Source: Actinospica acidithermotolerans
Lineage (GTDB): Bacteria > Actinomycetota > Actinomycetes > Streptomycetales > Catenulisporaceae
NCBI RefSeq assembly: GCF_018139625.1
Contig: NZ_JAGSOH010000040.1
Span: forward strand, 1-54,434
Length of the DNA stretch: 54,434 bases
Direction: 5' to 3'
In this document: positions 1 through 54,434 of the stretch, in pieces
Layout: each line of letters opens with the position of its first letter
How positions within the stretch are numbered: position 1 is the first letter of the stretch
Program-made: the position numbers and the translations under genes
Notes under the pieces: model-generated
Seen by the model: only the letters and a program-made list of their open reading frames with translations
Database searches by the model: none
What the model was told of the DNA's origin: nothing

Positions 1-615
1 CCCGCGCCCCCGCCCGCGCCGGCTCAGGCACCGCGGGTCGCCGCGGCACAGCCGCCGGATCCGACCCCGGCCGGCCCCGTCAAGGTGCTGCCGAACCAGA
101 CCCAGCCGCTGCCCAAGCACCAGATCTGGTCGGAGTACGGCGGCGAGTGGCATCCGCTGAACATCGAGTCGAAGGAGACGTACGCGGTGCGGACCGGCGC
201 TCCGTCGGCCGTGCTGTTGATCTTCTTCGCCGCGCTGAGCATCGGCGGACTGATCGTCTCCAAGCAGGAGGGCACGTCGTCCGGCGTGCTGCCGTTCGCC
301 GTGTTCGGCGCCCTCCCGCTCGCGCTGCTGGTCGGCGCGGGCGCGAACAGCCTGCGGCGCCGGAACCTGCCCAAGCGCGCCGTCGTCCGCGGCCGGGTCG
401 CGAAGCTGTGGACGGTCAAGCACAGCAGCGGCGAGTCGGAGACGACGTACTACTACTGCGTCCTGGACGTGGGCCGGGCACCGGCAAGCGTCCGCCTCAA
501 GGCCAATCGGGCCCTGTACGGACGCTTGCAGGTCGGAATGGAGATCGAGGTTCTGGTGAACCCGCGCGCGCGACGGATCAAGGACGTCCACTTCGCCCCG
601 CCGGCGGCCGACTGA
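1..615 (+). CDS. DUF3592-like membrane protein, 5' end outside window
   Basis: The frame is open from base 1 and reads as a Pro/Ala-rich stretch, so the gene probably starts upstream; an internal GTG at 85 would give 176 residues. Two hydrophobic segments (about residues 35-55 and 65-85 counted from that GTG) are followed by a soluble part with a VVRGRVAKLW strand, a YYYCVLDV strand and an LQVGMEIEVLVNPR segment. This resembles DUF3592-type proteins, which have two membrane helices and a small beta domain. Biochemical function is unknown. The stop codon lies inside the loop of a hairpin at 600-627. The convergent neighbour is an amino-acid permease. Confidence 0.6.
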   Translation, partial: PAPPPAPAQAPRVAAAQPPDPTPAGPVKVLPNQTQPLPKHQIWSEYGGEWHPLNIESKETYAVRTGAPSAVLLIFFAALSIGGLIVSKQEGTSSGVLPFAVFGALPLALLVGAGANSLRRRNLPKRAVVRGRVAKLWTVKHSSGESETTYYYCVLDVGRAPASVRLKANRALYGRLQVGMEIEVLVNPRARRIKDVHFAPPAAD

Positions 616-627
616 GCGGCCGCCGGC
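600..627 (+). terminator. Hairpin terminator containing the stop codon
   Basis: An 11-bp perfect stem (600-610 with 617-627) closes a 6-nt loop that carries the TGA of the preceding gene. There is no T-tract, as is common in high-GC actinomycetes. It lies between convergent genes. Confidence 0.5.
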
Positions 628-645
628 CAGGCCTCGTCGACGCGG

Positions 646-2364
646 CTAACTCGACGGACCGGCCGCCGAGGTGGGGTGCTCCAGCCCGCTGATGTCCTCG
701 GGAGCGGTCTCCGCGGTCGCGCCGATCTGCGCGTTGACGTCTCCGATGTACTCGTGCGCCTCGGAGTCGGGCAGCCGGACCGCCAGCGCCCAGTAGTAGA
801 TGACCAGGCTGAACGCAGCCACAAGCACCAGGTCCACCCACTGCGGATCGGCGTTGGTCGCGCCGCAGACGGTCGTCGAGGCGGGGCCGCCCGAGCAGTA
901 GCGGCCCTGCCAGGAGAGCAGGCCGATGCCGATCAGGTAGACCGGCAGCCACTGCGCGGAACGCCAGTCCAGGTGCGGCAGGTGCGGGTTCAGCTTGAAC
1001 ACGAAGTTCAGGCCGATCAGCCCGTAGCCGATCAGGATCGCGTACGCGAGCTTCTGCAGCGTGTCCCAGCCGGACCAGTAGATGATCAGGCCGGAGACGA
1101 CGAAGGCGAGCGGCGACCAGAAGTCGCCCGCGCCCAGCTTGAACGGCCGGTAGCGGGAGCCGTCCTGCTTGCGCAGCGCGCCGAAGGCCAGCGGCGCTCC
1201 CGCGTACATCAGGACGCTCGCCGAGGTGACGAACCCGACCAGCGACTTCCACGTCGGGAACGGCAGGAACGCGATGCAGCCGATCACGAAGGCCACAAGC
1301 AGGCCGAACCACGGCACGCGCCGCGCGTTCGTCTTCTCGAACAGCTGCGGCACGTAGCCGTTGCGGGACAGGCCGTAGGACACCCGCGAGGAGGCCGTCG
1401 TGTAGATCAGGCCGGTGCCGGACGGGGAGACGATCGCGTCGATGTACAGGATCGTGCTCAGCCAGCCCAGGCCGAGCAGCGTGGCCAGTCCGGCGAACGG
1501 GCCCGCGTCGCCCTTGAAGGACAGGTTCGCCCAGCCGTGCGCGAACGACGAGGCCGGCAGCGCGGCGATGAACACGACCTGCAGCATGATGTAGATCGCG
1601 GCGCCGATCAGGATCGAGCCGATGACGGCGCGCGGGATGTCCTTCTGCGGATGCCGGGCCTCGCCGGCGAGCTGGTCGGCCTGCTCGAAGCCGAGCAGGG
1701 CGAACATGATCCCGCTGGTGGACACGGCCGAGAGCACGCCCTCCGAGCCGCTCGGGGCGAAGCCGCCGGCGCCGAAGTTCGAGCTGTTCCAGTGCGTGGA
1801 GGCCAGCACGACGATCACCAGGACCGGCACGAAGACCTTCCACCAGGTCGCGGCCGAGTTGGTGTGCGCCAGCCACCGCACGCCCAGGAAGTTGATGATC
1901 GTGAACAGGGCCATCAGGCCGATGGCGACCAGCAGGCCCTGCCAGGTCAGCGTGCCGTTGTCCTTCTGCAGCCAGCCGAGGTGCACGGACGCGTACTTGA
2001 TCGTCGCGTAGACCTCGATCGGCGCGACGGCCACGGCCTGCAGGTAGGAGAACCAGCCGAAGGACGCGCCGGCCACCGAGCCGTACGCGTAGTGCGGGAA
2101 CCGGCCCGTGCCGCCCGCGACCGGATACGTGCCCCCGAGCTCGGCGTGCACGAGGGCGAGGATGATGATCGCCGCCGCGCCGATTCCCCAGGACACCAGT
2201 GCGGCGGTACCCGCGGCCTGAGCCGCGTACAACGCACCGAACAACCAGCCGGATCCGATGATCGAGCCCACCGATGCCCAGGTCAGGCCGATGAACCCGA
2301 TCTCACGCTTAAGGGCGATACCACCGGGCTTCGCGCCCGGTGCGTTGAGCGAAGACGACGCCAT
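646..2364 (-). CDS. APC-superfamily amino-acid permease
   Basis: The 572-residue polytopic protein has about 12 hydrophobic segments and the APC helix-1 signature GSIIGSGWLFGA near the N terminus. It should import amino acids in symport with protons; general resemblance is to aspartate/glutamate-type APC permeases, but the substrate cannot be read from sequence. I chose the ATG at 2364 over the one at 2376 because GGAG lies 6 nt before it. It is transcribed away from an acyl-CoA dehydrogenase gene, with a terminator-like repeat between them, so it is probably its own unit. Overlapping ATTAC/GTAAT half-sites sit just upstream. Confidence 0.85.
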   Translation of the reverse strand: MASSSLNAPGAKPGGIALKREIGFIGLTWASVGSIIGSGWLFGALYAAQAAGTAALVSWGIGAAAIIILALVHAELGGTYPVAGGTGRFPHYAYGSVAGASFGWFSYLQAVAVAPIEVYATIKYASVHLGWLQKDNGTLTWQGLLVAIGLMALFTIINFLGVRWLAHTNSAATWWKVFVPVLVIVVLASTHWNSSNFGAGGFAPSGSEGVLSAVSTSGIMFALLGFEQADQLAGEARHPQKDIPRAVIGSILIGAAIYIMLQVVFIAALPASSFAHGWANLSFKGDAGPFAGLATLLGLGWLSTILYIDAIVSPSGTGLIYTTASSRVSYGLSRNGYVPQLFEKTNARRVPWFGLLVAFVIGCIAFLPFPTWKSLVGFVTSASVLMYAGAPLAFGALRKQDGSRYRPFKLGAGDFWSPLAFVVSGLIIYWSGWDTLQKLAYAILIGYGLIGLNFVFKLNPHLPHLDWRSAQWLPVYLIGIGLLSWQGRYCSGGPASTTVCGATNADPQWVDLVLVAAFSLVIYYWALAVRLPDSEAHEYIGDVNAQIGATAETAPEDISGLEHPTSAAGPSS

Positions 2365-2412
2365 GATCCACTCCATTGGGAATCGGCCCGCGCCGAAACG
2401 CGGGCAAAGCGT

Positions 2413-2438
2413 ATTACCGTAATGGAGCGAGTCATTAC
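2413..2438 (-). promoter_or_regulatory. Candidate operator/promoter of the permease gene
   Basis: Three overlapping half-sites occur: ATTAC-C-GTAAT (2413-2423) and GTAATG-N8-CATTAC (2419-2438). They lie about 50-75 bp before the permease start, in an A/T-richer patch that also offers -10-like hexamers on the minus strand. The regulator is unknown. Confidence 0.35.
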
Positions 2439-2526
2439 ACCGAAAATCTAAGCGAACTCATACAGAATGCAAAGGGGGCGACGCGCCGAACGGCCGCCCC
2501 CGTGCGGCGAGCGGAAGAAAACGTTA

Positions 2527-2596
2527 TGGGGCCGTGACCAGCGCAAGTACCTCCGCACTCGCCTCGGCTCCCGCCGCACCACTGGTCACGGCCCCA
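2527..2596 (-). terminator. 15-bp inverted repeat with 40-nt loop
   Basis: A perfect 15-bp repeat (2527-2541 with 2582-2596, core GGGGCCGTGACCAG) starts 37 bp past the acyl-CoA dehydrogenase stop, read on the minus strand. The position suggests a terminator. The 40-nt loop is long for an intrinsic terminator. Confidence 0.45.
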
Positions 2597-2632
2597 CGGC
2601 CGCGAACGACTTCGCGCATTACGCCGCCCGGC

Positions 2633-3808
2633 TCAGCCCTTCAGCAGCTGCCGGGCCATGACGACCCGCTGCACCTGGTTGGTGCCCTCGTAGATCTGGG
2701 TGATCTTGGCGTCGCGCATCATCCGCTCGAGCGGGTAGTCCTGCGTGTAGCCGTAGCCGCCGAGCAGCTGGACCGCGTCGGTGGTGATCTCCATCGCGGC
2801 GTCCGAGGCGAAGCACTTCGCTGCGGCGCCGAAGTAGGTCAGGTCCGCGTCGTTGCGCTCGGACTTGGCGGCGGCGGTGTAGGTGAGCTGGCGCGCGGCG
2901 GTGAGCTTCATGCCCATGTCGGCGAGCATGAACTGCACGCCCTGCAGCTCGGCGATCGGCTTGCCGAACTGCCGGCGCTCCTTCACGTACTGCGTCGCGT
3001 AGTCGAGCGCGCCCTGGGCCACGCCGACGGCCTGCGCCGCGATGGTCACGCGGGTGTGGTCCAGCGTGCGCATGGCGGTCTTGAATCCGGTGCCGGGCTC
3101 GCCGATGATCCGGTCGCCCGGGATCCAGACGTTGTCGAAGTAGACCTCGCGGGTCGGCGACCCCTTGATGCCGAGCTTCTTCTCCGGGGCGCCGAAGGAC
3201 ACGCCCTCGTCCGCCTTCTCGACCACGAACGCCGAGATGCCGCGGGTGCCGATGCCCGGCTCTGTGACGGCCATCACCGTGTAGTAGTCCGAGACGCCCG
3301 CGTTGGTGATCCAGCGCTTGACGCCGTTGAGGCGCCAGCCGTCACCGTCCGGCACCGCGCGCGTCGTCATGCCGCCCGCGTCGGAGCCGGCCTCCGGCTC
3401 GGAGAGCGCGTACGAGAACATCCCCTCGCCGCGCGCCACGGGGGTGAGGTACCTGCGCTTGAGCTCCTCCGAGCCGGCGAGGATCACCGGCATCGTGCCC
3501 AGCTTGTTCACCGCCGGGATCAGCGACGAGGACACGCAGGCGCGGGCCACCTCCTCGATGACGATGCAGGTCGCGAGCGCGTCGGCCCCCGCGCCGCCGT
3601 ACTCCTCCGGGATGTGGATCGCGGCCATGTCGGCGGCGTGCAGGGCGTCGTGCGCCTCCTGCGGGTACCGGGCGTCGTGGTCGACGGCCGCGGCGTACGG
3701 CGCGATCTTGCTCTCGACGAGGGCCCGCACGGACTCGCGCAGCAGCTCGTGCTCTTCCCGGACGGCGTAGAGGTCGAATTCCTGGGTCACGAGGCCCATG
3801 TTACTCAT
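2633..3808 (-). CDS. Acyl-CoA dehydrogenase
   Basis: This FAD-dependent dehydrogenase of about 390 residues should oxidise an acyl-CoA to the 2-enoyl-CoA and pass electrons to ETF. Family features visible are FSYALSEPEAGSDAGG (FAD/substrate loop), RWITNAG, and the C-terminal IYEGTNQ whose Glu is the usual catalytic base. The frame extends 23 codons further upstream, but homology begins at about QEFDLYAVREEHELLRE, so I place the start at ATG 3808; ATG 3799 is an alternative. It is divergent from the UDP-sugar dehydrogenase and is a separate paralogue of the enzyme at 42863. Acyl chain preference is unknown. Confidence 0.88.
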   Translation of the reverse strand: MSNMGLVTQEFDLYAVREEHELLRESVRALVESKIAPYAAAVDHDARYPQEAHDALHAADMAAIHIPEEYGGAGADALATCIVIEEVARACVSSSLIPAVNKLGTMPVILAGSEELKRRYLTPVARGEGMFSYALSEPEAGSDAGGMTTRAVPDGDGWRLNGVKRWITNAGVSDYYTVMAVTEPGIGTRGISAFVVEKADEGVSFGAPEKKLGIKGSPTREVYFDNVWIPGDRIIGEPGTGFKTAMRTLDHTRVTIAAQAVGVAQGALDYATQYVKERRQFGKPIAELQGVQFMLADMGMKLTAARQLTYTAAAKSERNDADLTYFGAAAKCFASDAAMEITTDAVQLLGGYGYTQDYPLERMMRDAKITQIYEGTNQVQRVVMARQLLKG

Positions 3809-3870
3809 CGGTAGCGAAAACTGAAGAGGCGTGCCCCGGACGGCCCCGCTGCAAGGTTGCAGAACACCCC

Positions 3871-3900
3871 CTGACAAGCTTCATACTGCATCGTTACATT
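3871..3900 (+). promoter_or_regulatory. Candidate promoter of the UDP-sugar dehydrogenase gene
   Basis: CTGACA (3871-3876) and TACATT (3895-3900) are separated by 18 nt. Transcription would start near 3907, too close to use the TTG at 3910 and therefore favouring the GTG at 3940. Confidence 0.4.
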
Positions 3901-3939
3901 GGTGCACGGTTGCATTCGGTGGAGAAGGGTTGGGCAGCG

Positions 3940-5283
3940 GTGAAGCGCATCACGGTGATCGGCACGGGGTATCTCGGCGCGGTGCACGCCGCCTCCCTGG
4001 CCTCGTTGGGATACGAGGTGCTGGGGATGGACGTGGACGCCGAGAAGATCGCCGCGCTCGCGGCCGGACGCCCGCCGTTCTTCGAGCCCGGCTTCGACGA
4101 ACTGCTGTCCGAGCAGGTCGCCTCGGGCCGTCTGACCTTCACGAACTCGTACGCCGACGTCGCGGCCTTCGGCGGTGACGACCGCGCGAACACGGTCCAC
4201 TTCGTCTGCGTGAACACGCCGCAGCGCAAGGGCGAGTACGCGGCCGACACCGCGTACATCGACTCGGTGATCGACGGCCTGGCGCCGCTGCTGGACGTGC
4301 CCACCCTGATCATCGGCAAGTCCACGGTCCCGGCCGGCACCGCCGCCCGGCTCACCAGCCGGCTGCGCGCCCTGTCCCCCGCGGGCGACGAGATGCGCCT
4401 GGCGTGGAACCCGGAGTTCCTGCGCGAGGGCTACGCGATCGAGGACACCCTGCGGCCCGACCGCCTCGTGATCGGCGTCCAGGACGAGGAGTCCGAGGCC
4501 GCGCTGCGCGACGTGTACAAGCCGCTGACGGACACCGGCATCCCGCTGCTGGTGACCGACCTGGCCACCTCCGAGCTGGTGAAGGCGGCGGCCAACGCGT
4601 TCCTGTCCACGAAGATCTCCTTCATCAACGCGATGGCCGAGGTCTGCGAGGCCGCCGGCGCCGACGTGATGCTGCTGTCCAAGGCGCTCTCCTTCGACCC
4701 GCGCATCGGCGGGCGATTCCTGGTGCCCGGCCTCGGCTTCGGCGGCGGCTGCCTGCCCAAGGACATCCGCGCGTTCATGGCCCGCGCCGGGGAGCTCGGC
4801 GCCGACCAGGCGCTCGCGTTCCTCAAGGAGGTCGACGCGATCAACATGCGCCGCCGCGCCCGCACCGTCGACCTCGCCCGCGAGCAGTGCGACGGCTCCT
4901 TCCTCGGCAAGCGCATCGCCGTCTGGGGCGCCGCGTTCAAGCCGGACACCGACGACGTCCGCGACTCACCCGCCCTGAACGTCGCCGCCTCCATCCTGCT
5001 GCAGGGTGCGCAGGTCACGGTCTACGACCCGAAGGCGAACGACACCGCGGCCAAGAACTTCCCGACCCTCAACTACGCCGACAGCGCCCTCGAGGCCGCC
5101 CGCGGCGCGAACCTGATCCTGCACCTGACCGAGTGGCGCGAGTTCCGCGAGCTCGACCCGAACGCCGTCGGCGAGGTCGTCGCCGAGCGCCGCGTCCTCG
5201 ACGGCCGCAACGCCCTCGACTCCGACCTGTGGCGCGCCGCCGGCTTCACCTACCGCGCCCTGGGCCGTCCGAGCGCGGTGTAG
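3940..5283 (+). CDS. UDP-glucose/GDP-mannose 6-dehydrogenase
   Basis: The 447-residue NAD-dependent enzyme should oxidise a UDP-hexose twice to the uronic acid, supplying cell-surface polysaccharide precursors. The sequence shows the Rossmann motif GTGYLG (residues 8-13), NPEFLREGYAI, FLSTKISFINA, the catalytic Cys at 271 in FGGGCLPKD, and the C-terminal FKPDTDDVRDS. I chose GTG 3940, with AAGGG upstream, over TTG 3910. UDP-glucose is the likeliest substrate, but GDP-mannose and UDP-ManNAc dehydrogenases share these motifs. No glycosyltransferase is adjacent. Confidence 0.88.
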   Translation: MKRITVIGTGYLGAVHAASLASLGYEVLGMDVDAEKIAALAAGRPPFFEPGFDELLSEQVASGRLTFTNSYADVAAFGGDDRANTVHFVCVNTPQRKGEYAADTAYIDSVIDGLAPLLDVPTLIIGKSTVPAGTAARLTSRLRALSPAGDEMRLAWNPEFLREGYAIEDTLRPDRLVIGVQDEESEAALRDVYKPLTDTGIPLLVTDLATSELVKAAANAFLSTKISFINAMAEVCEAAGADVMLLSKALSFDPRIGGRFLVPGLGFGGGCLPKDIRAFMARAGELGADQALAFLKEVDAINMRRRARTVDLAREQCDGSFLGKRIAVWGAAFKPDTDDVRDSPALNVAASILLQGAQVTVYDPKANDTAAKNFPTLNYADSALEAARGANLILHLTEWREFRELDPNAVGEVVAERRVLDGRNALDSDLWRAAGFTYRALGRPSAV

Positions 5284-5346
5284 CGGCGCCGGACCAACCG
5301 CGCACAGTGTGACGGCGAGCGGTACCGATCCGCTCAACGGCTCAAC

Positions 5347-5404
5347 CGACAGCCTCCCCGGTCGTCTCTTCATGAGAGAGTCAAGACAACTGGGGAGGCT
5401 GTCG
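5347..5404 (+). promoter_or_regulatory. Hairpin that sequesters the Shine-Dalgarno of the DUF4232 gene
   Basis: CGACAGCCTCCCC (5347-5359) pairs perfectly with GGGGAGGCTGTCG (5392-5404) across a 32-nt loop; one G-U pair (5360/5391) extends it. The GGGGAGG ribosome-binding site at 5392-5398 is entirely inside the 3' arm, 11 nt before the ATG. Translation may therefore be gated, or the repeat may be a DNA operator. Confidence 0.55.
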
Positions 5405-5409
5405 CATTC

Positions 5410-6108
5410 ATGGAACTCAGCAGGAAGATCGCCATAGCGACGCTGGCAGCAGCCGTGCTCGGAGGCACAGCCGCGTGCACCGGCTCATCGACGGCCGCGA
5501 CGGGCACGAGCTCCGCCTCCAGTGCCGCCGGCAACGGCGGCACGCAGACCGGCGCCGCGTCCTCCGGCACCTCGACGGCGTCGGCATCGACGGGAGGCGG
5601 GGCCGGCGCGTCCTCGACGGCCGGCAACTCGAACACCGGATCGGCCACGACGCAGGCTGCGGCGGGCGGCACGGCCGCCTGCACCGGCTCCCAGATCAAG
5701 ACCACCCTGGGACGCGAGGGCGCGGCCATGGGCCACCGTGTCGAAGCGCTGATCTTCACCAACACCAGCTCGCAAACGTGCACCCTGCAGGGCTATCCCG
5801 GCGCCGCAATCGTGAGCGGCTCGACCGTCCTGCTGAACGCGACCCGCACTCTCAACGGCTATGCCGGCGACGAGCGCCAGCTCACCAGTGCTCCGCTCGT
5901 CACCCTGAAACCAGGCGCCGTCGCGTCCGCCAACATCGAGTGGGTCATCGACAACGGCGAGACCTGCGCCGCCAACGGCACGGGCACGCTCGAGGCCACC
6001 CCGCCGAACACCAAGACCACGACGGGCCTCGGGTCCCAGACGACGGGCACCCAGGGCATCTGCGCCGACTTCGAGGTCCACCCTGTGGTCGCGGGGACAC
6101 TCAGCTAA
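5410..6108 (+). CDS. DUF4232 lipoprotein
   Basis: The 232-residue product has a lipoprotein signal peptide with lipobox LGGTAAC (Cys about residue 23), so it should be lipid-anchored outside the membrane. A Ser/Thr/Ala/Gly-rich linker to about residue 90 is followed by a DUF4232 domain starting at ACTGSQIKTTLG, with the family's paired cysteines and LQGYPG. Such proteins are common in actinomycetes; function is unknown. The ribosome-binding site is buried in a 13-bp inverted repeat. The gene converges on purE. Confidence 0.85.
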   Translation: MELSRKIAIATLAAAVLGGTAACTGSSTAATGTSSASSAAGNGGTQTGAASSGTSTASASTGGGAGASSTAGNSNTGSATTQAAAGGTAACTGSQIKTTLGREGAAMGHRVEALIFTNTSSQTCTLQGYPGAAIVSGSTVLLNATRTLNGYAGDERQLTSAPLVTLKPGAVASANIEWVIDNGETCAANGTGTLEATPPNTKTTTGLGSQTTGTQGICADFEVHPVVAGTLS

Positions 6109-6204
6109 GGGAATCGGCCGCAGCGGAGCGTCAGTGACGGAGGCCGGGCCGACCGCCGATCGCGCGCGGTCAGCCCTGCCTCCGAAGGACCCGCCTACGG
6201 CCGC

Positions 6205-6726
6205 CTAAGCCTGCAGCGACGCCCGCAGCGCCGCGCCCTTGGCCTTCGCGAGGGCGCCCAGCCGGGTCTGGAACTCGCTCATCGCGGCCAGCAGGTCACG
6301 GTCCTGGGTTGCGAGGATGCGGGCGGCGAACAGACCCGCGTTGCGGGCGCCGCCCACGGCCATGGTGGCCACCGGGACGCCGGCGGGCATCTGGGCGATG
6401 GACAGGAGGGAGTCCATGCCGTCCAGGTACTTCAGCGGCACCGGAACGCCGATGACCGGCAGCGGGGTGACCGCGGCGAGCATGCCGGGCAGGTGGGCGG
6501 CCCCGCCGGCGCCGGCGATGATCACCTTCAGGCCCCGCTCGGCGGCGCGCTCGCCGTACTCGATCATCTCCTTCGGCATCCGGTGCGCGGAGACGACGTC
6601 CGCCTCGTACGCGATGCCGAACTCGTCCAGGGCCTCCGCCGCGGCGCGCATGGTGGGCCAGTCGGAGTCGGAGCCCATCACGATCCCGACCAGGGGGCCC
6701 GGCCCGCCTTCCATGGGTACGGTCAT
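6205..6726 (-). CDS. purE: N5-carboxyaminoimidazole ribonucleotide mutase
   Basis: The 173-residue class I PurE converts N5-CAIR to CAIR in de novo purine synthesis. It carries [13 protein letters not shown], the conserved SAHRMP loop with the catalytic His, [11 protein letters not shown] and PVIGVPVP. It lies 33 nt downstream of purK on the same strand, as a two-gene operon whose products act in succession. Two in-frame ATGs occur near the start (6726 and 6714); the first is taken. Confidence 0.95.
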
Positions 6727-6759
6727 CGGTCTCGCCCGTCCGCCCGGATCACCGAAGCC

Positions 6760-7935
6760 TCACTCATCGATCTCGCCTCTCAGGTAGGCCGCCGCGTGGC
6801 GGGCGCGCTCGGCGCAGTCCTCGAAATCCTCGCCGAGCACGGTGACGTGCCCGATCTTGCGGCCGGGCTTGACGGCCTTGCCGTAGGTGTGGATCTTCAG
6901 CCCGGGGTCGCGGGCCAGGCAGTGCAGGTACGCGGGGTAGAGGTCCGGCAGGTCGAGGCCGATCACGTTCGCCATCACGGCGAGCGGCGCGTGCGGTGCC
7001 GGGGATCCGAGGGGCAGGTCCAGGACCGCGCGCAGGTGGTTCTCGAACTGGCTGGTCACGGCGCCGTCGATGGTCCAGTGGCCGGAGTTGTGCGGGCGCA
7101 TCGCGAGCTCGTTGATCCAGAGCCTGCCGTCGGCGGTCTGGAACAGTTCGACGGCGAGCATGCCGGTCACGTCGAGTTCCTTGGCGATGGTCAGCGCGAT
7201 CCGCTGGGCCTCGAGCGCGTGCGCCTCCTCGATGCCGGGCGCCGGGGCGTAGACCTCCCGGCAGATGCCCTCCTTCTGCACCGTCTCGACCACGGGGTAC
7301 GCCACGGCCTGGCCGTGCGGGGACCGTGCGACCTGCGCGGACAGCTCGCGCACGAAGGGGACCGCGGCCTCGGCCAGCAGCTTCACGCCGCGCCCGGCGG
7401 CCTCGTCGATCACCCGCTCGGCCGCCGCAAGGTCGTCGACCACCCACACGCCGCGGCCGTCGTAGCCGCCGCGGGTGGCCTTGAGGACGATCGGCCAGCC
7501 GGTGGACTCGGCCAGGGCGGCGGCGTCCGCCGCGGACGCCACCGGGGTCCACTCGGGGCAGGGCAGGCCCAGCTCGCTCAGCCTGGCCCGCATCTCGGCC
7601 TTGTCCTGCGCGTACAGCAGCGCGCCGGGACCGGGGCGAACGGGGATGCCGGTGGCGACCAGCGCGTCGAGGACGTCGGCGGGCACGTGTTCGTGCTCGA
7701 AGGTCACGACGTCGCAGCCGCGGGCGAACTCGAGCACGGCCTCCAGGTCGCTCGGATGGCCGGTGGCCACGTCCGGGATCACCTGGTTGGCGCAGTCCTG
7801 CGGGTCGGCGGAGAGCACGCGCAGCCGCAGGCCGAGCGCGATGGCGGCGGGCTGCATCATCCGGGCCAGCTGACCGGCGCCGATGACGCCGACCCGCGGG
7901 GCCGAGGGTCCGAGAGGGGGGTGATCCGGGTTCAC
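6760..7935 (-). CDS. purK: N5-carboxyaminoimidazole ribonucleotide synthase
   Basis: This ATP-grasp enzyme of 391 residues carboxylates AIR with bicarbonate and ATP to give N5-CAIR, the substrate of the downstream PurE. Seen are the N-terminal RVGVIGAGQLARMM, KATRGGYDGRG (ATP-binding), and ELAMRPHNSGHWT near the catalytic site. A TTG at 7944 overlaps a TAGGCT -10 hexamer, so I place the start at GTG 7935, 8 nt after that hexamer. This implies a leaderless message. Confidence 0.94.
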   Translation of the reverse strand: MNPDHPPLGPSAPRVGVIGAGQLARMMQPAAIALGLRLRVLSADPQDCANQVIPDVATGHPSDLEAVLEFARGCDVVTFEHEHVPADVLDALVATGIPVRPGPGALLYAQDKAEMRARLSELGLPCPEWTPVASAADAAALAESTGWPIVLKATRGGYDGRGVWVVDDLAAAERVIDEAAGRGVKLLAEAAVPFVRELSAQVARSPHGQAVAYPVVETVQKEGICREVYAPAPGIEEAHALEAQRIALTIAKELDVTGMLAVELFQTADGRLWINELAMRPHNSGHWTIDGAVTSQFENHLRAVLDLPLGSPAPHAPLAVMANVIGLDLPDLYPAYLHCLARDPGLKIHTYGKAVKPGRKIGHVTVLGEDFEDCAERARHAAAYLRGEIDE

Positions 7936-7943
7936 GGGCGTCA

Positions 7944-7949
7944 AGCCTA
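7944..7949 (-). promoter_or_regulatory. -10 element of purKE (leaderless)
   Basis: TAGGCT lies 8 nt before the purK GTG. No clear -35 is visible. Confidence 0.5.
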
Positions 7950-8124
7950 ACCGAAGCCGTTTCCCGGGCCGTTTTCATCCCCGTGTGCTTCAATTCGATA
8001 CTGGGCGAGGAGGCCCGCCCGCCGCTCCCGGCGGGCCGTGCGAGCGGCCCACCGGACGGAAAAGGCTCCGTCACAGGTCTGCTACGACCCGTCGCGCTGC
8101 GGCGGGTGCTCTAGGAGGAGCCGC

Positions 8125-8130
8125 TAGGCT
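8125..8130 (+). promoter_or_regulatory. -10-like hexamer upstream of the GtrA gene
   Basis: TAGGCT lies 43 nt before the GTG of the GtrA-family gene, giving a short leader that includes a weak AGGCAGG ribosome-binding site. Confidence 0.35.
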
Positions 8131-8173
8131 CGTATCACGAACCGCTCCCGGAATGTCAGGCAGGTAACCCACG

Positions 8174-8722
8174 GTGGCACTGGTCAGCGCTGTATACGGC
8201 AGAGTCGAACACCTTGTCCGCGAGGTCGCCAAGTTCGGCATCGTCGGCGGTCTCTCCTACATCGTCACCGTCCTGGTCAACTACGCGTACCTGTACTTCC
8301 AGAAGAACGACGAGCTCACGGCGTACATCGTGGCGAACATCGTCGCCACCGCGGTCGCGTACCTGGGCAACCGCTACTGGACCTACCAGGAGCGCGAGTC
8401 CGGCGGCACCCGCGAGATGGTCCTGTTCGCGGCCATCAACGGCGTCGCGATCGCGATCCAGACCGGCATCACCGCCCTCACCTACTACGTGATGGGCATG
8501 CACAGCCACCTGGAGATCTTCTTCTCGAAGTTCATCCTGGCCATCGGCATCGGCATGGCGTTCCGCTTCCTGTGCTACCGCACCTTCATCTTCCCGAAGG
8601 CGGAGCCGGCCCTGGCCGCGGACGAGTTCCAGTACAGCGAGCCGCTGCCGACCTCCGCGCTCGAGTCCGAGGCCCCCAAGTCCGGCTCCGGCGCCCTGCT
8701 CTCGAAGGCCAGCCGCTTCTAG
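8174..8722 (+). CDS. GtrA-family membrane protein
   Basis: The 182-residue protein has four hydrophobic segments (about residues 20-42, 50-68, 84-108 and 115-140) and the GtrA hallmarks KFGIVGGLSY at the N terminus and the YLGNRYWTY loop. GtrA proteins are thought to move lipid-linked sugars across the membrane or assist a polyprenyl-glycosyltransferase. A charged, Ser/Pro-rich cytoplasmic tail of about 45 residues follows the last helix. No glycosyltransferase is next to it; a terminator follows immediately, so it looks monocistronic. Confidence 0.87.
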   Translation: MALVSAVYGRVEHLVREVAKFGIVGGLSYIVTVLVNYAYLYFQKNDELTAYIVANIVATAVAYLGNRYWTYQERESGGTREMVLFAAINGVAIAIQTGITALTYYVMGMHSHLEIFFSKFILAIGIGMAFRFLCYRTFIFPKAEPALAADEFQYSEPLPTSALESEAPKSGSGALLSKASRF

Positions 8723-8756
8723 GGATTCCCGACACTCCGGTTCGTTCAGCATCAGG

Positions 8757-8780
8757 CCCCCGCACCCTCCGGTGCGGGGG
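8757..8780 (+). terminator. Intrinsic terminator after the GtrA gene
   Basis: CCCCCGCACC (8757-8766) pairs with GGTGCGGGGG (8771-8780) across a CTCC loop, followed by the T-rich tcgctttggttt. Confidence 0.75.
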
Positions 8781-8870
8781 TCGCTTTGGTTTCGGGTGGG
8801 GTCTTCAGGCCCGCTTCGGTGGGTTTTCAGGCGCGATCCCGTAGAGCGTCAGCGCGGGCCGCGCGCTCGC

Positions 8871-10115
8871 TCAGTTGAACCGGGGCAGGAACAGCGCGAA
8901 GACCGGCGGACGCTGCTGGAGCAGCTCCAGCCGGCCGCCGTCGGCCTCGGCGAGCTCCCTGGCCACGGTCAGGCCGAGGCCGGTGGAGGCGCGGCCGGAG
9001 ACGGCCCGCTCGAAGACGCGGGCGCCGAGCTCGGGGGGCACGCCCGGGCCCTCGTCGGAGACCTCGATCACCACCGAGCCGCCCGCGGTGCGGGTGCGGA
9101 TGGTGACCGGGCCAGCGCCGTGCATGAGGGAGTTCTCCAGCAGCGTGGCGAGCACCTGGGCGAAGGAGCCGGGGGTGGCCGCCGCGAGCAGGCCGCGGCC
9201 GCCGTCCACCCGGATCAGCCGGCGGGCGCTGCGGAACGCGGGGCGCCACTCGAAGATCTGCTGGCGGATGATGAGGTCGATGTCGGTCGGCGCGCCGGCG
9301 GAGTCGGCGCGGGCCTCGCCGGAGTCGGTGAGCAGCCGCTGCACGACGTCGGTCAGCCGCTCGACCTGGGTGAGCGCGATCGCCGCCTCCTCCTTGACCG
9401 TCTCCATGTCGCCCGCCTCGATGATCTCCTCGAGGCGCATCGAGAGCGCGGTCAGCGGGGTGCGCAGCTGGTGCGAGGCGTCGGCGGCCAGGCGCCGCTC
9501 CTTCGCCATGATCCGGGAGACGCGGTCCGAGGAGTGGTCGATGACCTCGGCGATCCGGTCCAGCTCGGCGATGCCGTAGCGCCGGTGCCGCGGCCGCTGG
9601 TCGCCGGCGCCGAGCCGCTCCGCGGTGCTGGCGAGCTCGCCGAAGGGGCGGGAGATGCGGCGGGCCTGGAGGTAGGCGACGCCCGCGGCGGCGGCGAACG
9701 CGGCCAGCGCGGCGGCCACCAGCAGCAGCATCTGCAGCCGGATCCGGCCGGCGATCGGCGCCCAGGACTCGCTGACGACCACCCGCTCGCCGGACTTGCC
9801 CTGGTAGACCTCGCTCGCCCGCGGCTGGTCGGTTATCTCCGGGCCGAGGTGCGCCGAGGCGTGCGCGGAGCCGGCCGGGAAGGTGATCTGCGCGGCACGC
9901 CCCGAGGACAGGTCGGCGGTCAGCGTGCGCGTGTCGAACTGATGGTTCGCCAGCTGAACGTCCGTCAGGATGCCGATCCGCTGGACCTCCTGGTCCAGCG
10001 CGTCCTGCGCGGACCGCGTGACGAACTTCGCGTCCAGGAAGGCGAAGGGGACGCCGAGGAGTATGGTCACCACGAACACCGCGGACACCATGGACCGCAT
10101 CAGCCTGCCGCGCAC
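8871..10115 (-). CDS. Sensor histidine kinase
   Basis: The 414-residue membrane kinase has an N-terminal helix (about 8-28), an extracytoplasmic sensor of about 130 residues, a second helix (about 132-155) and a HAMP-like region. A HisKA domain with the phospho-acceptor His215 in ASHQLRTPLTAL follows, then a HATPase domain with LLENSLMHG (N box), EVSDEGPGVP (G1) and GLGLTVARELAEADGG (G2). GTG 10115 is preceded by AGGGAG. The gene starts 34 nt after the response-regulator stop, forming a two-gene operon. The signal sensed is unknown. Confidence 0.92.
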   Translation of the reverse strand: MRGRLMRSMVSAVFVVTILLGVPFAFLDAKFVTRSAQDALDQEVQRIGILTDVQLANHQFDTRTLTADLSSGRAAQITFPAGSAHASAHLGPEITDQPRASEVYQGKSGERVVVSESWAPIAGRIRLQMLLLVAAALAAFAAAAGVAYLQARRISRPFGELASTAERLGAGDQRPRHRRYGIAELDRIAEVIDHSSDRVSRIMAKERRLAADASHQLRTPLTALSMRLEEIIEAGDMETVKEEAAIALTQVERLTDVVQRLLTDSGEARADSAGAPTDIDLIIRQQIFEWRPAFRSARRLIRVDGGRGLLAAATPGSFAQVLATLLENSLMHGAGPVTIRTRTAGGSVVIEVSDEGPGVPPELGARVFERAVSGRASTGLGLTVARELAEADGGRLELLQQRPPVFALFLPRFN

Positions 10116-10149
10116 GCCGCTCCCTGGACTCTCAGCCTTCGCGTACGCG

Positions 10150-10821
10150 TCAGCTGCGCTCGAAACGGAAGCCGACGCCGCGCACGGTCGAGATGAAGCG
10201 CGGGTTGCCCGCGTCGTCGCCGAGCTTCTTGCGCAGCCAGGAGATGTGCATGTCCAGCGTCTTCGTCGAGGACCACCAGGTGGTGTCCCAGACCTCGCGC
10301 ATCAGCTGCTCGCGGGTGATCACCCGGCCGGCGTCCCGGACCAGCACGCGCAGCAGGTCGAACTCCTTGGCGGTGAGGTTGAGCTCCTCGTCGCCGAGGT
10401 AGGCGCGGTGCGACTCCACGTCGATCCGCACGCCGCGCGCGGTGCTCGCGGACTCGGGGGCGCCGCGGCGCAGCAGGGCCCGTACCCGGGCCAGCAGCTC
10501 GGCCAGCCGGAAGGGCTTGGTCACGTAGTCGTCCGCGCCGGCGTCCAGGCCCACGACGGTGTCCACCTCGTCGGCCCGCGCGGTGAGCACGAGCACCGGG
10601 AAGCCGTGCCCCTCGGAGCGCAGCCTGCGGCACACCTCCAGGCCGTCCATCCCGGGCAGCCCGAGGTCGAGGACCAGCAGGTCCACCGCCCCCGACAGGG
10701 CGTGCTCCAGGGCCGTGGGCCCGTCGCCGCGCACCTGCACCTCGTAGCCCTCGCGCCGCAGCGCGCGCGCCAGCGGGTCGGCGATCGCGGTGTCGTCCTC
10801 TGCCAGCAATACCCGGGTCAT
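10150..10821 (-). CDS. OmpR/PhoB-family response regulator
   Basis: The 223-residue regulator has a receiver domain (acidic EDD near residues 8-10, phospho-acceptor Asp52 in LVLDLGLPG, Lys in YVTKPF) and a C-terminal winged-helix domain with LTAKEFDLLRVL and STVRGVGFRF. It is encoded just upstream of its kinase. An in-frame GTG at 10860 adds 13 residues, but TACGAT lies 6 nt before ATG 10821 and the receiver fold starts there, so I use 10821. The divergent neighbour is a GH30 glycosidase gene, a possible but unproven target. Confidence 0.93.
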   Translation of the reverse strand: MTRVLLAEDDTAIADPLARALRREGYEVQVRGDGPTALEHALSGAVDLLVLDLGLPGMDGLEVCRRLRSEGHGFPVLVLTARADEVDTVVGLDAGADDYVTKPFRLAELLARVRALLRRGAPESASTARGVRIDVESHRAYLGDEELNLTAKEFDLLRVLVRDAGRVITREQLMREVWDTTWWSSTKTLDMHISWLRKKLGDDAGNPRFISTVRGVGFRFERS

Positions 10822-10827
10822 GGGCAG

Positions 10828-10833
10828 ATCGTA
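10828..10833 (-). promoter_or_regulatory. -10 element of the two-component operon (leaderless)
   Basis: TACGAT lies 6 nt before the ATG at 10821, predicting transcription start at or next to the start codon. Confidence 0.5.
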
Positions 10834-11046
10834 GGACTTCGGGACCGATTTCGACATCACCGGGCACGCTTATGTCCCTTTGATCCGCATTATTAGGGCG
10901 GCCTGAGCCGGTTCCGGAAATGGCCTAGACCATTGACGGCGGTACCGGCGGGTGCTTTCCTACGGGCGCCGGAAACTTTCTCAGCTTTGTTTCAGGTTGT
11001 TTCATCCGCCCGCACCCCGCCGCACCCACCCGCATCAGAAGGGACG

Positions 11047-12963
11047 ATGATGCCCCCTCGCAGCAGATTCCTCGCGGCCGCCGCGACGGTCGCCCTCGTC
11101 GCCGGAGGACTGATCGCGTCCACCGCGACGCAGGCCTCCGCCGCGACCGCGGTCTCCGTCTGGGAGACCACCGCCGACGGCAGCCGGCTGCTCGCCCCGC
11201 TGGCCGGCGCCGCCTTCGCCGCCGGAAGCGGCTCGGCGAGCCAGACCATCACCGTCGACCCGACCACCACGTACCAGACGATGACCGGCTTCGGCGCCTC
11301 GTTCACCGACTCCTCGGCCTGGCTGGTCTACAACTCGCCGCAGCGCAACGCCATCATGACGAAGCTGTTCGACCCCGCCAACGGCATCGGTCTCAGCTTC
11401 CTGCGGCAGCCGATCGGCGCGTCGGACTTCTCGACCTCGCTGTTCAGCTACGACGACCTGCCCTCGGGCCAGACCGACCCGAACCTGGCGGACTTCTCCA
11501 TCGCGCACGACCAGTCCTACATCCTGCCCATCCTGAAGCAGGCGCTCTCGCTCAACCCGCAGATCACGGTGATGGCCACGCCGTGGAGCGCGCCCGGCTG
11601 GATGAAGACCGGCGGCTCGATGATCGGCGGCACGCTGCAGACCGCCGACTACCAGGCATTCGCCAACTACCTGGTGAAGTTCGCGCAGGCCTACCAGGCC
11701 GCCGGGGTGCCGATCTCGCTGATGACGGCGCAGAACGAGCCGGAGTACTCGCCGTCGAACTACCCGGGCTCCACGTTCACGGCCGCGCAGGAGGAGTCGT
11801 TCATCGCCGACTACCTCGGGCCGGCGCTGGCGAGCTCCGGCCTGTCGACGAAGATCCTCGGCTACGACCACAACTGGAACGACACCAGCTTCCCCGAGAC
11901 CATCGTCGGCAGCGGCGACTCCGGCCCGTACACCGCGGGCACGGCCTGGCACTGCTACTCCGGCGACCCGAGCGCGCAGACCACCGTGCACGACGCGTAC
12001 CCGGGCAAGGACACGTACTTCACGGAGTGCTCCGGCAGTCAGTCCTCGAACCCCGCGAACACCTTCTCGGACTCCCTCGACTGGCAGACCGAGAACCTGA
12101 TCATCGGCGCCACCCGCAACTGGGCCAAGTCCGTCGTCACCTGGAACATGGCGCTGGATCCCAGCGGCGGCCCGAGCATGAACTGTACGACGTGCACCGC
12201 CGCGGTGACCGTGGACAACTCCGCGGGCACGGCGTCGTACAACGCGGAGTACTACGTTCTGGGCCAGGCCAGCAAGTTCGTGAAGCCCGGCGCCACGCGC
12301 ATCGCCTCGAACACCTTCGGCTCCGGCAACATCGAGGACGTCGCCTTCAAGAACACCGACGGCTCGAACGCGCTGATCGTGCTGAACTCGGACACCGCGA
12401 ACTCGCACACGTTCAACGTCGAGGAGAACGGCCAGTCCTTCGCCTACACGCTGCCCGCGAAGGCCGTGGCCACCTTCACGTGGCCCGCGCTCGGTTCGGG
12501 CGGCAACGGCATCAGCTCGTCGGCGTGGTACCAGGTGGTCAACACCAACAGCGGCAAGTGCGTCGACGACACCGGCGGCTCGACGGCGAACGGGACCGCG
12601 GTGCAGCAGTGGGACTGCGGCAGCGGCAACGTCAACCAGGAGTGGCAGTTCCAGCCGACGGACAGCGGCTACTACAAGGTGGTCACCCGCAATTCGACAT
12701 CAGAGGCCTGGGACGTGACCGGCGGCGCCGGAGCGACGTCCGACGGGACGCCGATCCAGCTGTGGTCGTACGGCGGCGGGACCAACCAGCAGTGGAAACC
12801 CACCCTGCAGTCCAACGGCACCTACACCTTCACCGCGCGCAACAGCGGGACGGAGTGCCTGGACGTGACCAACCGCTCCACCACGAACGGAACGCAGCTC
12901 CAGCAGTGGACCTGCACCAGCGGTGACACCGCTCAGAGCTTCACGCTCACGCCCGTCGGCTGA
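11047..12963 (+). CDS. Secreted GH30 glycoside hydrolase with C-terminal ricin-type lectin domain
   Basis: About 638 residues. A signal peptide ends near TQASA-AT (about residue 34). The TIM barrel then carries GFGASFTDSSAW, the acid/base Glu231 in TAQNEPEYSP and the nucleophile Glu327 in YFTECSGS, typical of GH30 (glucosylceramidase, beta-1,6-glucanase, xylanase and relatives). A small beta domain leads to a ricin/CBM13 lectin with three QxW repeats (VQQWDC, IQLWSY, LQQWTC), which should bind a polysaccharide. Subfamily and substrate cannot be fixed. Start at ATG 11047 or 11050, both after AAGGGA; a longer frame to 10933 has no ribosome-binding site and would bury the signal peptide. Confidence 0.88.
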   Translation: MMPPRSRFLAAAATVALVAGGLIASTATQASAATAVSVWETTADGSRLLAPLAGAAFAAGSGSASQTITVDPTTTYQTMTGFGASFTDSSAWLVYNSPQRNAIMTKLFDPANGIGLSFLRQPIGASDFSTSLFSYDDLPSGQTDPNLADFSIAHDQSYILPILKQALSLNPQITVMATPWSAPGWMKTGGSMIGGTLQTADYQAFANYLVKFAQAYQAAGVPISLMTAQNEPEYSPSNYPGSTFTAAQEESFIADYLGPALASSGLSTKILGYDHNWNDTSFPETIVGSGDSGPYTAGTAWHCYSGDPSAQTTVHDAYPGKDTYFTECSGSQSSNPANTFSDSLDWQTENLIIGATRNWAKSVVTWNMALDPSGGPSMNCTTCTAAVTVDNSAGTASYNAEYYVLGQASKFVKPGATRIASNTFGSGNIEDVAFKNTDGSNALIVLNSDTANSHTFNVEENGQSFAYTLPAKAVATFTWPALGSGGNGISSSAWYQVVNTNSGKCVDDTGGSTANGTAVQQWDCGSGNVNQEWQFQPTDSGYYKVVTRNSTSEAWDVTGGAGATSDGTPIQLWSYGGGTNQQWKPTLQSNGTYTFTARNSGTECLDVTNRSTTNGTQLQQWTCTSGDTAQSFTLTPVG

Positions 12964-12987
12964 GTGCACGGATTGCCAGCGTGGTGA

Positions 12988-13028
12988 CGCTTCAGCCCCG
13001 CCGGCCTTGGGCCGGCGGGGCTGAAGCG
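12988..13028. terminator. Bidirectional terminator, 19-bp perfect stem
   Basis: Bases 12988-13006 pair perfectly with 13010-13028 around a TTG loop (core TTCAGCCCCGCCGGCC). It lies between the convergent GH30 and ABC-exporter genes and lacks T-tracts on either side. Confidence 0.75.
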
Positions 13029-13045
13029 CGCTCACGCGGCGATCG

Positions 13046-14956
13046 TCAGACCAGCGACTCGCGCCAGGCCTCGTGCAGGGCGGCGAAGCGGGACGGCGCG
13101 TCGCCGCCCCCCTCCTGCGCGTCCGCGATGAGCGCGTCCGGGGCGCCGTCCTCGACGATCCGGCCCGCCTCCATGACCAGCACCCGGTCCGCGATCTCCA
13201 CCGTGGACAGCCGGTGCGCGATGATCAGGGCCGTGCGATCGGCCAGGATGGTGCGCAGCGCGCGCTGCACGAGCCGCTCGCTCGGCACGTCCAGCGAGCT
13301 GGTCGCCTCGTCCAGGATCAGCACCGCGGGATCGGCCAGGAACGCGCGGGCGAAGGCGACGAGCTGGCGCTGGCCCGCGGACAGCCGCCCGCCGCGCTTC
13401 TTCACGTCCGTCGCGTAGCCCTGCGGCAGCTTCTCGATGAACTCGTGCGCGCCGATGGCCCGGGCCGCCCGCTCGACCTCCTCGTCGGTGGCGTCCGGCT
13501 TGCCGAAGCGGATGTTGTCCGCGACGGAGCCGGTGAACAGGAAGTTCTCCTGGGTCACCATGATCACCGAGCGGCGCAGGTCGCGGTCGCTCAGATCCCG
13601 CAGGTCCACGTCGTCGAGCCGCACCGCGCCCGCGGTCGGGTCGTAGAAGCGGCACATCAGCCGCGCGAGCGTGCTCTTGCCCGCCCCGGTCGCCCCGACC
13701 AGCGCCACCGTCTGCCCGGCCGGGATGTCCAGGTCGAGGTCCGGCAGGATCACCCGCGCGGCCTCGTCCTTGTCCCGCTTCGGATAGGCGAACCGCACGT
13801 CCGCGAAGCGCACGCCGCCGCGCACCGGCTCGGCCGGCCGCTTCGGCTCGGCCGGCTCCGGCACCGCGGGCTCCTCCTCGAGGACGCCGGACAGCTTCTC
13901 CAGCGCGGCCGTCGCGGACTGGTACGAGGTGTAGAAGACCGCGAGGTCCTGCATCGGGTCGAAGAACTTGCGCAGGTAGAGGATGTACGCGGTCAGCACG
14001 CCGATCTGCAGCGTGTGGTCCATGACCTGGAAGCCGCCGAAGACCAGGACCGCGGCCGTCGCCACGCCGCCGACCGCGACGATGCCCGGCATGAACCAGC
14101 CGAACATCATCATCGCCTTGGCGTTGGCGTTCACGTTGTCCTGGTTGAGCTTGCTGAAGATGTCCCGGTTGCGCTTCTCGCGGCGGAAGGACTGCACCGC
14201 GCGGATGCCGTTCAGCGTCTCGACGAACTGCACGATCACCGCGGCCACGGTCTCCCGCTGCAGCCGGTAGGCGATCCGCGAGCCCTTGGTGTACCAGGCC
14301 ATCAGGCCGAACAGCGCGGGCAGGCAGACCAGCACGATGATGGAGAGCATCGGGTCGAGAACGGCCAGCAGCGTGCCGATCACCACGACGTTCAGCAGGG
14401 CGCTGACGAGGCCGTCCAGGCTGCTGTTGATCAGGTCGTTGAGCGCGTCCAGGTCGTTGGTCAGGCGGGAGATCACCCGGCCCGAGGTGTACTTCTCGTG
14501 GAAGGCGATCGGCAGCCGCTGGAACTGGTTGAACACCCGGCGGCGCAGCTCAAGCAGCATGTCCTGGCCGATCCGGCCGGCCAGCGTGAGGAACTTCAGC
14601 CGGAGCAGCGAGCCGACCAGCGCCGAGCCGCCGATGCCCGCGGCGACCAGCGCGATCGTGGTCCAGTCCCCGTGCCTGACGGCCGGGATGCCGTCGTCGA
14701 TGCCGATCGAGACCAGGTAGGGCGCGCACATCTCGAAGGCGGTGACCACGATGATCAGCACCGTGGCCAGCAGCAGGCCGCGCTTGTGCGGGCGCAGCAG
14801 CTCGCCGAGCAGCCGCCGGGAGCGGGCGCGCAGGAAGATGCCGCCGCTCGAGGAGAGCTCGTCCTTGTCCTCGGCGGCGACGCCGCGCCAGTCGTCGAGG
14901 GATTGCCTGAGTTCGTCCTCGGTGCCGTCGGTGGTGGTGTCGACGGTGGTGGTCAT
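13046..14956 (-). CDS. ABC exporter half-transporter, catalytic-site subunit
   Basis: The 636-residue protein has six membrane segments (about residues 60-340) followed by an ATPase domain with Walker A GATGAGKST, a variant signature LSAGQ, and a complete Walker B LILDEATSSLD with catalytic Glu550 and H-loop IIAHRLS. Its ATG overlaps the stop of the partner gene (ATGA), so the two are translationally coupled. The pairing of this intact Walker B with a variant signature is the expected complement of the partner. Likely substrate: unknown lipid, peptide or drug. The same reading frame continues upstream through the partner gene, but the translation there matches no family. Confidence 0.92.
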   Translation of the reverse strand: MTTTVDTTTDGTEDELRQSLDDWRGVAAEDKDELSSSGGIFLRARSRRLLGELLRPHKRGLLLATVLIIVVTAFEMCAPYLVSIGIDDGIPAVRHGDWTTIALVAAGIGGSALVGSLLRLKFLTLAGRIGQDMLLELRRRVFNQFQRLPIAFHEKYTSGRVISRLTNDLDALNDLINSSLDGLVSALLNVVVIGTLLAVLDPMLSIIVLVCLPALFGLMAWYTKGSRIAYRLQRETVAAVIVQFVETLNGIRAVQSFRREKRNRDIFSKLNQDNVNANAKAMMMFGWFMPGIVAVGGVATAAVLVFGGFQVMDHTLQIGVLTAYILYLRKFFDPMQDLAVFYTSYQSATAALEKLSGVLEEEPAVPEPAEPKRPAEPVRGGVRFADVRFAYPKRDKDEAARVILPDLDLDIPAGQTVALVGATGAGKSTLARLMCRFYDPTAGAVRLDDVDLRDLSDRDLRRSVIMVTQENFLFTGSVADNIRFGKPDATDEEVERAARAIGAHEFIEKLPQGYATDVKKRGGRLSAGQRQLVAFARAFLADPAVLILDEATSSLDVPSERLVQRALRTILADRTALIIAHRLSTVEIADRVLVMEAGRIVEDGAPDALIADAQEGGGDAPSRFAALHEAWRESLV

Positions 14957-16743
14957 CGCACGGCCTCCTCGGCGAGTTCGGCCAGGTCGGAGCCCTGGGA
15001 GAGCAGATCGCGGTAGACGGCCTCGGTTTCGAGCAGCCCGTGGTGGGTGCCCTGTGCGACGACCGTGGTGCCGCCGCCCTCGGCGGGACCGAGCACGACC
15101 ACCCGGTCGGCCAGCAGGACCGTCGAGGGCCGGTGCGCCACAACCAGGCCGGTGGTGTCGGCGAGGACGGAGCGCAGCGCCTGCTCGACCAGGCCCTCGG
15201 TGTGGATGTCCAGCGCGGACAGCGGGTCGTCGAGCACGAGCATCGACGGCCGGCCGAGCACCGCGCGGGCGAGCGCGAGCCGCTGGCGCTGACCGCCGGA
15301 GAGCGACATGCCCTGCTCGCCCACCCTCGTGTCCAGCCCCCAGGGCAGATCCGCCGCGAAGGACGCCTGCGCGACCCGCAGCGCCTCCTCGACCTGCGCC
15401 TCGTCGGCCTCCGGACGGCCCAGGACCAGGTTCTCCCGGACGCTCGCGGAAAACAGCGTCGGGTCCTCGAAGGCGCAGGCCACGCGGGAGCGCAGCTCGG
15501 CCAGCGGGAGTTCGCGCACGTCCACGCCGTCGATCAGGATCCGGCCCTCGGTCACGTCGTAGAGCCGCGGCACCAGCGCGGTCAACGTGGTCTTCCCGCA
15601 TCCGGTCGGGCCGACGATCGCGACCGTCTCGCCGGGTTCGAGCGCGATGTCGATGCCGGTGAGCAGCGGGGCGTCCGAGCCCGGGTAGGCGAAGCCGACG
15701 TTCTCGAACACCAGTCGCCCGGCGCCGCGCGGCTGCCTCGTCAGCTCCGGCTCGCGAATGGCCGGCTCGACGTCGAGCACCTCGAAGATGCGCTCGGCGG
15801 CCGTGTTGGCCTCCTGCGAGGCGGCGAGCAGCCAGCCGGAGGACTCGATCGGCCAGACCAGCATCTGGTAGAGCGCGACGAAGGCGACCAGCGTGCCCAG
15901 GCTCAGGCGCCCGGCGGCCACCGCGGCGGCGCCGAACAGCGTGATCAGCGCCAGCACCGTCTGCGGCTGGGCGATGATCAGCGCCCAGATCTGCGCCAGG
16001 GTGCGGATCTGGCGCAGCTGCAGCGTGCGCAGCGTGACCGCCTTCGCGTCGTACCGCGCGAAGAACAGGTCGCGGCGGCCGAAGGACTTGATCGCCCGGA
16101 TGCCGAGCGCGGACTCCTCGATGTCGGTGGCCACCTCGCCCTGCTGATCCTGCACCGCGCGGATGTTGCGCCGGTAGACCTTCTCGTAGCGGAAGACGAT
16201 CAGGCTCAGCGGGATGCCGAAGAGCACCACGATCCCGCCGAGCAGCGGATCGATGACGATCAGCAGGATCCCGACGGACAGGAAGGTCACCGCGTTGACC
16301 ACCAGGAAGATCAGCGCGAAGCCGAAGAAGCGGCGGATCGCCGAGATGTCGCTGGTCATCCGGCTGACCAGCTGCCCGGACTGCCAGGAGTCGTGGAAGC
16401 CCACGTCCAGCCGCTGCAGGTGCTCGTACAGGTCGTCGCGCAGGTCGCGCTCGATGCCGAGCACGCTGCTGGCCAGCGTGAGCCGGCGGGTGAGGATCAG
16501 CACCGCCTCGGCCAGGCCGAACAGCAGCGCGTAGCAGCCAAGCAGCCACAGGGCGGCGCGGTCGCCGCTGGCCAGCGGGCCGTTGATGATCGAGCTGGTG
16601 AGCAGGGGAACGCCGACCCCGATCAGGGTGGAGCCGAGGGCGACGAAGAGCATGACGGTCATCTTGGCCCGATAGGGCCGGACATATCGGCGTAATCTCC
16701 ACAGAGACGCGAACTGACCCCCGAGGGGCGATGAGGAGGGCAT
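14953..16743 (-). CDS. ABC exporter half-transporter, degenerate-site subunit
   Basis: The 596-residue protein has six membrane helices and an ATPase domain with Walker A GPTGCGKTT and canonical signature LSGGQRQ (about residue 481), but Walker B reads LVLDDPLSALD, with Asp506 where the catalytic Glu normally sits. This makes it the non-catalytic half of a heterodimeric exporter of the TM287/288 or LmrCD type. TACGGT lies 7 nt before the ATG, implying a leaderless message. A 16-bp palindrome lies about 70 bp upstream. Confidence 0.92.
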   Translation of the reverse strand: MPSSSPLGGQFASLWRLRRYVRPYRAKMTVMLFVALGSTLIGVGVPLLTSSIINGPLASGDRAALWLLGCYALLFGLAEAVLILTRRLTLASSVLGIERDLRDDLYEHLQRLDVGFHDSWQSGQLVSRMTSDISAIRRFFGFALIFLVVNAVTFLSVGILLIVIDPLLGGIVVLFGIPLSLIVFRYEKVYRRNIRAVQDQQGEVATDIEESALGIRAIKSFGRRDLFFARYDAKAVTLRTLQLRQIRTLAQIWALIIAQPQTVLALITLFGAAAVAAGRLSLGTLVAFVALYQMLVWPIESSGWLLAASQEANTAAERIFEVLDVEPAIREPELTRQPRGAGRLVFENVGFAYPGSDAPLLTGIDIALEPGETVAIVGPTGCGKTTLTALVPRLYDVTEGRILIDGVDVRELPLAELRSRVACAFEDPTLFSASVRENLVLGRPEADEAQVEEALRVAQASFAADLPWGLDTRVGEQGMSLSGGQRQRLALARAVLGRPSMLVLDDPLSALDIHTEGLVEQALRSVLADTTGLVVAHRPSTVLLADRVVVLGPAEGGGTTVVAQGTHHGLLETEAVYRDLLSQGSDLAELAEEAVR

Positions 16744-16750
16744 GATAACG

Positions 16751-16756
16751 ACCGTA
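16751..16756 (-). promoter_or_regulatory. -10 element of the ABC exporter operon (leaderless)
   Basis: TACGGT on the minus strand lies 7 nt before the ATG at 16743. Confidence 0.45.
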
Positions 16757-16812
16757 GGGCGACTTCGCCCCTGATTTCCACCGGTTTTCCGGCCCTTGGA
16801 CCTGCGGCGGAA

Positions 16813-16828
16813 TCACTCGCGCGAGTGA
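16813..16828. promoter_or_regulatory. 16-bp perfect palindrome, candidate operator
   Basis: TCACTCGCGCGAGTGA is a perfect palindrome in the 308-bp space between the ABC exporter (minus) and the cold-shock gene (plus). It is 25 bp upstream of a plus-strand TAGGGT and about 70 bp from the exporter start, so a dimeric regulator bound here could act on either. Confidence 0.45.
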
Positions 16829-16852
16829 CGCTGCGAAAGCGCTCCGCCGTGC

Positions 16853-17051
16853 TAGGGTGTCTGTGGTTGCAGCTGCAGTTCCCTGAATGCTTCGTTGAAT
16901 GCCCGCGGGAGTACGGCCGCGGGCCTTTGTGTTTGCGGCGCCACCCTCCTTGCGGAACACCAGCGGGCGGGACGGTCACGAAACGGCAACCCGAAACGCA
17001 CTTGACGTGCGATTCGTTCGACGTCCCCTCGTTTTTTTACCAAGGAGAGAA
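16853..17051 (+). other. Long 5' leader of the cold-shock gene
   Basis: A TAGGGT -10-like hexamer (16853-16858) would start a leader of about 185 nt. It contains the hairpin GCCCGCGG/CCGCGGGC (near 16909-16934) followed by a T-rich run (ctttgtgttt), a possible attenuator or pausing structure, and ends in a T7 tract and AAGGAGAG ribosome-binding site. Long structured leaders are known for cspA-type mRNAs; the boundary here is inferred. I see no gene in the whole 16744-17051 space. Confidence 0.35.
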
Positions 17052-17255
17052 ATGGCTTCCGGTACGGTCAAGTGGTTCAACGCGGAGAAGGGCTACGGCT
17101 TCATCTCCCTGGACGACGGCGGCGCCGACGTGTTCGTGCACTTCTCGGCGATCGACTCCTCGGGTTACCGCACCCTCGAGGAGAACCAGCGCGTCGAGTT
17201 CGACGTCACCCAGGGCCCGAAGGGCCCGCAGGCCGAGCACGTCCGCGCGCTCTGA
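17052..17255 (+). CDS. Cold-shock domain protein (CspA family)
   Basis: The 67-residue single-domain protein binds single-stranded nucleic acid and acts as an RNA chaperone. Both RNP motifs are present: KGYGFIS (RNP1) and VFVHFSAI (RNP2), after the standard [11 protein letters not shown] start. AAGGAGAG precedes the ATG. It is monocistronic, ending in a terminator hairpin at 17321-17354. Confidence 0.96.
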
Positions 17256-17320
17256 GCCTCCTCGACCGCTTGCATTCTGCAGTCTCAGGTGAACTAAGCT
17301 CCGGCCAGTCTTGAGCTCGG

Positions 17321-17354
17321 GACCCCCGAACCTCCGCGCGAGGTTTCGGGGGTC
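17321..17354 (+). terminator. Terminator after the cold-shock gene
   Basis: GACCCCCGAACCTC (17321-17334) pairs with GAGGTTTCGGGGGTC (17340-17354) with a single-base bulge and a 5-nt loop, followed by ttgccgttt. Confidence 0.7.
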
Positions 17355-17368
17355 TTGCCGTTTCGGCC

Positions 17369-17374
17369 TACGCT
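17369..17374 (+). promoter_or_regulatory. -10 element of fdhD (leaderless)
   Basis: TACGCT lies 6 nt before the fdhD ATG. Confidence 0.45.
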
Positions 17375-17380
17375 GGGGGC

Positions 17381-18235
17381 ATGGCTAAGGTGACGGCGCG
17401 CACGGCGGTACTGCGGTTGGACGGGGGCTCGGCGGTCGGCGCGCGGGACAGCCTGGCCGCCGAGGAGCCGCTGGAGATCCGGGTCGGCGGACGCCAGGTG
17501 GCCGTCACCATGCGCACTCCGGGGGACGACTTCGACCTGGTGGCGGGCTTCCTGCTGAGCGAGGGCGCGGTGCGCGGCCGGGAGGAGCTGGCCCGGATGC
17601 GGTACTGCACCGACAACCGGCACGGCGAGGACGGCCACGAGCACGACCCCTACAACATCGTCGAGGTGGACCTCGCCCCCGGCGTCGCCGACCCGACCTG
17701 GTCGCTCAACCGGACGACGTTCACCAGCAGCTCCTGCGGGATCTGCGGCAAGAGCTCGATCGACGCCGTGCACGCGAACGCCTGCTGGTCCGTGGCCGAG
17801 GATCCGGTGCGGGTCACGCCCGATGTCCTCTACTCCCTCCCGGACCGGCTGCGCGAGCGGCAGAAGCTGTTCGACTCGACCGGCGGCCTGCACGCCGCCG
17901 GCCTGTTCGACGCGGCGGGCACGCTGCTGTGCATCAGGGAGGACGTCGGCCGGCACAACGCCGTGGACAAGACGGTCGGCTGGGCGCTGCGCGAGGGCCT
18001 GCTCCCGCTGCGCGGCATGCTGCTGGCGGTGAGCGGGCGCGCCTCCTTCGAGCTCGTTCAGAAGGCGGCCGCCGCCGGGATCCCGGTGCTCGCCGCCGTA
18101 TCCGCCCCCTCCTCGCTCGCCGTGGAGCTGGCCGAGAGCTCGGGCCTGACGCTCGCCGGCTTCGTGCGCGGCCGCCGCGCCAACGTCTACAGCCGCCCGG
18201 ACCGGGTCGCCGCACCCGGCGTATCCGGACAATAG
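17381..18235 (+). CDS. fdhD: Formate dehydrogenase accessory sulfurtransferase FdhD
   Basis: The 284-residue FdhD passes sulfur from a cysteine desulfurase to the molybdenum cofactor of formate dehydrogenase. The sequence shows EEPLEIRVGG, TPGDDFDLVAGFLLSEG, the redox CGIC pair (Cys119 and Cys122), REDVGRHNAVDK and SGRASFELVQKA. Length is normal. No formate dehydrogenase gene lies in the window. The start is preceded closely by TACGCT, predicting a leaderless message. Confidence 0.95.
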   Translation: MAKVTARTAVLRLDGGSAVGARDSLAAEEPLEIRVGGRQVAVTMRTPGDDFDLVAGFLLSEGAVRGREELARMRYCTDNRHGEDGHEHDPYNIVEVDLAPGVADPTWSLNRTTFTSSSCGICGKSSIDAVHANACWSVAEDPVRVTPDVLYSLPDRLRERQKLFDSTGGLHAAGLFDAAGTLLCIREDVGRHNAVDKTVGWALREGLLPLRGMLLAVSGRASFELVQKAAAAGIPVLAAVSAPSSLAVELAESSGLTLAGFVRGRRANVYSRPDRVAAPGVSGQ

Positions 18236-18440
18236 GGCATATTCAATCCCTGATTTATCTCGGGGGGATCACGGTTCTTCGACAGCCGCGGAACCATGAA
18301 GAAAACCTGAGGAAACCCCCTACCCGCCGGTAGCTTCCCTGCGTTATCAAGGACCCTGATGCCGCGTGGCATCGGGCCGCAGGCCTCCGGGGGACCTGGG
18401 GCGCGGCCCTACGGGCTAGCGAATCGAGAGAAAAAACCGA

Positions 18441-20537
18441 ATGGGGAACACCCACGACCCACGGCCCCGGATATCCGGAGCTGCGCGAAAGCGCGCAGTC
18501 CGGTACGGGGCGCCGATCACCGCGCTGGCCCTCGCCGCGGTGCTGGGCACCGCGCAGGCCGACGCCGCCACGAGCGCCGTCTCGCACACTCCCACCGCGG
18601 TCGGCTCCATCGCGACCGTTCCCGCCGGCGCCAGGGCCGCCGCCGCGCCGAGCGACTCCACGAAGATCAACGTGGACATCGCGCTCGAACCGCGCAACGC
18701 AGCCGAGCTCACCGAGTACGCGACGCTGGTCAGCGACCCGAACTCGGTGTTCTACAAGCAGTATCTGACCAAGCAGCAGACCCGGCTGCTGTTCGCCCCC
18801 TCGCAGTCCACCGTCGACGCGGTCGGCAACGCGCTCACCGCCGCGGGCCTCAAGCCCGGCGCCGCGATCGACGACGACTTCTACATCCCGGTCTCGGCCA
18901 CGATCGGCCAGCTCAAGCAGGCCTTCAAGATCGGCTTCGCGGGCTACCGGCTGACGGACGGCCGGGCCGCCTTCAACGCCACCGCCGTGCCGGAACTCGA
19001 CGGCTCGGTCGCGGGCGACGTGCGCGGCATCATCGGCCTCGACGACTTCGCGACGCCGGACACCGACATCCGCACCACGGGCAAGAGCACCCGCGGCACC
19101 TCGGCCTCGGCCGCCGCTCTCAGCCAGTCCGCGAGGAGCTCGGGCAAGAGCGCCGTCCCGGCGATGTGCTCGGCGTTCACGACCGCGATAGACGCGTACC
19201 TGAAGAAGAACGGCTACACCGGCACGGACGGCGGCACGTACTACTCGCCCACCGCCATGGCCAGCGCCTACGGCTACGCCAAGCAGCTCAACGCCGGTGA
19301 CCGGGGCCAGGGGGTCACGGTCGCCGTCGAGGAGTGGGAGGCCGTGAACCACGCCGCCGTCAGCGACTACCTCAGCTGCGTCGGCTCGCACAGCAAGGTC
19401 AGCTACAACACCACCGCAGCCGGCAACGCCCTCCAGCCGACCGCGACCAACGGCATCGGCGTAGAGGCCTCGCTGGACATCGAGGCCATCGCCTCGATCG
19501 CCCCGAAGGCGGAAGTCCTGGACTACGAGGGCCCGGACATCACCGCCTCGTTCACCGACGCCGACTGGCTCGACACCTTCGCCGCCCCCATCGCCGCCGA
19601 CAACGCCAGCGTCATCTCGCTGTCCTGGGGCGGCTGCGAGGCGGGCGCGATCGACAAGACGCTGGAGAACAGCCAGACCTCCACGCTGCAGCTCGCGGCC
19701 GTGCAGGGCCAGAGCTTCTTCACCTCGTCGGACGACAACGGCTCCGAGGGCTGCAACTCCGCGACCCGGCAGGACGCGACCGTGAGTGTCGACGACCCGG
19801 CGAACAGCCCGTGGATCACCGCCGTCGGCGGCACCTACATGCAGGGGAAGACCAACCCGACCGTCGTCCCGTGGAACGACTCCTTCAACGCGGGCGGCGC
19901 CACCGGCGGCGGCGTGTCGATCTGGCAGAGTCTGAGCGGCCGCGCCGACTACCAGGCCGGCTTCGTCGGCGCGGGCTACAGCAACGCCTGCGGCGCCACC
20001 AACGGCAGCACCTGCCGCCAGGTCCCCGACATCTCCACGCTCGGCGACTGGCGCTCCGGCTTCCCGCAGATGTACTACGCCGACAGCAAGGGCTACGACG
20101 TCCTCGTCGACGGCGGCACCAGCCTCGCCGCCCCCGTCATGGCCGCCATCACCGCCCTGGCCGACAGCTCCACCCGCTGCGCGATCGACGGCCCCGCCGG
20201 CTTCATCAACCCGACGATCTACGACCTGGCCAAGAACCCGGCGACCTACGCCAAGGACTTCCAGGACGAGACCACCGGCAGCAACGCCTACTCGCCGTCC
20301 GGCTACACCGGCAAGCTCTACCAGGCGACCGGCGGCTACGACATGGCCTCGGGACTCGGCTCCCCCAGGGCCGCCACCTTGATCCCGGCCCTGTGCGCCC
20401 CCAACAAGTACCTCGGCTGGATCTTCGGCCACAGCCAGCTCGGCGCCGCAGCCGAGCACGGCCAGGCCAGCATCGACAAGGCGATCTCCGCCGAAGCCAC
20501 CGAGACCGCCCCGGCCGTCAAGGAGTCCTCGCACTGA
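18441..20537 (+). CDS. Secreted S53 (sedolisin/kumamolisin-type) serine peptidase
   Basis: The 698-residue acid-type serine peptidase has a signal peptide (about residues 1-43, ending ADA-AT), a pro-kumamolisin activation domain (about 70-210) and an S53 catalytic domain. The triad is visible as Glu342 and Asp346 (GVEASLDIEA) and Ser561 (GGTSLAAPVM), with the oxyanion Asp at 431/432 (SSDDNG). It should be secreted as a zymogen, self-process at low pH and digest extracellular protein. A long Ser/Ala-rich linker follows the pro-domain. GAGAG lies 10 nt before the ATG. The 205-bp upstream gap has a small hairpin (GATGCC/GGCATC at 18357-18373). Confidence 0.92.
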   Translation: MGNTHDPRPRISGAARKRAVRYGAPITALALAAVLGTAQADAATSAVSHTPTAVGSIATVPAGARAAAAPSDSTKINVDIALEPRNAAELTEYATLVSDPNSVFYKQYLTKQQTRLLFAPSQSTVDAVGNALTAAGLKPGAAIDDDFYIPVSATIGQLKQAFKIGFAGYRLTDGRAAFNATAVPELDGSVAGDVRGIIGLDDFATPDTDIRTTGKSTRGTSASAAALSQSARSSGKSAVPAMCSAFTTAIDAYLKKNGYTGTDGGTYYSPTAMASAYGYAKQLNAGDRGQGVTVAVEEWEAVNHAAVSDYLSCVGSHSKVSYNTTAAGNALQPTATNGIGVEASLDIEAIASIAPKAEVLDYEGPDITASFTDADWLDTFAAPIAADNASVISLSWGGCEAGAIDKTLENSQTSTLQLAAVQGQSFFTSSDDNGSEGCNSATRQDATVSVDDPANSPWITAVGGTYMQGKTNPTVVPWNDSFNAGGATGGGVSIWQSLSGRADYQAGFVGAGYSNACGATNGSTCRQVPDISTLGDWRSGFPQMYYADSKGYDVLVDGGTSLAAPVMAAITALADSSTRCAIDGPAGFINPTIYDLAKNPATYAKDFQDETTGSNAYSPSGYTGKLYQATGGYDMASGLGSPRAATLIPALCAPNKYLGWIFGHSQLGAAAEHGQASIDKAISAEATETAPAVKESSH

Positions 20538-20614
20538 CGAGGCGCCGGCCGAGGTACTGACCACGGCACCGACTAAGACCAAACCCCCAGCACACTGACA
20601 CGGTGCGCACAAAG

Positions 20615-20649
20615 GCGGCGCCCCTCGCCCACAAGACGAGGGGCGCCGC
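20615..20649. terminator. Terminator between S53 peptidase and VOC gene
   Basis: GCGGCGCCCCTCG (20615-20627) pairs with its complement at 20637-20649 across a 9-nt loop. It sits between convergent genes. Confidence 0.7.
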
Positions 20650-20703
20650 TTCGCTCTCCCGGCCCGCAGATCGCCGAGGCAACGGAAGACTGCCTGCCAG
20701 TTG

Positions 20704-21417
20704 CTAATCCCAGCAGAGGCAGAAGGGCTTGCCCGCCGGGTCGGTGTAGACGCGCCAGTTCTCACCGGAGTAGGGCAGGGCGATGGCGCCGAGCTTCAGG
20801 GCTGCGGCCTCGGCGGCGTCCCCGTCGTCGACGGTGATGTCGAAATGGACCTGCTGGGGGTGCGCGGGGTCGGGCCAGGCGGGGCGGCGGTAGTCGGCGA
20901 TCTGCTGGAAGAGGATGGGCTGCGCGCCGTCCTCGCCGATCATCGCCATGCCTTCGCCTTCGTAGGTGATGGGTTTGCCGAGCAGCTCCGAGTAGAAGGT
21001 GCTGAGGGCCTTGGCATCGGGGCAGTCGAGCATCACGCCCATGAGCGTGGGCTCGGGCTTCGCCGGGAACAGGCAGAGGTCGAAGGGGTGGCCGGACGGG
21101 TCGGCGAGGGTGTACCAGGTCTCGTTCTTGCGGAGCAGCTCGGCGCCGAGTTCGCGGGCTTTCTCGGCGGCCGCGTCGAGGTCGGGCACGCGGATGTCGA
21201 GGTGGGCCTGCTGGGGGTAGTCGGGGTCGGGCCACCGCGGTGGGACATGGTCGGGGCTGAGTTGGAGGGCGATGCGCCAGCCGTCGCCCGTTTCCAGGGT
21301 GATCCAATCCTCGTCGGCGTACGTCTGGGTCCACCCTCCGAGGGCGGTGTAGAAGGCGGCGAGTCGCTGGATGTCGGGGGTGTCGAGCACTACTGAGCGC
21401 AAGGTGCCGATCGTCAT
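20704..21417 (-). CDS. VOC (glyoxalase/bleomycin-resistance) superfamily protein, two domains
   Basis: The 237-residue protein holds two beta-alpha-beta-beta-beta modules, each beginning with a strand such as SVVLDTPDIQRLAAFY or GVMLDCPDAKALSTFY and each with a PQQAHLDI/PQQVHFDI metal-ligand-type strand. VOC proteins include glyoxalases, dioxygenases and antibiotic-binding proteins, so the activity is open. ATG 21417 has AAGGGG at good spacing; an upstream ATG at 21450 does not. It is the second gene after the tandem-HTH regulator (45-nt gap). Confidence 0.82.
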   Translation of the reverse strand: MTIGTLRSVVLDTPDIQRLAAFYTALGGWTQTYADEDWITLETGDGWRIALQLSPDHVPPRWPDPDYPQQAHLDIRVPDLDAAAEKARELGAELLRKNETWYTLADPSGHPFDLCLFPAKPEPTLMGVMLDCPDAKALSTFYSELLGKPITYEGEGMAMIGEDGAQPILFQQIADYRRPAWPDPAHPQQVHFDITVDDGDAAEAAALKLGAIALPYSGENWRVYTDPAGKPFCLCWD

Positions 21418-21462
21418 CGGGTACCCCTTCTGATCGTGTCGCTTCTCCATCTGTCGATGCCA

Positions 21463-21924
21463 TCATGCTCCCTTTTGGGCGGGGATTCCCGCTCTGTGTG
21501 CGGCGGCCATGGCGGCGATGGCGGAGTGCACGTCGAGCTTCGCGAGGATGCGCTGGACGTGGGTGCGTGCGGTGTTCGGGGATATGAAGAGGTGCTTCGC
21601 GATCTCGGCGCGCCCTATGCCGACGGCGATGCAGCGCAGGACCTGCGTCTCGCGGGGAGTCAGGGCGGATATCGGTGCCGACGGGGGAGGCAGCGGGCGT
21701 GGGCGCGGCACGGCGGTCGGGGAAGTCGGCGGCGCCTGGGCGGCGGCTTGCAGGCGGGTGGCCACGCCGAGCTTGGTGAGCACGCGTTGGACGTGGCAGC
21801 GCACCGTGGAGCGGGTGATGCCGAGGTCGCGGGCCATCTCCTTGCTGGAGCGGCCTTCGCGGACCAGGGTGAGGATCTCGGTTTCGCGCGGGGTGAGGGG
21901 CGAGAGGGATTCGGTCGTGTCCAT
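21463..21924 (-). CDS. Regulator made of two tandem LuxR-type HTH domains
   Basis: The 153-residue protein has one GerE/LuxR HTH at about residues 8-60 (LTPRETEILTLVREG, STVRCHVQRVLTKLG) and a second at about 88-142 (LTPRETQVLRCIAVG, NTARTHVQRILAKLD), joined by a Pro-rich linker of about 25 residues. No receiver, PAS or ligand domain is present. LuxR HTHs normally dimerise to bind inverted repeats, so one chain could supply both halves. It precedes the VOC gene and probably controls this two-gene unit. TAACGT lies 6 nt before the ATG. Confidence 0.85.
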   Translation of the reverse strand: MDTTESLSPLTPRETEILTLVREGRSSKEMARDLGITRSTVRCHVQRVLTKLGVATRLQAAAQAPPTSPTAVPRPRPLPPPSAPISALTPRETQVLRCIAVGIGRAEIAKHLFISPNTARTHVQRILAKLDVHSAIAAMAAAHRAGIPAQKGA

Positions 21925-21930
21925 GTCGCC

Positions 21931-21936
21931 ACGTTA
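21931..21936 (-). promoter_or_regulatory. -10 element of the tandem-HTH/VOC operon (leaderless)
   Basis: TAACGT lies 6 nt before the ATG at 21924. Confidence 0.4.
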
Positions 21937-22010
21937 CGAATGAGGCTGACGGCATGGCGGGGAATGATGGGAAATCAGGAGCTTGGCGGAGTTGTGCCCT
22001 TATATGACTG

Positions 22011-25000
22011 CTACGGGCGGGTCACTCGGACGGACGGGAGTTGTGACTGCACGGCGTCCACCTGCGCCGCGTCTGGCATTGGGGCACGGAGGGTCAGGTC
22101 GGCGAGGTTCGGGAGGCGGCGGAGTTCGGCGATCTCGGCTGCGGTGGGGATGCCGGCGCACTCGACGCTCGTGAGCCGCGCCAGGCGGGCGATGCCGCGG
22201 AGGTTGCGGCGGTCGGGGAGGTTGTCGATGCGGAGACGGCTGAGGGGCAGGTCCGCCGGGATCGGGCCGAGGCCGGCGGCCAGGCGGTCGTCGCGCAGGA
22301 CGAGCATGGTGATGCGGCTGCCGGAGAGCGAGGCCAGGTCGGCGCGTTCCATGTGGTAGAGGTGCAGTTCGGTGACCCCCGTGTCGCGCAGCGGCGAGAG
22401 GTCGGTGAGGAAGGTGCAGCCGGAGAGCTGGAGGGTCCGCAGCGACGCCGACTCGCGCAGCGGGGAGACGTCGCGGAGCGCGTAGTTCTGGAACAGGTTC
22501 AGCCGCGTCAGGTCCGGGATCTCGGCCACGGGGCCGAGCGGGGTCAGGTCGCCCGGGACGTTGAGGTGGTGCAGGCCGCGGAGGTGGTGCAGCAGGAGGA
22601 CCTTGTGCCAGCCCTGCACCTTGACCTCGCGGTCGCCGAACTCGATGTCGGCGAGCACGGTGCGCGCGTAGTCCTCGGGGTTGTCGGACTCGCGCCAGGC
22701 GCGCAGCAGCTCGTCGACCACCATGGACTTGTCGACGAGGGAGAAGGCGCGGATCTTGTCGATCGAGGCGGCGCCGCCGATGGTCGCGATGGTGCGCACC
22801 ACGTGCGCCATCTGCTGCTCGCTGAGGCCCTCCGGGCCCGGGAGGAGTTCGAGCACGAACTCGCCGGCCCTGGCGAGCAGCGCTGCCTCTTCGAAGCTGG
22901 AGGGCGGGATCAGCCTCGCGGCAGCGCGCTCGACGGTGGCGCGGATCTCGTTGTCGTCGAGCACGTCGGCCTGCTCGAGGCTCGCGGCGGCGAGCAGGTG
23001 CAGACGGTCGGCGAGGCGGCGGTCGTGCTGCGCGGCCTGGTTTCCGCGCAGCAGGTCGCGCAGCAGGGCCGCTCGCTCGCGGGGCCGCGCGTGGGCGACC
23101 GCCATGATGACGACCTCGTGCCACTGGTCGAGGTGCGCCTGATCCAGCAGGAAGCTGAGATCGCCGGCCTCGACGATCTCCTTGGCCGCCAGGTAGTCGC
23201 GGAAGGTGCGGTGCACGAACTGGATCTGGCCCGAGCGCGGCTCCTGGAACAGGCCGGTGCGCTCCAGGACGTAGCGCAGCACCCGCTCCGGGTCCTCGCC
23301 GTGGCTGCGCATTCCGCGCATCGCCGCCGCGATCCGCCGCGCGGCCTGCTCCCGGTCGACGACGAGATCCTGGTTCCTGACCATCGAGTACGCGAACCGC
23401 TGCAGCAGGATCGTCTGCTCCTCGCGGCTCGGCGCGCCGCCGGTGCCCTCGACGCCCAGGCCGTGCTGCTCGTTCCAGCGGAACAGCAGCAGGTCGAGCG
23501 CCGCCGACAGCAGGCTCTTGCGGTCGCGCGGCAGCTCCATGTCGCGGTCCTGGTAGAGCGCGCACAGCAGGCCGCACAGCAGCGGGCTGGTGGCCAGCCG
23601 CCGCAGCTCGGGGCGCGGGCCCTGCATCAGCTCGTCGAGGCCGACCCGGCACTGGTCGAGCCACTCCTGCCGTGCCTCGTCCTGGTCCCGCTTCGCGGCC
23701 TCGTGCCAGGAGTGGAGGAAGTCGCGGATCCCCTTGGCGCTCAACGGGAGCAGGTCGAAGCCGTCGAAGGAGTACGGCGCCTGTCCCAGCCAGCGCGTCG
23801 GCACGGCGAAAGGGCGCACGGTGACGACGTAGCGGGCCTCGGGGTACGCGTCGACGAGCCCTTCGATCCACGTCTGCACCTCGGCGCGGCGCTCGGCGGC
23901 GAGCTCGTCGACGCCGTCCACGAGCAGCAGCGCGCGGCCGGTCGCGAAGGTGCCGGTGGCCCATGTGCCGGGGCGCTCGCCGTCGATCGCGGGGGCCGTG
24001 ACGGCCGGCAGGTCCTCGACCTTGGGCAGCGGGCGGTTCGTGAAGTCGCGCAGCCGGACGACGTACGGCACGACCTCGCCCCAGGGCCCTGATTCTCCGG
24101 TGAGCCGGCCGGCCGCGCCGTTGGCCGCGAGCCAGCTGAGCAGCGTGGTCTTGCCGCTGCCCGCGCTGCCGCGCAGCACCACCCGCTTGCGCCCGGAGAG
24201 CGCGGTGGCCACGGCCACGCCCGCGCCGGTGAGCTCCTCCTCGCTGGCGGGCGAACCGGCGTCGGGGTCGCTCGTACGCGCGACCGTCAGACTGATGTAG
24301 CTGTCGTCGAAGGACTGCCTGCTCGGCTCGCGGCCGCGGTTGACGCCGAAGAGTTCGAATCGGCCGAAGCCGCGGGCCACGTGATCGAGGTAGCGCGGCT
24401 CGAAGGGCGGTACCGGCAGTTCGGCCGGCAGCGGCGGGACGCCCGGATGCGGTTGGACCGGCACCTGGTTGACGATCACGATCGGCGGCTCGGGCCGCGG
24501 CGAGCGCATCAGCGTCTCGAGCGTCTGCCGGATCTCGACGACGAACTGCAGGATCGCCTTGTTCACCTCGGTTCCGGCGTCGGAGCGGCGCTCGAACTCC
24601 GCGATCATCAGCGGGCTCACGGCGCTGATCAGCCATTCGTAGGCGAAGTGCGCCCCGACGGTGACCGGCTCAGAGCCGGCGGCGTCGGCGCTGTGCGAGG
24701 CCAGCAGGGCGGCGAGACGGTCGGCGCGCATCGCGGCGGCCAGGACCGGATTCGTCTCCGTGGCGCGCGCCGAGTGGATCGCCTCGCGCAGCCGCAGCAT
24801 CGCGGCTTCCCAGTCGTCCCGGTGGATCTCGGGGTGCTCGCGCATCCCGTCCGCGAGCAGACGCTCGGCCATGGGGTCGCCGATGGCCTTGGCCTCGGCG
24901 GCGATCCGCTTCCTCGCCTCGCGGTCGAGCCGCACCCGGCCGCCGAGCACCGTCAGGACGTGCGCGACGAGTTCTCCCACGACGTTCTGCAGCAGAGTAC

Positions 25001-25031
25001 TGAGAACGCCGATCTCTTCCCCGCTCAGCAT
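22011..25031 (-). CDS. NACHT-domain NTPase with C-terminal leucine-rich repeats (bacterial NLR-like)
   Basis: About 1006 residues. A helical N-terminal domain (to about 170) precedes a STAND-type NACHT ATPase with Walker A GSAGSGKTT (about 289-297) and the acidic Walker B ALLLVDGVDEL (about 367-377). A long helical region follows, including LLCGLLCALYQDRDMELP and FVHRTFRDYLAAKEI, typical of NACHT proteins, and then irregular leucine-rich repeats from about 770 to the end. Such proteins are switch-like sensors; some bacterial NACHT proteins defend against phage. GTG 25067, 4 nt after the ABC-F stop, is an alternative start; neither start has a clear ribosome-binding site. Confidence 0.85.
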   Translation of the reverse strand: MLSGEEIGVLSTLLQNVVGELVAHVLTVLGGRVRLDREARKRIAAEAKAIGDPMAERLLADGMREHPEIHRDDWEAAMLRLREAIHSARATETNPVLAAAMRADRLAALLASHSADAAGSEPVTVGAHFAYEWLISAVSPLMIAEFERRSDAGTEVNKAILQFVVEIRQTLETLMRSPRPEPPIVIVNQVPVQPHPGVPPLPAELPVPPFEPRYLDHVARGFGRFELFGVNRGREPSRQSFDDSYISLTVARTSDPDAGSPASEEELTGAGVAVATALSGRKRVVLRGSAGSGKTTLLSWLAANGAAGRLTGESGPWGEVVPYVVRLRDFTNRPLPKVEDLPAVTAPAIDGERPGTWATGTFATGRALLLVDGVDELAAERRAEVQTWIEGLVDAYPEARYVVTVRPFAVPTRWLGQAPYSFDGFDLLPLSAKGIRDFLHSWHEAAKRDQDEARQEWLDQCRVGLDELMQGPRPELRRLATSPLLCGLLCALYQDRDMELPRDRKSLLSAALDLLLFRWNEQHGLGVEGTGGAPSREEQTILLQRFAYSMVRNQDLVVDREQAARRIAAAMRGMRSHGEDPERVLRYVLERTGLFQEPRSGQIQFVHRTFRDYLAAKEIVEAGDLSFLLDQAHLDQWHEVVIMAVAHARPRERAALLRDLLRGNQAAQHDRRLADRLHLLAAASLEQADVLDDNEIRATVERAAARLIPPSSFEEAALLARAGEFVLELLPGPEGLSEQQMAHVVRTIATIGGAASIDKIRAFSLVDKSMVVDELLRAWRESDNPEDYARTVLADIEFGDREVKVQGWHKVLLLHHLRGLHHLNVPGDLTPLGPVAEIPDLTRLNLFQNYALRDVSPLRESASLRTLQLSGCTFLTDLSPLRDTGVTELHLYHMERADLASLSGSRITMLVLRDDRLAAGLGPIPADLPLSRLRIDNLPDRRNLRGIARLARLTSVECAGIPTAAEIAELRRLPNLADLTLRAPMPDAAQVDAVQSQLPSVRVTRP

Positions 25032-25071
25032 GGTTCCAGTGTCGCAGGCCGTCGCGGGACCGGTCACGGGA

Positions 25072-26862
<1,791 letters not shown>

Positions 26863-26868
26863 GCGGAA

Positions 26869-26874
26869 AGCCTA
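26869..26874 (-). promoter_or_regulatory. -10 element of the ABC-F gene (leaderless)
   Basis: TAGGCT on the minus strand lies 6 nt before the GTG at 26862. Confidence 0.45.
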
Positions 26875-26913
26875 CGCGGTCCGCGCGAGGGTGGGATCCA
26901 GGCCGGATGCGGG

Positions 26914-28698
26914 CTAGATCCAGGATTGGAACCACATGTGCGAGGACCAGTCGCTGTACGAGATCGTCTGGTCCGTGTAGATCGGGTAGAAGTAGATGAA
27001 GATGCCGACGATCGCGACGACGATCGCCCCGCCGACGGCGGCTCCCCACGCCCTGCGCACCGGAGGCGCGTCCGCCCGGCCGATGATGGCGCCGACGCTG
27101 GTGGCCGCGGCCAGGCACATGAACGGCACGAAGATCACGGCGTAGAACGAGAAGATCGTGCGCTCGGCGTAGTGCATCCACGGCAGGACGCCCGCCGCGA
27201 TGCCGCACAGGATCGCGCCGGAGCGCCAGTCCCGGCGGGCGATCCACAGCCAGAGCAGGTAGACGATCGAGGCCGTGGCCAGCCACCACAGGAACGGGTT
27301 GCCGAGCGCGAGCACCTCCTGCGAGCAGCTCTGCATGGCCGCGGTGCAGCCGTCCGTGCCGACCTTCGGCGAGCTGTAGTCGAAGGCGACCGGACGGCCC
27401 ATGACCAGCCAGGACCATGGATTCGACTGATAGGGGTGCGGGGACTGGAGGTTCGCGTTGAACTGGTACTCGGAGTGCACGTAGTTCCACAGCGAGCGCA
27501 GCCAGTCCGGCACCAGCCACTGCGTGAGCTGCTTGCTGAAGGGGAGGTCCGGGAAGCCGGCGGCCGGGTTCGAGTTGGCCCAGAAGCGGTTGTAGCCGCC
27601 GCCGTTGGACGTGTTGAAGATCCAGCCCGCGTACGAGGCGATGAACACGACGACCATCTGCACCGGCAGGGTCAGAAAGGCCCAGCCGACGTCGCGGCGC
27701 AGCGTGGAGATCGAGGGGTTGCGCAGGCCGAGGGCGCGGCGCGTGCCGCGGTCCCACAGGATCGTCAGGACGGCGAAGGCCGCGACAAAGAAGACGGCGT
27801 TCCACTTGGTCGCGGTCGCGCAGCCGAGCATGAAGCCGGCCAGGATCCGCCAGGGGCGCAGGCCGAACTTGGGCCCGTGCTCGCCCTTGAGCAGCGGCGT
27901 CCCCGACAGGTGCTCGTCGGCCCAGTCGGCCGCCTTCTCCCTGACCTTGTCCCGGTCCACCACCAGCGCGCCGAAGCCGGCGAGCACGAAGAACATCTGG
28001 ATGCCGTCGAGCAGGCCGGTGCGCGCCATCACGAAGGACAGGCCGTCGAAGCTGAGGAACAGGCCCGCGATGACGCCGATGAGCGTGGAGCGGAACATCC
28101 GGCGCGCAGTTCGGGTGAGGATGAGGATGGCGAGCGTGCCGAGCACGGCCTCGCTCAGGCGCCAGCCGACCGGGTTCAGGCCCCAGACCTTCTCGCCGAG
28201 GCCGATGATCCACTTGCCGATCGGCGGGTGGACCACGTACTCGGCGCCGGAGGCGAACTTCGCGGTGCCCTGGCTGCCGTAGCCGCCGCTGCCCGCGAGC
28301 GCGGGGTCGGCGGCCGAGGAGGTCTGCCAGTTGTGCTCCCAGCCGTAGACCCACATCGACCAGCCGTCTTTGGCGTAGTACGTCTCGTCGAAGATGATCT
28401 TGTTGGGGTTTGCCAGGTTCCACAGCCGCATGAACCCGCCGATGAACGTCACGACCAGCGGCATGATCCAGCCGGCGCCCCGGAAGAACTCGGGGTAGTA
28501 CGGCGGGACCAGCCGCTCGCGCAGCGGGGGGCGCCCCTCCGGGCGCGGGCCGCCCTCCGGCCGCCACCAGGTCTTTCCGCGCTCTATGCGGCGCCAGCGC
28601 CGCCGCGCCTGCGGCCCGGGCAGCCCGGCGTAACCTGCCTCGGCCACCTCGTCCTCGGTCAGCTTGGCGTCATCCACGTCGCTCTCCACGCGCGCCAT
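26914..28698 (-). CDS. Dolichyl/polyprenyl-phosphate-mannose-protein mannosyltransferase (PMT family)
   Basis: The 594-residue integral membrane GT39 enzyme should transfer mannose from polyprenyl-phosphate-mannose to Ser/Thr of exported proteins. It has about ten hydrophobic segments, the acidic DE pair in IIFDETYYAKDGW just after the first helix, VHPPIGKW, and a large extracytoplasmic loop. The frame is open to 28869, but homology starts after the ATG at 28698, and the longer form would overlap rsmI on the other strand. Ser/Thr-rich secreted proteins here (such as the LCP and DUF4232 proteins) could be clients; that is inference. Confidence 0.9.
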   Translation of the reverse strand: MARVESDVDDAKLTEDEVAEAGYAGLPGPQARRRWRRIERGKTWWRPEGGPRPEGRPPLRERLVPPYYPEFFRGAGWIMPLVVTFIGGFMRLWNLANPNKIIFDETYYAKDGWSMWVYGWEHNWQTSSAADPALAGSGGYGSQGTAKFASGAEYVVHPPIGKWIIGLGEKVWGLNPVGWRLSEAVLGTLAILILTRTARRMFRSTLIGVIAGLFLSFDGLSFVMARTGLLDGIQMFFVLAGFGALVVDRDKVREKAADWADEHLSGTPLLKGEHGPKFGLRPWRILAGFMLGCATATKWNAVFFVAAFAVLTILWDRGTRRALGLRNPSISTLRRDVGWAFLTLPVQMVVVFIASYAGWIFNTSNGGGYNRFWANSNPAAGFPDLPFSKQLTQWLVPDWLRSLWNYVHSEYQFNANLQSPHPYQSNPWSWLVMGRPVAFDYSSPKVGTDGCTAAMQSCSQEVLALGNPFLWWLATASIVYLLWLWIARRDWRSGAILCGIAAGVLPWMHYAERTIFSFYAVIFVPFMCLAAATSVGAIIGRADAPPVRRAWGAAVGGAIVVAIVGIFIYFYPIYTDQTISYSDWSSHMWFQSWI

Positions 28699-28735
28699 CG
28701 TATTGATTGCGTCTGAGAACGCGTAGTAAGCGAAG

Positions 28736-29608
28736 ATGGTCGTCGTGAAACAGCTACAAACCGAGGGTCTGCTGGTGCTCGCCGGAACCCCGATCGGCGA
28801 CCCCGCGGACGCCCCGCCCCGGCTGGCCGAGCAGCTGCGCACGGCCGACGTGGTGGCCGCGGAGGACACCCGGCGGCTGCGCCGGCTGACCCAGGAGCTC
28901 GGGGTGGAGCCGGCCGGGCGGATCGTGTCCTACTTCGAGGGCAACGAGGCGGCCCGCACCCCCGAGCTGGTCGCCCGGCTGGCCGAGGGCGCGCACGTGC
29001 TGCTGGTCACCGACGCGGGGATGCCCTCGGTCTCCGATCCGGGATACCGGCTGGTCGCGGCCGCGGTGGAGGCCGGGATCCGGGTCACCGCCGTACCCGG
29101 GCCCTCCGCCGTGCTGACCGCTCTGGCGCTGTCCGGGCTGCCGGTGGACCGCTTCTGCTTCGAGGGCTTCCCGCCGCGCAAGGCCGGCGAGCGCTCCCGC
29201 GCGCTGGCCGCGCTGGCGCACGAGCCGCGCACGATGGTCTTCTTCGAGGCGACGCACCGGATCGGCGAGACCCTGGAGGCGATGGCTGAAAGTTTCGGCG
29301 CGGACCGGCCCGCCGCCGTCTGCCGGGAGCTGACCAAGACCTTCGAGGAGGTCAAGCGCGGCACCCTCGGCGAGCTGGCCGCGTGGTCGAAGGACGGGGT
29401 GCGCGGCGAGATCACGGTCGTGGTCTCCGGCGCCGCGCCCGCCGGGCCGGCCGAGCACACCCCGGAGAGCCTGGCCGCACTGGTGAGCGCCCGCGAGGAG
29501 GCCGGCGAACACCGCAAGACGGCGATCGCGGCGGTGGCGGCCGAGTTGGGGCTGCCCAAGCGCGAGGTGTTCGACGCGGTGGTCGCCGCGAAAACCGGGA
29601 CGGACTGA
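28736..29608 (+). CDS. rsmI: 16S rRNA (cytidine1402-2'-O)-methyltransferase
   Basis: The 290-residue SAM-dependent enzyme 2'-O-methylates C1402 of 16S rRNA. Signature strings are LAGTPIGDP, VAAEDTRRLRRL, VTDAGMPSVSDPG, VPGPSAVLTALALSGLP and FEGFPPRK. It is divergent from the PMT gene (37 bp between starts) and heads a plus-strand run of housekeeping genes (metG, tatD, rpfB, rsmA, ispE). Confidence 0.94.
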   Translation: MVVVKQLQTEGLLVLAGTPIGDPADAPPRLAEQLRTADVVAAEDTRRLRRLTQELGVEPAGRIVSYFEGNEAARTPELVARLAEGAHVLLVTDAGMPSVSDPGYRLVAAAVEAGIRVTAVPGPSAVLTALALSGLPVDRFCFEGFPPRKAGERSRALAALAHEPRTMVFFEATHRIGETLEAMAESFGADRPAAVCRELTKTFEEVKRGTLGELAAWSKDGVRGEITVVVSGAAPAGPAEHTPESLAALVSAREEAGEHRKTAIAAVAAELGLPKREVFDAVVAAKTGTD

Positions 29609-29622
29609 GGTTCGCGAGCCCG

Positions 29623-29628
29623 TAGAAT
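29623..29628 (+). promoter_or_regulatory. -10 element of metG (leaderless)
   Basis: TAGAAT lies 6 nt before the metG ATG, 15 nt past the rsmI stop. Confidence 0.55.
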
Positions 29629-29634
29629 TCCGAC

Positions 29635-31233
29635 ATGGCTTCCAGCGACAAGTCCTACTACGTCACCACGCCGATCTACTACGTGAACGACGCGCCGCAC
29701 ATCGGCAGCGCCTACACGACGACGGCGGGTGACGTGCTGACCCGCTGGCACCGGCAGCGCGGCGAGAACGTGTGGTACCTGACCGGCACCGACGAGCACG
29801 GCGAGAAGCTGCTGCGCACCGCCCGGGCGAACGGGGTGAGCCCGCAGGAGTGGACCGACAAGCTGGTCCGCGAGGCCTGGCTCCCGGTGCTCGAGACGAT
29901 CGACGCCGCGAACGACGACTTCATCCGGACGACGGAGAAGCGGCACACCGAGCGGGTGCAGGAGTTCTGGCAGAACCTGCACGACGCAGGCGAGGTCTAC
30001 AAGGGCTCGTACGAGGGCCTGTACTGCGTGGCCTGCGAGGAGCACAAGCTCCCGGGCGACCTGGAGGAGGGCACCGGCGAGTACGCCGGCCAGCTGGTCT
30101 GCAAGGTGCACCACCGCCCGGTGGAGACCATCCGCGAGGAGAACTACTTCTTCAAGCTGTCGCAGTACACCGACAAGCTCCTCGCCTACTACGAGGAGCA
30201 CCCGGAGTTCGTGCAGCCGGCCACGGCGCGCAACGAGGTGGTCTCGTTCGTCAAGCAGGGCCTGCAGGACCTGTCGATCTCGCGCACCAGCTTCGACTGG
30301 GGCATCCCGATCCCGTGGGACACCAAGCACGTGCTGTACGTGTGGATCGACGCGCTGCTGAACTACGTGACCGCGGTCGGCTACGGCTCGGACGAGGAGA
30401 AGTTCGAGCGCACCTGGCCCGCGGACGTGCACCTGGTCGGCAAGGACATCCTGCGCTTCCACGCGGTGATCTGGCCGGCGATGCTGATGGCGGCCGGGCT
30501 GCCGCTGCCGAAGAAGGTGTTCGGCCACGGCTGGCTGCTGGTCGGCGGCGAGAAGATGTCGAAGACGAAGCTGACCGGCATCGCCCCCGCCCAGATCACC
30601 GACCACTTCGGCTCGGACGCGTACCGCTACTACTTCATGCGCGCGATCCCGTTCGGCCAGGACGGCTCGTTCTCCTGGGAGGACCTGAACGCCCGGTACA
30701 CCTCGGAGCTGGCCAACGACTACGGCAACCTCGCCTCGCGCGTCGCGGCGATGGTCGGCAAGTACTTCGGCGGCGTGCTCCCCGAGGCGAGCGCCCACGG
30801 CCCGGCCGAGCAGACCATCGCCGACGCGCTGGCCGCCGCGGTCGCGACCGCGGACGAGCGGATCGGCGAGGCGCTGGACTTCCAGGGCGGCCTGAACGCG
30901 GTCTTCGACTTCATCAAGCTGGTCAACGGGTACCTGACCGAGCAGGAGCCGTGGAAGGTCGCCAAGGACGAGTCCGCCGAGGGCCAGGCCCGTCTCGCGA
31001 CGATCCTGTACACGGCCGCCGAGTCGCTGCGCGCCGTCGCCGTCCTGCTGAACGCGGTCATGCCCAAGTCCTCCGCGGCCCTGTGGGACTCGCTCGGCGC
31101 CGAGGCCTCGCTCGGCGAGCTCGCCAAGCAGCCGGTGCAGGACGCGGGCCGCTGGGGCCAGCTCCCGGCCGGCTCGGTCGTGACCAAGGGCGCGGTCCTC
31201 TTCCCGCGGCTCGAGGAGCGCGCCGAGGGCTGA
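29635..31233 (+). CDS. metG: Methionyl-tRNA synthetase
   Basis: The 532-residue class I synthetase charges tRNA-Met. HIGH is present as PHIGSAY (His22-Gly24) and the KMSKS loop as KMSKTKL starting at Lys307, with Thr as the last residue. The connective domain has YCVACEE and VCKVHHRPVE, part of the knuckle region. It has no C-terminal tRNA-binding extension. A strong hairpin follows the stop. Confidence 0.96.
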   Translation: MASSDKSYYVTTPIYYVNDAPHIGSAYTTTAGDVLTRWHRQRGENVWYLTGTDEHGEKLLRTARANGVSPQEWTDKLVREAWLPVLETIDAANDDFIRTTEKRHTERVQEFWQNLHDAGEVYKGSYEGLYCVACEEHKLPGDLEEGTGEYAGQLVCKVHHRPVETIREENYFFKLSQYTDKLLAYYEEHPEFVQPATARNEVVSFVKQGLQDLSISRTSFDWGIPIPWDTKHVLYVWIDALLNYVTAVGYGSDEEKFERTWPADVHLVGKDILRFHAVIWPAMLMAAGLPLPKKVFGHGWLLVGGEKMSKTKLTGIAPAQITDHFGSDAYRYYFMRAIPFGQDGSFSWEDLNARYTSELANDYGNLASRVAAMVGKYFGGVLPEASAHGPAEQTIADALAAAVATADERIGEALDFQGGLNAVFDFIKLVNGYLTEQEPWKVAKDESAEGQARLATILYTAAESLRAVAVLLNAVMPKSSAALWDSLGAEASLGELAKQPVQDAGRWGQLPAGSVVTKGAVLFPRLEERAEG

Positions 31234-31252
31234 GGCCCCGATTCCGACACGA

Positions 31253-31283
31253 AACGGCCGGTCCCCCGCGGGGACCGGCCGTT
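31253..31283 (+). terminator. Terminator after metG
   Basis: AACGGCCGGTCCCC (31253-31266) pairs perfectly with 31270-31283 across a 3-nt loop, followed by ctcgtcg. Confidence 0.7.
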
Positions 31284-31405
31284 CTCGTCGCGGTGTCCGC
31301 GGCACCGTTCACGGAGATGCCGGTGCCGGTGCTGGTCCTGCCCTGACGAAGTTGTGGCCGGCTGCGCGGCGACGAACGCGATGTAGGCCCGGTGGCCAGG
31401 GCCCG

Positions 31406-31411
31406 TAGACT
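31406..31411 (+). promoter_or_regulatory. -10 element of the TatD gene (leaderless)
   Basis: TAGACT lies 7 nt before the ATG at 31419. Confidence 0.5.
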
Positions 31412-31418
31412 CGCGCGC

Positions 31419-32321
31419 ATGGCCAGCAGCAAGTCCAAGGACAAGAGCAGGACGCAGGACACGCCGCCGCCGGTGCCGGAGCCGCTGCCGGCGCCGGTGG
31501 CGGATTCGCACACGCACCTCGACATGCAGGGGCGCACGGCCGAGGAGTCGCTGAAGCTGGCGGCTTCGGTCAACGTGGCGACGCTGGTCCAAGTGGGTTG
31601 CGATGTGCGTTCGTCCGAATGGGCGGTTCAGCAGGCTTCTGCCTTCCCGGAGATCCACGCCACGGTCGCGCTACACCCGAACGAGGCGCCCCGGCTCGTC
31701 TTAGGCGATATGGATGAATGGGCCGGGCACGGGGCGCGGCGCCCCGCCGGCGGGGAGGCGGCGCTGGAGGCGGCGATCGGGCGGGTCGCCGAACTGGCGG
31801 CGCGGCCGGAGGTCGTCGGGATCGGGGAGACGGGGCTCGACTACTTCCGCACCGGGCCCGAGGGGGTCGCGGCGCAGCAGCTCTCGTTCCGGCGGCACAT
31901 CGCGCTGGCCAAGGAGTTCGGCAAGGCGCTGGTGATCCACGACAGGGACGCGCACGAGGACGTGCTGCGGATCCTGCGCGAGGAGGGCGCGCCCGATCGG
32001 GTGGTCTTCCACTGCTACTCCGGGGACGCGGCGATGGCGCGGGTGTGCGCGGAGGCGGGCTACTACCTCTCGTTCGCGGGGCCGGTGACCTTCAAGGCGA
32101 ACGACGCCCTGCGCGAGGCGCTGCGCGTCACGCCGCTGGACCGGGTGCTCGTCGAGACCGACGCCCCGTTCCTGACGCCGGTGCCCTTCCGGGGGCGGCC
32201 GAACGCTCCGTATCTGATCCCGTACACTGTCCGTTCGATGGCCGAGACGCTGGCCGTGGACCTGCGGGAGCTGTGCGTAGCCCTCGACGCGAACACGCGC
32301 CGGGTATTCGAACTCGTGTAA
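31419..32321 (+). CDS. TatD-family metal-dependent hydrolase/DNase
   Basis: The 300-residue TIM-barrel enzyme has a Lys/Pro-rich N-terminal extension of about 25 residues, then the metal-binding ADSHTHLD, GIGETGLDYF, ALVIHDRDAHED, VFHCYSGD and VETDAPFLTPVP motifs of the TatD family (3'-5' exonuclease/DNA repair or quality control). The frame begins at GTG 31392, but TAGACT 7 nt upstream of ATG 31419 supports that start. The order metG-tatD-rpf-rsmA-ispE is conserved in actinomycetes. Confidence 0.92.
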   Translation: MASSKSKDKSRTQDTPPPVPEPLPAPVADSHTHLDMQGRTAEESLKLAASVNVATLVQVGCDVRSSEWAVQQASAFPEIHATVALHPNEAPRLVLGDMDEWAGHGARRPAGGEAALEAAIGRVAELAARPEVVGIGETGLDYFRTGPEGVAAQQLSFRRHIALAKEFGKALVIHDRDAHEDVLRILREEGAPDRVVFHCYSGDAAMARVCAEAGYYLSFAGPVTFKANDALREALRVTPLDRVLVETDAPFLTPVPFRGRPNAPYLIPYTVRSMAETLAVDLRELCVALDANTRRVFELV

Positions 32322-32634
32322 CCATTTCTCGACAACCTCTTCGAGCTAGGCCAAATAGGTCATTGGTAGGAGAAAGCTCACACTCCTGGACGGTTGGCTG
32401 TCCCGGAATGCACTGATTTGGCTGAGCAGTCAAGGTGCTTATCGGACAAAACGACCTCGACTGACCCCCGGGCGGGCTATGGCGACCTTGCCCCGGAGTC
32501 GGTTACAGTCCGATGCTCGGTAGCCGGATCGGTGGAACCGGCGCGGGCCCCGGTCCGCGTCCGGCGGCGCGCGAAGCAGTCGAGCGCCGCCTTCGGAACC
32601 CGCCGTGCCCGGGATCATCGAGGTCTGGAGTCTT
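32322..32634 (+). other. 313-bp gap upstream of rpfB
   Basis: No gene is visible. A TACAGT hexamer (32503-32508), without a convincing -35, could start a leader of about 120 nt. GC-rich inverted segments near 32536-32600 may fold. I looked for a c-di-AMP (ydaO-type) riboswitch, known upstream of some actinobacterial rpf genes, and could not recognise its conserved core. Confidence 0.3.
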
Positions 32635-34404
32635 GTGAGCGGTACGCGCTCGAACCCCCCTCATAGCCCCGACTACGGAGCCGACTACACGCAGGGCGGC
32701 TACGCCGACCTGTCGGGCGGTCAGACCGGCGGCTACGCCGGGGCGACGTACTTCGCGGGCGCCGAAGGGTCGTCCGAAGCCGCCGAGTACTACTACGAGG
32801 ACCAGTACAGCCAGCAGCAGTACCAGTACAGCGAGTACGACCCGCAGGGTCAGTACGCCGAGTCCTCGGCGGATCAGCACCAGCAAGGCCAGTACGAGCA
32901 GACCGGCTACCAGAGCTACGAGCCGAGCTACTCGGGGGACGCGAACGCGTCCTACGACGCGAACCCCGCCGACTACGGCGAGTACTCCGGGCAGTACGAC
33001 GGATACTCGAACCTCGGCGGCGGCAGCGGCTACGCCGAGCCCTCGTACGCCGAGAGCGCGTACGCGGCCGAGCGGTACGCCCCGACCGCGCTGGCCACGG
33101 AGACCCTCGTCGCCGACCCGGCGATGCCGGACACCTCGTCCCTGGGCCTCGGCCCGGACGCCCCGGCGGCCGCGCCGGCGCCGGACACGGCCGCCGTGCC
33201 CACTCCGCGCCGCTCCCGCGCGAAGAACGCCGCGCCGAGCCGGCCGGCGTCGAGGACCGACGGAGCCGCGGCGAAGCCCGACGGCGTCGGCAAGCCGCCG
33301 AAGGTGCTACGCACCCGGCCGCGCACCGGCCCGCTCGGCCGGATCGTGCAGGGCACGGTGCTCGCCGCGCTGATCGGCGGAGCGATCACGTACGTGGCCT
33401 ACGACAAGTCGATCACGCTCAGCATCGACGGGCAGACCCAGACGGTGCACACCTTCGCCGGCACGGTCGGCGCGGTGCTCACCGCGGACGGGATCAGCAC
33501 CGGCAGCAAGGACGTGGTCAGCCCGGCGCCCGGCAACTCGGCGTCGAACGACGAGACCATCACCGTGCGCTACGGCCGCCCGCTGAGCCTGAAGGTCAAC
33601 GGCGTCTCGACGACCGCGTGGGTGCACTACCCGACGGTGGCCGGCGCGCTGCAGGAACTCGGCGTGCGCACCAGCGGCGCGAGCACCTCGGAGCCGATGT
33701 CGGCGGACATCCCGCGCTCCGGGATGACCGGCCTGGTCGTCTACACGATGCGGCACGTCACCTTCCTGGTCGACGGCAAGACCGTGCAGCTGAACACCAC
33801 GGCCGCCACCGTCAGCGCGGCGATGGCCCAGGCCGGGATCACGCTGCACAACCAGGACGCGCCCTCCGTCGCGGCGGCCTCGGTGCCGACCGACGGCGAG
33901 ACGATCTCGATAAACCGGATCACCGGGACGACCGAGACCAAGCAGGTCTCGATCCCGTTCCAGGTCACCAAGGTCAACGACTCGACCCAGTACGTCGGCA
34001 CCACCACCGTCACCACGCAGGGCGTGGACGGCGAGGAGACGGTGACGTACGCGGTGCAGGTCGTCAACGGCGTCAAGCAGGCCCCGAAGCAGATCTCCGA
34101 GACGGTGACCAAGCAGCCGGTCAACGAGGTCGAGTCGGTGGGCACCAAGGCGCTGCCGACCAGCGCGTCGAGCCTGAACTGGACGGCGCTCGCGACCTGC
34201 GAGTCCGGCGACAACCCGAGCGAGAACACCGGCAACGGGTTCTACGGGATGTACCAGTTCACGATCAGCACCTGGGACTCGCTGGGCGGCACCGGCCTGC
34301 CTTCGGACGCGAGCGCGGCGACCCAGACGGCGCTGGCCGAGAAGCTGTACGAAGAAGCGGGTTCCGGACAGTGGCCGGTGTGCGGTCACTACCTGTTCAG
34401 CTGA
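32635..34404 (+). CDS. Resuscitation-promoting factor RpfB-like lytic transglycosylase
   Basis: The 589-residue protein has an unusual cytoplasmic N terminus of about 150 residues that is very rich in Tyr, Gln, Ser and Gly, then a Pro/Arg-rich part, one membrane anchor (about 236-256), three DUF348 repeats (about 260-420), a G5 domain (about 425-500) and a C-terminal Rpf domain (about 514-589) with catalytic Glu523 in TCESGDNP and [13 protein letters not shown]. It should cleave peptidoglycan outside the cell and promote outgrowth. The GTG at 32635 follows GGAG closely. The Tyr/Gln tract is not a usual part of RpfB. Confidence 0.9.
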
Positions 34405-34422
34405 GCAGGCCACGGTCGCCTC

Positions 34423-34428
34423 TAGAAT
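34423..34428 (+). promoter_or_regulatory. -10 element of rsmA (leaderless)
   Basis: TAGAAT lies 7 nt before the ATG at 34436. Confidence 0.55.
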
Positions 34429-34435
34429 CGGTGGC

Positions 34436-35374
34436 ATGCGGCAATCTGCACAGCTGAACGAACCGTCCGAGGGCGATTCGGCGGGACCGGGCGGAGGCGA
34501 AGCCTCCCTGCTCGGCCCCGCCGACGTGCGTCGGCTGGCGGACCGGCTCGGCGTGCGCCCGACCAAGCAGCTCGGCCAGAACTTCGTGATCGACCCGAAC
34601 ACCATCCGGCGCATCGTCGCCTCCGCGCGGCTGAGCCCGGACGACGTGGTGGTCGAGGTCGGCCCCGGCCTCGGCTCGCTCACCCTCGGGCTGCTCGACG
34701 CGGCGCGGCGGGTGGTCGCCGTCGAGATCGACCCGGTGCTCGCCGAGGCGCTGCCCGGCACGATCGCCGAGCGCGCGCCCGGGCTGGCCGGCAACTTCGA
34801 GCTCGTGCACAAGGACGCGCTGCGGCTGACCGAGCTGCCGGGGCCGGCCCCGACCGCGCTGGTGGCGAACCTGCCGTACAACGTCGCCGTGCCGGTGCTG
34901 CTGACCATGCTGGAGCGCTTCCCGAGCCTGCGCCGCGTGCTGATCATGGTGCAGGCCGAGGTGGCCGACCGGCTGGCCGCGGAGCCCGGCGGCCGGGTCT
35001 ACGGCGTGCCGAGCGTCAAGGCCCGCTGGTACGCCGACGTGCGCCGGGCCGGCTCCATCGGCAAGAACGTCTTCTGGCCGGCGCCGCACGTCGAGTCCGG
35101 CCTGGTGGCCCTGGAGCGGCGCGAGCCCCCGCGCGGGGACGTCGGGCGCGCCGAGGTCTTCGCCGTGGTGGACGCGGCCTTCGCGCAGCGTCGCAAGACC
35201 CTGCGGGCGGCGCTCGGCGGCTGGGCCGGTTCCCCGGCGCGGGCCGAGGAACTGCTGCGCCGCGCCGGGGTTGATCCCGGCGCACGGGGGGAGTCCCTGG
35301 GCGTGGCAGAGTATGCCGCGATCGCGGCGGCGCGCGCCGCCGCGGAGGAGTCGAAGGAGTCTGGGTCGTCGTGA
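34436..35374 (+). CDS. rsmA: 16S rRNA (adenine1518/1519-N6)-dimethyltransferase
   Basis: RsmA/KsgA, 312 residues, dimethylates two adjacent adenosines in 16S helix 45. It shows [14 protein letters not shown], the SAM motif [12 protein letters not shown], and the catalytic NLPYNVAVP. The N-terminal 25 residues are a low-complexity extension. Its TGA overlaps an ATG (TGATG) that opens the first of a series of short ORFs in the 70-bp repeat array before ispE, so translation is likely coupled. Confidence 0.95.
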
Positions 35375-35454
35375 TGGCCGCCGAGCATTCGCCGTGGGAC
35401 CAGACGGCGGCACCTTTCCAGCCGGAGAAGGGTTTCGACCTTGAGCGCCGCTGA
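35374..35454 (+). CDS. Leader ORF 1 of the ispE repeat array (26 codons)
   Basis: The ATG overlaps the rsmA stop (TGATG). The product is 26 residues, starts [15 protein letters not shown] and ends FDLERR. Its stop lies 11 nt past the next TTG start at 35441, so ribosomes ending here are placed for re-initiation. Unlike the later copies, its own start is not in a full repeat. No function beyond coupling is proposed. Confidence 0.45.
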   Translation: MAAEHSPWDQTAAPFQPEKGFDLERR

Positions 35455-35584
35455 GCAGCCGCCGTGGGACCAGACGGCGGCACCTTTCCAGCCGGAGAAG
35501 GGTTTCGACCTTGAGCGCCGCCGAGCATTCGCCGTGGGATCAGACGGCGGCACCTTTCCAGCCGGAGAAGGGTTTCGACCTTGA
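35441..35584 (+). CDS. Leader ORF 2 of the ispE repeat array (47 codons)
   Basis: TTG start 8 nt after GAAGGG. It begins MSAAEQPPWDQTAAPFQPEK like ispE itself. Because the next unit carries CGAGCA instead of TGAGCA, it reads on through that unit in a shifted frame and stops at the TGA inside the TTGA at 35581-35584, overlapping the next start by 4 nt. Confidence 0.4.
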   Translation: MSAAEQPPWDQTAAPFQPEKGFDLERRRAFAVGSDGGTFPAGEGFRP

Positions 35585-35594
35585 GCGCCGCTGA
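35511..35594 (+). CDS. Leader ORF 3 of the ispE repeat array (27 codons)
   Basis: TTG start with the same ribosome-binding site. The 27-residue product starts MSAAEHSPWDQ and ends LERR. It overlaps leader ORF 2 in another frame and ends 14 nt into leader ORF 4. Confidence 0.4.
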   Translation: MSAAEHSPWDQTAAPFQPEKGFDLERR

Positions 35595-35664
35595 GCAGCC
35601 GCCGTGGGACCAGACGGCGGCACCTTTCCAGCCGGAGAAGGGTTTCGACCTTGAGCGCCGCTGA
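35581..35664 (+). CDS. Leader ORF 4 of the ispE repeat array (27 codons)
   Basis: TTG start with the same ribosome-binding site. The 27-residue product starts MSAAEQPPWDQ, nearly the IspE N terminus. Its TGA (35662-35664) lies just inside ispE, whose TTG is at 35651: a stop/start overlap of 14 nt. Confidence 0.45.
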   Translation: MSAAEQPPWDQTAAPFQPEKGFDLERR

Positions 35665-36619
35665 GCAGCCGCCGTGGGATGAGGGACCCTTCCAGCCGGA
35701 GGCGGTCACCGTGCGGGTCCCGGCGAAGATCAACCTCTCGCTGTCCGTGGGCCCGCTGCGGCCGGACGGCTACCACGAGCTGGTCACGGTCTTCCACGCC
35801 GTGTCGCTGTACGACGAGGTGATCGCGCGCTCGGCGCGCGGGATCTCGCTCTCCGTCGAACCGCTGCGCCGCGACTCGGACGTGGAGCAGGTGCCGGCCG
35901 ACGAGCGCAACCTGGCCTGGCAGGCGGCGGCGCTGCTGGCGGAGCAGTGCGGCGTGGAGCCGAACGTGCGCCTGACGATCCGCAAGGACATCCCGGTGGC
36001 CGGCGGCATGGCGGGCGGCTCGGCGGACGCCGCGGCCACCCTCGTGGCCTGCGACTCCCTGTGGGGCACCGGCCTGCGCCGGGACGAGCTGCACGACCTG
36101 GCCGCGCAGCTGGGCAGCGACGTGCCCTTCGCGCTGCACGGCGGTACCGCGATCGGCACCGGCCGCGGCGAGCACATCTCCCCGGTGCTCGCGGCCACCG
36201 GCCTGGAGTGGGTCATCGCCGTGCTGGACGCCGGCCTGTCCACGCCGAAGATCTTCGAGGCCTGCGACAACCAGCGCCGCCGCAACAAGGTCGAGGCGCC
36301 CTCCCCGAGCGTGCACCCGGACCTGATGGCCGCGCTGCGCTCCCGGGACACCGCCGCGATCGGCCGCGCGCTCTACAACGATCTGCAGCCCGCCTCCATC
36401 GAGGTGCTGCCGGAGATCGGCGAGCTGCTCGAGCTCGGCCGGGCGGCGGGCGCCTGCGGCTCCCTCGTCTCCGGCTCGGGGCCGACGACGGTCTTCCTGG
36501 TGGACGGCCCGCTGGCCGCCGCGAACGTCGAGGCGGAACTGCGCACGTCGGGCCGCTGCCGTGCCGTACGCCGGGCCCGAGGGCCGGTTCCCGGCGCCAA
36601 CATCGTCAACGTACGCTGA
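35651..36619 (+). CDS. ispE: 4-diphosphocytidyl-2-C-methyl-D-erythritol kinase
   Basis: The 322-residue GHMP kinase phosphorylates CDP-ME in the MEP isoprenoid pathway. It shows VRVPAKINLSLSVG, RPDGYHEL, the ATP loop PVAGGMAGGSADAAATL and C-terminal SGSGPTTVF. TTG 35651 has GAAGGG 8 nt upstream; the first 19 residues (MSAAEQPPWDEGPFQPE) are extra to the family core and match the repeated leader ORFs. GTG 35711 would give the core enzyme only. Translation is probably tuned by the array. Confidence 0.93.
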   Translation: MSAAEQPPWDEGPFQPEAVTVRVPAKINLSLSVGPLRPDGYHELVTVFHAVSLYDEVIARSARGISLSVEPLRRDSDVEQVPADERNLAWQAAALLAEQCGVEPNVRLTIRKDIPVAGGMAGGSADAAATLVACDSLWGTGLRRDELHDLAAQLGSDVPFALHGGTAIGTGRGEHISPVLAATGLEWVIAVLDAGLSTPKIFEACDNQRRRNKVEAPSPSVHPDLMAALRSRDTAAIGRALYNDLQPASIEVLPEIGELLELGRAAGACGSLVSGSGPTTVFLVDGPLAAANVEAELRTSGRCRAVRRARGPVPGANIVNVR

Positions 36620-36691
36620 TCCGCCGATGACGCTGCGCGGTTGACCTGGCGGCCCGCCACGAGGAACGTCAAGGCTTCGAAGACGCCCGCC

Positions 36692-38671
36692 TTACGGGTG
36701 CCCGCCGTACTGGCCGGCCGGCAGGTCGGAGCAGATGTTCTCGTCGCCGCTGCGGGCCTCGGCGCTGATGGTCGCGGTGGGCGAGGCGGACGTCGAGGCG
36801 CTGGACCCGGACCCTGAGGTCGTCGACGAGGTCGTGGACGCGGCGACGACGGCGCGGGGTGCGTTGGTGCCGATGACGAGCGTCACGGAGCTGACGTTCG
36901 AGCTCTCCTTCACCACGGAGCCAGCCACCTGGTTGGCTACCGTGTCGGCCTCGGCCTGGTCACCCGGGGGGTAGTAGATCGTCGTGGTGGTGTAGCCGCT
37001 GTAGCCGCCGTTGCCGAGCGAGGCGGTCATGCCGACGCCGGTGAGGTAGGTGATCGCGTTGTGCGCCTCGCCGGAGATGTCGGTGCCGTTGTCCACCTTC
37101 ACGCTCACCTCTTTGAGCGCGACAGTCGGGCTCGGGTTCACCGAGGCGCTCGCCGTGGCCGAAGCGGAGGCCGTGGGCGTCGAGCTCGATGACGAGGTGC
37201 CGAACTGCGCGGCGGCGGGCGAACCGGGGAGCGGCTGGTCGTTGCGCATGTAGTTCCAGAGCTCGTCGAAGCCGGGCTCGGAGGGCGAGGAGTGGTTGCC
37301 GCCCTCGTCATACGAGTACTGGCCGGGCGAGTCCAGGACGTACGGCGCGGTGATGTACTGCATGTACTTCTTGTTGATCGTGCCGACGGCCTCGGCGATC
37401 GACGACATGGTGCTGAAGTTGTCGAGGTCGCTGTCCACGGTGATGTTGCTGGTCACCGCGTTTGCGATCTTGTACAGCGTGACCGGGTTCTCGAGTGTGC
37501 CGTTCGCCGTGAGCTTGTCGAACAGCGCGGTCATGAACTGCTGCTGCATGCGGATGCGCTGGGTGTCCATGCCGCCCGCGAGGCCGTGCCGGTCGCGGAC
37601 GAAGGCGAGCGCCTGGTTGCCGGTGACGGTGTGCAGGCCCGCGCTGAGCACCAGGCCAGAGTAGTTGGGGTCGTCGATGCCGGGCTCGGGCACGCAGATC
37701 TGCACGCCGCCGACGGCGTTGGTCAGGTCGATGAAGGCGTCGAAGGTGAGCTCGACGAAGTGGTCGACGCGGATGTTCGTCATCTGCTCGACCGTGGCCA
37801 CCGCGCACGCCGGGCCGCCCTCGTTCATCGCCTCGTAGAACTGGCCCTCGGACTGCGCCTGGTGCGTCACGCTCGGGTTGAGCCGGTCCTGGCAGGCGGG
37901 GATGGGCACGAACAGGTCCCGCGGTATCGAGATGACCTCGGTCCACTTGTGGTTCGCGCTGATGTGCACCAGGAACGCGGTGTCGGACAGGTCGGTCCCG
38001 TCCTTGCTGGCGTTGCCGACGTGCACGGCCTCGGTCTGGCCGTCCCGGGTCTGCGAGCCGAGGACGAGGATGTTCAGCGGCACCTGGCCGAGCGCGTTGG
38101 CCTTGGTCGCCGCCGGCCGGTTCTTGAGGTTGTCCAGGCTGACCGTCTGGACGTTGCCGAGCAGGTGGTGGACGACGTAGAAGCCGGTCACGCCGACGGC
38201 GACGAGGGTCCCCGCCGTGGCCCACGCCGTGTACTTCAGTGCCCTGCGACGGCGCTTGGGGTTGGCCGCGAGCGCGGCCTCCTTCGCGGCCCGCCGGCGC
38301 GCGCGGCCCCGCGGGTCCACCTCGTCGAGGTCGAGGTCGTCGTTGACCCGGCCGGGCCCGGAATGCGACGCGGCGGCGGGCTCGGCGCGGCCGCGGCGTG
38401 AGCGGCCGGGGCCGGCCGAGGCCGCGCCCCTCCGGCTGCCGTCGCGCGTGCGCGGCGGCAGCGCGGGCTCGTCCTCGCCGCCGCCGGGGGACCAGGGCGG
38501 CGGACCCGATGAGGGACCGGGGCGGTCGTACGCGGGACCGGGCGGGCCCTGGTACGGCGCCTGCGGTCGGCCGTACGGATCGCGGTACCCGCCGCGCGGG
38601 TCGCCGCCGCCCTGGCGCCCGTCACGGCGCGACGGCCCCGAGGGCTGCCAGGGGTCCTGGTCGTAGCTCAT
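36692..38671 (-). CDS. LytR-CpsA-Psr (LCP) family cell-wall ligase
   Basis: About 659 residues. A Pro/Gly/Arg-rich cytoplasmic N terminus (about 1-145) leads to one membrane anchor (about 150-175), an extracellular LCP domain with SDTAFLVHISANHKW, ISIPRDLFVPIP and the RHGLAGGMDTQRIRMQQQF arginine cluster, then a Ser/Thr/Ala-rich linker, a LytR_C domain (VSVKVDNGT, TTIYYPPG) and a Ser-rich tail. LCP proteins attach polyprenyl-linked glycopolymers to peptidoglycan. ATG 38671 is better spaced to AGAGGG than GTG 38680. Confidence 0.9.
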   Translation of the reverse strand: MSYDQDPWQPSGPSRRDGRQGGGDPRGGYRDPYGRPQAPYQGPPGPAYDRPGPSSGPPPWSPGGGEDEPALPPRTRDGSRRGAASAGPGRSRRGRAEPAAASHSGPGRVNDDLDLDEVDPRGRARRRAAKEAALAANPKRRRRALKYTAWATAGTLVAVGVTGFYVVHHLLGNVQTVSLDNLKNRPAATKANALGQVPLNILVLGSQTRDGQTEAVHVGNASKDGTDLSDTAFLVHISANHKWTEVISIPRDLFVPIPACQDRLNPSVTHQAQSEGQFYEAMNEGGPACAVATVEQMTNIRVDHFVELTFDAFIDLTNAVGGVQICVPEPGIDDPNYSGLVLSAGLHTVTGNQALAFVRDRHGLAGGMDTQRIRMQQQFMTALFDKLTANGTLENPVTLYKIANAVTSNITVDSDLDNFSTMSSIAEAVGTINKKYMQYITAPYVLDSPGQYSYDEGGNHSSPSEPGFDELWNYMRNDQPLPGSPAAAQFGTSSSSSTPTASASATASASVNPSPTVALKEVSVKVDNGTDISGEAHNAITYLTGVGMTASLGNGGYSGYTTTTIYYPPGDQAEADTVANQVAGSVVKESSNVSSVTLVIGTNAPRAVVAASTTSSTTSGSGSSASTSASPTATISAEARSGDENICSDLPAGQYGGHP

Positions 38672-38805
38672 CGCAACCACCCTCTCCTCAGCCGGTTCTC
38701 AGCATTCGGAAAGGGAGACGACGGGGTCGGGGGCCTGGTTTCGGCTGTCGACAGCCTGTGACGGAAGCGGCGATCAGCGTCACGCAATGCCCGATTCGCC
38801 GGAAA

Positions 38806-38836
38806 CGCCCCTCGGTAATGTAACTACGGAGGGGCG
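38806..38836 (-). terminator. Terminator at the end of the beta-oxidation operon
   Basis: CGCCCCTC (38806-38813) pairs with GAGGGGCG (38829-38836), with 3 further pairs beyond one mismatch. Read on the minus strand it starts 29 nt past the acyl-CoA ligase stop and is followed by gtttcc. Confidence 0.6.
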
Positions 38837-38865
38837 CACCCGAACATCAACAGCCCTCTCACACG

Positions 38866-40407
38866 CTACCCGGCGAAACGGTCACGAAGCTCGCGCTTGA
38901 GCACCTTCATCGACGGCCCGAGCGGGAACTCGGACACGAACTCGATCCGGCGCGGGTACTTGTACTTCGCGAGGTGCTCCTTGGACCACTCGATCAGCTC
39001 CTCGGCGGTCAGCGCGGCGCCCTCGTCGAGGATCACGCACGCGCAGACCTCCTCGCCGTGCACCTCGTCGGGGATGCCGATGACGGCGACGTCGCGGATC
39101 GCCGGGTGGCGCAGCAGGGTCTCCTCGACCTCGCGCGGGTAGACGTTGAAGCCGCCGCGCAGCACCATGTCCTTCTTGCGGTCGACGATGGTGACGAAGC
39201 CGTCCTCGCCCTTGGTGCCGAGGTCGCCGGTGCGGAACCAGCCGTCGACCATGACGGCCGCGGTCGCCTCGGGGTTGCCGAGGTACCCGGCGAACACGTT
39301 GTGGCCGCGCACGACGATCTCGCCGAGCTCGCCGTGCGGCACGAACTCGATGGCCTCCTCGACCTCGGCCCGCGCGACCTCGACCTCGACGCCCCAGATC
39401 GTGTGGCCGACAGTGCCGGCCCGGGCGCCGAGGCGCGGCTGGTTCACGGTCGCGGTCGGCGAGGTCTCGGACAGGCCGTAGCCCTCCATGATCTGGGCGT
39501 CGAAGGTCTCATTGAAGGCCTCGAGCACGGCGGCGGGCAGCGCCGCGCCGCCGGAGACGGCGATCTTCAGCTTCGGCAGCGGCTTGCCGGCGGCCCGGCG
39601 CGCCTTGCCGGCCTGGACCAGCGCGAGGTACATCTGCGGCACGCCGTGGAAGGTGTTGACGCCGTGCTCCAGCATCAGGTCGATGGCCTCGTCCGGCTCG
39701 AAGCGCGGCTGGAAGACCACCGTCGCGCCGAGGCGGAAGTTCGTGTTCATCGAGACGGTCTGGCCGAAGATGTGGAACAGCGGCAGGCAGCCGAGGGAGA
39801 CGTCCTCGCGGACGGTGTTCAGCGCGTCGAAGCCGTTCACCGTCGCGTTCATCACCATGTTGAGGTTGGTGAGGACGGCGCCCTTCGGCTTGCCGGTGGT
39901 GCCCGAGGTGTAGATCACCACGGCCGGATCCTCGGCCTGCCGCGAGGTGTACGTGGTCAGCGGCTCGACGCGGGCCACGTCCTCGGCCAGCTTCGGCAGC
40001 ACGGCGCCGTCGGGCACGGGACCCACCAACCGCACTGGGGTCTCGGCGAGCGCGGCCGCCTTCACCGCGTCCTCCGCCCGGATGCAGTGTGCGATCAGCA
40101 GCTTGGCGCCGCTGTCGCGGAGGATGTACGAGATCTCCTCCGGCGTCAGCAGCATGTGGATCGGCACGACCACCGCGCCCGCCGCGAGGATCGCGTAGTA
40201 CGAGCGCGGGAAGTCGGTGACGTTCGGGCTCATCAGGGCGACCCGGTCGCCCGGCTGCACGCCGAGCTCCCGGATCGCCGCGGCCTGGCCGCGGGCCTGC
40301 GCCCACAGTTCGGAGTACGTCAGGCGCTCCGCTCCCTGGATCACCGCTGTCTTGTCGGGCTGCCGCCAGGCAGGTTCGGCGAGCACGGCGGCCAGGGAGA
40401 GCGTCAT
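38866..40407 (-). CDS. Long-chain acyl-CoA synthetase (AMP-forming)
   Basis: The 513-residue ANL-superfamily ligase activates a carboxylic acid to its CoA thioester through an acyl-AMP. It has the P-loop YTSGTTGKPKGA, EGYGLSETSP, WFRTGDLG, DRKKDMVLRGGFNVYP and C-terminal MKVLKRELRDRF with the catalytic Lys. It is the last gene of the five-gene operon and would supply the acyl-CoA substrate. ATG 40407 follows GGAG; a longer frame to 40473 has no support. Confidence 0.9.
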   Translation of the reverse strand: MTLSLAAVLAEPAWRQPDKTAVIQGAERLTYSELWAQARGQAAAIRELGVQPGDRVALMSPNVTDFPRSYYAILAAGAVVVPIHMLLTPEEISYILRDSGAKLLIAHCIRAEDAVKAAALAETPVRLVGPVPDGAVLPKLAEDVARVEPLTTYTSRQAEDPAVVIYTSGTTGKPKGAVLTNLNMVMNATVNGFDALNTVREDVSLGCLPLFHIFGQTVSMNTNFRLGATVVFQPRFEPDEAIDLMLEHGVNTFHGVPQMYLALVQAGKARRAAGKPLPKLKIAVSGGAALPAAVLEAFNETFDAQIMEGYGLSETSPTATVNQPRLGARAGTVGHTIWGVEVEVARAEVEEAIEFVPHGELGEIVVRGHNVFAGYLGNPEATAAVMVDGWFRTGDLGTKGEDGFVTIVDRKKDMVLRGGFNVYPREVEETLLRHPAIRDVAVIGIPDEVHGEEVCACVILDEGAALTAEELIEWSKEHLAKYKYPRRIEFVSEFPLGPSMKVLKRELRDRFAG

Positions 40408-40441
40408 TGCGGCTCCACTTCCAGGAGAGTGAATCGGTGGG

Positions 40442-40897
40442 TCAAAGGTAGATGCGGGCCAGAGTCTCGGCAACGGCCGCGGGCTTGGCCGCGTCCTCGA
40501 GTTCCATGGTCACGGTCGTCATCACCTGCAGCGCGTCGCCGGGCACGTCCTCGACCGAGCTCAGGGCGAGGCGGGCGCGGATCCGCGAGCCGACGGTGAC
40601 CGGCGAGATGAACCGGACCTTGTTGAGTCCGTAGTTCACCGTGAGCCGGGCGCCCTCGATCGTGTAGACGCCCCAGGCGAGCGCGGAGATCAGCGACAGC
40701 GTCAGGTAGCCGTGGGCGATCGTCGCGCCGAAGGGGCCCTCGGCGGCCCGCTCCGGGTCCACGTGGATCCACTGGTGGTCGCCGGTGGCCTCGGCGAACG
40801 TGTCGATCCGCTTCTGGTCGATCGCGAGCCAGTCGCTGACGCCGATCTCCTGGCCGACCAGGCTCTTGAGCTCGGCGGCCTGGATCGTCCGGCTCAT
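40442..40897 (-). CDS. MaoC-family (R)-specific enoyl-CoA hydratase
   Basis: The 151-residue hot-dog-fold protein carries the hydratase-2 motif: FAEATGDHQWIHVDPERA with the catalytic Asp-His, then PFGATIAHGYLTLSL. It should hydrate 2-enoyl-CoA. Its ATG overlaps the SDR stop (ATGA), so the two are translationally coupled, and the acyl-CoA ligase starts 34 nt downstream. Confidence 0.9.
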   Translation of the reverse strand: MSRTIQAAELKSLVGQEIGVSDWLAIDQKRIDTFAEATGDHQWIHVDPERAAEGPFGATIAHGYLTLSLISALAWGVYTIEGARLTVNYGLNKVRFISPVTVGSRIRARLALSSVEDVPGDALQVMTTVTMELEDAAKPAAVAETLARIYL

Positions 40898-41658
40898 CGG
40901 TTGGCACCGCCGTTCACCTGGATCGTCTGGCCGGAGATGAAGGAGGACTCGTCGGCGGCGAGGAACGCGACCGTGGCGGCGATGTCCTCCGGGTAGCCGA
41001 CGCGGCGGACCGGGGTCTCGCCGGCCGCGGCCTTCTTCAGCTCCTCCGGGTCCAGGCCGATGCGGCGCGCGGTGGCGTCGGTCATCGCGGTGGCGATGTA
41101 GCCGGGGGCGACGGCGTTCACGTTCACGCCGAACGGGCCGAGCTCGATCGAGAGCGTGGCCGTCAGGCCCATGACGCCGGCCTTGGAGGCGGCGTAGTTG
41201 GCCTGGCCGCGGTTGCCGAGGGCGGAGCGCGAGGAGAGCGAGACGATCTTGCCGTACTTCTGCGCCACGAAGTGCTTCTGGCACTCGCGGGACATCAGGA
41301 AGGCGCTGCGCAGGTTCACGTTGATGACCGAGTCCCAGTCCTCGTCGGTCATCTTGAACAGCAGGTTGTCGCGCGTGATGCCGGCGTTGTTGACCAGGAT
41401 GTCGATCTTGCCGAACTCGGCGACCACGGCCGCGACCAGGGACTGCACGTCCTCGGTCTTGGAGACGTCGGCGCCGTAGGCCACGGCCCGTCCGCCGTCC
41501 TTGACGATCGCCGCGACGGTCTCGCCGCCGCGCTCGGCGGTCAGGTCGGCGACGGCTACGGCCGCGCCCTCCGCGGCCAGCCGCTGCGAGATCGCGGCCC
41601 CGATGCCCTGCGCTCCACCCGTGACGATGGCGACCTTGCCCTCGAAACGCTTGCTCAC
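40894..41658 (-). CDS. SDR-family 3-hydroxyacyl-CoA dehydrogenase / 3-oxoacyl reductase (FabG-like)
   Basis: The 254-residue classical SDR has TGGAQGIG (cofactor loop), NNAGITRD, the catalytic Ser in SLSSRSALG, YAASKAG (Tyr-Lys) and the usual PGYIATAMT. In this operon it should interconvert 3-hydroxy- and 3-oxoacyl-CoA after MaoC hydration. GTG 41658 lies 2 nt past the thiolase stop with AAGGGA upstream. The frame continues further upstream inside the thiolase, but that is not coding. Confidence 0.9.
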   Translation of the reverse strand: MSKRFEGKVAIVTGGAQGIGAAISQRLAAEGAAVAVADLTAERGGETVAAIVKDGGRAVAYGADVSKTEDVQSLVAAVVAEFGKIDILVNNAGITRDNLLFKMTDEDWDSVINVNLRSAFLMSRECQKHFVAQKYGKIVSLSSRSALGNRGQANYAASKAGVMGLTATLSIELGPFGVNVNAVAPGYIATAMTDATARRIGLDPEELKKAAAGETPVRRVGYPEDIAATVAFLAADESSFISGQTIQVNGGANR

Positions 41659-41660
41659 GT

Positions 41661-42848
<1,188 letters not shown>

Positions 42849-42862
42849 GAGTCGCGGCTCCT

Positions 42863-44017
42863 TCAGGCGATCGCGTTGATACCGGTGTGGGCACGGCCGA
42901 TGAGCAGTTTCTGCAGCTCGCTCGTGCCCTCGTAGAGCGTCATGACCCGGGCGTCGCGGACGAGCTTGCCGACCGGGTACTCGTCGATGTAGCCGTACCC
43001 GCCGAACACCTGGAGCGCGGCGTTGGCGCTGCGGACGGCCGCTTCGGACGCGAAGTACTTGGCCATCGAGGACTCGCGGGCGAAGTCCAGCCCGCGGTCG
43101 ATCAGGTCCGCGGCGCGCCAGGTGAGCAGGCGGGCGGCGTCCACGTCGGTGGCGATGTTCGCGATCAGCTCCTGGACGAGCTGGCGGTGCGCGATGACCT
43201 TGCCGTCGAACTGGATCCGGGTCTTGGCGTGCCCGACCGCGGCGCGCAGCGCGGCCTCGGCGATCCCGACGCAGCCGGCCGCGACCGAGACCCGGCCCTT
43301 GGCGAGCGCGGACATCGCGACGGAGAAGCCCTTGCCCTCCGGCCCGAGCATCGCGGAGGCCGGAACCCGGACGTTGTCGAACACGAGCTCCGCGGTGGCC
43401 TGGCCGCGCAGGCCGAGCTTGCCGTGGATCTCCTTGCGCTGGAACCCGGGCAGGTCCGTGGGCACCAGGAAGGCGCTGATGCCCTGGTGCCCGGTCCCGC
43501 CGGTGCGCGCGAAGACGAGCGCGACCTCGGCCCAGGTCCCGTTGGTGATGAACATCTTGGAGCCGGAGAGCACGAACTCGTCGCCGTCGCGCACGGCCTT
43601 GGTCCGCAGGTTCGCGGCGTCGGAGCCGTTGTCCGGCTCGGTGAGCGCGAAGCAGGCGAGGGAGCGGCCGGAGCAGAGGCCGGGCAGCCAGTGCTGCTTC
43701 TGCTCCTCGTCGCCCCACCTGGCGATGGACTTGCCGACCAGGCCGAGCGAGACCGAGACGATGCCGCGCACGGCCGAGTCCCCGCGGCCGAGCTCCTCGA
43801 GCACCAGCACGTAGCCGAAGTGGTCGCCGCCAGAGCCGCCGTACTGCTCGGGGATGGTCAGGCCGAGGAAGCCCAGGTCGCCGAGCTTCGGCACGATCGA
43901 GGAGTCGACCTGCTCGGCGCGGTCCCAGGCGGTGGCGAAGGGCGCGATCTCCCGATCGGTGAACTCGGCGGCCAGCCGGCGCAGCGCCTCGTGCTCCTCG
44001 CTGAGCGAGAGATCCAT
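42863..44017 (-). CDS. Acyl-CoA dehydrogenase, first gene of the beta-oxidation operon
   Basis: The 384-residue FAD enzyme has FALTEPDNGSDAAN, MFITNGTWAEVA, the C-terminal FGGYGYIDEYPVGKLVRDAR and catalytic LYEGTSELQ. It opens a tight five-gene operon (dehydrogenase, thiolase, SDR, MaoC, ligase), a complete beta-oxidation set for an unidentified acyl chain. ATG 44017 has AAGGA at good spacing. The divergent TetR gene and an inverted repeat at 44036-44056 indicate local repression. Confidence 0.92.
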   Translation of the reverse strand: MDLSLSEEHEALRRLAAEFTDREIAPFATAWDRAEQVDSSIVPKLGDLGFLGLTIPEQYGGSGGDHFGYVLVLEELGRGDSAVRGIVSVSLGLVGKSIARWGDEEQKQHWLPGLCSGRSLACFALTEPDNGSDAANLRTKAVRDGDEFVLSGSKMFITNGTWAEVALVFARTGGTGHQGISAFLVPTDLPGFQRKEIHGKLGLRGQATAELVFDNVRVPASAMLGPEGKGFSVAMSALAKGRVSVAAGCVGIAEAALRAAVGHAKTRIQFDGKVIAHRQLVQELIANIATDVDAARLLTWRAADLIDRGLDFARESSMAKYFASEAAVRSANAALQVFGGYGYIDEYPVGKLVRDARVMTLYEGTSELQKLLIGRAHTGINAIA

Positions 44018-44035
44018 GCCTGATCCTTCCCGGCG

Positions 44036-44056
44036 AAAACTACCACTGCTAGTTTT
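44036..44056. promoter_or_regulatory. Candidate TetR operator between the beta-oxidation operon and its regulator
   Basis: AAAACTA (44036-44042) and TAGTTTT (44050-44056) form a 7-bp perfect inverted repeat around 7 nt, in the 86-bp divergent promoter region. A TAGACT -10-like hexamer for tetR (44056-44061) overlaps its edge. This is the expected place for an autoregulating TetR repressor. Confidence 0.6.
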
Positions 44057-44103
44057 AGACTGTAATCCCGAAGTACGCCACGAGGGAACAGGGAGTGTGA
44101 GCG

Positions 44104-44784
44104 ATGGCACGTCCGCGGGCACCCCTGCTGAGCCGGGAGAAGATCGTCGGGACCGCGCTCACCCTGATCGACGACGAGGGCCTGGCCGCGCTGACCACGC
44201 GGCGGCTGGCCGGGCTGCTCGGCGTGAGCGGCCCGAGCCTCTACAACCACTTCGCCACGATGGACGACCTGGTGGAGGCGGTGGCCGACGAGGTGATCGG
44301 GCAGGTCGACCTGGAGGGCCTGGCCGAGAGCGATCTGCCCTGGCACGAGACGATGCGCCGGTGGGCCCGGTCATACCGCGACGCCCTGGCCCAGCACCCC
44401 AACCTGGTGCCGATCGCCGTGCACGGCCCGGGACGCCGGCGCTCGGCACTGCGGATGGCTGACGCCGTCTACGGGGCGACCGTACGCGCGGGCTGGCCGC
44501 CGCGGGAGGCGACGGAGATCGGTGCGCTGATGCGCTTCTTCGTGGCCGGGGCCGCGCTGGGCTCGTTCGCGGGCGGATTCTCCGAGGACCCCGCGCTCTA
44601 CAGCGAGGAGTATCCGCACCTGAGCCGCGCGCACCTGCTCGCCTCCCGCTCGCGGGACATCGACGACGCGGCCTTCGAACTCGGCCTCGACTCCCTGCTG
44701 GCCGGGCTGGCGGCCCGGCGCGGCGCGGCGGGCTCGGCCGGCCCGCTCGACTCAGCCGGCCCGCTCGACTCAGCCGGCGGCTGA
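44104..44784 (+). CDS. TetR-family repressor of the beta-oxidation operon
   Basis: The 226-residue regulator has an N-terminal HTH (LTTRRLAGLLGVSGPSLYNHF, about residues 30-50) and a helical ligand domain with a TetR_C-like region. The ligand is probably an acyl-CoA made or consumed by the divergent operon; that is inference. AGGGAG precedes the ATG. The last codons are an 18-bp tandem duplication (GPLDSA twice), and the 3' end overlaps that of the convergent carboxypeptidase gene by 15 bp. Confidence 0.88.
   Translation: MARPRAPLLSREKIVGTALTLIDDEGLAALTTRRLAGLLGVSGPSLYNHFATMDDLVEAVADEVIGQVDLEGLAESDLPWHETMRRWARSYRDALAQHPNLVPIAVHGPGRRRSALRMADAVYGATVRAGWPPREATEIGALMRFFVAGAALGSFAGGFSEDPALYSEEYPHLSRAHLLASRSRDIDDAAFELGLDSLLAGLAARRGAAGSAGPLDSAGPLDSAGG
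44740..44775 (+). repeat. 18-bp tandem duplication at the 3' end of the TetR gene
   Basis: The unit GGCCCGCTCGACTCAGCC is repeated exactly twice, in frame, encoding GPLDSA twice. The second copy also contains the stop codon of the convergent gene on the other strand. Confidence 0.9.
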
Positions 44785-45975
44785 CAGGCGCGCGGAGCCG
44801 ACGACCGTGCCCGGCGTCAGGGAGCTGCTGACGTCGAGCACGTCGTCGGAGCTGACGGACACGTCGTACTTCAGCGACGGCCAGCCGACCACGTTCACGT
44901 CGCTCGCCGAGTTCAGCGCGACGTCCGCGTGCCCGCGCTGGCGCAGCACGGCGACCGTCGAGCCGGAGCGGGTGATCGTGGTGACGGTCAGCGCGCGCTC
45001 GGCGCCCTCGATCAGGGACTTGGACGCGTTCTCGACGTTCTTGAGGATCGTCCACGACTGGCCCTGCTGGCCGAGCACCGCGCCGACCAGCGTCACCGGA
45101 ACCGAATCGACCGCCGTCTGCACGGCGAACAGGAGGCAGCCGCCGGCCTTCGAGGTCGAGCCGGTCTTGATGCCGACGTCGCCGTCTTCGCCGAGCAGAT
45201 GGTTCGTGTTGGTGACCACCCCCGCGACCGGCACCTTCGCCGACTTGAGGCTGACGATTCCGGCGAGCGTCGCGTTCTGCAGCACCTTCTCGCCGAGCTT
45301 GACCTGGTCGGCGGCGGTGCTGACGCTGGCGGAGTCGATCCCGGCCGGGTCGGCGTAGGTGGTGTGGCTCATGCCGAGCGCGCGGGCTTCGGCGTTCATC
45401 CGGCCGACGAAGGCGCGCACCGACCCCGCGTCCCACGCCGCGAGCAGCCGGGCCATGTTCCCGGCGGACGGCAGCAGCATCCCCTCCAGCGCCTGGCGCA
45501 GCGTCAGCTGCTCGCCGACCTGGATCTCGATGCCGGACTCGTCGCCGTCGGTGCTGCGCGCGGCGTCGAAGAGAGCAGTGGTGACCTGGATCGCCGGACC
45601 GTCTTCCGTCGCGGTGATCGGGTGGTCGCGCAGCACCTGATAGGCCGTCATGGTCTTGGTGACGCTCGCGATCGGCGCCGGGGTGTTCGCCGGACCGGAG
45701 GAGCCGAGTTCGCCGGCGCCCACGACCTCGACGTACGCCTGGCCCTGCGCGGGCCAGGGCAGCACCGGCGCGCTCCCGGGCACGGTAATGGTCCCGGCGA
45801 TGCGCTGATCGAGCCGGACCGGCGCCCAGAAGGCGCCGCGCGCCCAGCAGATCCCGACCGTGACCAGGGCGATCAGCAGCAGGAGCGTGCTCAGCGTTGT
45901 GAGCAGGCGGGTCAGCCGGGCGCGGCGGCGCCGCTCGGCCGATGGGAACGGGGCCTCGATCTTGGTGTCCACCAC
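44770..45975 (-). CDS. D-alanyl-D-alanine carboxypeptidase (S11 family)
   Basis: The 401-residue low-molecular-weight PBP has an N-terminal membrane anchor (about 22-45) and an extracellular serine-peptidase domain with the three motifs SxxK (Ser104-Lys107 in ASVTKTM), SxN (PSAGN) and KTG (GIKTGSTS). It should trim D-Ala from peptidoglycan stem peptides. The GTG start has no obvious ribosome-binding site; a second GTG follows directly. Convergent with, and overlapping, the TetR gene. Confidence 0.9.
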   Translation of the reverse strand: MVDTKIEAPFPSAERRRRARLTRLLTTLSTLLLLIALVTVGICWARGAFWAPVRLDQRIAGTITVPGSAPVLPWPAQGQAYVEVVGAGELGSSGPANTPAPIASVTKTMTAYQVLRDHPITATEDGPAIQVTTALFDAARSTDGDESGIEIQVGEQLTLRQALEGMLLPSAGNMARLLAAWDAGSVRAFVGRMNAEARALGMSHTTYADPAGIDSASVSTAADQVKLGEKVLQNATLAGIVSLKSAKVPVAGVVTNTNHLLGEDGDVGIKTGSTSKAGGCLLFAVQTAVDSVPVTLVGAVLGQQGQSWTILKNVENASKSLIEGAERALTVTTITRSGSTVAVLRQRGHADVALNSASDVNVVGWPSLKYDVSVSSDDVLDVSSSLTPGTVVGSARLSAAG

Positions 45976-46016
45976 GATTGCGGGTCTGCCCCGGGCTATG
46001 AGGATCGAACCAAGTT

Positions 46017-46047
46017 ATTGACCCGAATGAGTATCACCGTCAAAATA
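46017..46047. promoter_or_regulatory. Candidate promoter/operator between carboxypeptidase and permease genes
   Basis: TTGACC (46018-46023) lies 18 nt before AAAATA (46042-46047), a possible plus-strand promoter for the permease. TTGAC and GTCAA (46039-46043) also form a short inverted repeat. Confidence 0.3.
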
Positions 46048-46092
46048 CTGGCACGCACTGTGATCATCGCATAACCCGAAGAAGGGCACGGC

Positions 46093-47619
46093 ATGTCACA
46101 GATCCAGGACACGACGGTCTCCGACGACGACGCCGAACTGCACCGACTCGGCTACCCGCGCAAACTCGCGCGGCGAATGAGCGCCTTCGACAACTTCGGC
46201 GTGAGCTTCACGATCATCAGCATCCTGTCGGGCTGCCTGACGCTGTACTACTTCGGCATGGCCAACGGCGGACCGGCCTTGATCACCTGGGGGTGGGTGG
46301 CCGTCGGCGGGATGACGATGCTCGTCGGGTTCTCCATGGGCGAGGTCTGCTCGGCCTTCCCGACCTCCGGCGCCCTCTACTTCTACAGCGCCAAACTGGC
46401 GAAGCGGCACGGTCCGCTGGCCAGCTGGTACACCGGCTGGCTCAACGCGCTGGGCCAGATGGCTGTCACCGCCGGCATCGACTACGGCGCGGCGACCTTC
46501 ATCGGCGCGTACGCGGCGCTGCAGTGGAACTTCGTGCCCACGCAGCATTCGGTGCTCGGCATCTACCTGGTCGTGCTCGTGGTGCACGGCCTGCTGAACA
46601 CCTTCGGCGTACGGCTGGTCGCGATCCTCAACCGGGTCTCGGTCTGGTGGCACCTGATCGGCGTGCTGATCATCGTCGGCGCTCTCACCTTCAAGCCGGC
46701 CCACCACCAGTCGGCCGGCTTCGTGTTCACGAAGTTCGTGAACAACAGCGGCTTCGGCTTCGCGGGCTCCGGCGTGTACGTCGCCGCGGTCGGTTTGCTG
46801 ATGGCCGGCTACACGTTCACCGGCTACGACGCCTCCGCGCACATGACCGAGGAGACGTCGTCCGCTTCCGTCGCCGCGCCGCGCGGCATCGTGCGCGCGA
46901 TCTACGTCTCCTGGATCGCGGGCTTCGTCCTTCTCGTCGGCATCACCTTCGCCATCCAGAACTACTCGGCGGAGGCGAGCGCGTCGGTCCCGCCGGCGCA
47001 GATCTTCGTCGACGCGATCGGCTCGACCGGCGGCAAGCTGCTGCTGCTCATCGCGATCGTGGCGCAGCTGTTCTGCGGCATGTCCAGTGTGACCGCGAAC
47101 TCGCGGATGCTGTTCGCTTTCTCCCGCGACCGGGCGCTGCCCGGCTCGCGCCTCTGGTACAAGGTCAACCCGCGCACCAAGACGCCGACCAACGCTGTCT
47201 GGCTGGCGGTCGCGGGCGCCTTCGTGCTGGCCGCGCCCTCCTGGTGGAACACGACCGCGTACGGCGCGGTGACCTCGATCGCGACCATCGGCCTCTACCT
47301 GGCGTACATCATCCCGGTCTACCTGCGGCTGCGCCTGGGCGAGGAGTTCCGGCGCGGACCGTGGCACCTCGGCCGGTGGTCGAAGCCGATCGGCTGGCTG
47401 GCCGTGACCTGGGTCGTGTTCATGTCGGTGATGTTCCTGCTGCCGCAGTCCTCGCCGATCACCGCGCACACCTTCAACTACGCCCCGGTCGCCCTCGCGG
47501 TCGTGCTGGTCGGCGCGGCGGTCTGGTGGTTCGCCACCGCCCGCGGCACCTACACCGGTCCGGTCTCCTACGGCACGCCGGAGGAACTCGCGGCGATGGA
47601 AGCGGAGGGCGGATCGTAG
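46093..47619 (+). CDS. APC-superfamily amino-acid permease, GABA/choline-type
   Basis: The 508-residue protein has about 12 hydrophobic segments. The N-terminal LGYPRKLARRMSAFDNFGVSF and the GYDASAHMTEETSSA loop are typical of the ACT branch of APC permeases (GABA, choline and other amino compounds). The substrate is not determinable. GAAGGGC precedes the ATG. Its stop codon TAG is also the first three bases of the TAGGCT -10 hexamer of the pirin gene. Confidence 0.88.
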   Translation: MSQIQDTTVSDDDAELHRLGYPRKLARRMSAFDNFGVSFTIISILSGCLTLYYFGMANGGPALITWGWVAVGGMTMLVGFSMGEVCSAFPTSGALYFYSAKLAKRHGPLASWYTGWLNALGQMAVTAGIDYGAATFIGAYAALQWNFVPTQHSVLGIYLVVLVVHGLLNTFGVRLVAILNRVSVWWHLIGVLIIVGALTFKPAHHQSAGFVFTKFVNNSGFGFAGSGVYVAAVGLLMAGYTFTGYDASAHMTEETSSASVAAPRGIVRAIYVSWIAGFVLLVGITFAIQNYSAEASASVPPAQIFVDAIGSTGGKLLLLIAIVAQLFCGMSSVTANSRMLFAFSRDRALPGSRLWYKVNPRTKTPTNAVWLAVAGAFVLAAPSWWNTTAYGAVTSIATIGLYLAYIIPVYLRLRLGEEFRRGPWHLGRWSKPIGWLAVTWVVFMSVMFLLPQSSPITAHTFNYAPVALAVVLVGAAVWWFATARGTYTGPVSYGTPEELAAMEAEGGS

Positions 47620-47622
47620 GCT
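47617..47622 (+). promoter_or_regulatory. -10 element of the pirin gene (leaderless)
   Basis: TAGGCT lies 7 nt before the ATG at 47630 and overlaps the stop of the permease gene. Confidence 0.45.
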
Positions 47623-47629
47623 GTAGTGC

Positions 47630-48379
47630 ATGACGACGACCGTGCAGCGCGCAGAAGACCGGTTCTCGACCCGGACCGACTGGCTGGACTCCCGCCATTC
47701 GTTCGCCTTCGGTCGGCACTACGACGTGTCCAACACGCACTTCGGCCTGCTGCTGGTCAACAACGACGACGTCGTGACGCCGGGCGCCGGCTTCGAGACG
47801 CACCCGCACCGGGACATGGAGATCGTCACGTGGGTGCTGCGCGGACAGCTCGTGCATGAGGACTCTGAAGGGCACAACGGCGTCATCTACCCGGGCCTCG
47901 CGCAGCGGATGAGCGCGGGCCGCGGCATCCTGCACTCGGAGAAGAACGATGCGTGGCGGCTCACCGGCGCCCCGGAGCACGACGAGCCGGTGCGCTTCGT
48001 GCAGATGTGGGTGGCGCCGGACGAGTCGGGCATCAACCCCGGATACCAGCAGCTGGAGATCGCCGACGAGCTGCTGAGCGGCGGCCTGGTCGCGGTGGCC
48101 TCGGGCCGTACCGAGCACCGCGACCAGGCCGCCATCCGGATCAACCAGAAGGACGCGACGCTGCACGCGGCGCGCCTCGCTCCCGGTGCGGGCACGGCGG
48201 TACCCACCGCGCCGTTCGCGCACGTGTACGTGCCGAGCGGCTCGGTGGTCCTGGAGGACGCCGGGGAACTCCGCGAGGGCGACGCGGCCCGGATCACCGA
48301 CGCGTCCGGCCAGCGGATCACCGCGGGGCCGGAAGGCGCCGAGATTCTGATCTGGGAAATGCACGCCGCACTGCGCTGA
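47630..48379 (+). CDS. Pirin-family bicupin protein
   Basis: The 249-residue protein has the pirin N-terminal cupin with metal ligands in FETHPHRDMEIVTWVLRG and GRGILHSEKN, and a C-terminal pirin_C region. Bacterial relatives include quercetin 2,3-dioxygenases and redox regulators; the role here is unknown. Confidence 0.9.
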   Translation: MTTTVQRAEDRFSTRTDWLDSRHSFAFGRHYDVSNTHFGLLLVNNDDVVTPGAGFETHPHRDMEIVTWVLRGQLVHEDSEGHNGVIYPGLAQRMSAGRGILHSEKNDAWRLTGAPEHDEPVRFVQMWVAPDESGINPGYQQLEIADELLSGGLVAVASGRTEHRDQAAIRINQKDATLHAARLAPGAGTAVPTAPFAHVYVPSGSVVLEDAGELREGDAARITDASGQRITAGPEGAEILIWEMHAALR

Positions 48380-48404
48380 TCGAATAAAAATATCTTCAGA
48401 TTCA

Positions 48405-48445
48405 GCTCAGTATTGTCGCGGAAAAGAGCTGCCGAACTACTGAGC
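48405..48445. terminator. Possible terminator between pirin and small-protein genes
   Basis: GCTCAGTA (48405-48412) pairs with TACTGAGC (48438-48445) over a 25-nt loop, next to a strikingly A/T-rich patch (48381-48403). It covers the stop of the small minus-strand gene. Confidence 0.35.
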
Positions 48446-48625
48446 GTGGGCACTCAGCTCGAGTTCGGCGAGATCGACCCCGTGTTCCTCGGCCACCTCC
48501 ACGAGGTAGCCCATGCGCTGGCTGTAGGCCTTGATCGCGCCCGGCTCGTCATCCGCCTGGGCTGCCTGCAGGGCCCGGTACGCCTCCGCCACCTGCTGGC
48601 GGAGCTCCGTCTCGAACTCGGTCAC
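48437..48625 (-). CDS. Small uncharacterised acidic protein (62 aa)
   Basis: The 62-residue product starts MTEFETELRQQVAEAY and is predicted to be mainly helical, with a likely short coiled coil (AYRALQAAQADDEPGAIKAY). GGGAG lies 8 nt before the GTG. It has no signal peptide or cysteines. I do not recognise a family. Convergent with the pirin gene. Confidence 0.65.
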   Translation of the reverse strand: MTEFETELRQQVAEAYRALQAAQADDEPGAIKAYSQRMGYLVEVAEEHGVDLAELELSAHAQ

Positions 48626-48826
48626 GGTTCGACTCCCGACTGCTTCTTTTCACGTCCACTCTTAGGATTCCCAAGTCCGCTGACACCAAGCTGAGGATTG
48701 GGCGAGAATTTCTGATTTTCCGCACACGTGGAAAGTGGCAGACTCCCTCTTGATCGGGGGGCGGTACGCGGCAACACTACGACGTGGACCCGCTGCAGTC
48801 CGTCGACCCCTGGAGGTACGCATACT

Positions 48827-49642
48827 GTGCCCATCCGAATACCCACGGATATCAAACGTTTCCGACGCGCCGCGAAGGTGCTGGCCGCCTGCACGACCCT
48901 CGCCGTGGGCGGCCCCGTCGCCGTCGCCCAGGCAGCCGCGGCCAACACGAACACCGGCGCGACCGTGCACTTCTCCGGCATACCCGAGGTCGGCGCGCTG
49001 TTCTCGTCAGCCGACTACACCGGCTCCTCGGCCAGCCACTTCTGCACCGCGACCGTGCTCGACAGCCCCGCCGGCGACCTCGTGCTCACCGCCGCGCACT
49101 GCGTCTGGGACGCATCCCAGGGCACGTATACGCAGGACGCGATCACCTTCGCCCCGGGCTACGACGACGGCCTGGACGAGCACCTCGGCGGCGCCTGGAC
49201 GGTGAGCAACGTCTACGTGCCCGCGGGCTACAAGGCCGACGGCGACCCCGCGGACGACTACGCGATCCTGCAGATCGCGCCGCAGAACGGCCTGAACATC
49301 GAGCAGGTCACCGGCGGCCTGAGGCTCGGCACGACGAGGCTGCCGGAGAAGGTCTCGGTCATCGGCTACAACGACCTGGCCTACGACGTCGACGGCAACG
49401 CGCCGATCATCTGCCGGGCCACCGCGTTCGAAGAGACCGACGACGGCACCGCCTGGTCCCGCTTCGACTGCCCGAACTACCAGGACGGCACCAGCGGAGG
49501 GCCGTGGATCGCGCACGGCGGCGAGGTCGTCGGCGTCATCGGCGGCTACGAGCAGGGCGGCGACTCGCCGAACTGGTCGTACTCCGCGATCTTCGACCAG
49601 TCCACGATCGCCTTCTACCGCTCCGTCGCGGCGGTCGCATAG
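48827..49642 (+). CDS. Secreted trypsin-like serine protease (S1 family)
   Basis: The 271-residue protein has a twin-Arg-containing signal peptide (about 1-37, ending AQAAA) and a chymotrypsin fold with His91 (LTAAHC), Asp143/144 (ADDYAIL) and Ser223 (DGTSGGPW). Cysteines around His and Ser suit the usual disulfides. GGAGG lies 10 nt before GTG 48827; an upstream in-frame GTG at 48728 is not supported. The stop TAG is the first of several in an 18-bp repeat tract that follows. Confidence 0.9.
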   Translation: MPIRIPTDIKRFRRAAKVLAACTTLAVGGPVAVAQAAAANTNTGATVHFSGIPEVGALFSSADYTGSSASHFCTATVLDSPAGDLVLTAAHCVWDASQGTYTQDAITFAPGYDDGLDEHLGGAWTVSNVYVPAGYKADGDPADDYAILQIAPQNGLNIEQVTGGLRLGTTRLPEKVSVIGYNDLAYDVDGNAPIICRATAFEETDDGTAWSRFDCPNYQDGTSGGPWIAHGGEVVGVIGGYEQGGDSPNWSYSAIFDQSTIAFYRSVAAVA

Positions 49643-49729
49643 CGCGAACCCGGCGCGCAGCGCGCTCCCGTCGTGTAGCGCGAACCCGCCGCGTAGCGCG
49701 CCGCCGCCGCGCAGTGGCACGCCGCCGCG
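49640..49729 (+). repeat. Five imperfect 18-bp tandem repeats starting at the protease stop codon
   Basis: Units begin at 49640, 49658, 49676, 49694 and 49712, with consensus YAGCGCGNNCCCGSCGYG. In the protease frame the first codon of the units is TAG, CAG, TAG, TAG, CAG, and read with Gln the tract would encode QREPAA-like hexads. Confidence 0.7.
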
Positions 49730-49738
49730 CGTCGTGCG

Positions 49739-49767
49739 TCGGCCCCCGGTCTGGCGCCGGGGGCCGA
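49739..49767. terminator. Terminator between protease and ArsC-family genes
   Basis: TCGGCCCCCGG (49739-49749) pairs perfectly with 49757-49767 across a 7-nt loop, between convergent genes. Confidence 0.7.
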
Positions 49768-49785
49768 GGCCCGGCCCGGCCCGGC

Positions 49786-50142
49786 TCAGCCGACGATCGA
49801 CTTGAGCGACCGCTCATCACGGCCGACGACCGCACGACCGTCGTCGGCCGTGATGATCGGCCGCTGGATCAACGCCGGGTGCTCGGCCATCGCCGCGATC
49901 CACTGCCCGCGGTCGGCGGGCGTCTTCCCCCACTGCGAGACCCCGAGCTCCTTCGCCACGGCCTCGCCGGTCCGCACGATCTCCCACGGCTCGAGCTCCA
50001 GCCGCCCGAGCACCTCGCGGACCTCCGCCTCGGTCGGCGGCTGCTCCAGGTAGCGGCGGATCGTGTACTCGGCGCCGGCCTCGTCGAGGAAGTCCTTGGC
50101 CGTGCGGCATTTCGAGCAGCGCGGGTTGAACCAGATCTCCAT
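49786..50142 (-). CDS. ArsC/Spx-family reductase
   Basis: The 118-residue thioredoxin-fold protein begins MEIWFNPRCSKCRTAKDFL, with a CxxC at the ArsC catalytic position, and has RPIITADDGRAVVGRD near the C terminus. It could be a glutaredoxin-linked arsenate reductase or a general YffB-like relative; there are no other ars genes nearby. TACGAT lies 6 nt before the ATG. Confidence 0.87.
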   Translation of the reverse strand: MEIWFNPRCSKCRTAKDFLDEAGAEYTIRRYLEQPPTEAEVREVLGRLELEPWEIVRTGEAVAKELGVSQWGKTPADRGQWIAAMAEHPALIQRPIITADDGRAVVGRDERSLKSIVG

Positions 50143-50148
50143 CCCGCG

Positions 50149-50154
50149 ATCGTA
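50149..50154 (-). promoter_or_regulatory. -10 element of the ArsC-family gene (leaderless)
   Basis: TACGAT on the minus strand lies 6 nt before the ATG at 50142. Confidence 0.45.
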
Positions 50155-50221
50155 CCCACGAGCCCCGCGATCTTCGCCGACGACCGCAGCGCATGCGGCC
50201 GGGCGAACCGGGTACCCGGCG

Positions 50222-50227
50222 TATAGT
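50222..50227 (+). promoter_or_regulatory. -10-like hexamer upstream of the orphan gene at 50278
   Basis: TATAGT, close to the consensus, lies about 50 nt before the GTG. No good -35 is seen. Confidence 0.4.
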
Positions 50228-50277
50228 GGACAAGGTTCGCATCATCGGGTGATCCGACGAAGCAGGGGGTGGGCACA

Positions 50278-50673
50278 GTGCGCTCGCGCGCCACAGGCCT
50301 CTGCCTCGCCCTGATCCTGCTCGTCGCGGCCGTCCCGGCCGTCCTCGACTGCTGCCTGCACGGGCATCTGCGCACCCAGCACAGCGCCGCGCTGCGCCAT
50401 CTGCCGCTCGCCGTCGACGAGACGACCGATGCCAGCACCGCCCGCGGCAACACCGCCCGTGGCTGCGCCGACCAGGCCGCGCCCACCCAGAACCCGTACA
50501 TCGAGACGGCCTCCGGTGGCGGCGGCGGAGCCCCCGCGACCCGCAGCAGCGACATCGTCGCCGCGTCCGTAGCCACCCCCGCCCTCGTCGCGTACGGCGC
50601 GCGGCGCACCACCCGCGCCGCCGACAGCACCGGCCCGCCCTTATGGCTGAGCACCTGCGTGAGCCGCACCTGA
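50278..50673 (+). CDS. Uncharacterised small membrane-anchored or secreted protein
   Basis: The 131-residue product has a hydrophobic N-terminal segment (LCLALILLVAAVPAVLDCC, about residues 8-26) and an Ala/Thr/Gly-rich, low-complexity remainder that ends PPLWLSTCVSRT. AGGGGG lies 9 nt before GTG 50278. I do not recognise a family. The Cys-Cys after the helix and the cysteine near the C terminus are the only notable residues. A 70-codon ORF follows on the same strand. Confidence 0.5.
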   Translation: MRSRATGLCLALILLVAAVPAVLDCCLHGHLRTQHSAALRHLPLAVDETTDASTARGNTARGCADQAAPTQNPYIETASGGGGGAPATRSSDIVAASVATPALVAYGARRTTRAADSTGPPLWLSTCVSRT

Positions 50674-50782
50674 CCGGTCGTCAGTCCGCGGCTCCGGTTC
50701 ACCACACCCTCCGCCGCGGTCGAGCACGCCCGAAATCAGCCGACCCACCCGGATCTCAAAGCCAGAGCGGAGCTCAACGATC

Positions 50783-50995
50783 ATGAAGACCTTCAGCACG
50801 GACGGACGCGTCCCCCTCGGCGTCGTCCTCGATGACGCCGGCGATCGCGCCCCCGCGACCACCCCGCACCCCGCCGACATCGAGACCGCCGACCTGGACG
50901 AGGTGCTGGCCGCCTGCGTCCAGCCGCGCACCGTCTCCCTCCCCGGCCGCGAACCGCTGGACCTCGACGCCATCAGCGATCTCTGGCTCGACTGA
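50783..50995 (+). CDS. Uncharacterised 70-residue acidic peptide
   Basis: The product starts MKTFSTDGRVPLGVVLDDAG, contains one cysteine and ends LDLDAISDLWLD; it is acidic and has no signal peptide. GCGGAG precedes the ATG at about 10 nt. Its size and position next to a peptidase-regulator gene recall a precursor peptide or small regulatory partner, but no leader motif of a known RiPP class is evident. It converges on the SARP-M16 gene. Confidence 0.45.
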   Translation: MKTFSTDGRVPLGVVLDDAGDRAPATTPHPADIETADLDEVLAACVQPRTVSLPGREPLDLDAISDLWLD

Positions 50996-51065
50996 GGCGG
51001 CACTGCCGATGGCCGGTGCCGAAGGCCGGCTCCCATGGCCGCCGACCGCGAGCGCGCCAGCCGCG

Positions 51066-53762
51066 TCACGCCTCCTTGTAGCGCTGCACCCTGCGGCCGA
51101 GCAGGTACGTCGGGAGCACGCACACCCCCAGGTTGAAAAGCCAGATAAAGACGATGACACCGATGGTCACGTCGTCGGCCGGATCGGTATCGAACGTCAC
51201 GATGATGGATATCGCGGTGAACAGGATGGTGGCCACGAGAAACGTCCAGAACGCGATCCGAACCAGGACCTGCACGGTCTTAGCAGCGACGGTCTGCGTC
51301 GGTCTCTGGTCTCTCCACTGCGCTGCTCCTGGCGTTCCCGGCGTGCTCGGCATGCCGGGAACGCCGGGCATGCCAAACACGCCGGGCATACCTGGCGTGC
51401 CCGGCATGCGCATGGGAATCTGACGCGGGTCGCGCGGAGGCTGCCGGATGACCCGCTCAGGCGGAATCGAGGCGTCGAGCGGGGCGAGGAATCCCGGAGG
51501 TGCGTCGAAGAGGCCCGGCTCGATCGCGATCTGCGATCCGTCACGGCTCCACAGCCGCCTCGCCCCATCGGGCCAGGCCTGCATCGCCACGCACTCCGCG
51601 TACTGAACGGTCGCGAAGGCTCCGTTCCGGTGCAGGCTCACCGCCGACGCGCCGACGACAAGCTGCGCGCTGGGATCGTCGTGCGCGCGGTAGGTATCAC
51701 CGATCGCCGTCACGGCCGACCCGGATGAGACGGCCGCATAACCGGCAGCATCGGCGTCAAGGCTGCGCCCCGGCAGTATCAACAACGCCGAGCCCAGCGC
51801 CTCGGCCGCCGCATTGTGCACGTCATGCGCGGTAGTTGCGCGGAATTCATCGAGGAGGTCGGCCTCGCGCGTGTGCGGGCGGCCGAGGAGCAGGTCGGCG
51901 GCGAGGCCGGGCAGCGCCTCGACGGCCGCGTTAGGTGCCTGGTGAGCCTCGAGGGCCCGGCTGCGGACGGCTTCCAGAGCCTCCGGATCGACGTCGCCCT
52001 CCCGCAGTTCGGCGAGCAGGTTAATCAGAGCCCTGATGAGCTTCTCCTGCATCGCCGGCAGCGCGTCGGCGGTCGCGTGGATCTCGGCGTACTCGGCGTC
52101 ACGCGCGGCATAGTCGGCGCTGATCGCGTACGACAGACCACCCTCGTGACGCAGGCGCTTGAACAGCTCCCGCTCAAGCAGCTCGGTAAACAGATTCGCC
52201 GCAGGTCCGCGCCGTACGACCGCACTCAGTCCGACCACCCCTTGAGGCCCGCCCGAGATGTAGGCAGGCGTCGTCGGCAGCACCGAGGACGGCAAGGGCA
52301 GCGGCATGCGCCGCCCGGCGGGCAACTGCGGATCAAGCCCGGCCGGCACCTCGTCGCCGCTGAACCAGAGCACAGCGTTCTCGCGGGTGAAGTACTTCGA
52401 GACCCACGCGCGCAGATCATCCGGCGTGAGCGCGGGAAGCCCCAGCTCCCCGAAGCCCGGAATGCCGTAGCCACCCGCCCCGTATCGCGACGCCGCCAGG
52501 TGCCGGGTCCATCCGAGCCCACGATGGCTGGCCTCGGTGTCCAGGATCGACTTCTCGGTCTCCAAGCGTTCGAACGGCAGATCGTGCAGACTTTTGCACA
52601 CGCTGTGGATGAACTCGACCGCTTCATCCGCGCTGCCCTGCATGAGGAAATGCGTCACGGTCGCACTGGTCACCCCATTGTGGTGCACATCGCCCGGACC
52701 GAGCCCGTGCAGCGCGAGATGCTCGATCAGATGCGTGATCCCCGCGCGCGCCAACGGTTCATCGGCCATGCCCACGCGAAACGTGATGCCAGCACGCTGC
52801 CGCGCTCCGGGCAGTGCGGGACCGAACAGCACCGGGATGCCGGCCACCATGGTCCGTCGAACCTCTAAGCCCTCCAGGCCCTCTTGCTCCGGCGCCCCAG
52901 CGGGACTGTCGGCGACCTCGACCACCTCGGCACTCTCGACCGCCTCAGCGCCGTCGACCACGGGCACGGCGTCAACCGCGACCGGATCGCCGCCGAACGC
53001 GTCTAACGCCGGGTCAGCGTTGAGCATGGCCTGGTAAAGGCGCTGGACCGCCGCCGAAGGATCGATCCCGAGCTCGTGGGAGAGCGACTGCCGCAGCCTC
53101 TGGAATGCGTTGAGCGCATCGGTCTGGCGGCCGCCGCGGTAGAGGGCGAGCATCAGCTGCTTGTGGAAGGACTCGTGCAACGGATATTCAAGCGCCAACG
53201 CCTGAAGCTCGGCCGTCGTCTGCCGGTGCCGCCCGAGCCGCAAGTCGCAGTCGATACGGGCATCCAGCGCCTGAAGCCGCATCTCGCGCAACTCTTGAAC
53301 ACGAGCCTGCCACTCTTCGAGCCCAGATACGCCCTCGGCCGGCTCGCCACGCCACAGCGACAGCGCCGCCGCATACTTCTCGGACGCCGCCGGCCAATCG
53401 GCCGACTCGCGCATCCTGCCACCCTCCGCGCACAGCGCGGCGAACTCGGCGATGTCCATCTCCTCGGACCCAACGTCGATGACATAGCCGACCGACGCGT
53501 TCCGTATTCGCGCGGCACCGTCCACACCGAGGAGACGTCGCAGGCGACCGACGTGGTTGTAGAGCGACGACGCGGCCGAGGGCGGCGGGTCGTATCCCCA
53601 GAGCGCCGTCGTCAGTTTCACCGTGGGCACGGTCTTGCCGGCGTTGAGCAGGAGTGCGGCGAGCAGGATCTCCGGCATTCGCTGCTCGATCCGCACCGGC
53701 GCGCACTCCGCTTCGAGCTGAACAGTGAGGGGGCCGAGCAACCCGAACCGCATGTCCACCAT
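51066..53762 (-). CDS. SARP/BTAD regulator fused to an M16 metallopeptidase domain and a two-helix membrane anchor
   Basis: About 898 residues. The N terminus is an AfsR/SARP-type DNA-binding domain (FGLLGPLTVQ, SAASSLYNHVGRLRRLLG, about 5-100) and a BTAD helical domain (about 105-250, ending LSHELGIDPSAAVQRLYQAML). After an acidic linker comes an M16-type domain with the zinc motif HLIEH (His344, Glu347, His348), a downstream Glu410 in SILDTEAS, and an M16_C half containing RHEGGLSYAIS. A collagen-like Gly-X-Pro tract (about 786-815) leads to two hydrophobic helices (about 830-856 and 864-888). ATG 53753 is a near-equal alternative start. Confidence 0.82.
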   Translation of the reverse strand: MVDMRFGLLGPLTVQLEAECAPVRIEQRMPEILLAALLLNAGKTVPTVKLTTALWGYDPPPSAASSLYNHVGRLRRLLGVDGAARIRNASVGYVIDVGSEEMDIAEFAALCAEGGRMRESADWPAASEKYAAALSLWRGEPAEGVSGLEEWQARVQELREMRLQALDARIDCDLRLGRHRQTTAELQALALEYPLHESFHKQLMLALYRGGRQTDALNAFQRLRQSLSHELGIDPSAAVQRLYQAMLNADPALDAFGGDPVAVDAVPVVDGAEAVESAEVVEVADSPAGAPEQEGLEGLEVRRTMVAGIPVLFGPALPGARQRAGITFRVGMADEPLARAGITHLIEHLALHGLGPGDVHHNGVTSATVTHFLMQGSADEAVEFIHSVCKSLHDLPFERLETEKSILDTEASHRGLGWTRHLAASRYGAGGYGIPGFGELGLPALTPDDLRAWVSKYFTRENAVLWFSGDEVPAGLDPQLPAGRRMPLPLPSSVLPTTPAYISGGPQGVVGLSAVVRRGPAANLFTELLERELFKRLRHEGGLSYAISADYAARDAEYAEIHATADALPAMQEKLIRALINLLAELREGDVDPEALEAVRSRALEAHQAPNAAVEALPGLAADLLLGRPHTREADLLDEFRATTAHDVHNAAAEALGSALLILPGRSLDADAAGYAAVSSGSAVTAIGDTYRAHDDPSAQLVVGASAVSLHRNGAFATVQYAECVAMQAWPDGARRLWSRDGSQIAIEPGLFDAPPGFLAPLDASIPPERVIRQPPRDPRQIPMRMPGTPGMPGVFGMPGVPGMPSTPGTPGAAQWRDQRPTQTVAAKTVQVLVRIAFWTFLVATILFTAISIIVTFDTDPADDVTIGVIVFIWLFNLGVCVLPTYLLGRRVQRYKEA
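51327..51412 (-). repeat. Collagen-like Gly-X-Y coding repeat
   Basis: About nine 9-bp units encode GTP-GMP-GVF-GMP-GVP-GMP-STP-GTP-GAA in the SARP-M16 protein, just before its membrane helices. The units are degenerate at the DNA level. Confidence 0.75.
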
Positions 53763-53849
53763 CACCACCCAGCCGAGTCGCTCGCCGTCGCCGAGGCAAG
53801 TACAGCACTTCACCAGGTGGCTAAGGCTACAGAGGTCGGGCGGTGGTCG

Positions 53850-53893
53850 TGTGCGACGCGTGTTGGCTCGATGTTGGATGGATGTGCCGCAGG
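53850..53893. promoter_or_regulatory. Four 11-bp direct repeats, candidate SARP operator
   Basis: Four contiguous 11-mers begin at 53850, 53861, 53872 and 53883: TGTGCGACGCG, TGTTGGCTCGA, TGTTGGATGGA and TGTGCCGCAGG. Direct repeats with an 11-bp pitch are the classical SARP-binding layout. They lie between the SARP-M16 gene (minus) and the StrR-like gene (plus). A TAGCCT on the minus strand (53824-53829) could be the -10 of the SARP-M16 gene. Confidence 0.5.
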
Positions 53894-53951
53894 TCAGCGA
53901 GGGTTTTTCCGAGCTTCACCCTTCCTGTCGCCACCTGCAGGGGTTCACACC

Positions 53952-54434
53952 ATGCCTACCTCCACCACGTCTCTCAGCCGCTCCTCCGAAGTACCCGTCG
54001 GCCGCCTCGACCTGTCCGGTTCGCCGCGCCTGAGCAGCGGCATCGACAAGCAGCACGTCTGCGCCCTGGCACAGCTCGACCCGCCGACGCTCCCTCCCGT
54101 ACTCGTCCACCAGCGCACCCTTCGCGTGATCGACGGGATTCACCGAGTCCACGCCGCGATCCTGCGCGGAGACGCGACGATCGCCGCCGAGCTGATCGAC
54201 TGCGACGAGGCCGAGATCTTCATCCGCGCCGTCCAGGCCAATGCAACCCACGGCCTTCCGCTCTCCCTCGACGACCGCCGAGCCGCCGCGAGCCGAATCC
54301 TCGAGACCCACCCCCAGTGGTCGGACCGCATGATCGCCAAGATCGCCGGCCTCTCCCCGAACACCGTGGGCGCCATCCGCCGCCGCCAGGCCGACGCGCC
54401 TTCCCCCGCCCCCCGCCACCGCATCGGCCTAGAC
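53952..54434 (+). CDS. StrR-like / ParB-fold pathway regulator, 3' end outside window
   Basis: From ATG 53952 (AGGGG upstream) the frame stays open for 161 codons to the window end. It reads PVGRLDLSGSPRLSSG, PPTLPPVLVHQRTLRVIDGIHRVHAA, FIRAVQANATHGLPLSLDDR, HPQWSDRMIAKIAGLSPNTVGAIRRR. This is the ParB-like N-terminal domain plus HTH found in StrR-type activators of antibiotic gene clusters. The C-terminal part lies beyond the edge. It is divergent from the SARP-M16 gene. Confidence 0.8.
   Translation, partial: MPTSTTSLSRSSEVPVGRLDLSGSPRLSSGIDKQHVCALAQLDPPTLPPVLVHQRTLRVIDGIHRVHAAILRGDATIAAELIDCDEAEIFIRAVQANATHGLPLSLDDRRAAASRILETHPQWSDRMIAKIAGLSPNTVGAIRRRQADAPSPAPRHRIGLD

Follow-up and report, generated by a model that had tools for sequence, protein, structure and literature searches.

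Does the long reading frame close to one end of the window (the whole stretch of 54,434 nucleotides of Actinospica acidithermotolerans DNA analysed here, genome G000) encode a single genuine protein, and what would a SARP regulator do with an M16 peptidase in the same chain? The frame is open over 898 codons plus stop. From the N- to the C-terminus its product comprises a winged helix, a BTAD domain, a linker, an M16B peptidase, a beta-rich domain, a second linker and two C-terminal membrane helices (Table 1). In Pfam, BTAD, Trans_reg_C (residues 33-93) and Peptidase_M16_C were above the cut-offs with E values of 6.8e-39, 1.4e-6 and 2.8e-10, respectively, while the model for the M16 N-terminus (0.089) and that for Collagen (0.14) stayed below them. 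An OmpR-type winged helix followed by BTAD identifies the N-terminal part as a SARP; NB-ARC gave no Pfam match at E up to 1, and M16B stands there instead. phmmer searches of solved structures aligned the AfsR chain 8hvr with residues 4-253 (7.1e-38), EmbR 2fez with residues 4-275 (7.8e-32) and the zinc protease 4nnz with residues 326-471. A SARP/BTAD module, an M16 peptidase and two C-terminal helices in one polypeptide had been the core of a preliminary description of this DNA, with which Pfam, model and hydropathy agree. The fusion is confirmed as a single protein, predicted to be membrane-anchored, that combines a SARP activator module with an M16B peptidase.

Table 1. Features of the fusion gene and its upstream region; positions refer to the window, residues to the fusion protein.
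Feature	Position	Strand	Evidence
SARP-M16B-2TM fusion gene, 898 aa	51066..53762	-	open frame; G001 ortholog 76% identical
OmpR-type winged helix of SARP, residues 4-97	53472..53753	-	Trans_reg_C 1.4e-6; dN/dS 0.15
BTAD domain, residues 102-247	53022..53459	-	Pfam BTAD 6.8e-39; dN/dS 0.135 (98-250)
Fast-evolving linker, residues 251-300	52863..53012	-	identity 37%; 15/50 residues gapped; dN/dS 0.63
M16B peptidase domain, residues 301-676	51735..52862	-	model pLDDT 89.5; M16_C 2.8e-10
Zinc motif H344-L-I-E347-H348	52719..52733	-	conservation in 72 aligned members
Distal Glu E410, predicted zinc ligand	52533..52535	-	69/72 aligned members; aligned to 4nnz
Beta-rich domain after peptidase, residues 688-785	51408..51701	-	model strands; conserved in ten family members
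Pro/Gly (collagen-like) linker, residues 786-835	51258..51407	-	not conserved; 23/50 residues missing in G001
Two-helix membrane anchor (836-854, 865-883)	51114..51257	-	hydropathy and charge; helices in model
Divergent ParB-like HTH regulator gene, cut by contig end	53952..54434	+	homologous divergent gene in G001
50-bp non-coding block identical in G000 and G001	53857..53906	.	comparison of both genomes
Two adjacent 11-bp direct repeats, 9/11 alike; candidate SARP operator	53864..53885	+	inside conserved block

One further full-length copy was found among 60 genomes including the own one, in Actinospica durhamensis CSCA 57 (G001), where it lies on a 12,353-bp contig and shares 76% identity and an identical in-frame junction with the copy of the window. 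The fusion is present in two of the three Actinospica genomes examined. Comparison of G000 and G001 yielded a dN/dS of 0.245 over the whole length, with 0.15 in the winged helix, 0.135 in BTAD, 0.22 in each of the M16 halves and 0.21 in the beta domain. The membrane helices were less constrained at 0.47, and the two linkers had values of 0.63 and 0.535 at identities of 37% and 52%. The winged helix was the most alike part with 88% identity. The folded domains are under purifying selection. Because an independent genome carries the same fusion with its folded domains under such selection, we rejected a frameshift, an assembly join or a chance read-through of two genes, which the preliminary description had considered, as practically impossible, even though the fusion was found in no examined locus outside Actinospica. 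Translation may start at Met4 (53753), because the residues before it differ between the two genomes.

A hydropathy scan marked two hydrophobic segments at residues 836-854 and 865-883, which are flanked by basic residues and joined by an acidic loop; the scan is crude and also flagged four segments in L159, a SARP with AAA/NB-ARC matches. Because of these flanking charges both ends of the protein are predicted to be inside, in line with the cytoplasmic location proposed previously. A model of the whole protein had a mean pLDDT of only 61.6 and was too weak for the SARP part because just two aligned sequences carry the SARP; it served for disordered stretches only, with pLDDT below 50 at residues 254-298 and 787-825. 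The collagen-like spacer, which the preliminary description counted among the elements of the architecture, had to be dropped from it, because 23 of the 50 residues of the second linker are missing in G001.

The peptidase part could be modelled with far greater confidence. The model of residues 298-898, based on 72 aligned sequences (65 of 85 listed gene copies and 7 more), had a mean pLDDT of 89.5. Its residues 1-379 match M16B structures: VIA-align superimposed them on 3hdi of Bacillus halodurans with Z 34.2 and 2.6 A over 365 residues, and the matches to 3hdi, to Thermus TTHA1264/1265 (7v4y; Z 34.2) and to 3amj of Sphingomonas (Z 30.9) extend over about 360-365 residues, i.e. they concern the peptidase and do not cover the beta domain that follows. 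The top rows of both Foldseek and VIA-align were M16 proteases. The fusion shares fold and zinc motif with these enzymes, and the residues of the motif lie within the M16 fold as had been anticipated; on the basis of the model and of both structural searches a non-M16 fold was rejected. To our knowledge 3hdi, 7v4y and 3amj are without a DNA-binding or membrane part. The beta-rich domain has its strands at residues 391-450 in the numbering of the 298-898 model; we would guess at a PH-like fold.

The zinc site is intact; the preliminary description had named an intact HxxEH and a plausible distal Glu. Among the 72 aligned family members H344 is kept in 69, E347 and H348 in all and E410 in 69; HxxEH together with the distal Glu is present in 69/72, including both fusions. 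The three exceptions for H344 and E410 are the same sequences, L126, L103 and L091 from Actinoplanes, each of which is one copy of a tandem M16 pair. Therefore, the Actinoplanes species concerned apparently have two copies, of which one possesses the zinc site and the other lacks it. In the alignment to 4nnz, E410 falls on the distal Glu, which we take to be the M16 zinc ligand. H348 and E410 are separated by 61 residues in 69 of the 72 members and by 60 residues in three, the canonical M16 spacing to the distal Glu being 76. R538 is kept in 70/72 and Y545 in 65/72 members. Bacterial M16B peptidases work in pairs, and the substrates of M16 peptidases are short peptides, which are enclosed in a chamber. 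The M16B part of the fusion is predicted to be enzymatically active and dimeric.

On the DNA-binding side AfsR served as the reference, for which contacts to DNA and RNA polymerase, including six highly conserved DNA contacts, are given in the accessible text of PMC10936776. Both fusions have Q48, W74, P79 and R94 of these six, with K95 replaced by R and T88 by N. N is the commonest residue at the position of T88 (15 of 27 related SARPs). The match at Q48 may be due to chance because none of the 27 related SARPs keeps this residue. The base-reading R92 of AfsR is kept in both fusions, and five of the 12 named DNA contacts are changed (S46I, S80P, Q81S, R87Y, S91G). Changes of AfsR R59, D71, E76 and R173 to alanine impaired activation according to the accessible part of the same paper. 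None of these residues is kept in the fusion (R59N, D71T, E76Y, R173E); the T and the Y were seen at their positions in 0/27 related SARPs, in which R59, D71 and E76 vary, too, so that the RNA polymerase contacts are no strict SARP-defining feature. Because the contacts are not kept, activation by the fusion may differ from that by AfsR or be lost. In the BTAD domain R240, L243, E246 and L247 of AfsR are kept.

Upstream of the fusion lies a divergent gene for a ParB-like regulator, which is 80% identical to its divergent counterpart in G001 over residues 43-197. The G001 copy matched phrog_1033, ParB-like, with 1.6e-10 and Pfam HTH_24 with 1.9e-8; in the third Actinospica genome, G002, the gene had no match at E 1e-10. 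The identical non-coding block in this region contains a pair of direct repeats with the 11-bp period that SARPs recognise, and the target of AfsR consists of two 11-nt repeats (PMC10936776, accessible text). The chance of such a pair in the block is about 0.005 at lag 11 and about 0.06 if all lags between 8 and 24 are allowed, for a repeat that was spotted by eye before its probability was computed. Allowing up to two mismatches, the pattern has one copy in G000, one in G001 and none in G002; since it occurs once per fusion genome, the search revealed no further target. Positions 50600-54000, scanned with a sigma-70 consensus, yielded 0 promoter-like sites with 0.2 expected. With respect to the DNA-binding regulator of the preliminary description, the partly kept contact residues and the conserved candidate operator speak for it, while the changes in five DNA contacts and four RNA polymerase contacts speak against it. 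As judged from sequence, a DNA-binding regulator that acts at least locally is plausible.

Given the computed architecture, the M16B fold, the intact zinc site, the conservation in two species and the conserved repeat block, we tentatively prefer a reading whose chance we put somewhat short of even, namely a membrane-anchored SARP with a peptide-tuned M16B input domain that would control at least its own gene and the divergent ParB-like gene. The M16B domain would take the place of the usual NB-ARC/TPR part of a SARP. The SARP module would bind the 11-bp direct repeats between the two genes and would thereby control at least these two. Two copies of the M16B part probably form a pair, which would bring two SARP modules together. 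A short peptide might then enter the M16B chamber, perhaps to be cut, and so alter the action of the SARP at the DNA. Gating by a C-terminal domain has a precedent, because the NOD part of AfsR inhibits the SARP part of AfsR (accessible text of PMC10936776). In a more specific form, which we regard as possible though rather doubtful, the fusion would be a one-component peptide sensor: a short intracellular peptide, e.g. a breakdown product or the remnant of a signal peptide at the membrane, would be caught and cut in the M16B chamber, and its occupancy would gate the SARP pair at the divergent promoter. If the peptide-sensor reading is true, an M16 peptidase would serve transcription as a signal receptor. 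Many antibiotic gene clusters are under the control of SARPs, and the question of what activates SARPs could be tested here in a single protein, because the input domain belongs to an enzyme class whose kind of ligand, short peptides, is known.

The origin of the fusion was explored by way of the peptidase family. A profile of the M16 part matched two of 14 genomes of the taxonomic family, both Actinospica, and gave no match at E 1e-10 in G002. In the phylum and class samples, which overlap, 6/396 and 18/394 genomes were matched, the own genome included; among 72,556 plasmid records there was one weak match. Loci were compared for the best 80 of 240 relatives from a scan of genome contigs. In this set F58, an uncharacterised helical-repeat gene, is located directly upstream of M16 on the same strand in 75/79 loci, and in 75 of 78 gene pairs the gap is within 50 bp. 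Locus L090 had been missed by the gene caller; a six-frame check found both M16 and F58 there, which raises the count to 76/80. The loci lacking a directly upstream F58 are the Actinospica locus L055 and L091, L099 and L128, the last of which has an F58 fragment nearby. Within the same set a SARP occurs only at the Actinospica locus, in the M16 frame. In 12 more distant loci (L054, L138-L148) a six-frame search of about 1.5 kb flanks with positive controls found neither F58 nor a SARP.

Pfam found nothing above cut-off in three F58 members; presumably F58 resembles DUF4034. In the F58-paired proteins of Actinobacteria the peptidase and beta domain are 43-50% identical to the fusion over the matched part, and mostly two membrane helices are present as in the fusion. 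The difference is that the pair has F58 upstream but lacks a SARP, whereas the fusion contains a SARP but lacks F58: at the fusion locus F58 is absent in both G000 and G001, the SARP occupies its place, and the F58 relatives found elsewhere in the two genomes are all distant (E 2.8e-53 and 3.5e-59). In a midpoint-rooted M16 tree, from which gene copies with fewer than 350 matched residues were left out, the fusion is placed inside a mostly F58-paired clade with an SH-aLRT of 99. The SARP part groups with SARPs of the same family, weakly supported at 86/56. In view of the pairing and of the position within the F58-paired clade, the simplest history is that an F58-M16 pair existed and that in Actinospica F58 was lost and a SARP gained at the same place. 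The comparison also reveals that F58 and M16B form a widespread membrane gene pair. We found neither a name for this pair nor a study of it in the literature, and the fusion may hint at its job.

This history also invites the view that the SARP is a recruited scaffold, which stands in for the lost F58 partner of the peptidase and has given up gene regulation. Apart from the position, the helical nature of BTAD, shared with F58, and the changed contact residues for RNA polymerase and in part for DNA would fit. Yet, hhalign found no sequence relation between F58 and SARP (probability 0.9%), the winged helix is the most conserved part and retains W74, P79, R92 and R94, and the repeat block upstream is identical in both genomes. 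We consider this explanation unlikely.

Peptide maturation is possible, too, but in our judgement not probable. Here the fusion would be a bifunctional regulator, whose SARP would activate a peptide gene set and whose M16 part would trim the peptide product at the membrane, a role proposed for the M16 leader peptidases of class V lanthipeptide clusters. The actinobacterial M16 peptidases LxmP1/LxmP2 and Cao15 of such clusters are separate proteins, and in the cacaoidin cluster M16 peptidases and a SARP are encoded by separate genes (PMC8068269, accessible text). A convergent 70-aa ORF at 50783-50995 was considered as a conserved substrate, but this was not supported: it has no relative in G001 or G002, and in 98 other genomes there were two marginal matches (E 0.008 and 0.009), both inside larger frames. 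G001 has a different gene downstream of the fusion, and the fusion locus yielded no conserved peptide gene. Unlike in the case of cacaoidin, no biosynthetic cluster was recognised at the locus; by eye, no genes for a lanthipeptide precursor or a lanthionine synthetase were recognised among the listed gene starts on the contig, which ends 672 bp from the fusion. Furthermore, in several Streptomyces loci the standalone M16 gene adjoins apparent housekeeping genes such as glmS, again recognised by eye.

Finally, upon a signal the M16B part could cut its own linker, so that the SARP module would leave the membrane. One chain indeed combines a membrane anchor with a protease and a DNA-binding part, and released membrane-bound regulators exist. 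However, M16 peptidases cleave short peptides in closed chambers, and both linkers evolve fast and with indels. Self-cleavage is less likely because the linkers are so poorly conserved, and we judge it improbable.

We found no published description of a SARP-M16 fusion protein in a search that covered the subscription literature in part. SARPs, M16B peptidases and partnerships of regulators with peptidases are already known; new is a SARP with an M16B peptidase. Like the fusion, AfsR and other large SARPs begin with a SARP module and continue into a large C-terminal part. The latter consists of NB-ARC, TPR or LAL parts, in contrast to the M16B peptidase and membrane anchor of the fusion. EmbR is not known to have a membrane anchor, and its FHA domain (PMC10936776, accessible text) is no peptidase, unlike the M16B part. 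It resembles the fusion in that a SARP module is joined to an unrelated C-terminal domain. In their accessible parts two reviews distinguish small, medium and large SARPs as well as a SARP-LAL class, and one of them adds an undefined class of others (PMC10972967, PMC12224297); the word peptidase is absent from the main text of both.

Membrane anchoring by itself is not new, because there are other BTAD proteins with predicted helices, including two encoded in this genome. These LysM-BTAD membrane proteins (L160 and L161, one with a LysM match) have predicted membrane helices like the fusion, but their BTAD is C-terminal after several hydrophobic segments and they have no peptidase match. Fused forms of IrrE/DdrO and XRE-M78 exist, the peptidase and HTH families of which differ from those of the fusion. 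As in the fusion, a metallopeptidase is tied to a transcription regulator in the IrrE/DdrO and XRE-M78 pairs; IrrE cleaves a separate repressor, unlike the single-chain fusion (PMC7907104, accessible text).

Standalone M16B relatives of the fusion protein are encoded in a two-gene unit that is conserved across Streptomyces, Micromonosporaceae and Kutzneria. F58, the gene of a helical-repeat protein of about 315 aa, immediately precedes the M16B gene in 75 of 79 loci (from the best 80 of 240 relatives), and its M16B partner has two membrane helices in most cases. None of three F58 members matched Pfam above the cut-off, and one member was without a match in NCBIfam.

In the M16B family of the fusion protein the zinc motif is separated from the distal Glu by 60-61 residues (fusion residues 348-410), fewer than the 76 that are canonical for M16. 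At three Actinoplanes loci M16 genes occur in tandem, with the zinc motif lost in one copy: His is replaced by Arg, and the distal Glu by Asp or Thr. These pairs resemble active/inactive M16B heterodimers.

Positions of the features discussed
Feature	Position	Strand	Arrangement or basis
70-aa ORF	window 50783-50995	+	convergent to fusion gene
ParB-like regulator with HTH	window 53952-54434; L039:3284-4336 (Actinospica durhamensis copy)		divergent from fusion gene
F58-M16B unit	L040-L047, L056-L134; example L040:8569-11318		gene order
Tandem M16, Actinoplanes	L126:5806-7497; L103:6313-7998; L091:6316-8001		family alignment
BTAD proteins with hydrophobic segments	L160:1274-4492; L161:3336-6656

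The 70-aa ORF beside the fusion gene ends C-terminally in LDLDAISDLWLD and was coding-like in composition according to the gene caller; clear relatives were not found in 98 genomes besides its own. Relatives of the ParB-like regulator, which resembles StrR-type cluster regulators, were present in 20 of the 41 genomes searched, its own included. Two further BTAD proteins of the same genome each have 4-5 hydrophobic segments, and the one at L161 contains a LysM domain.
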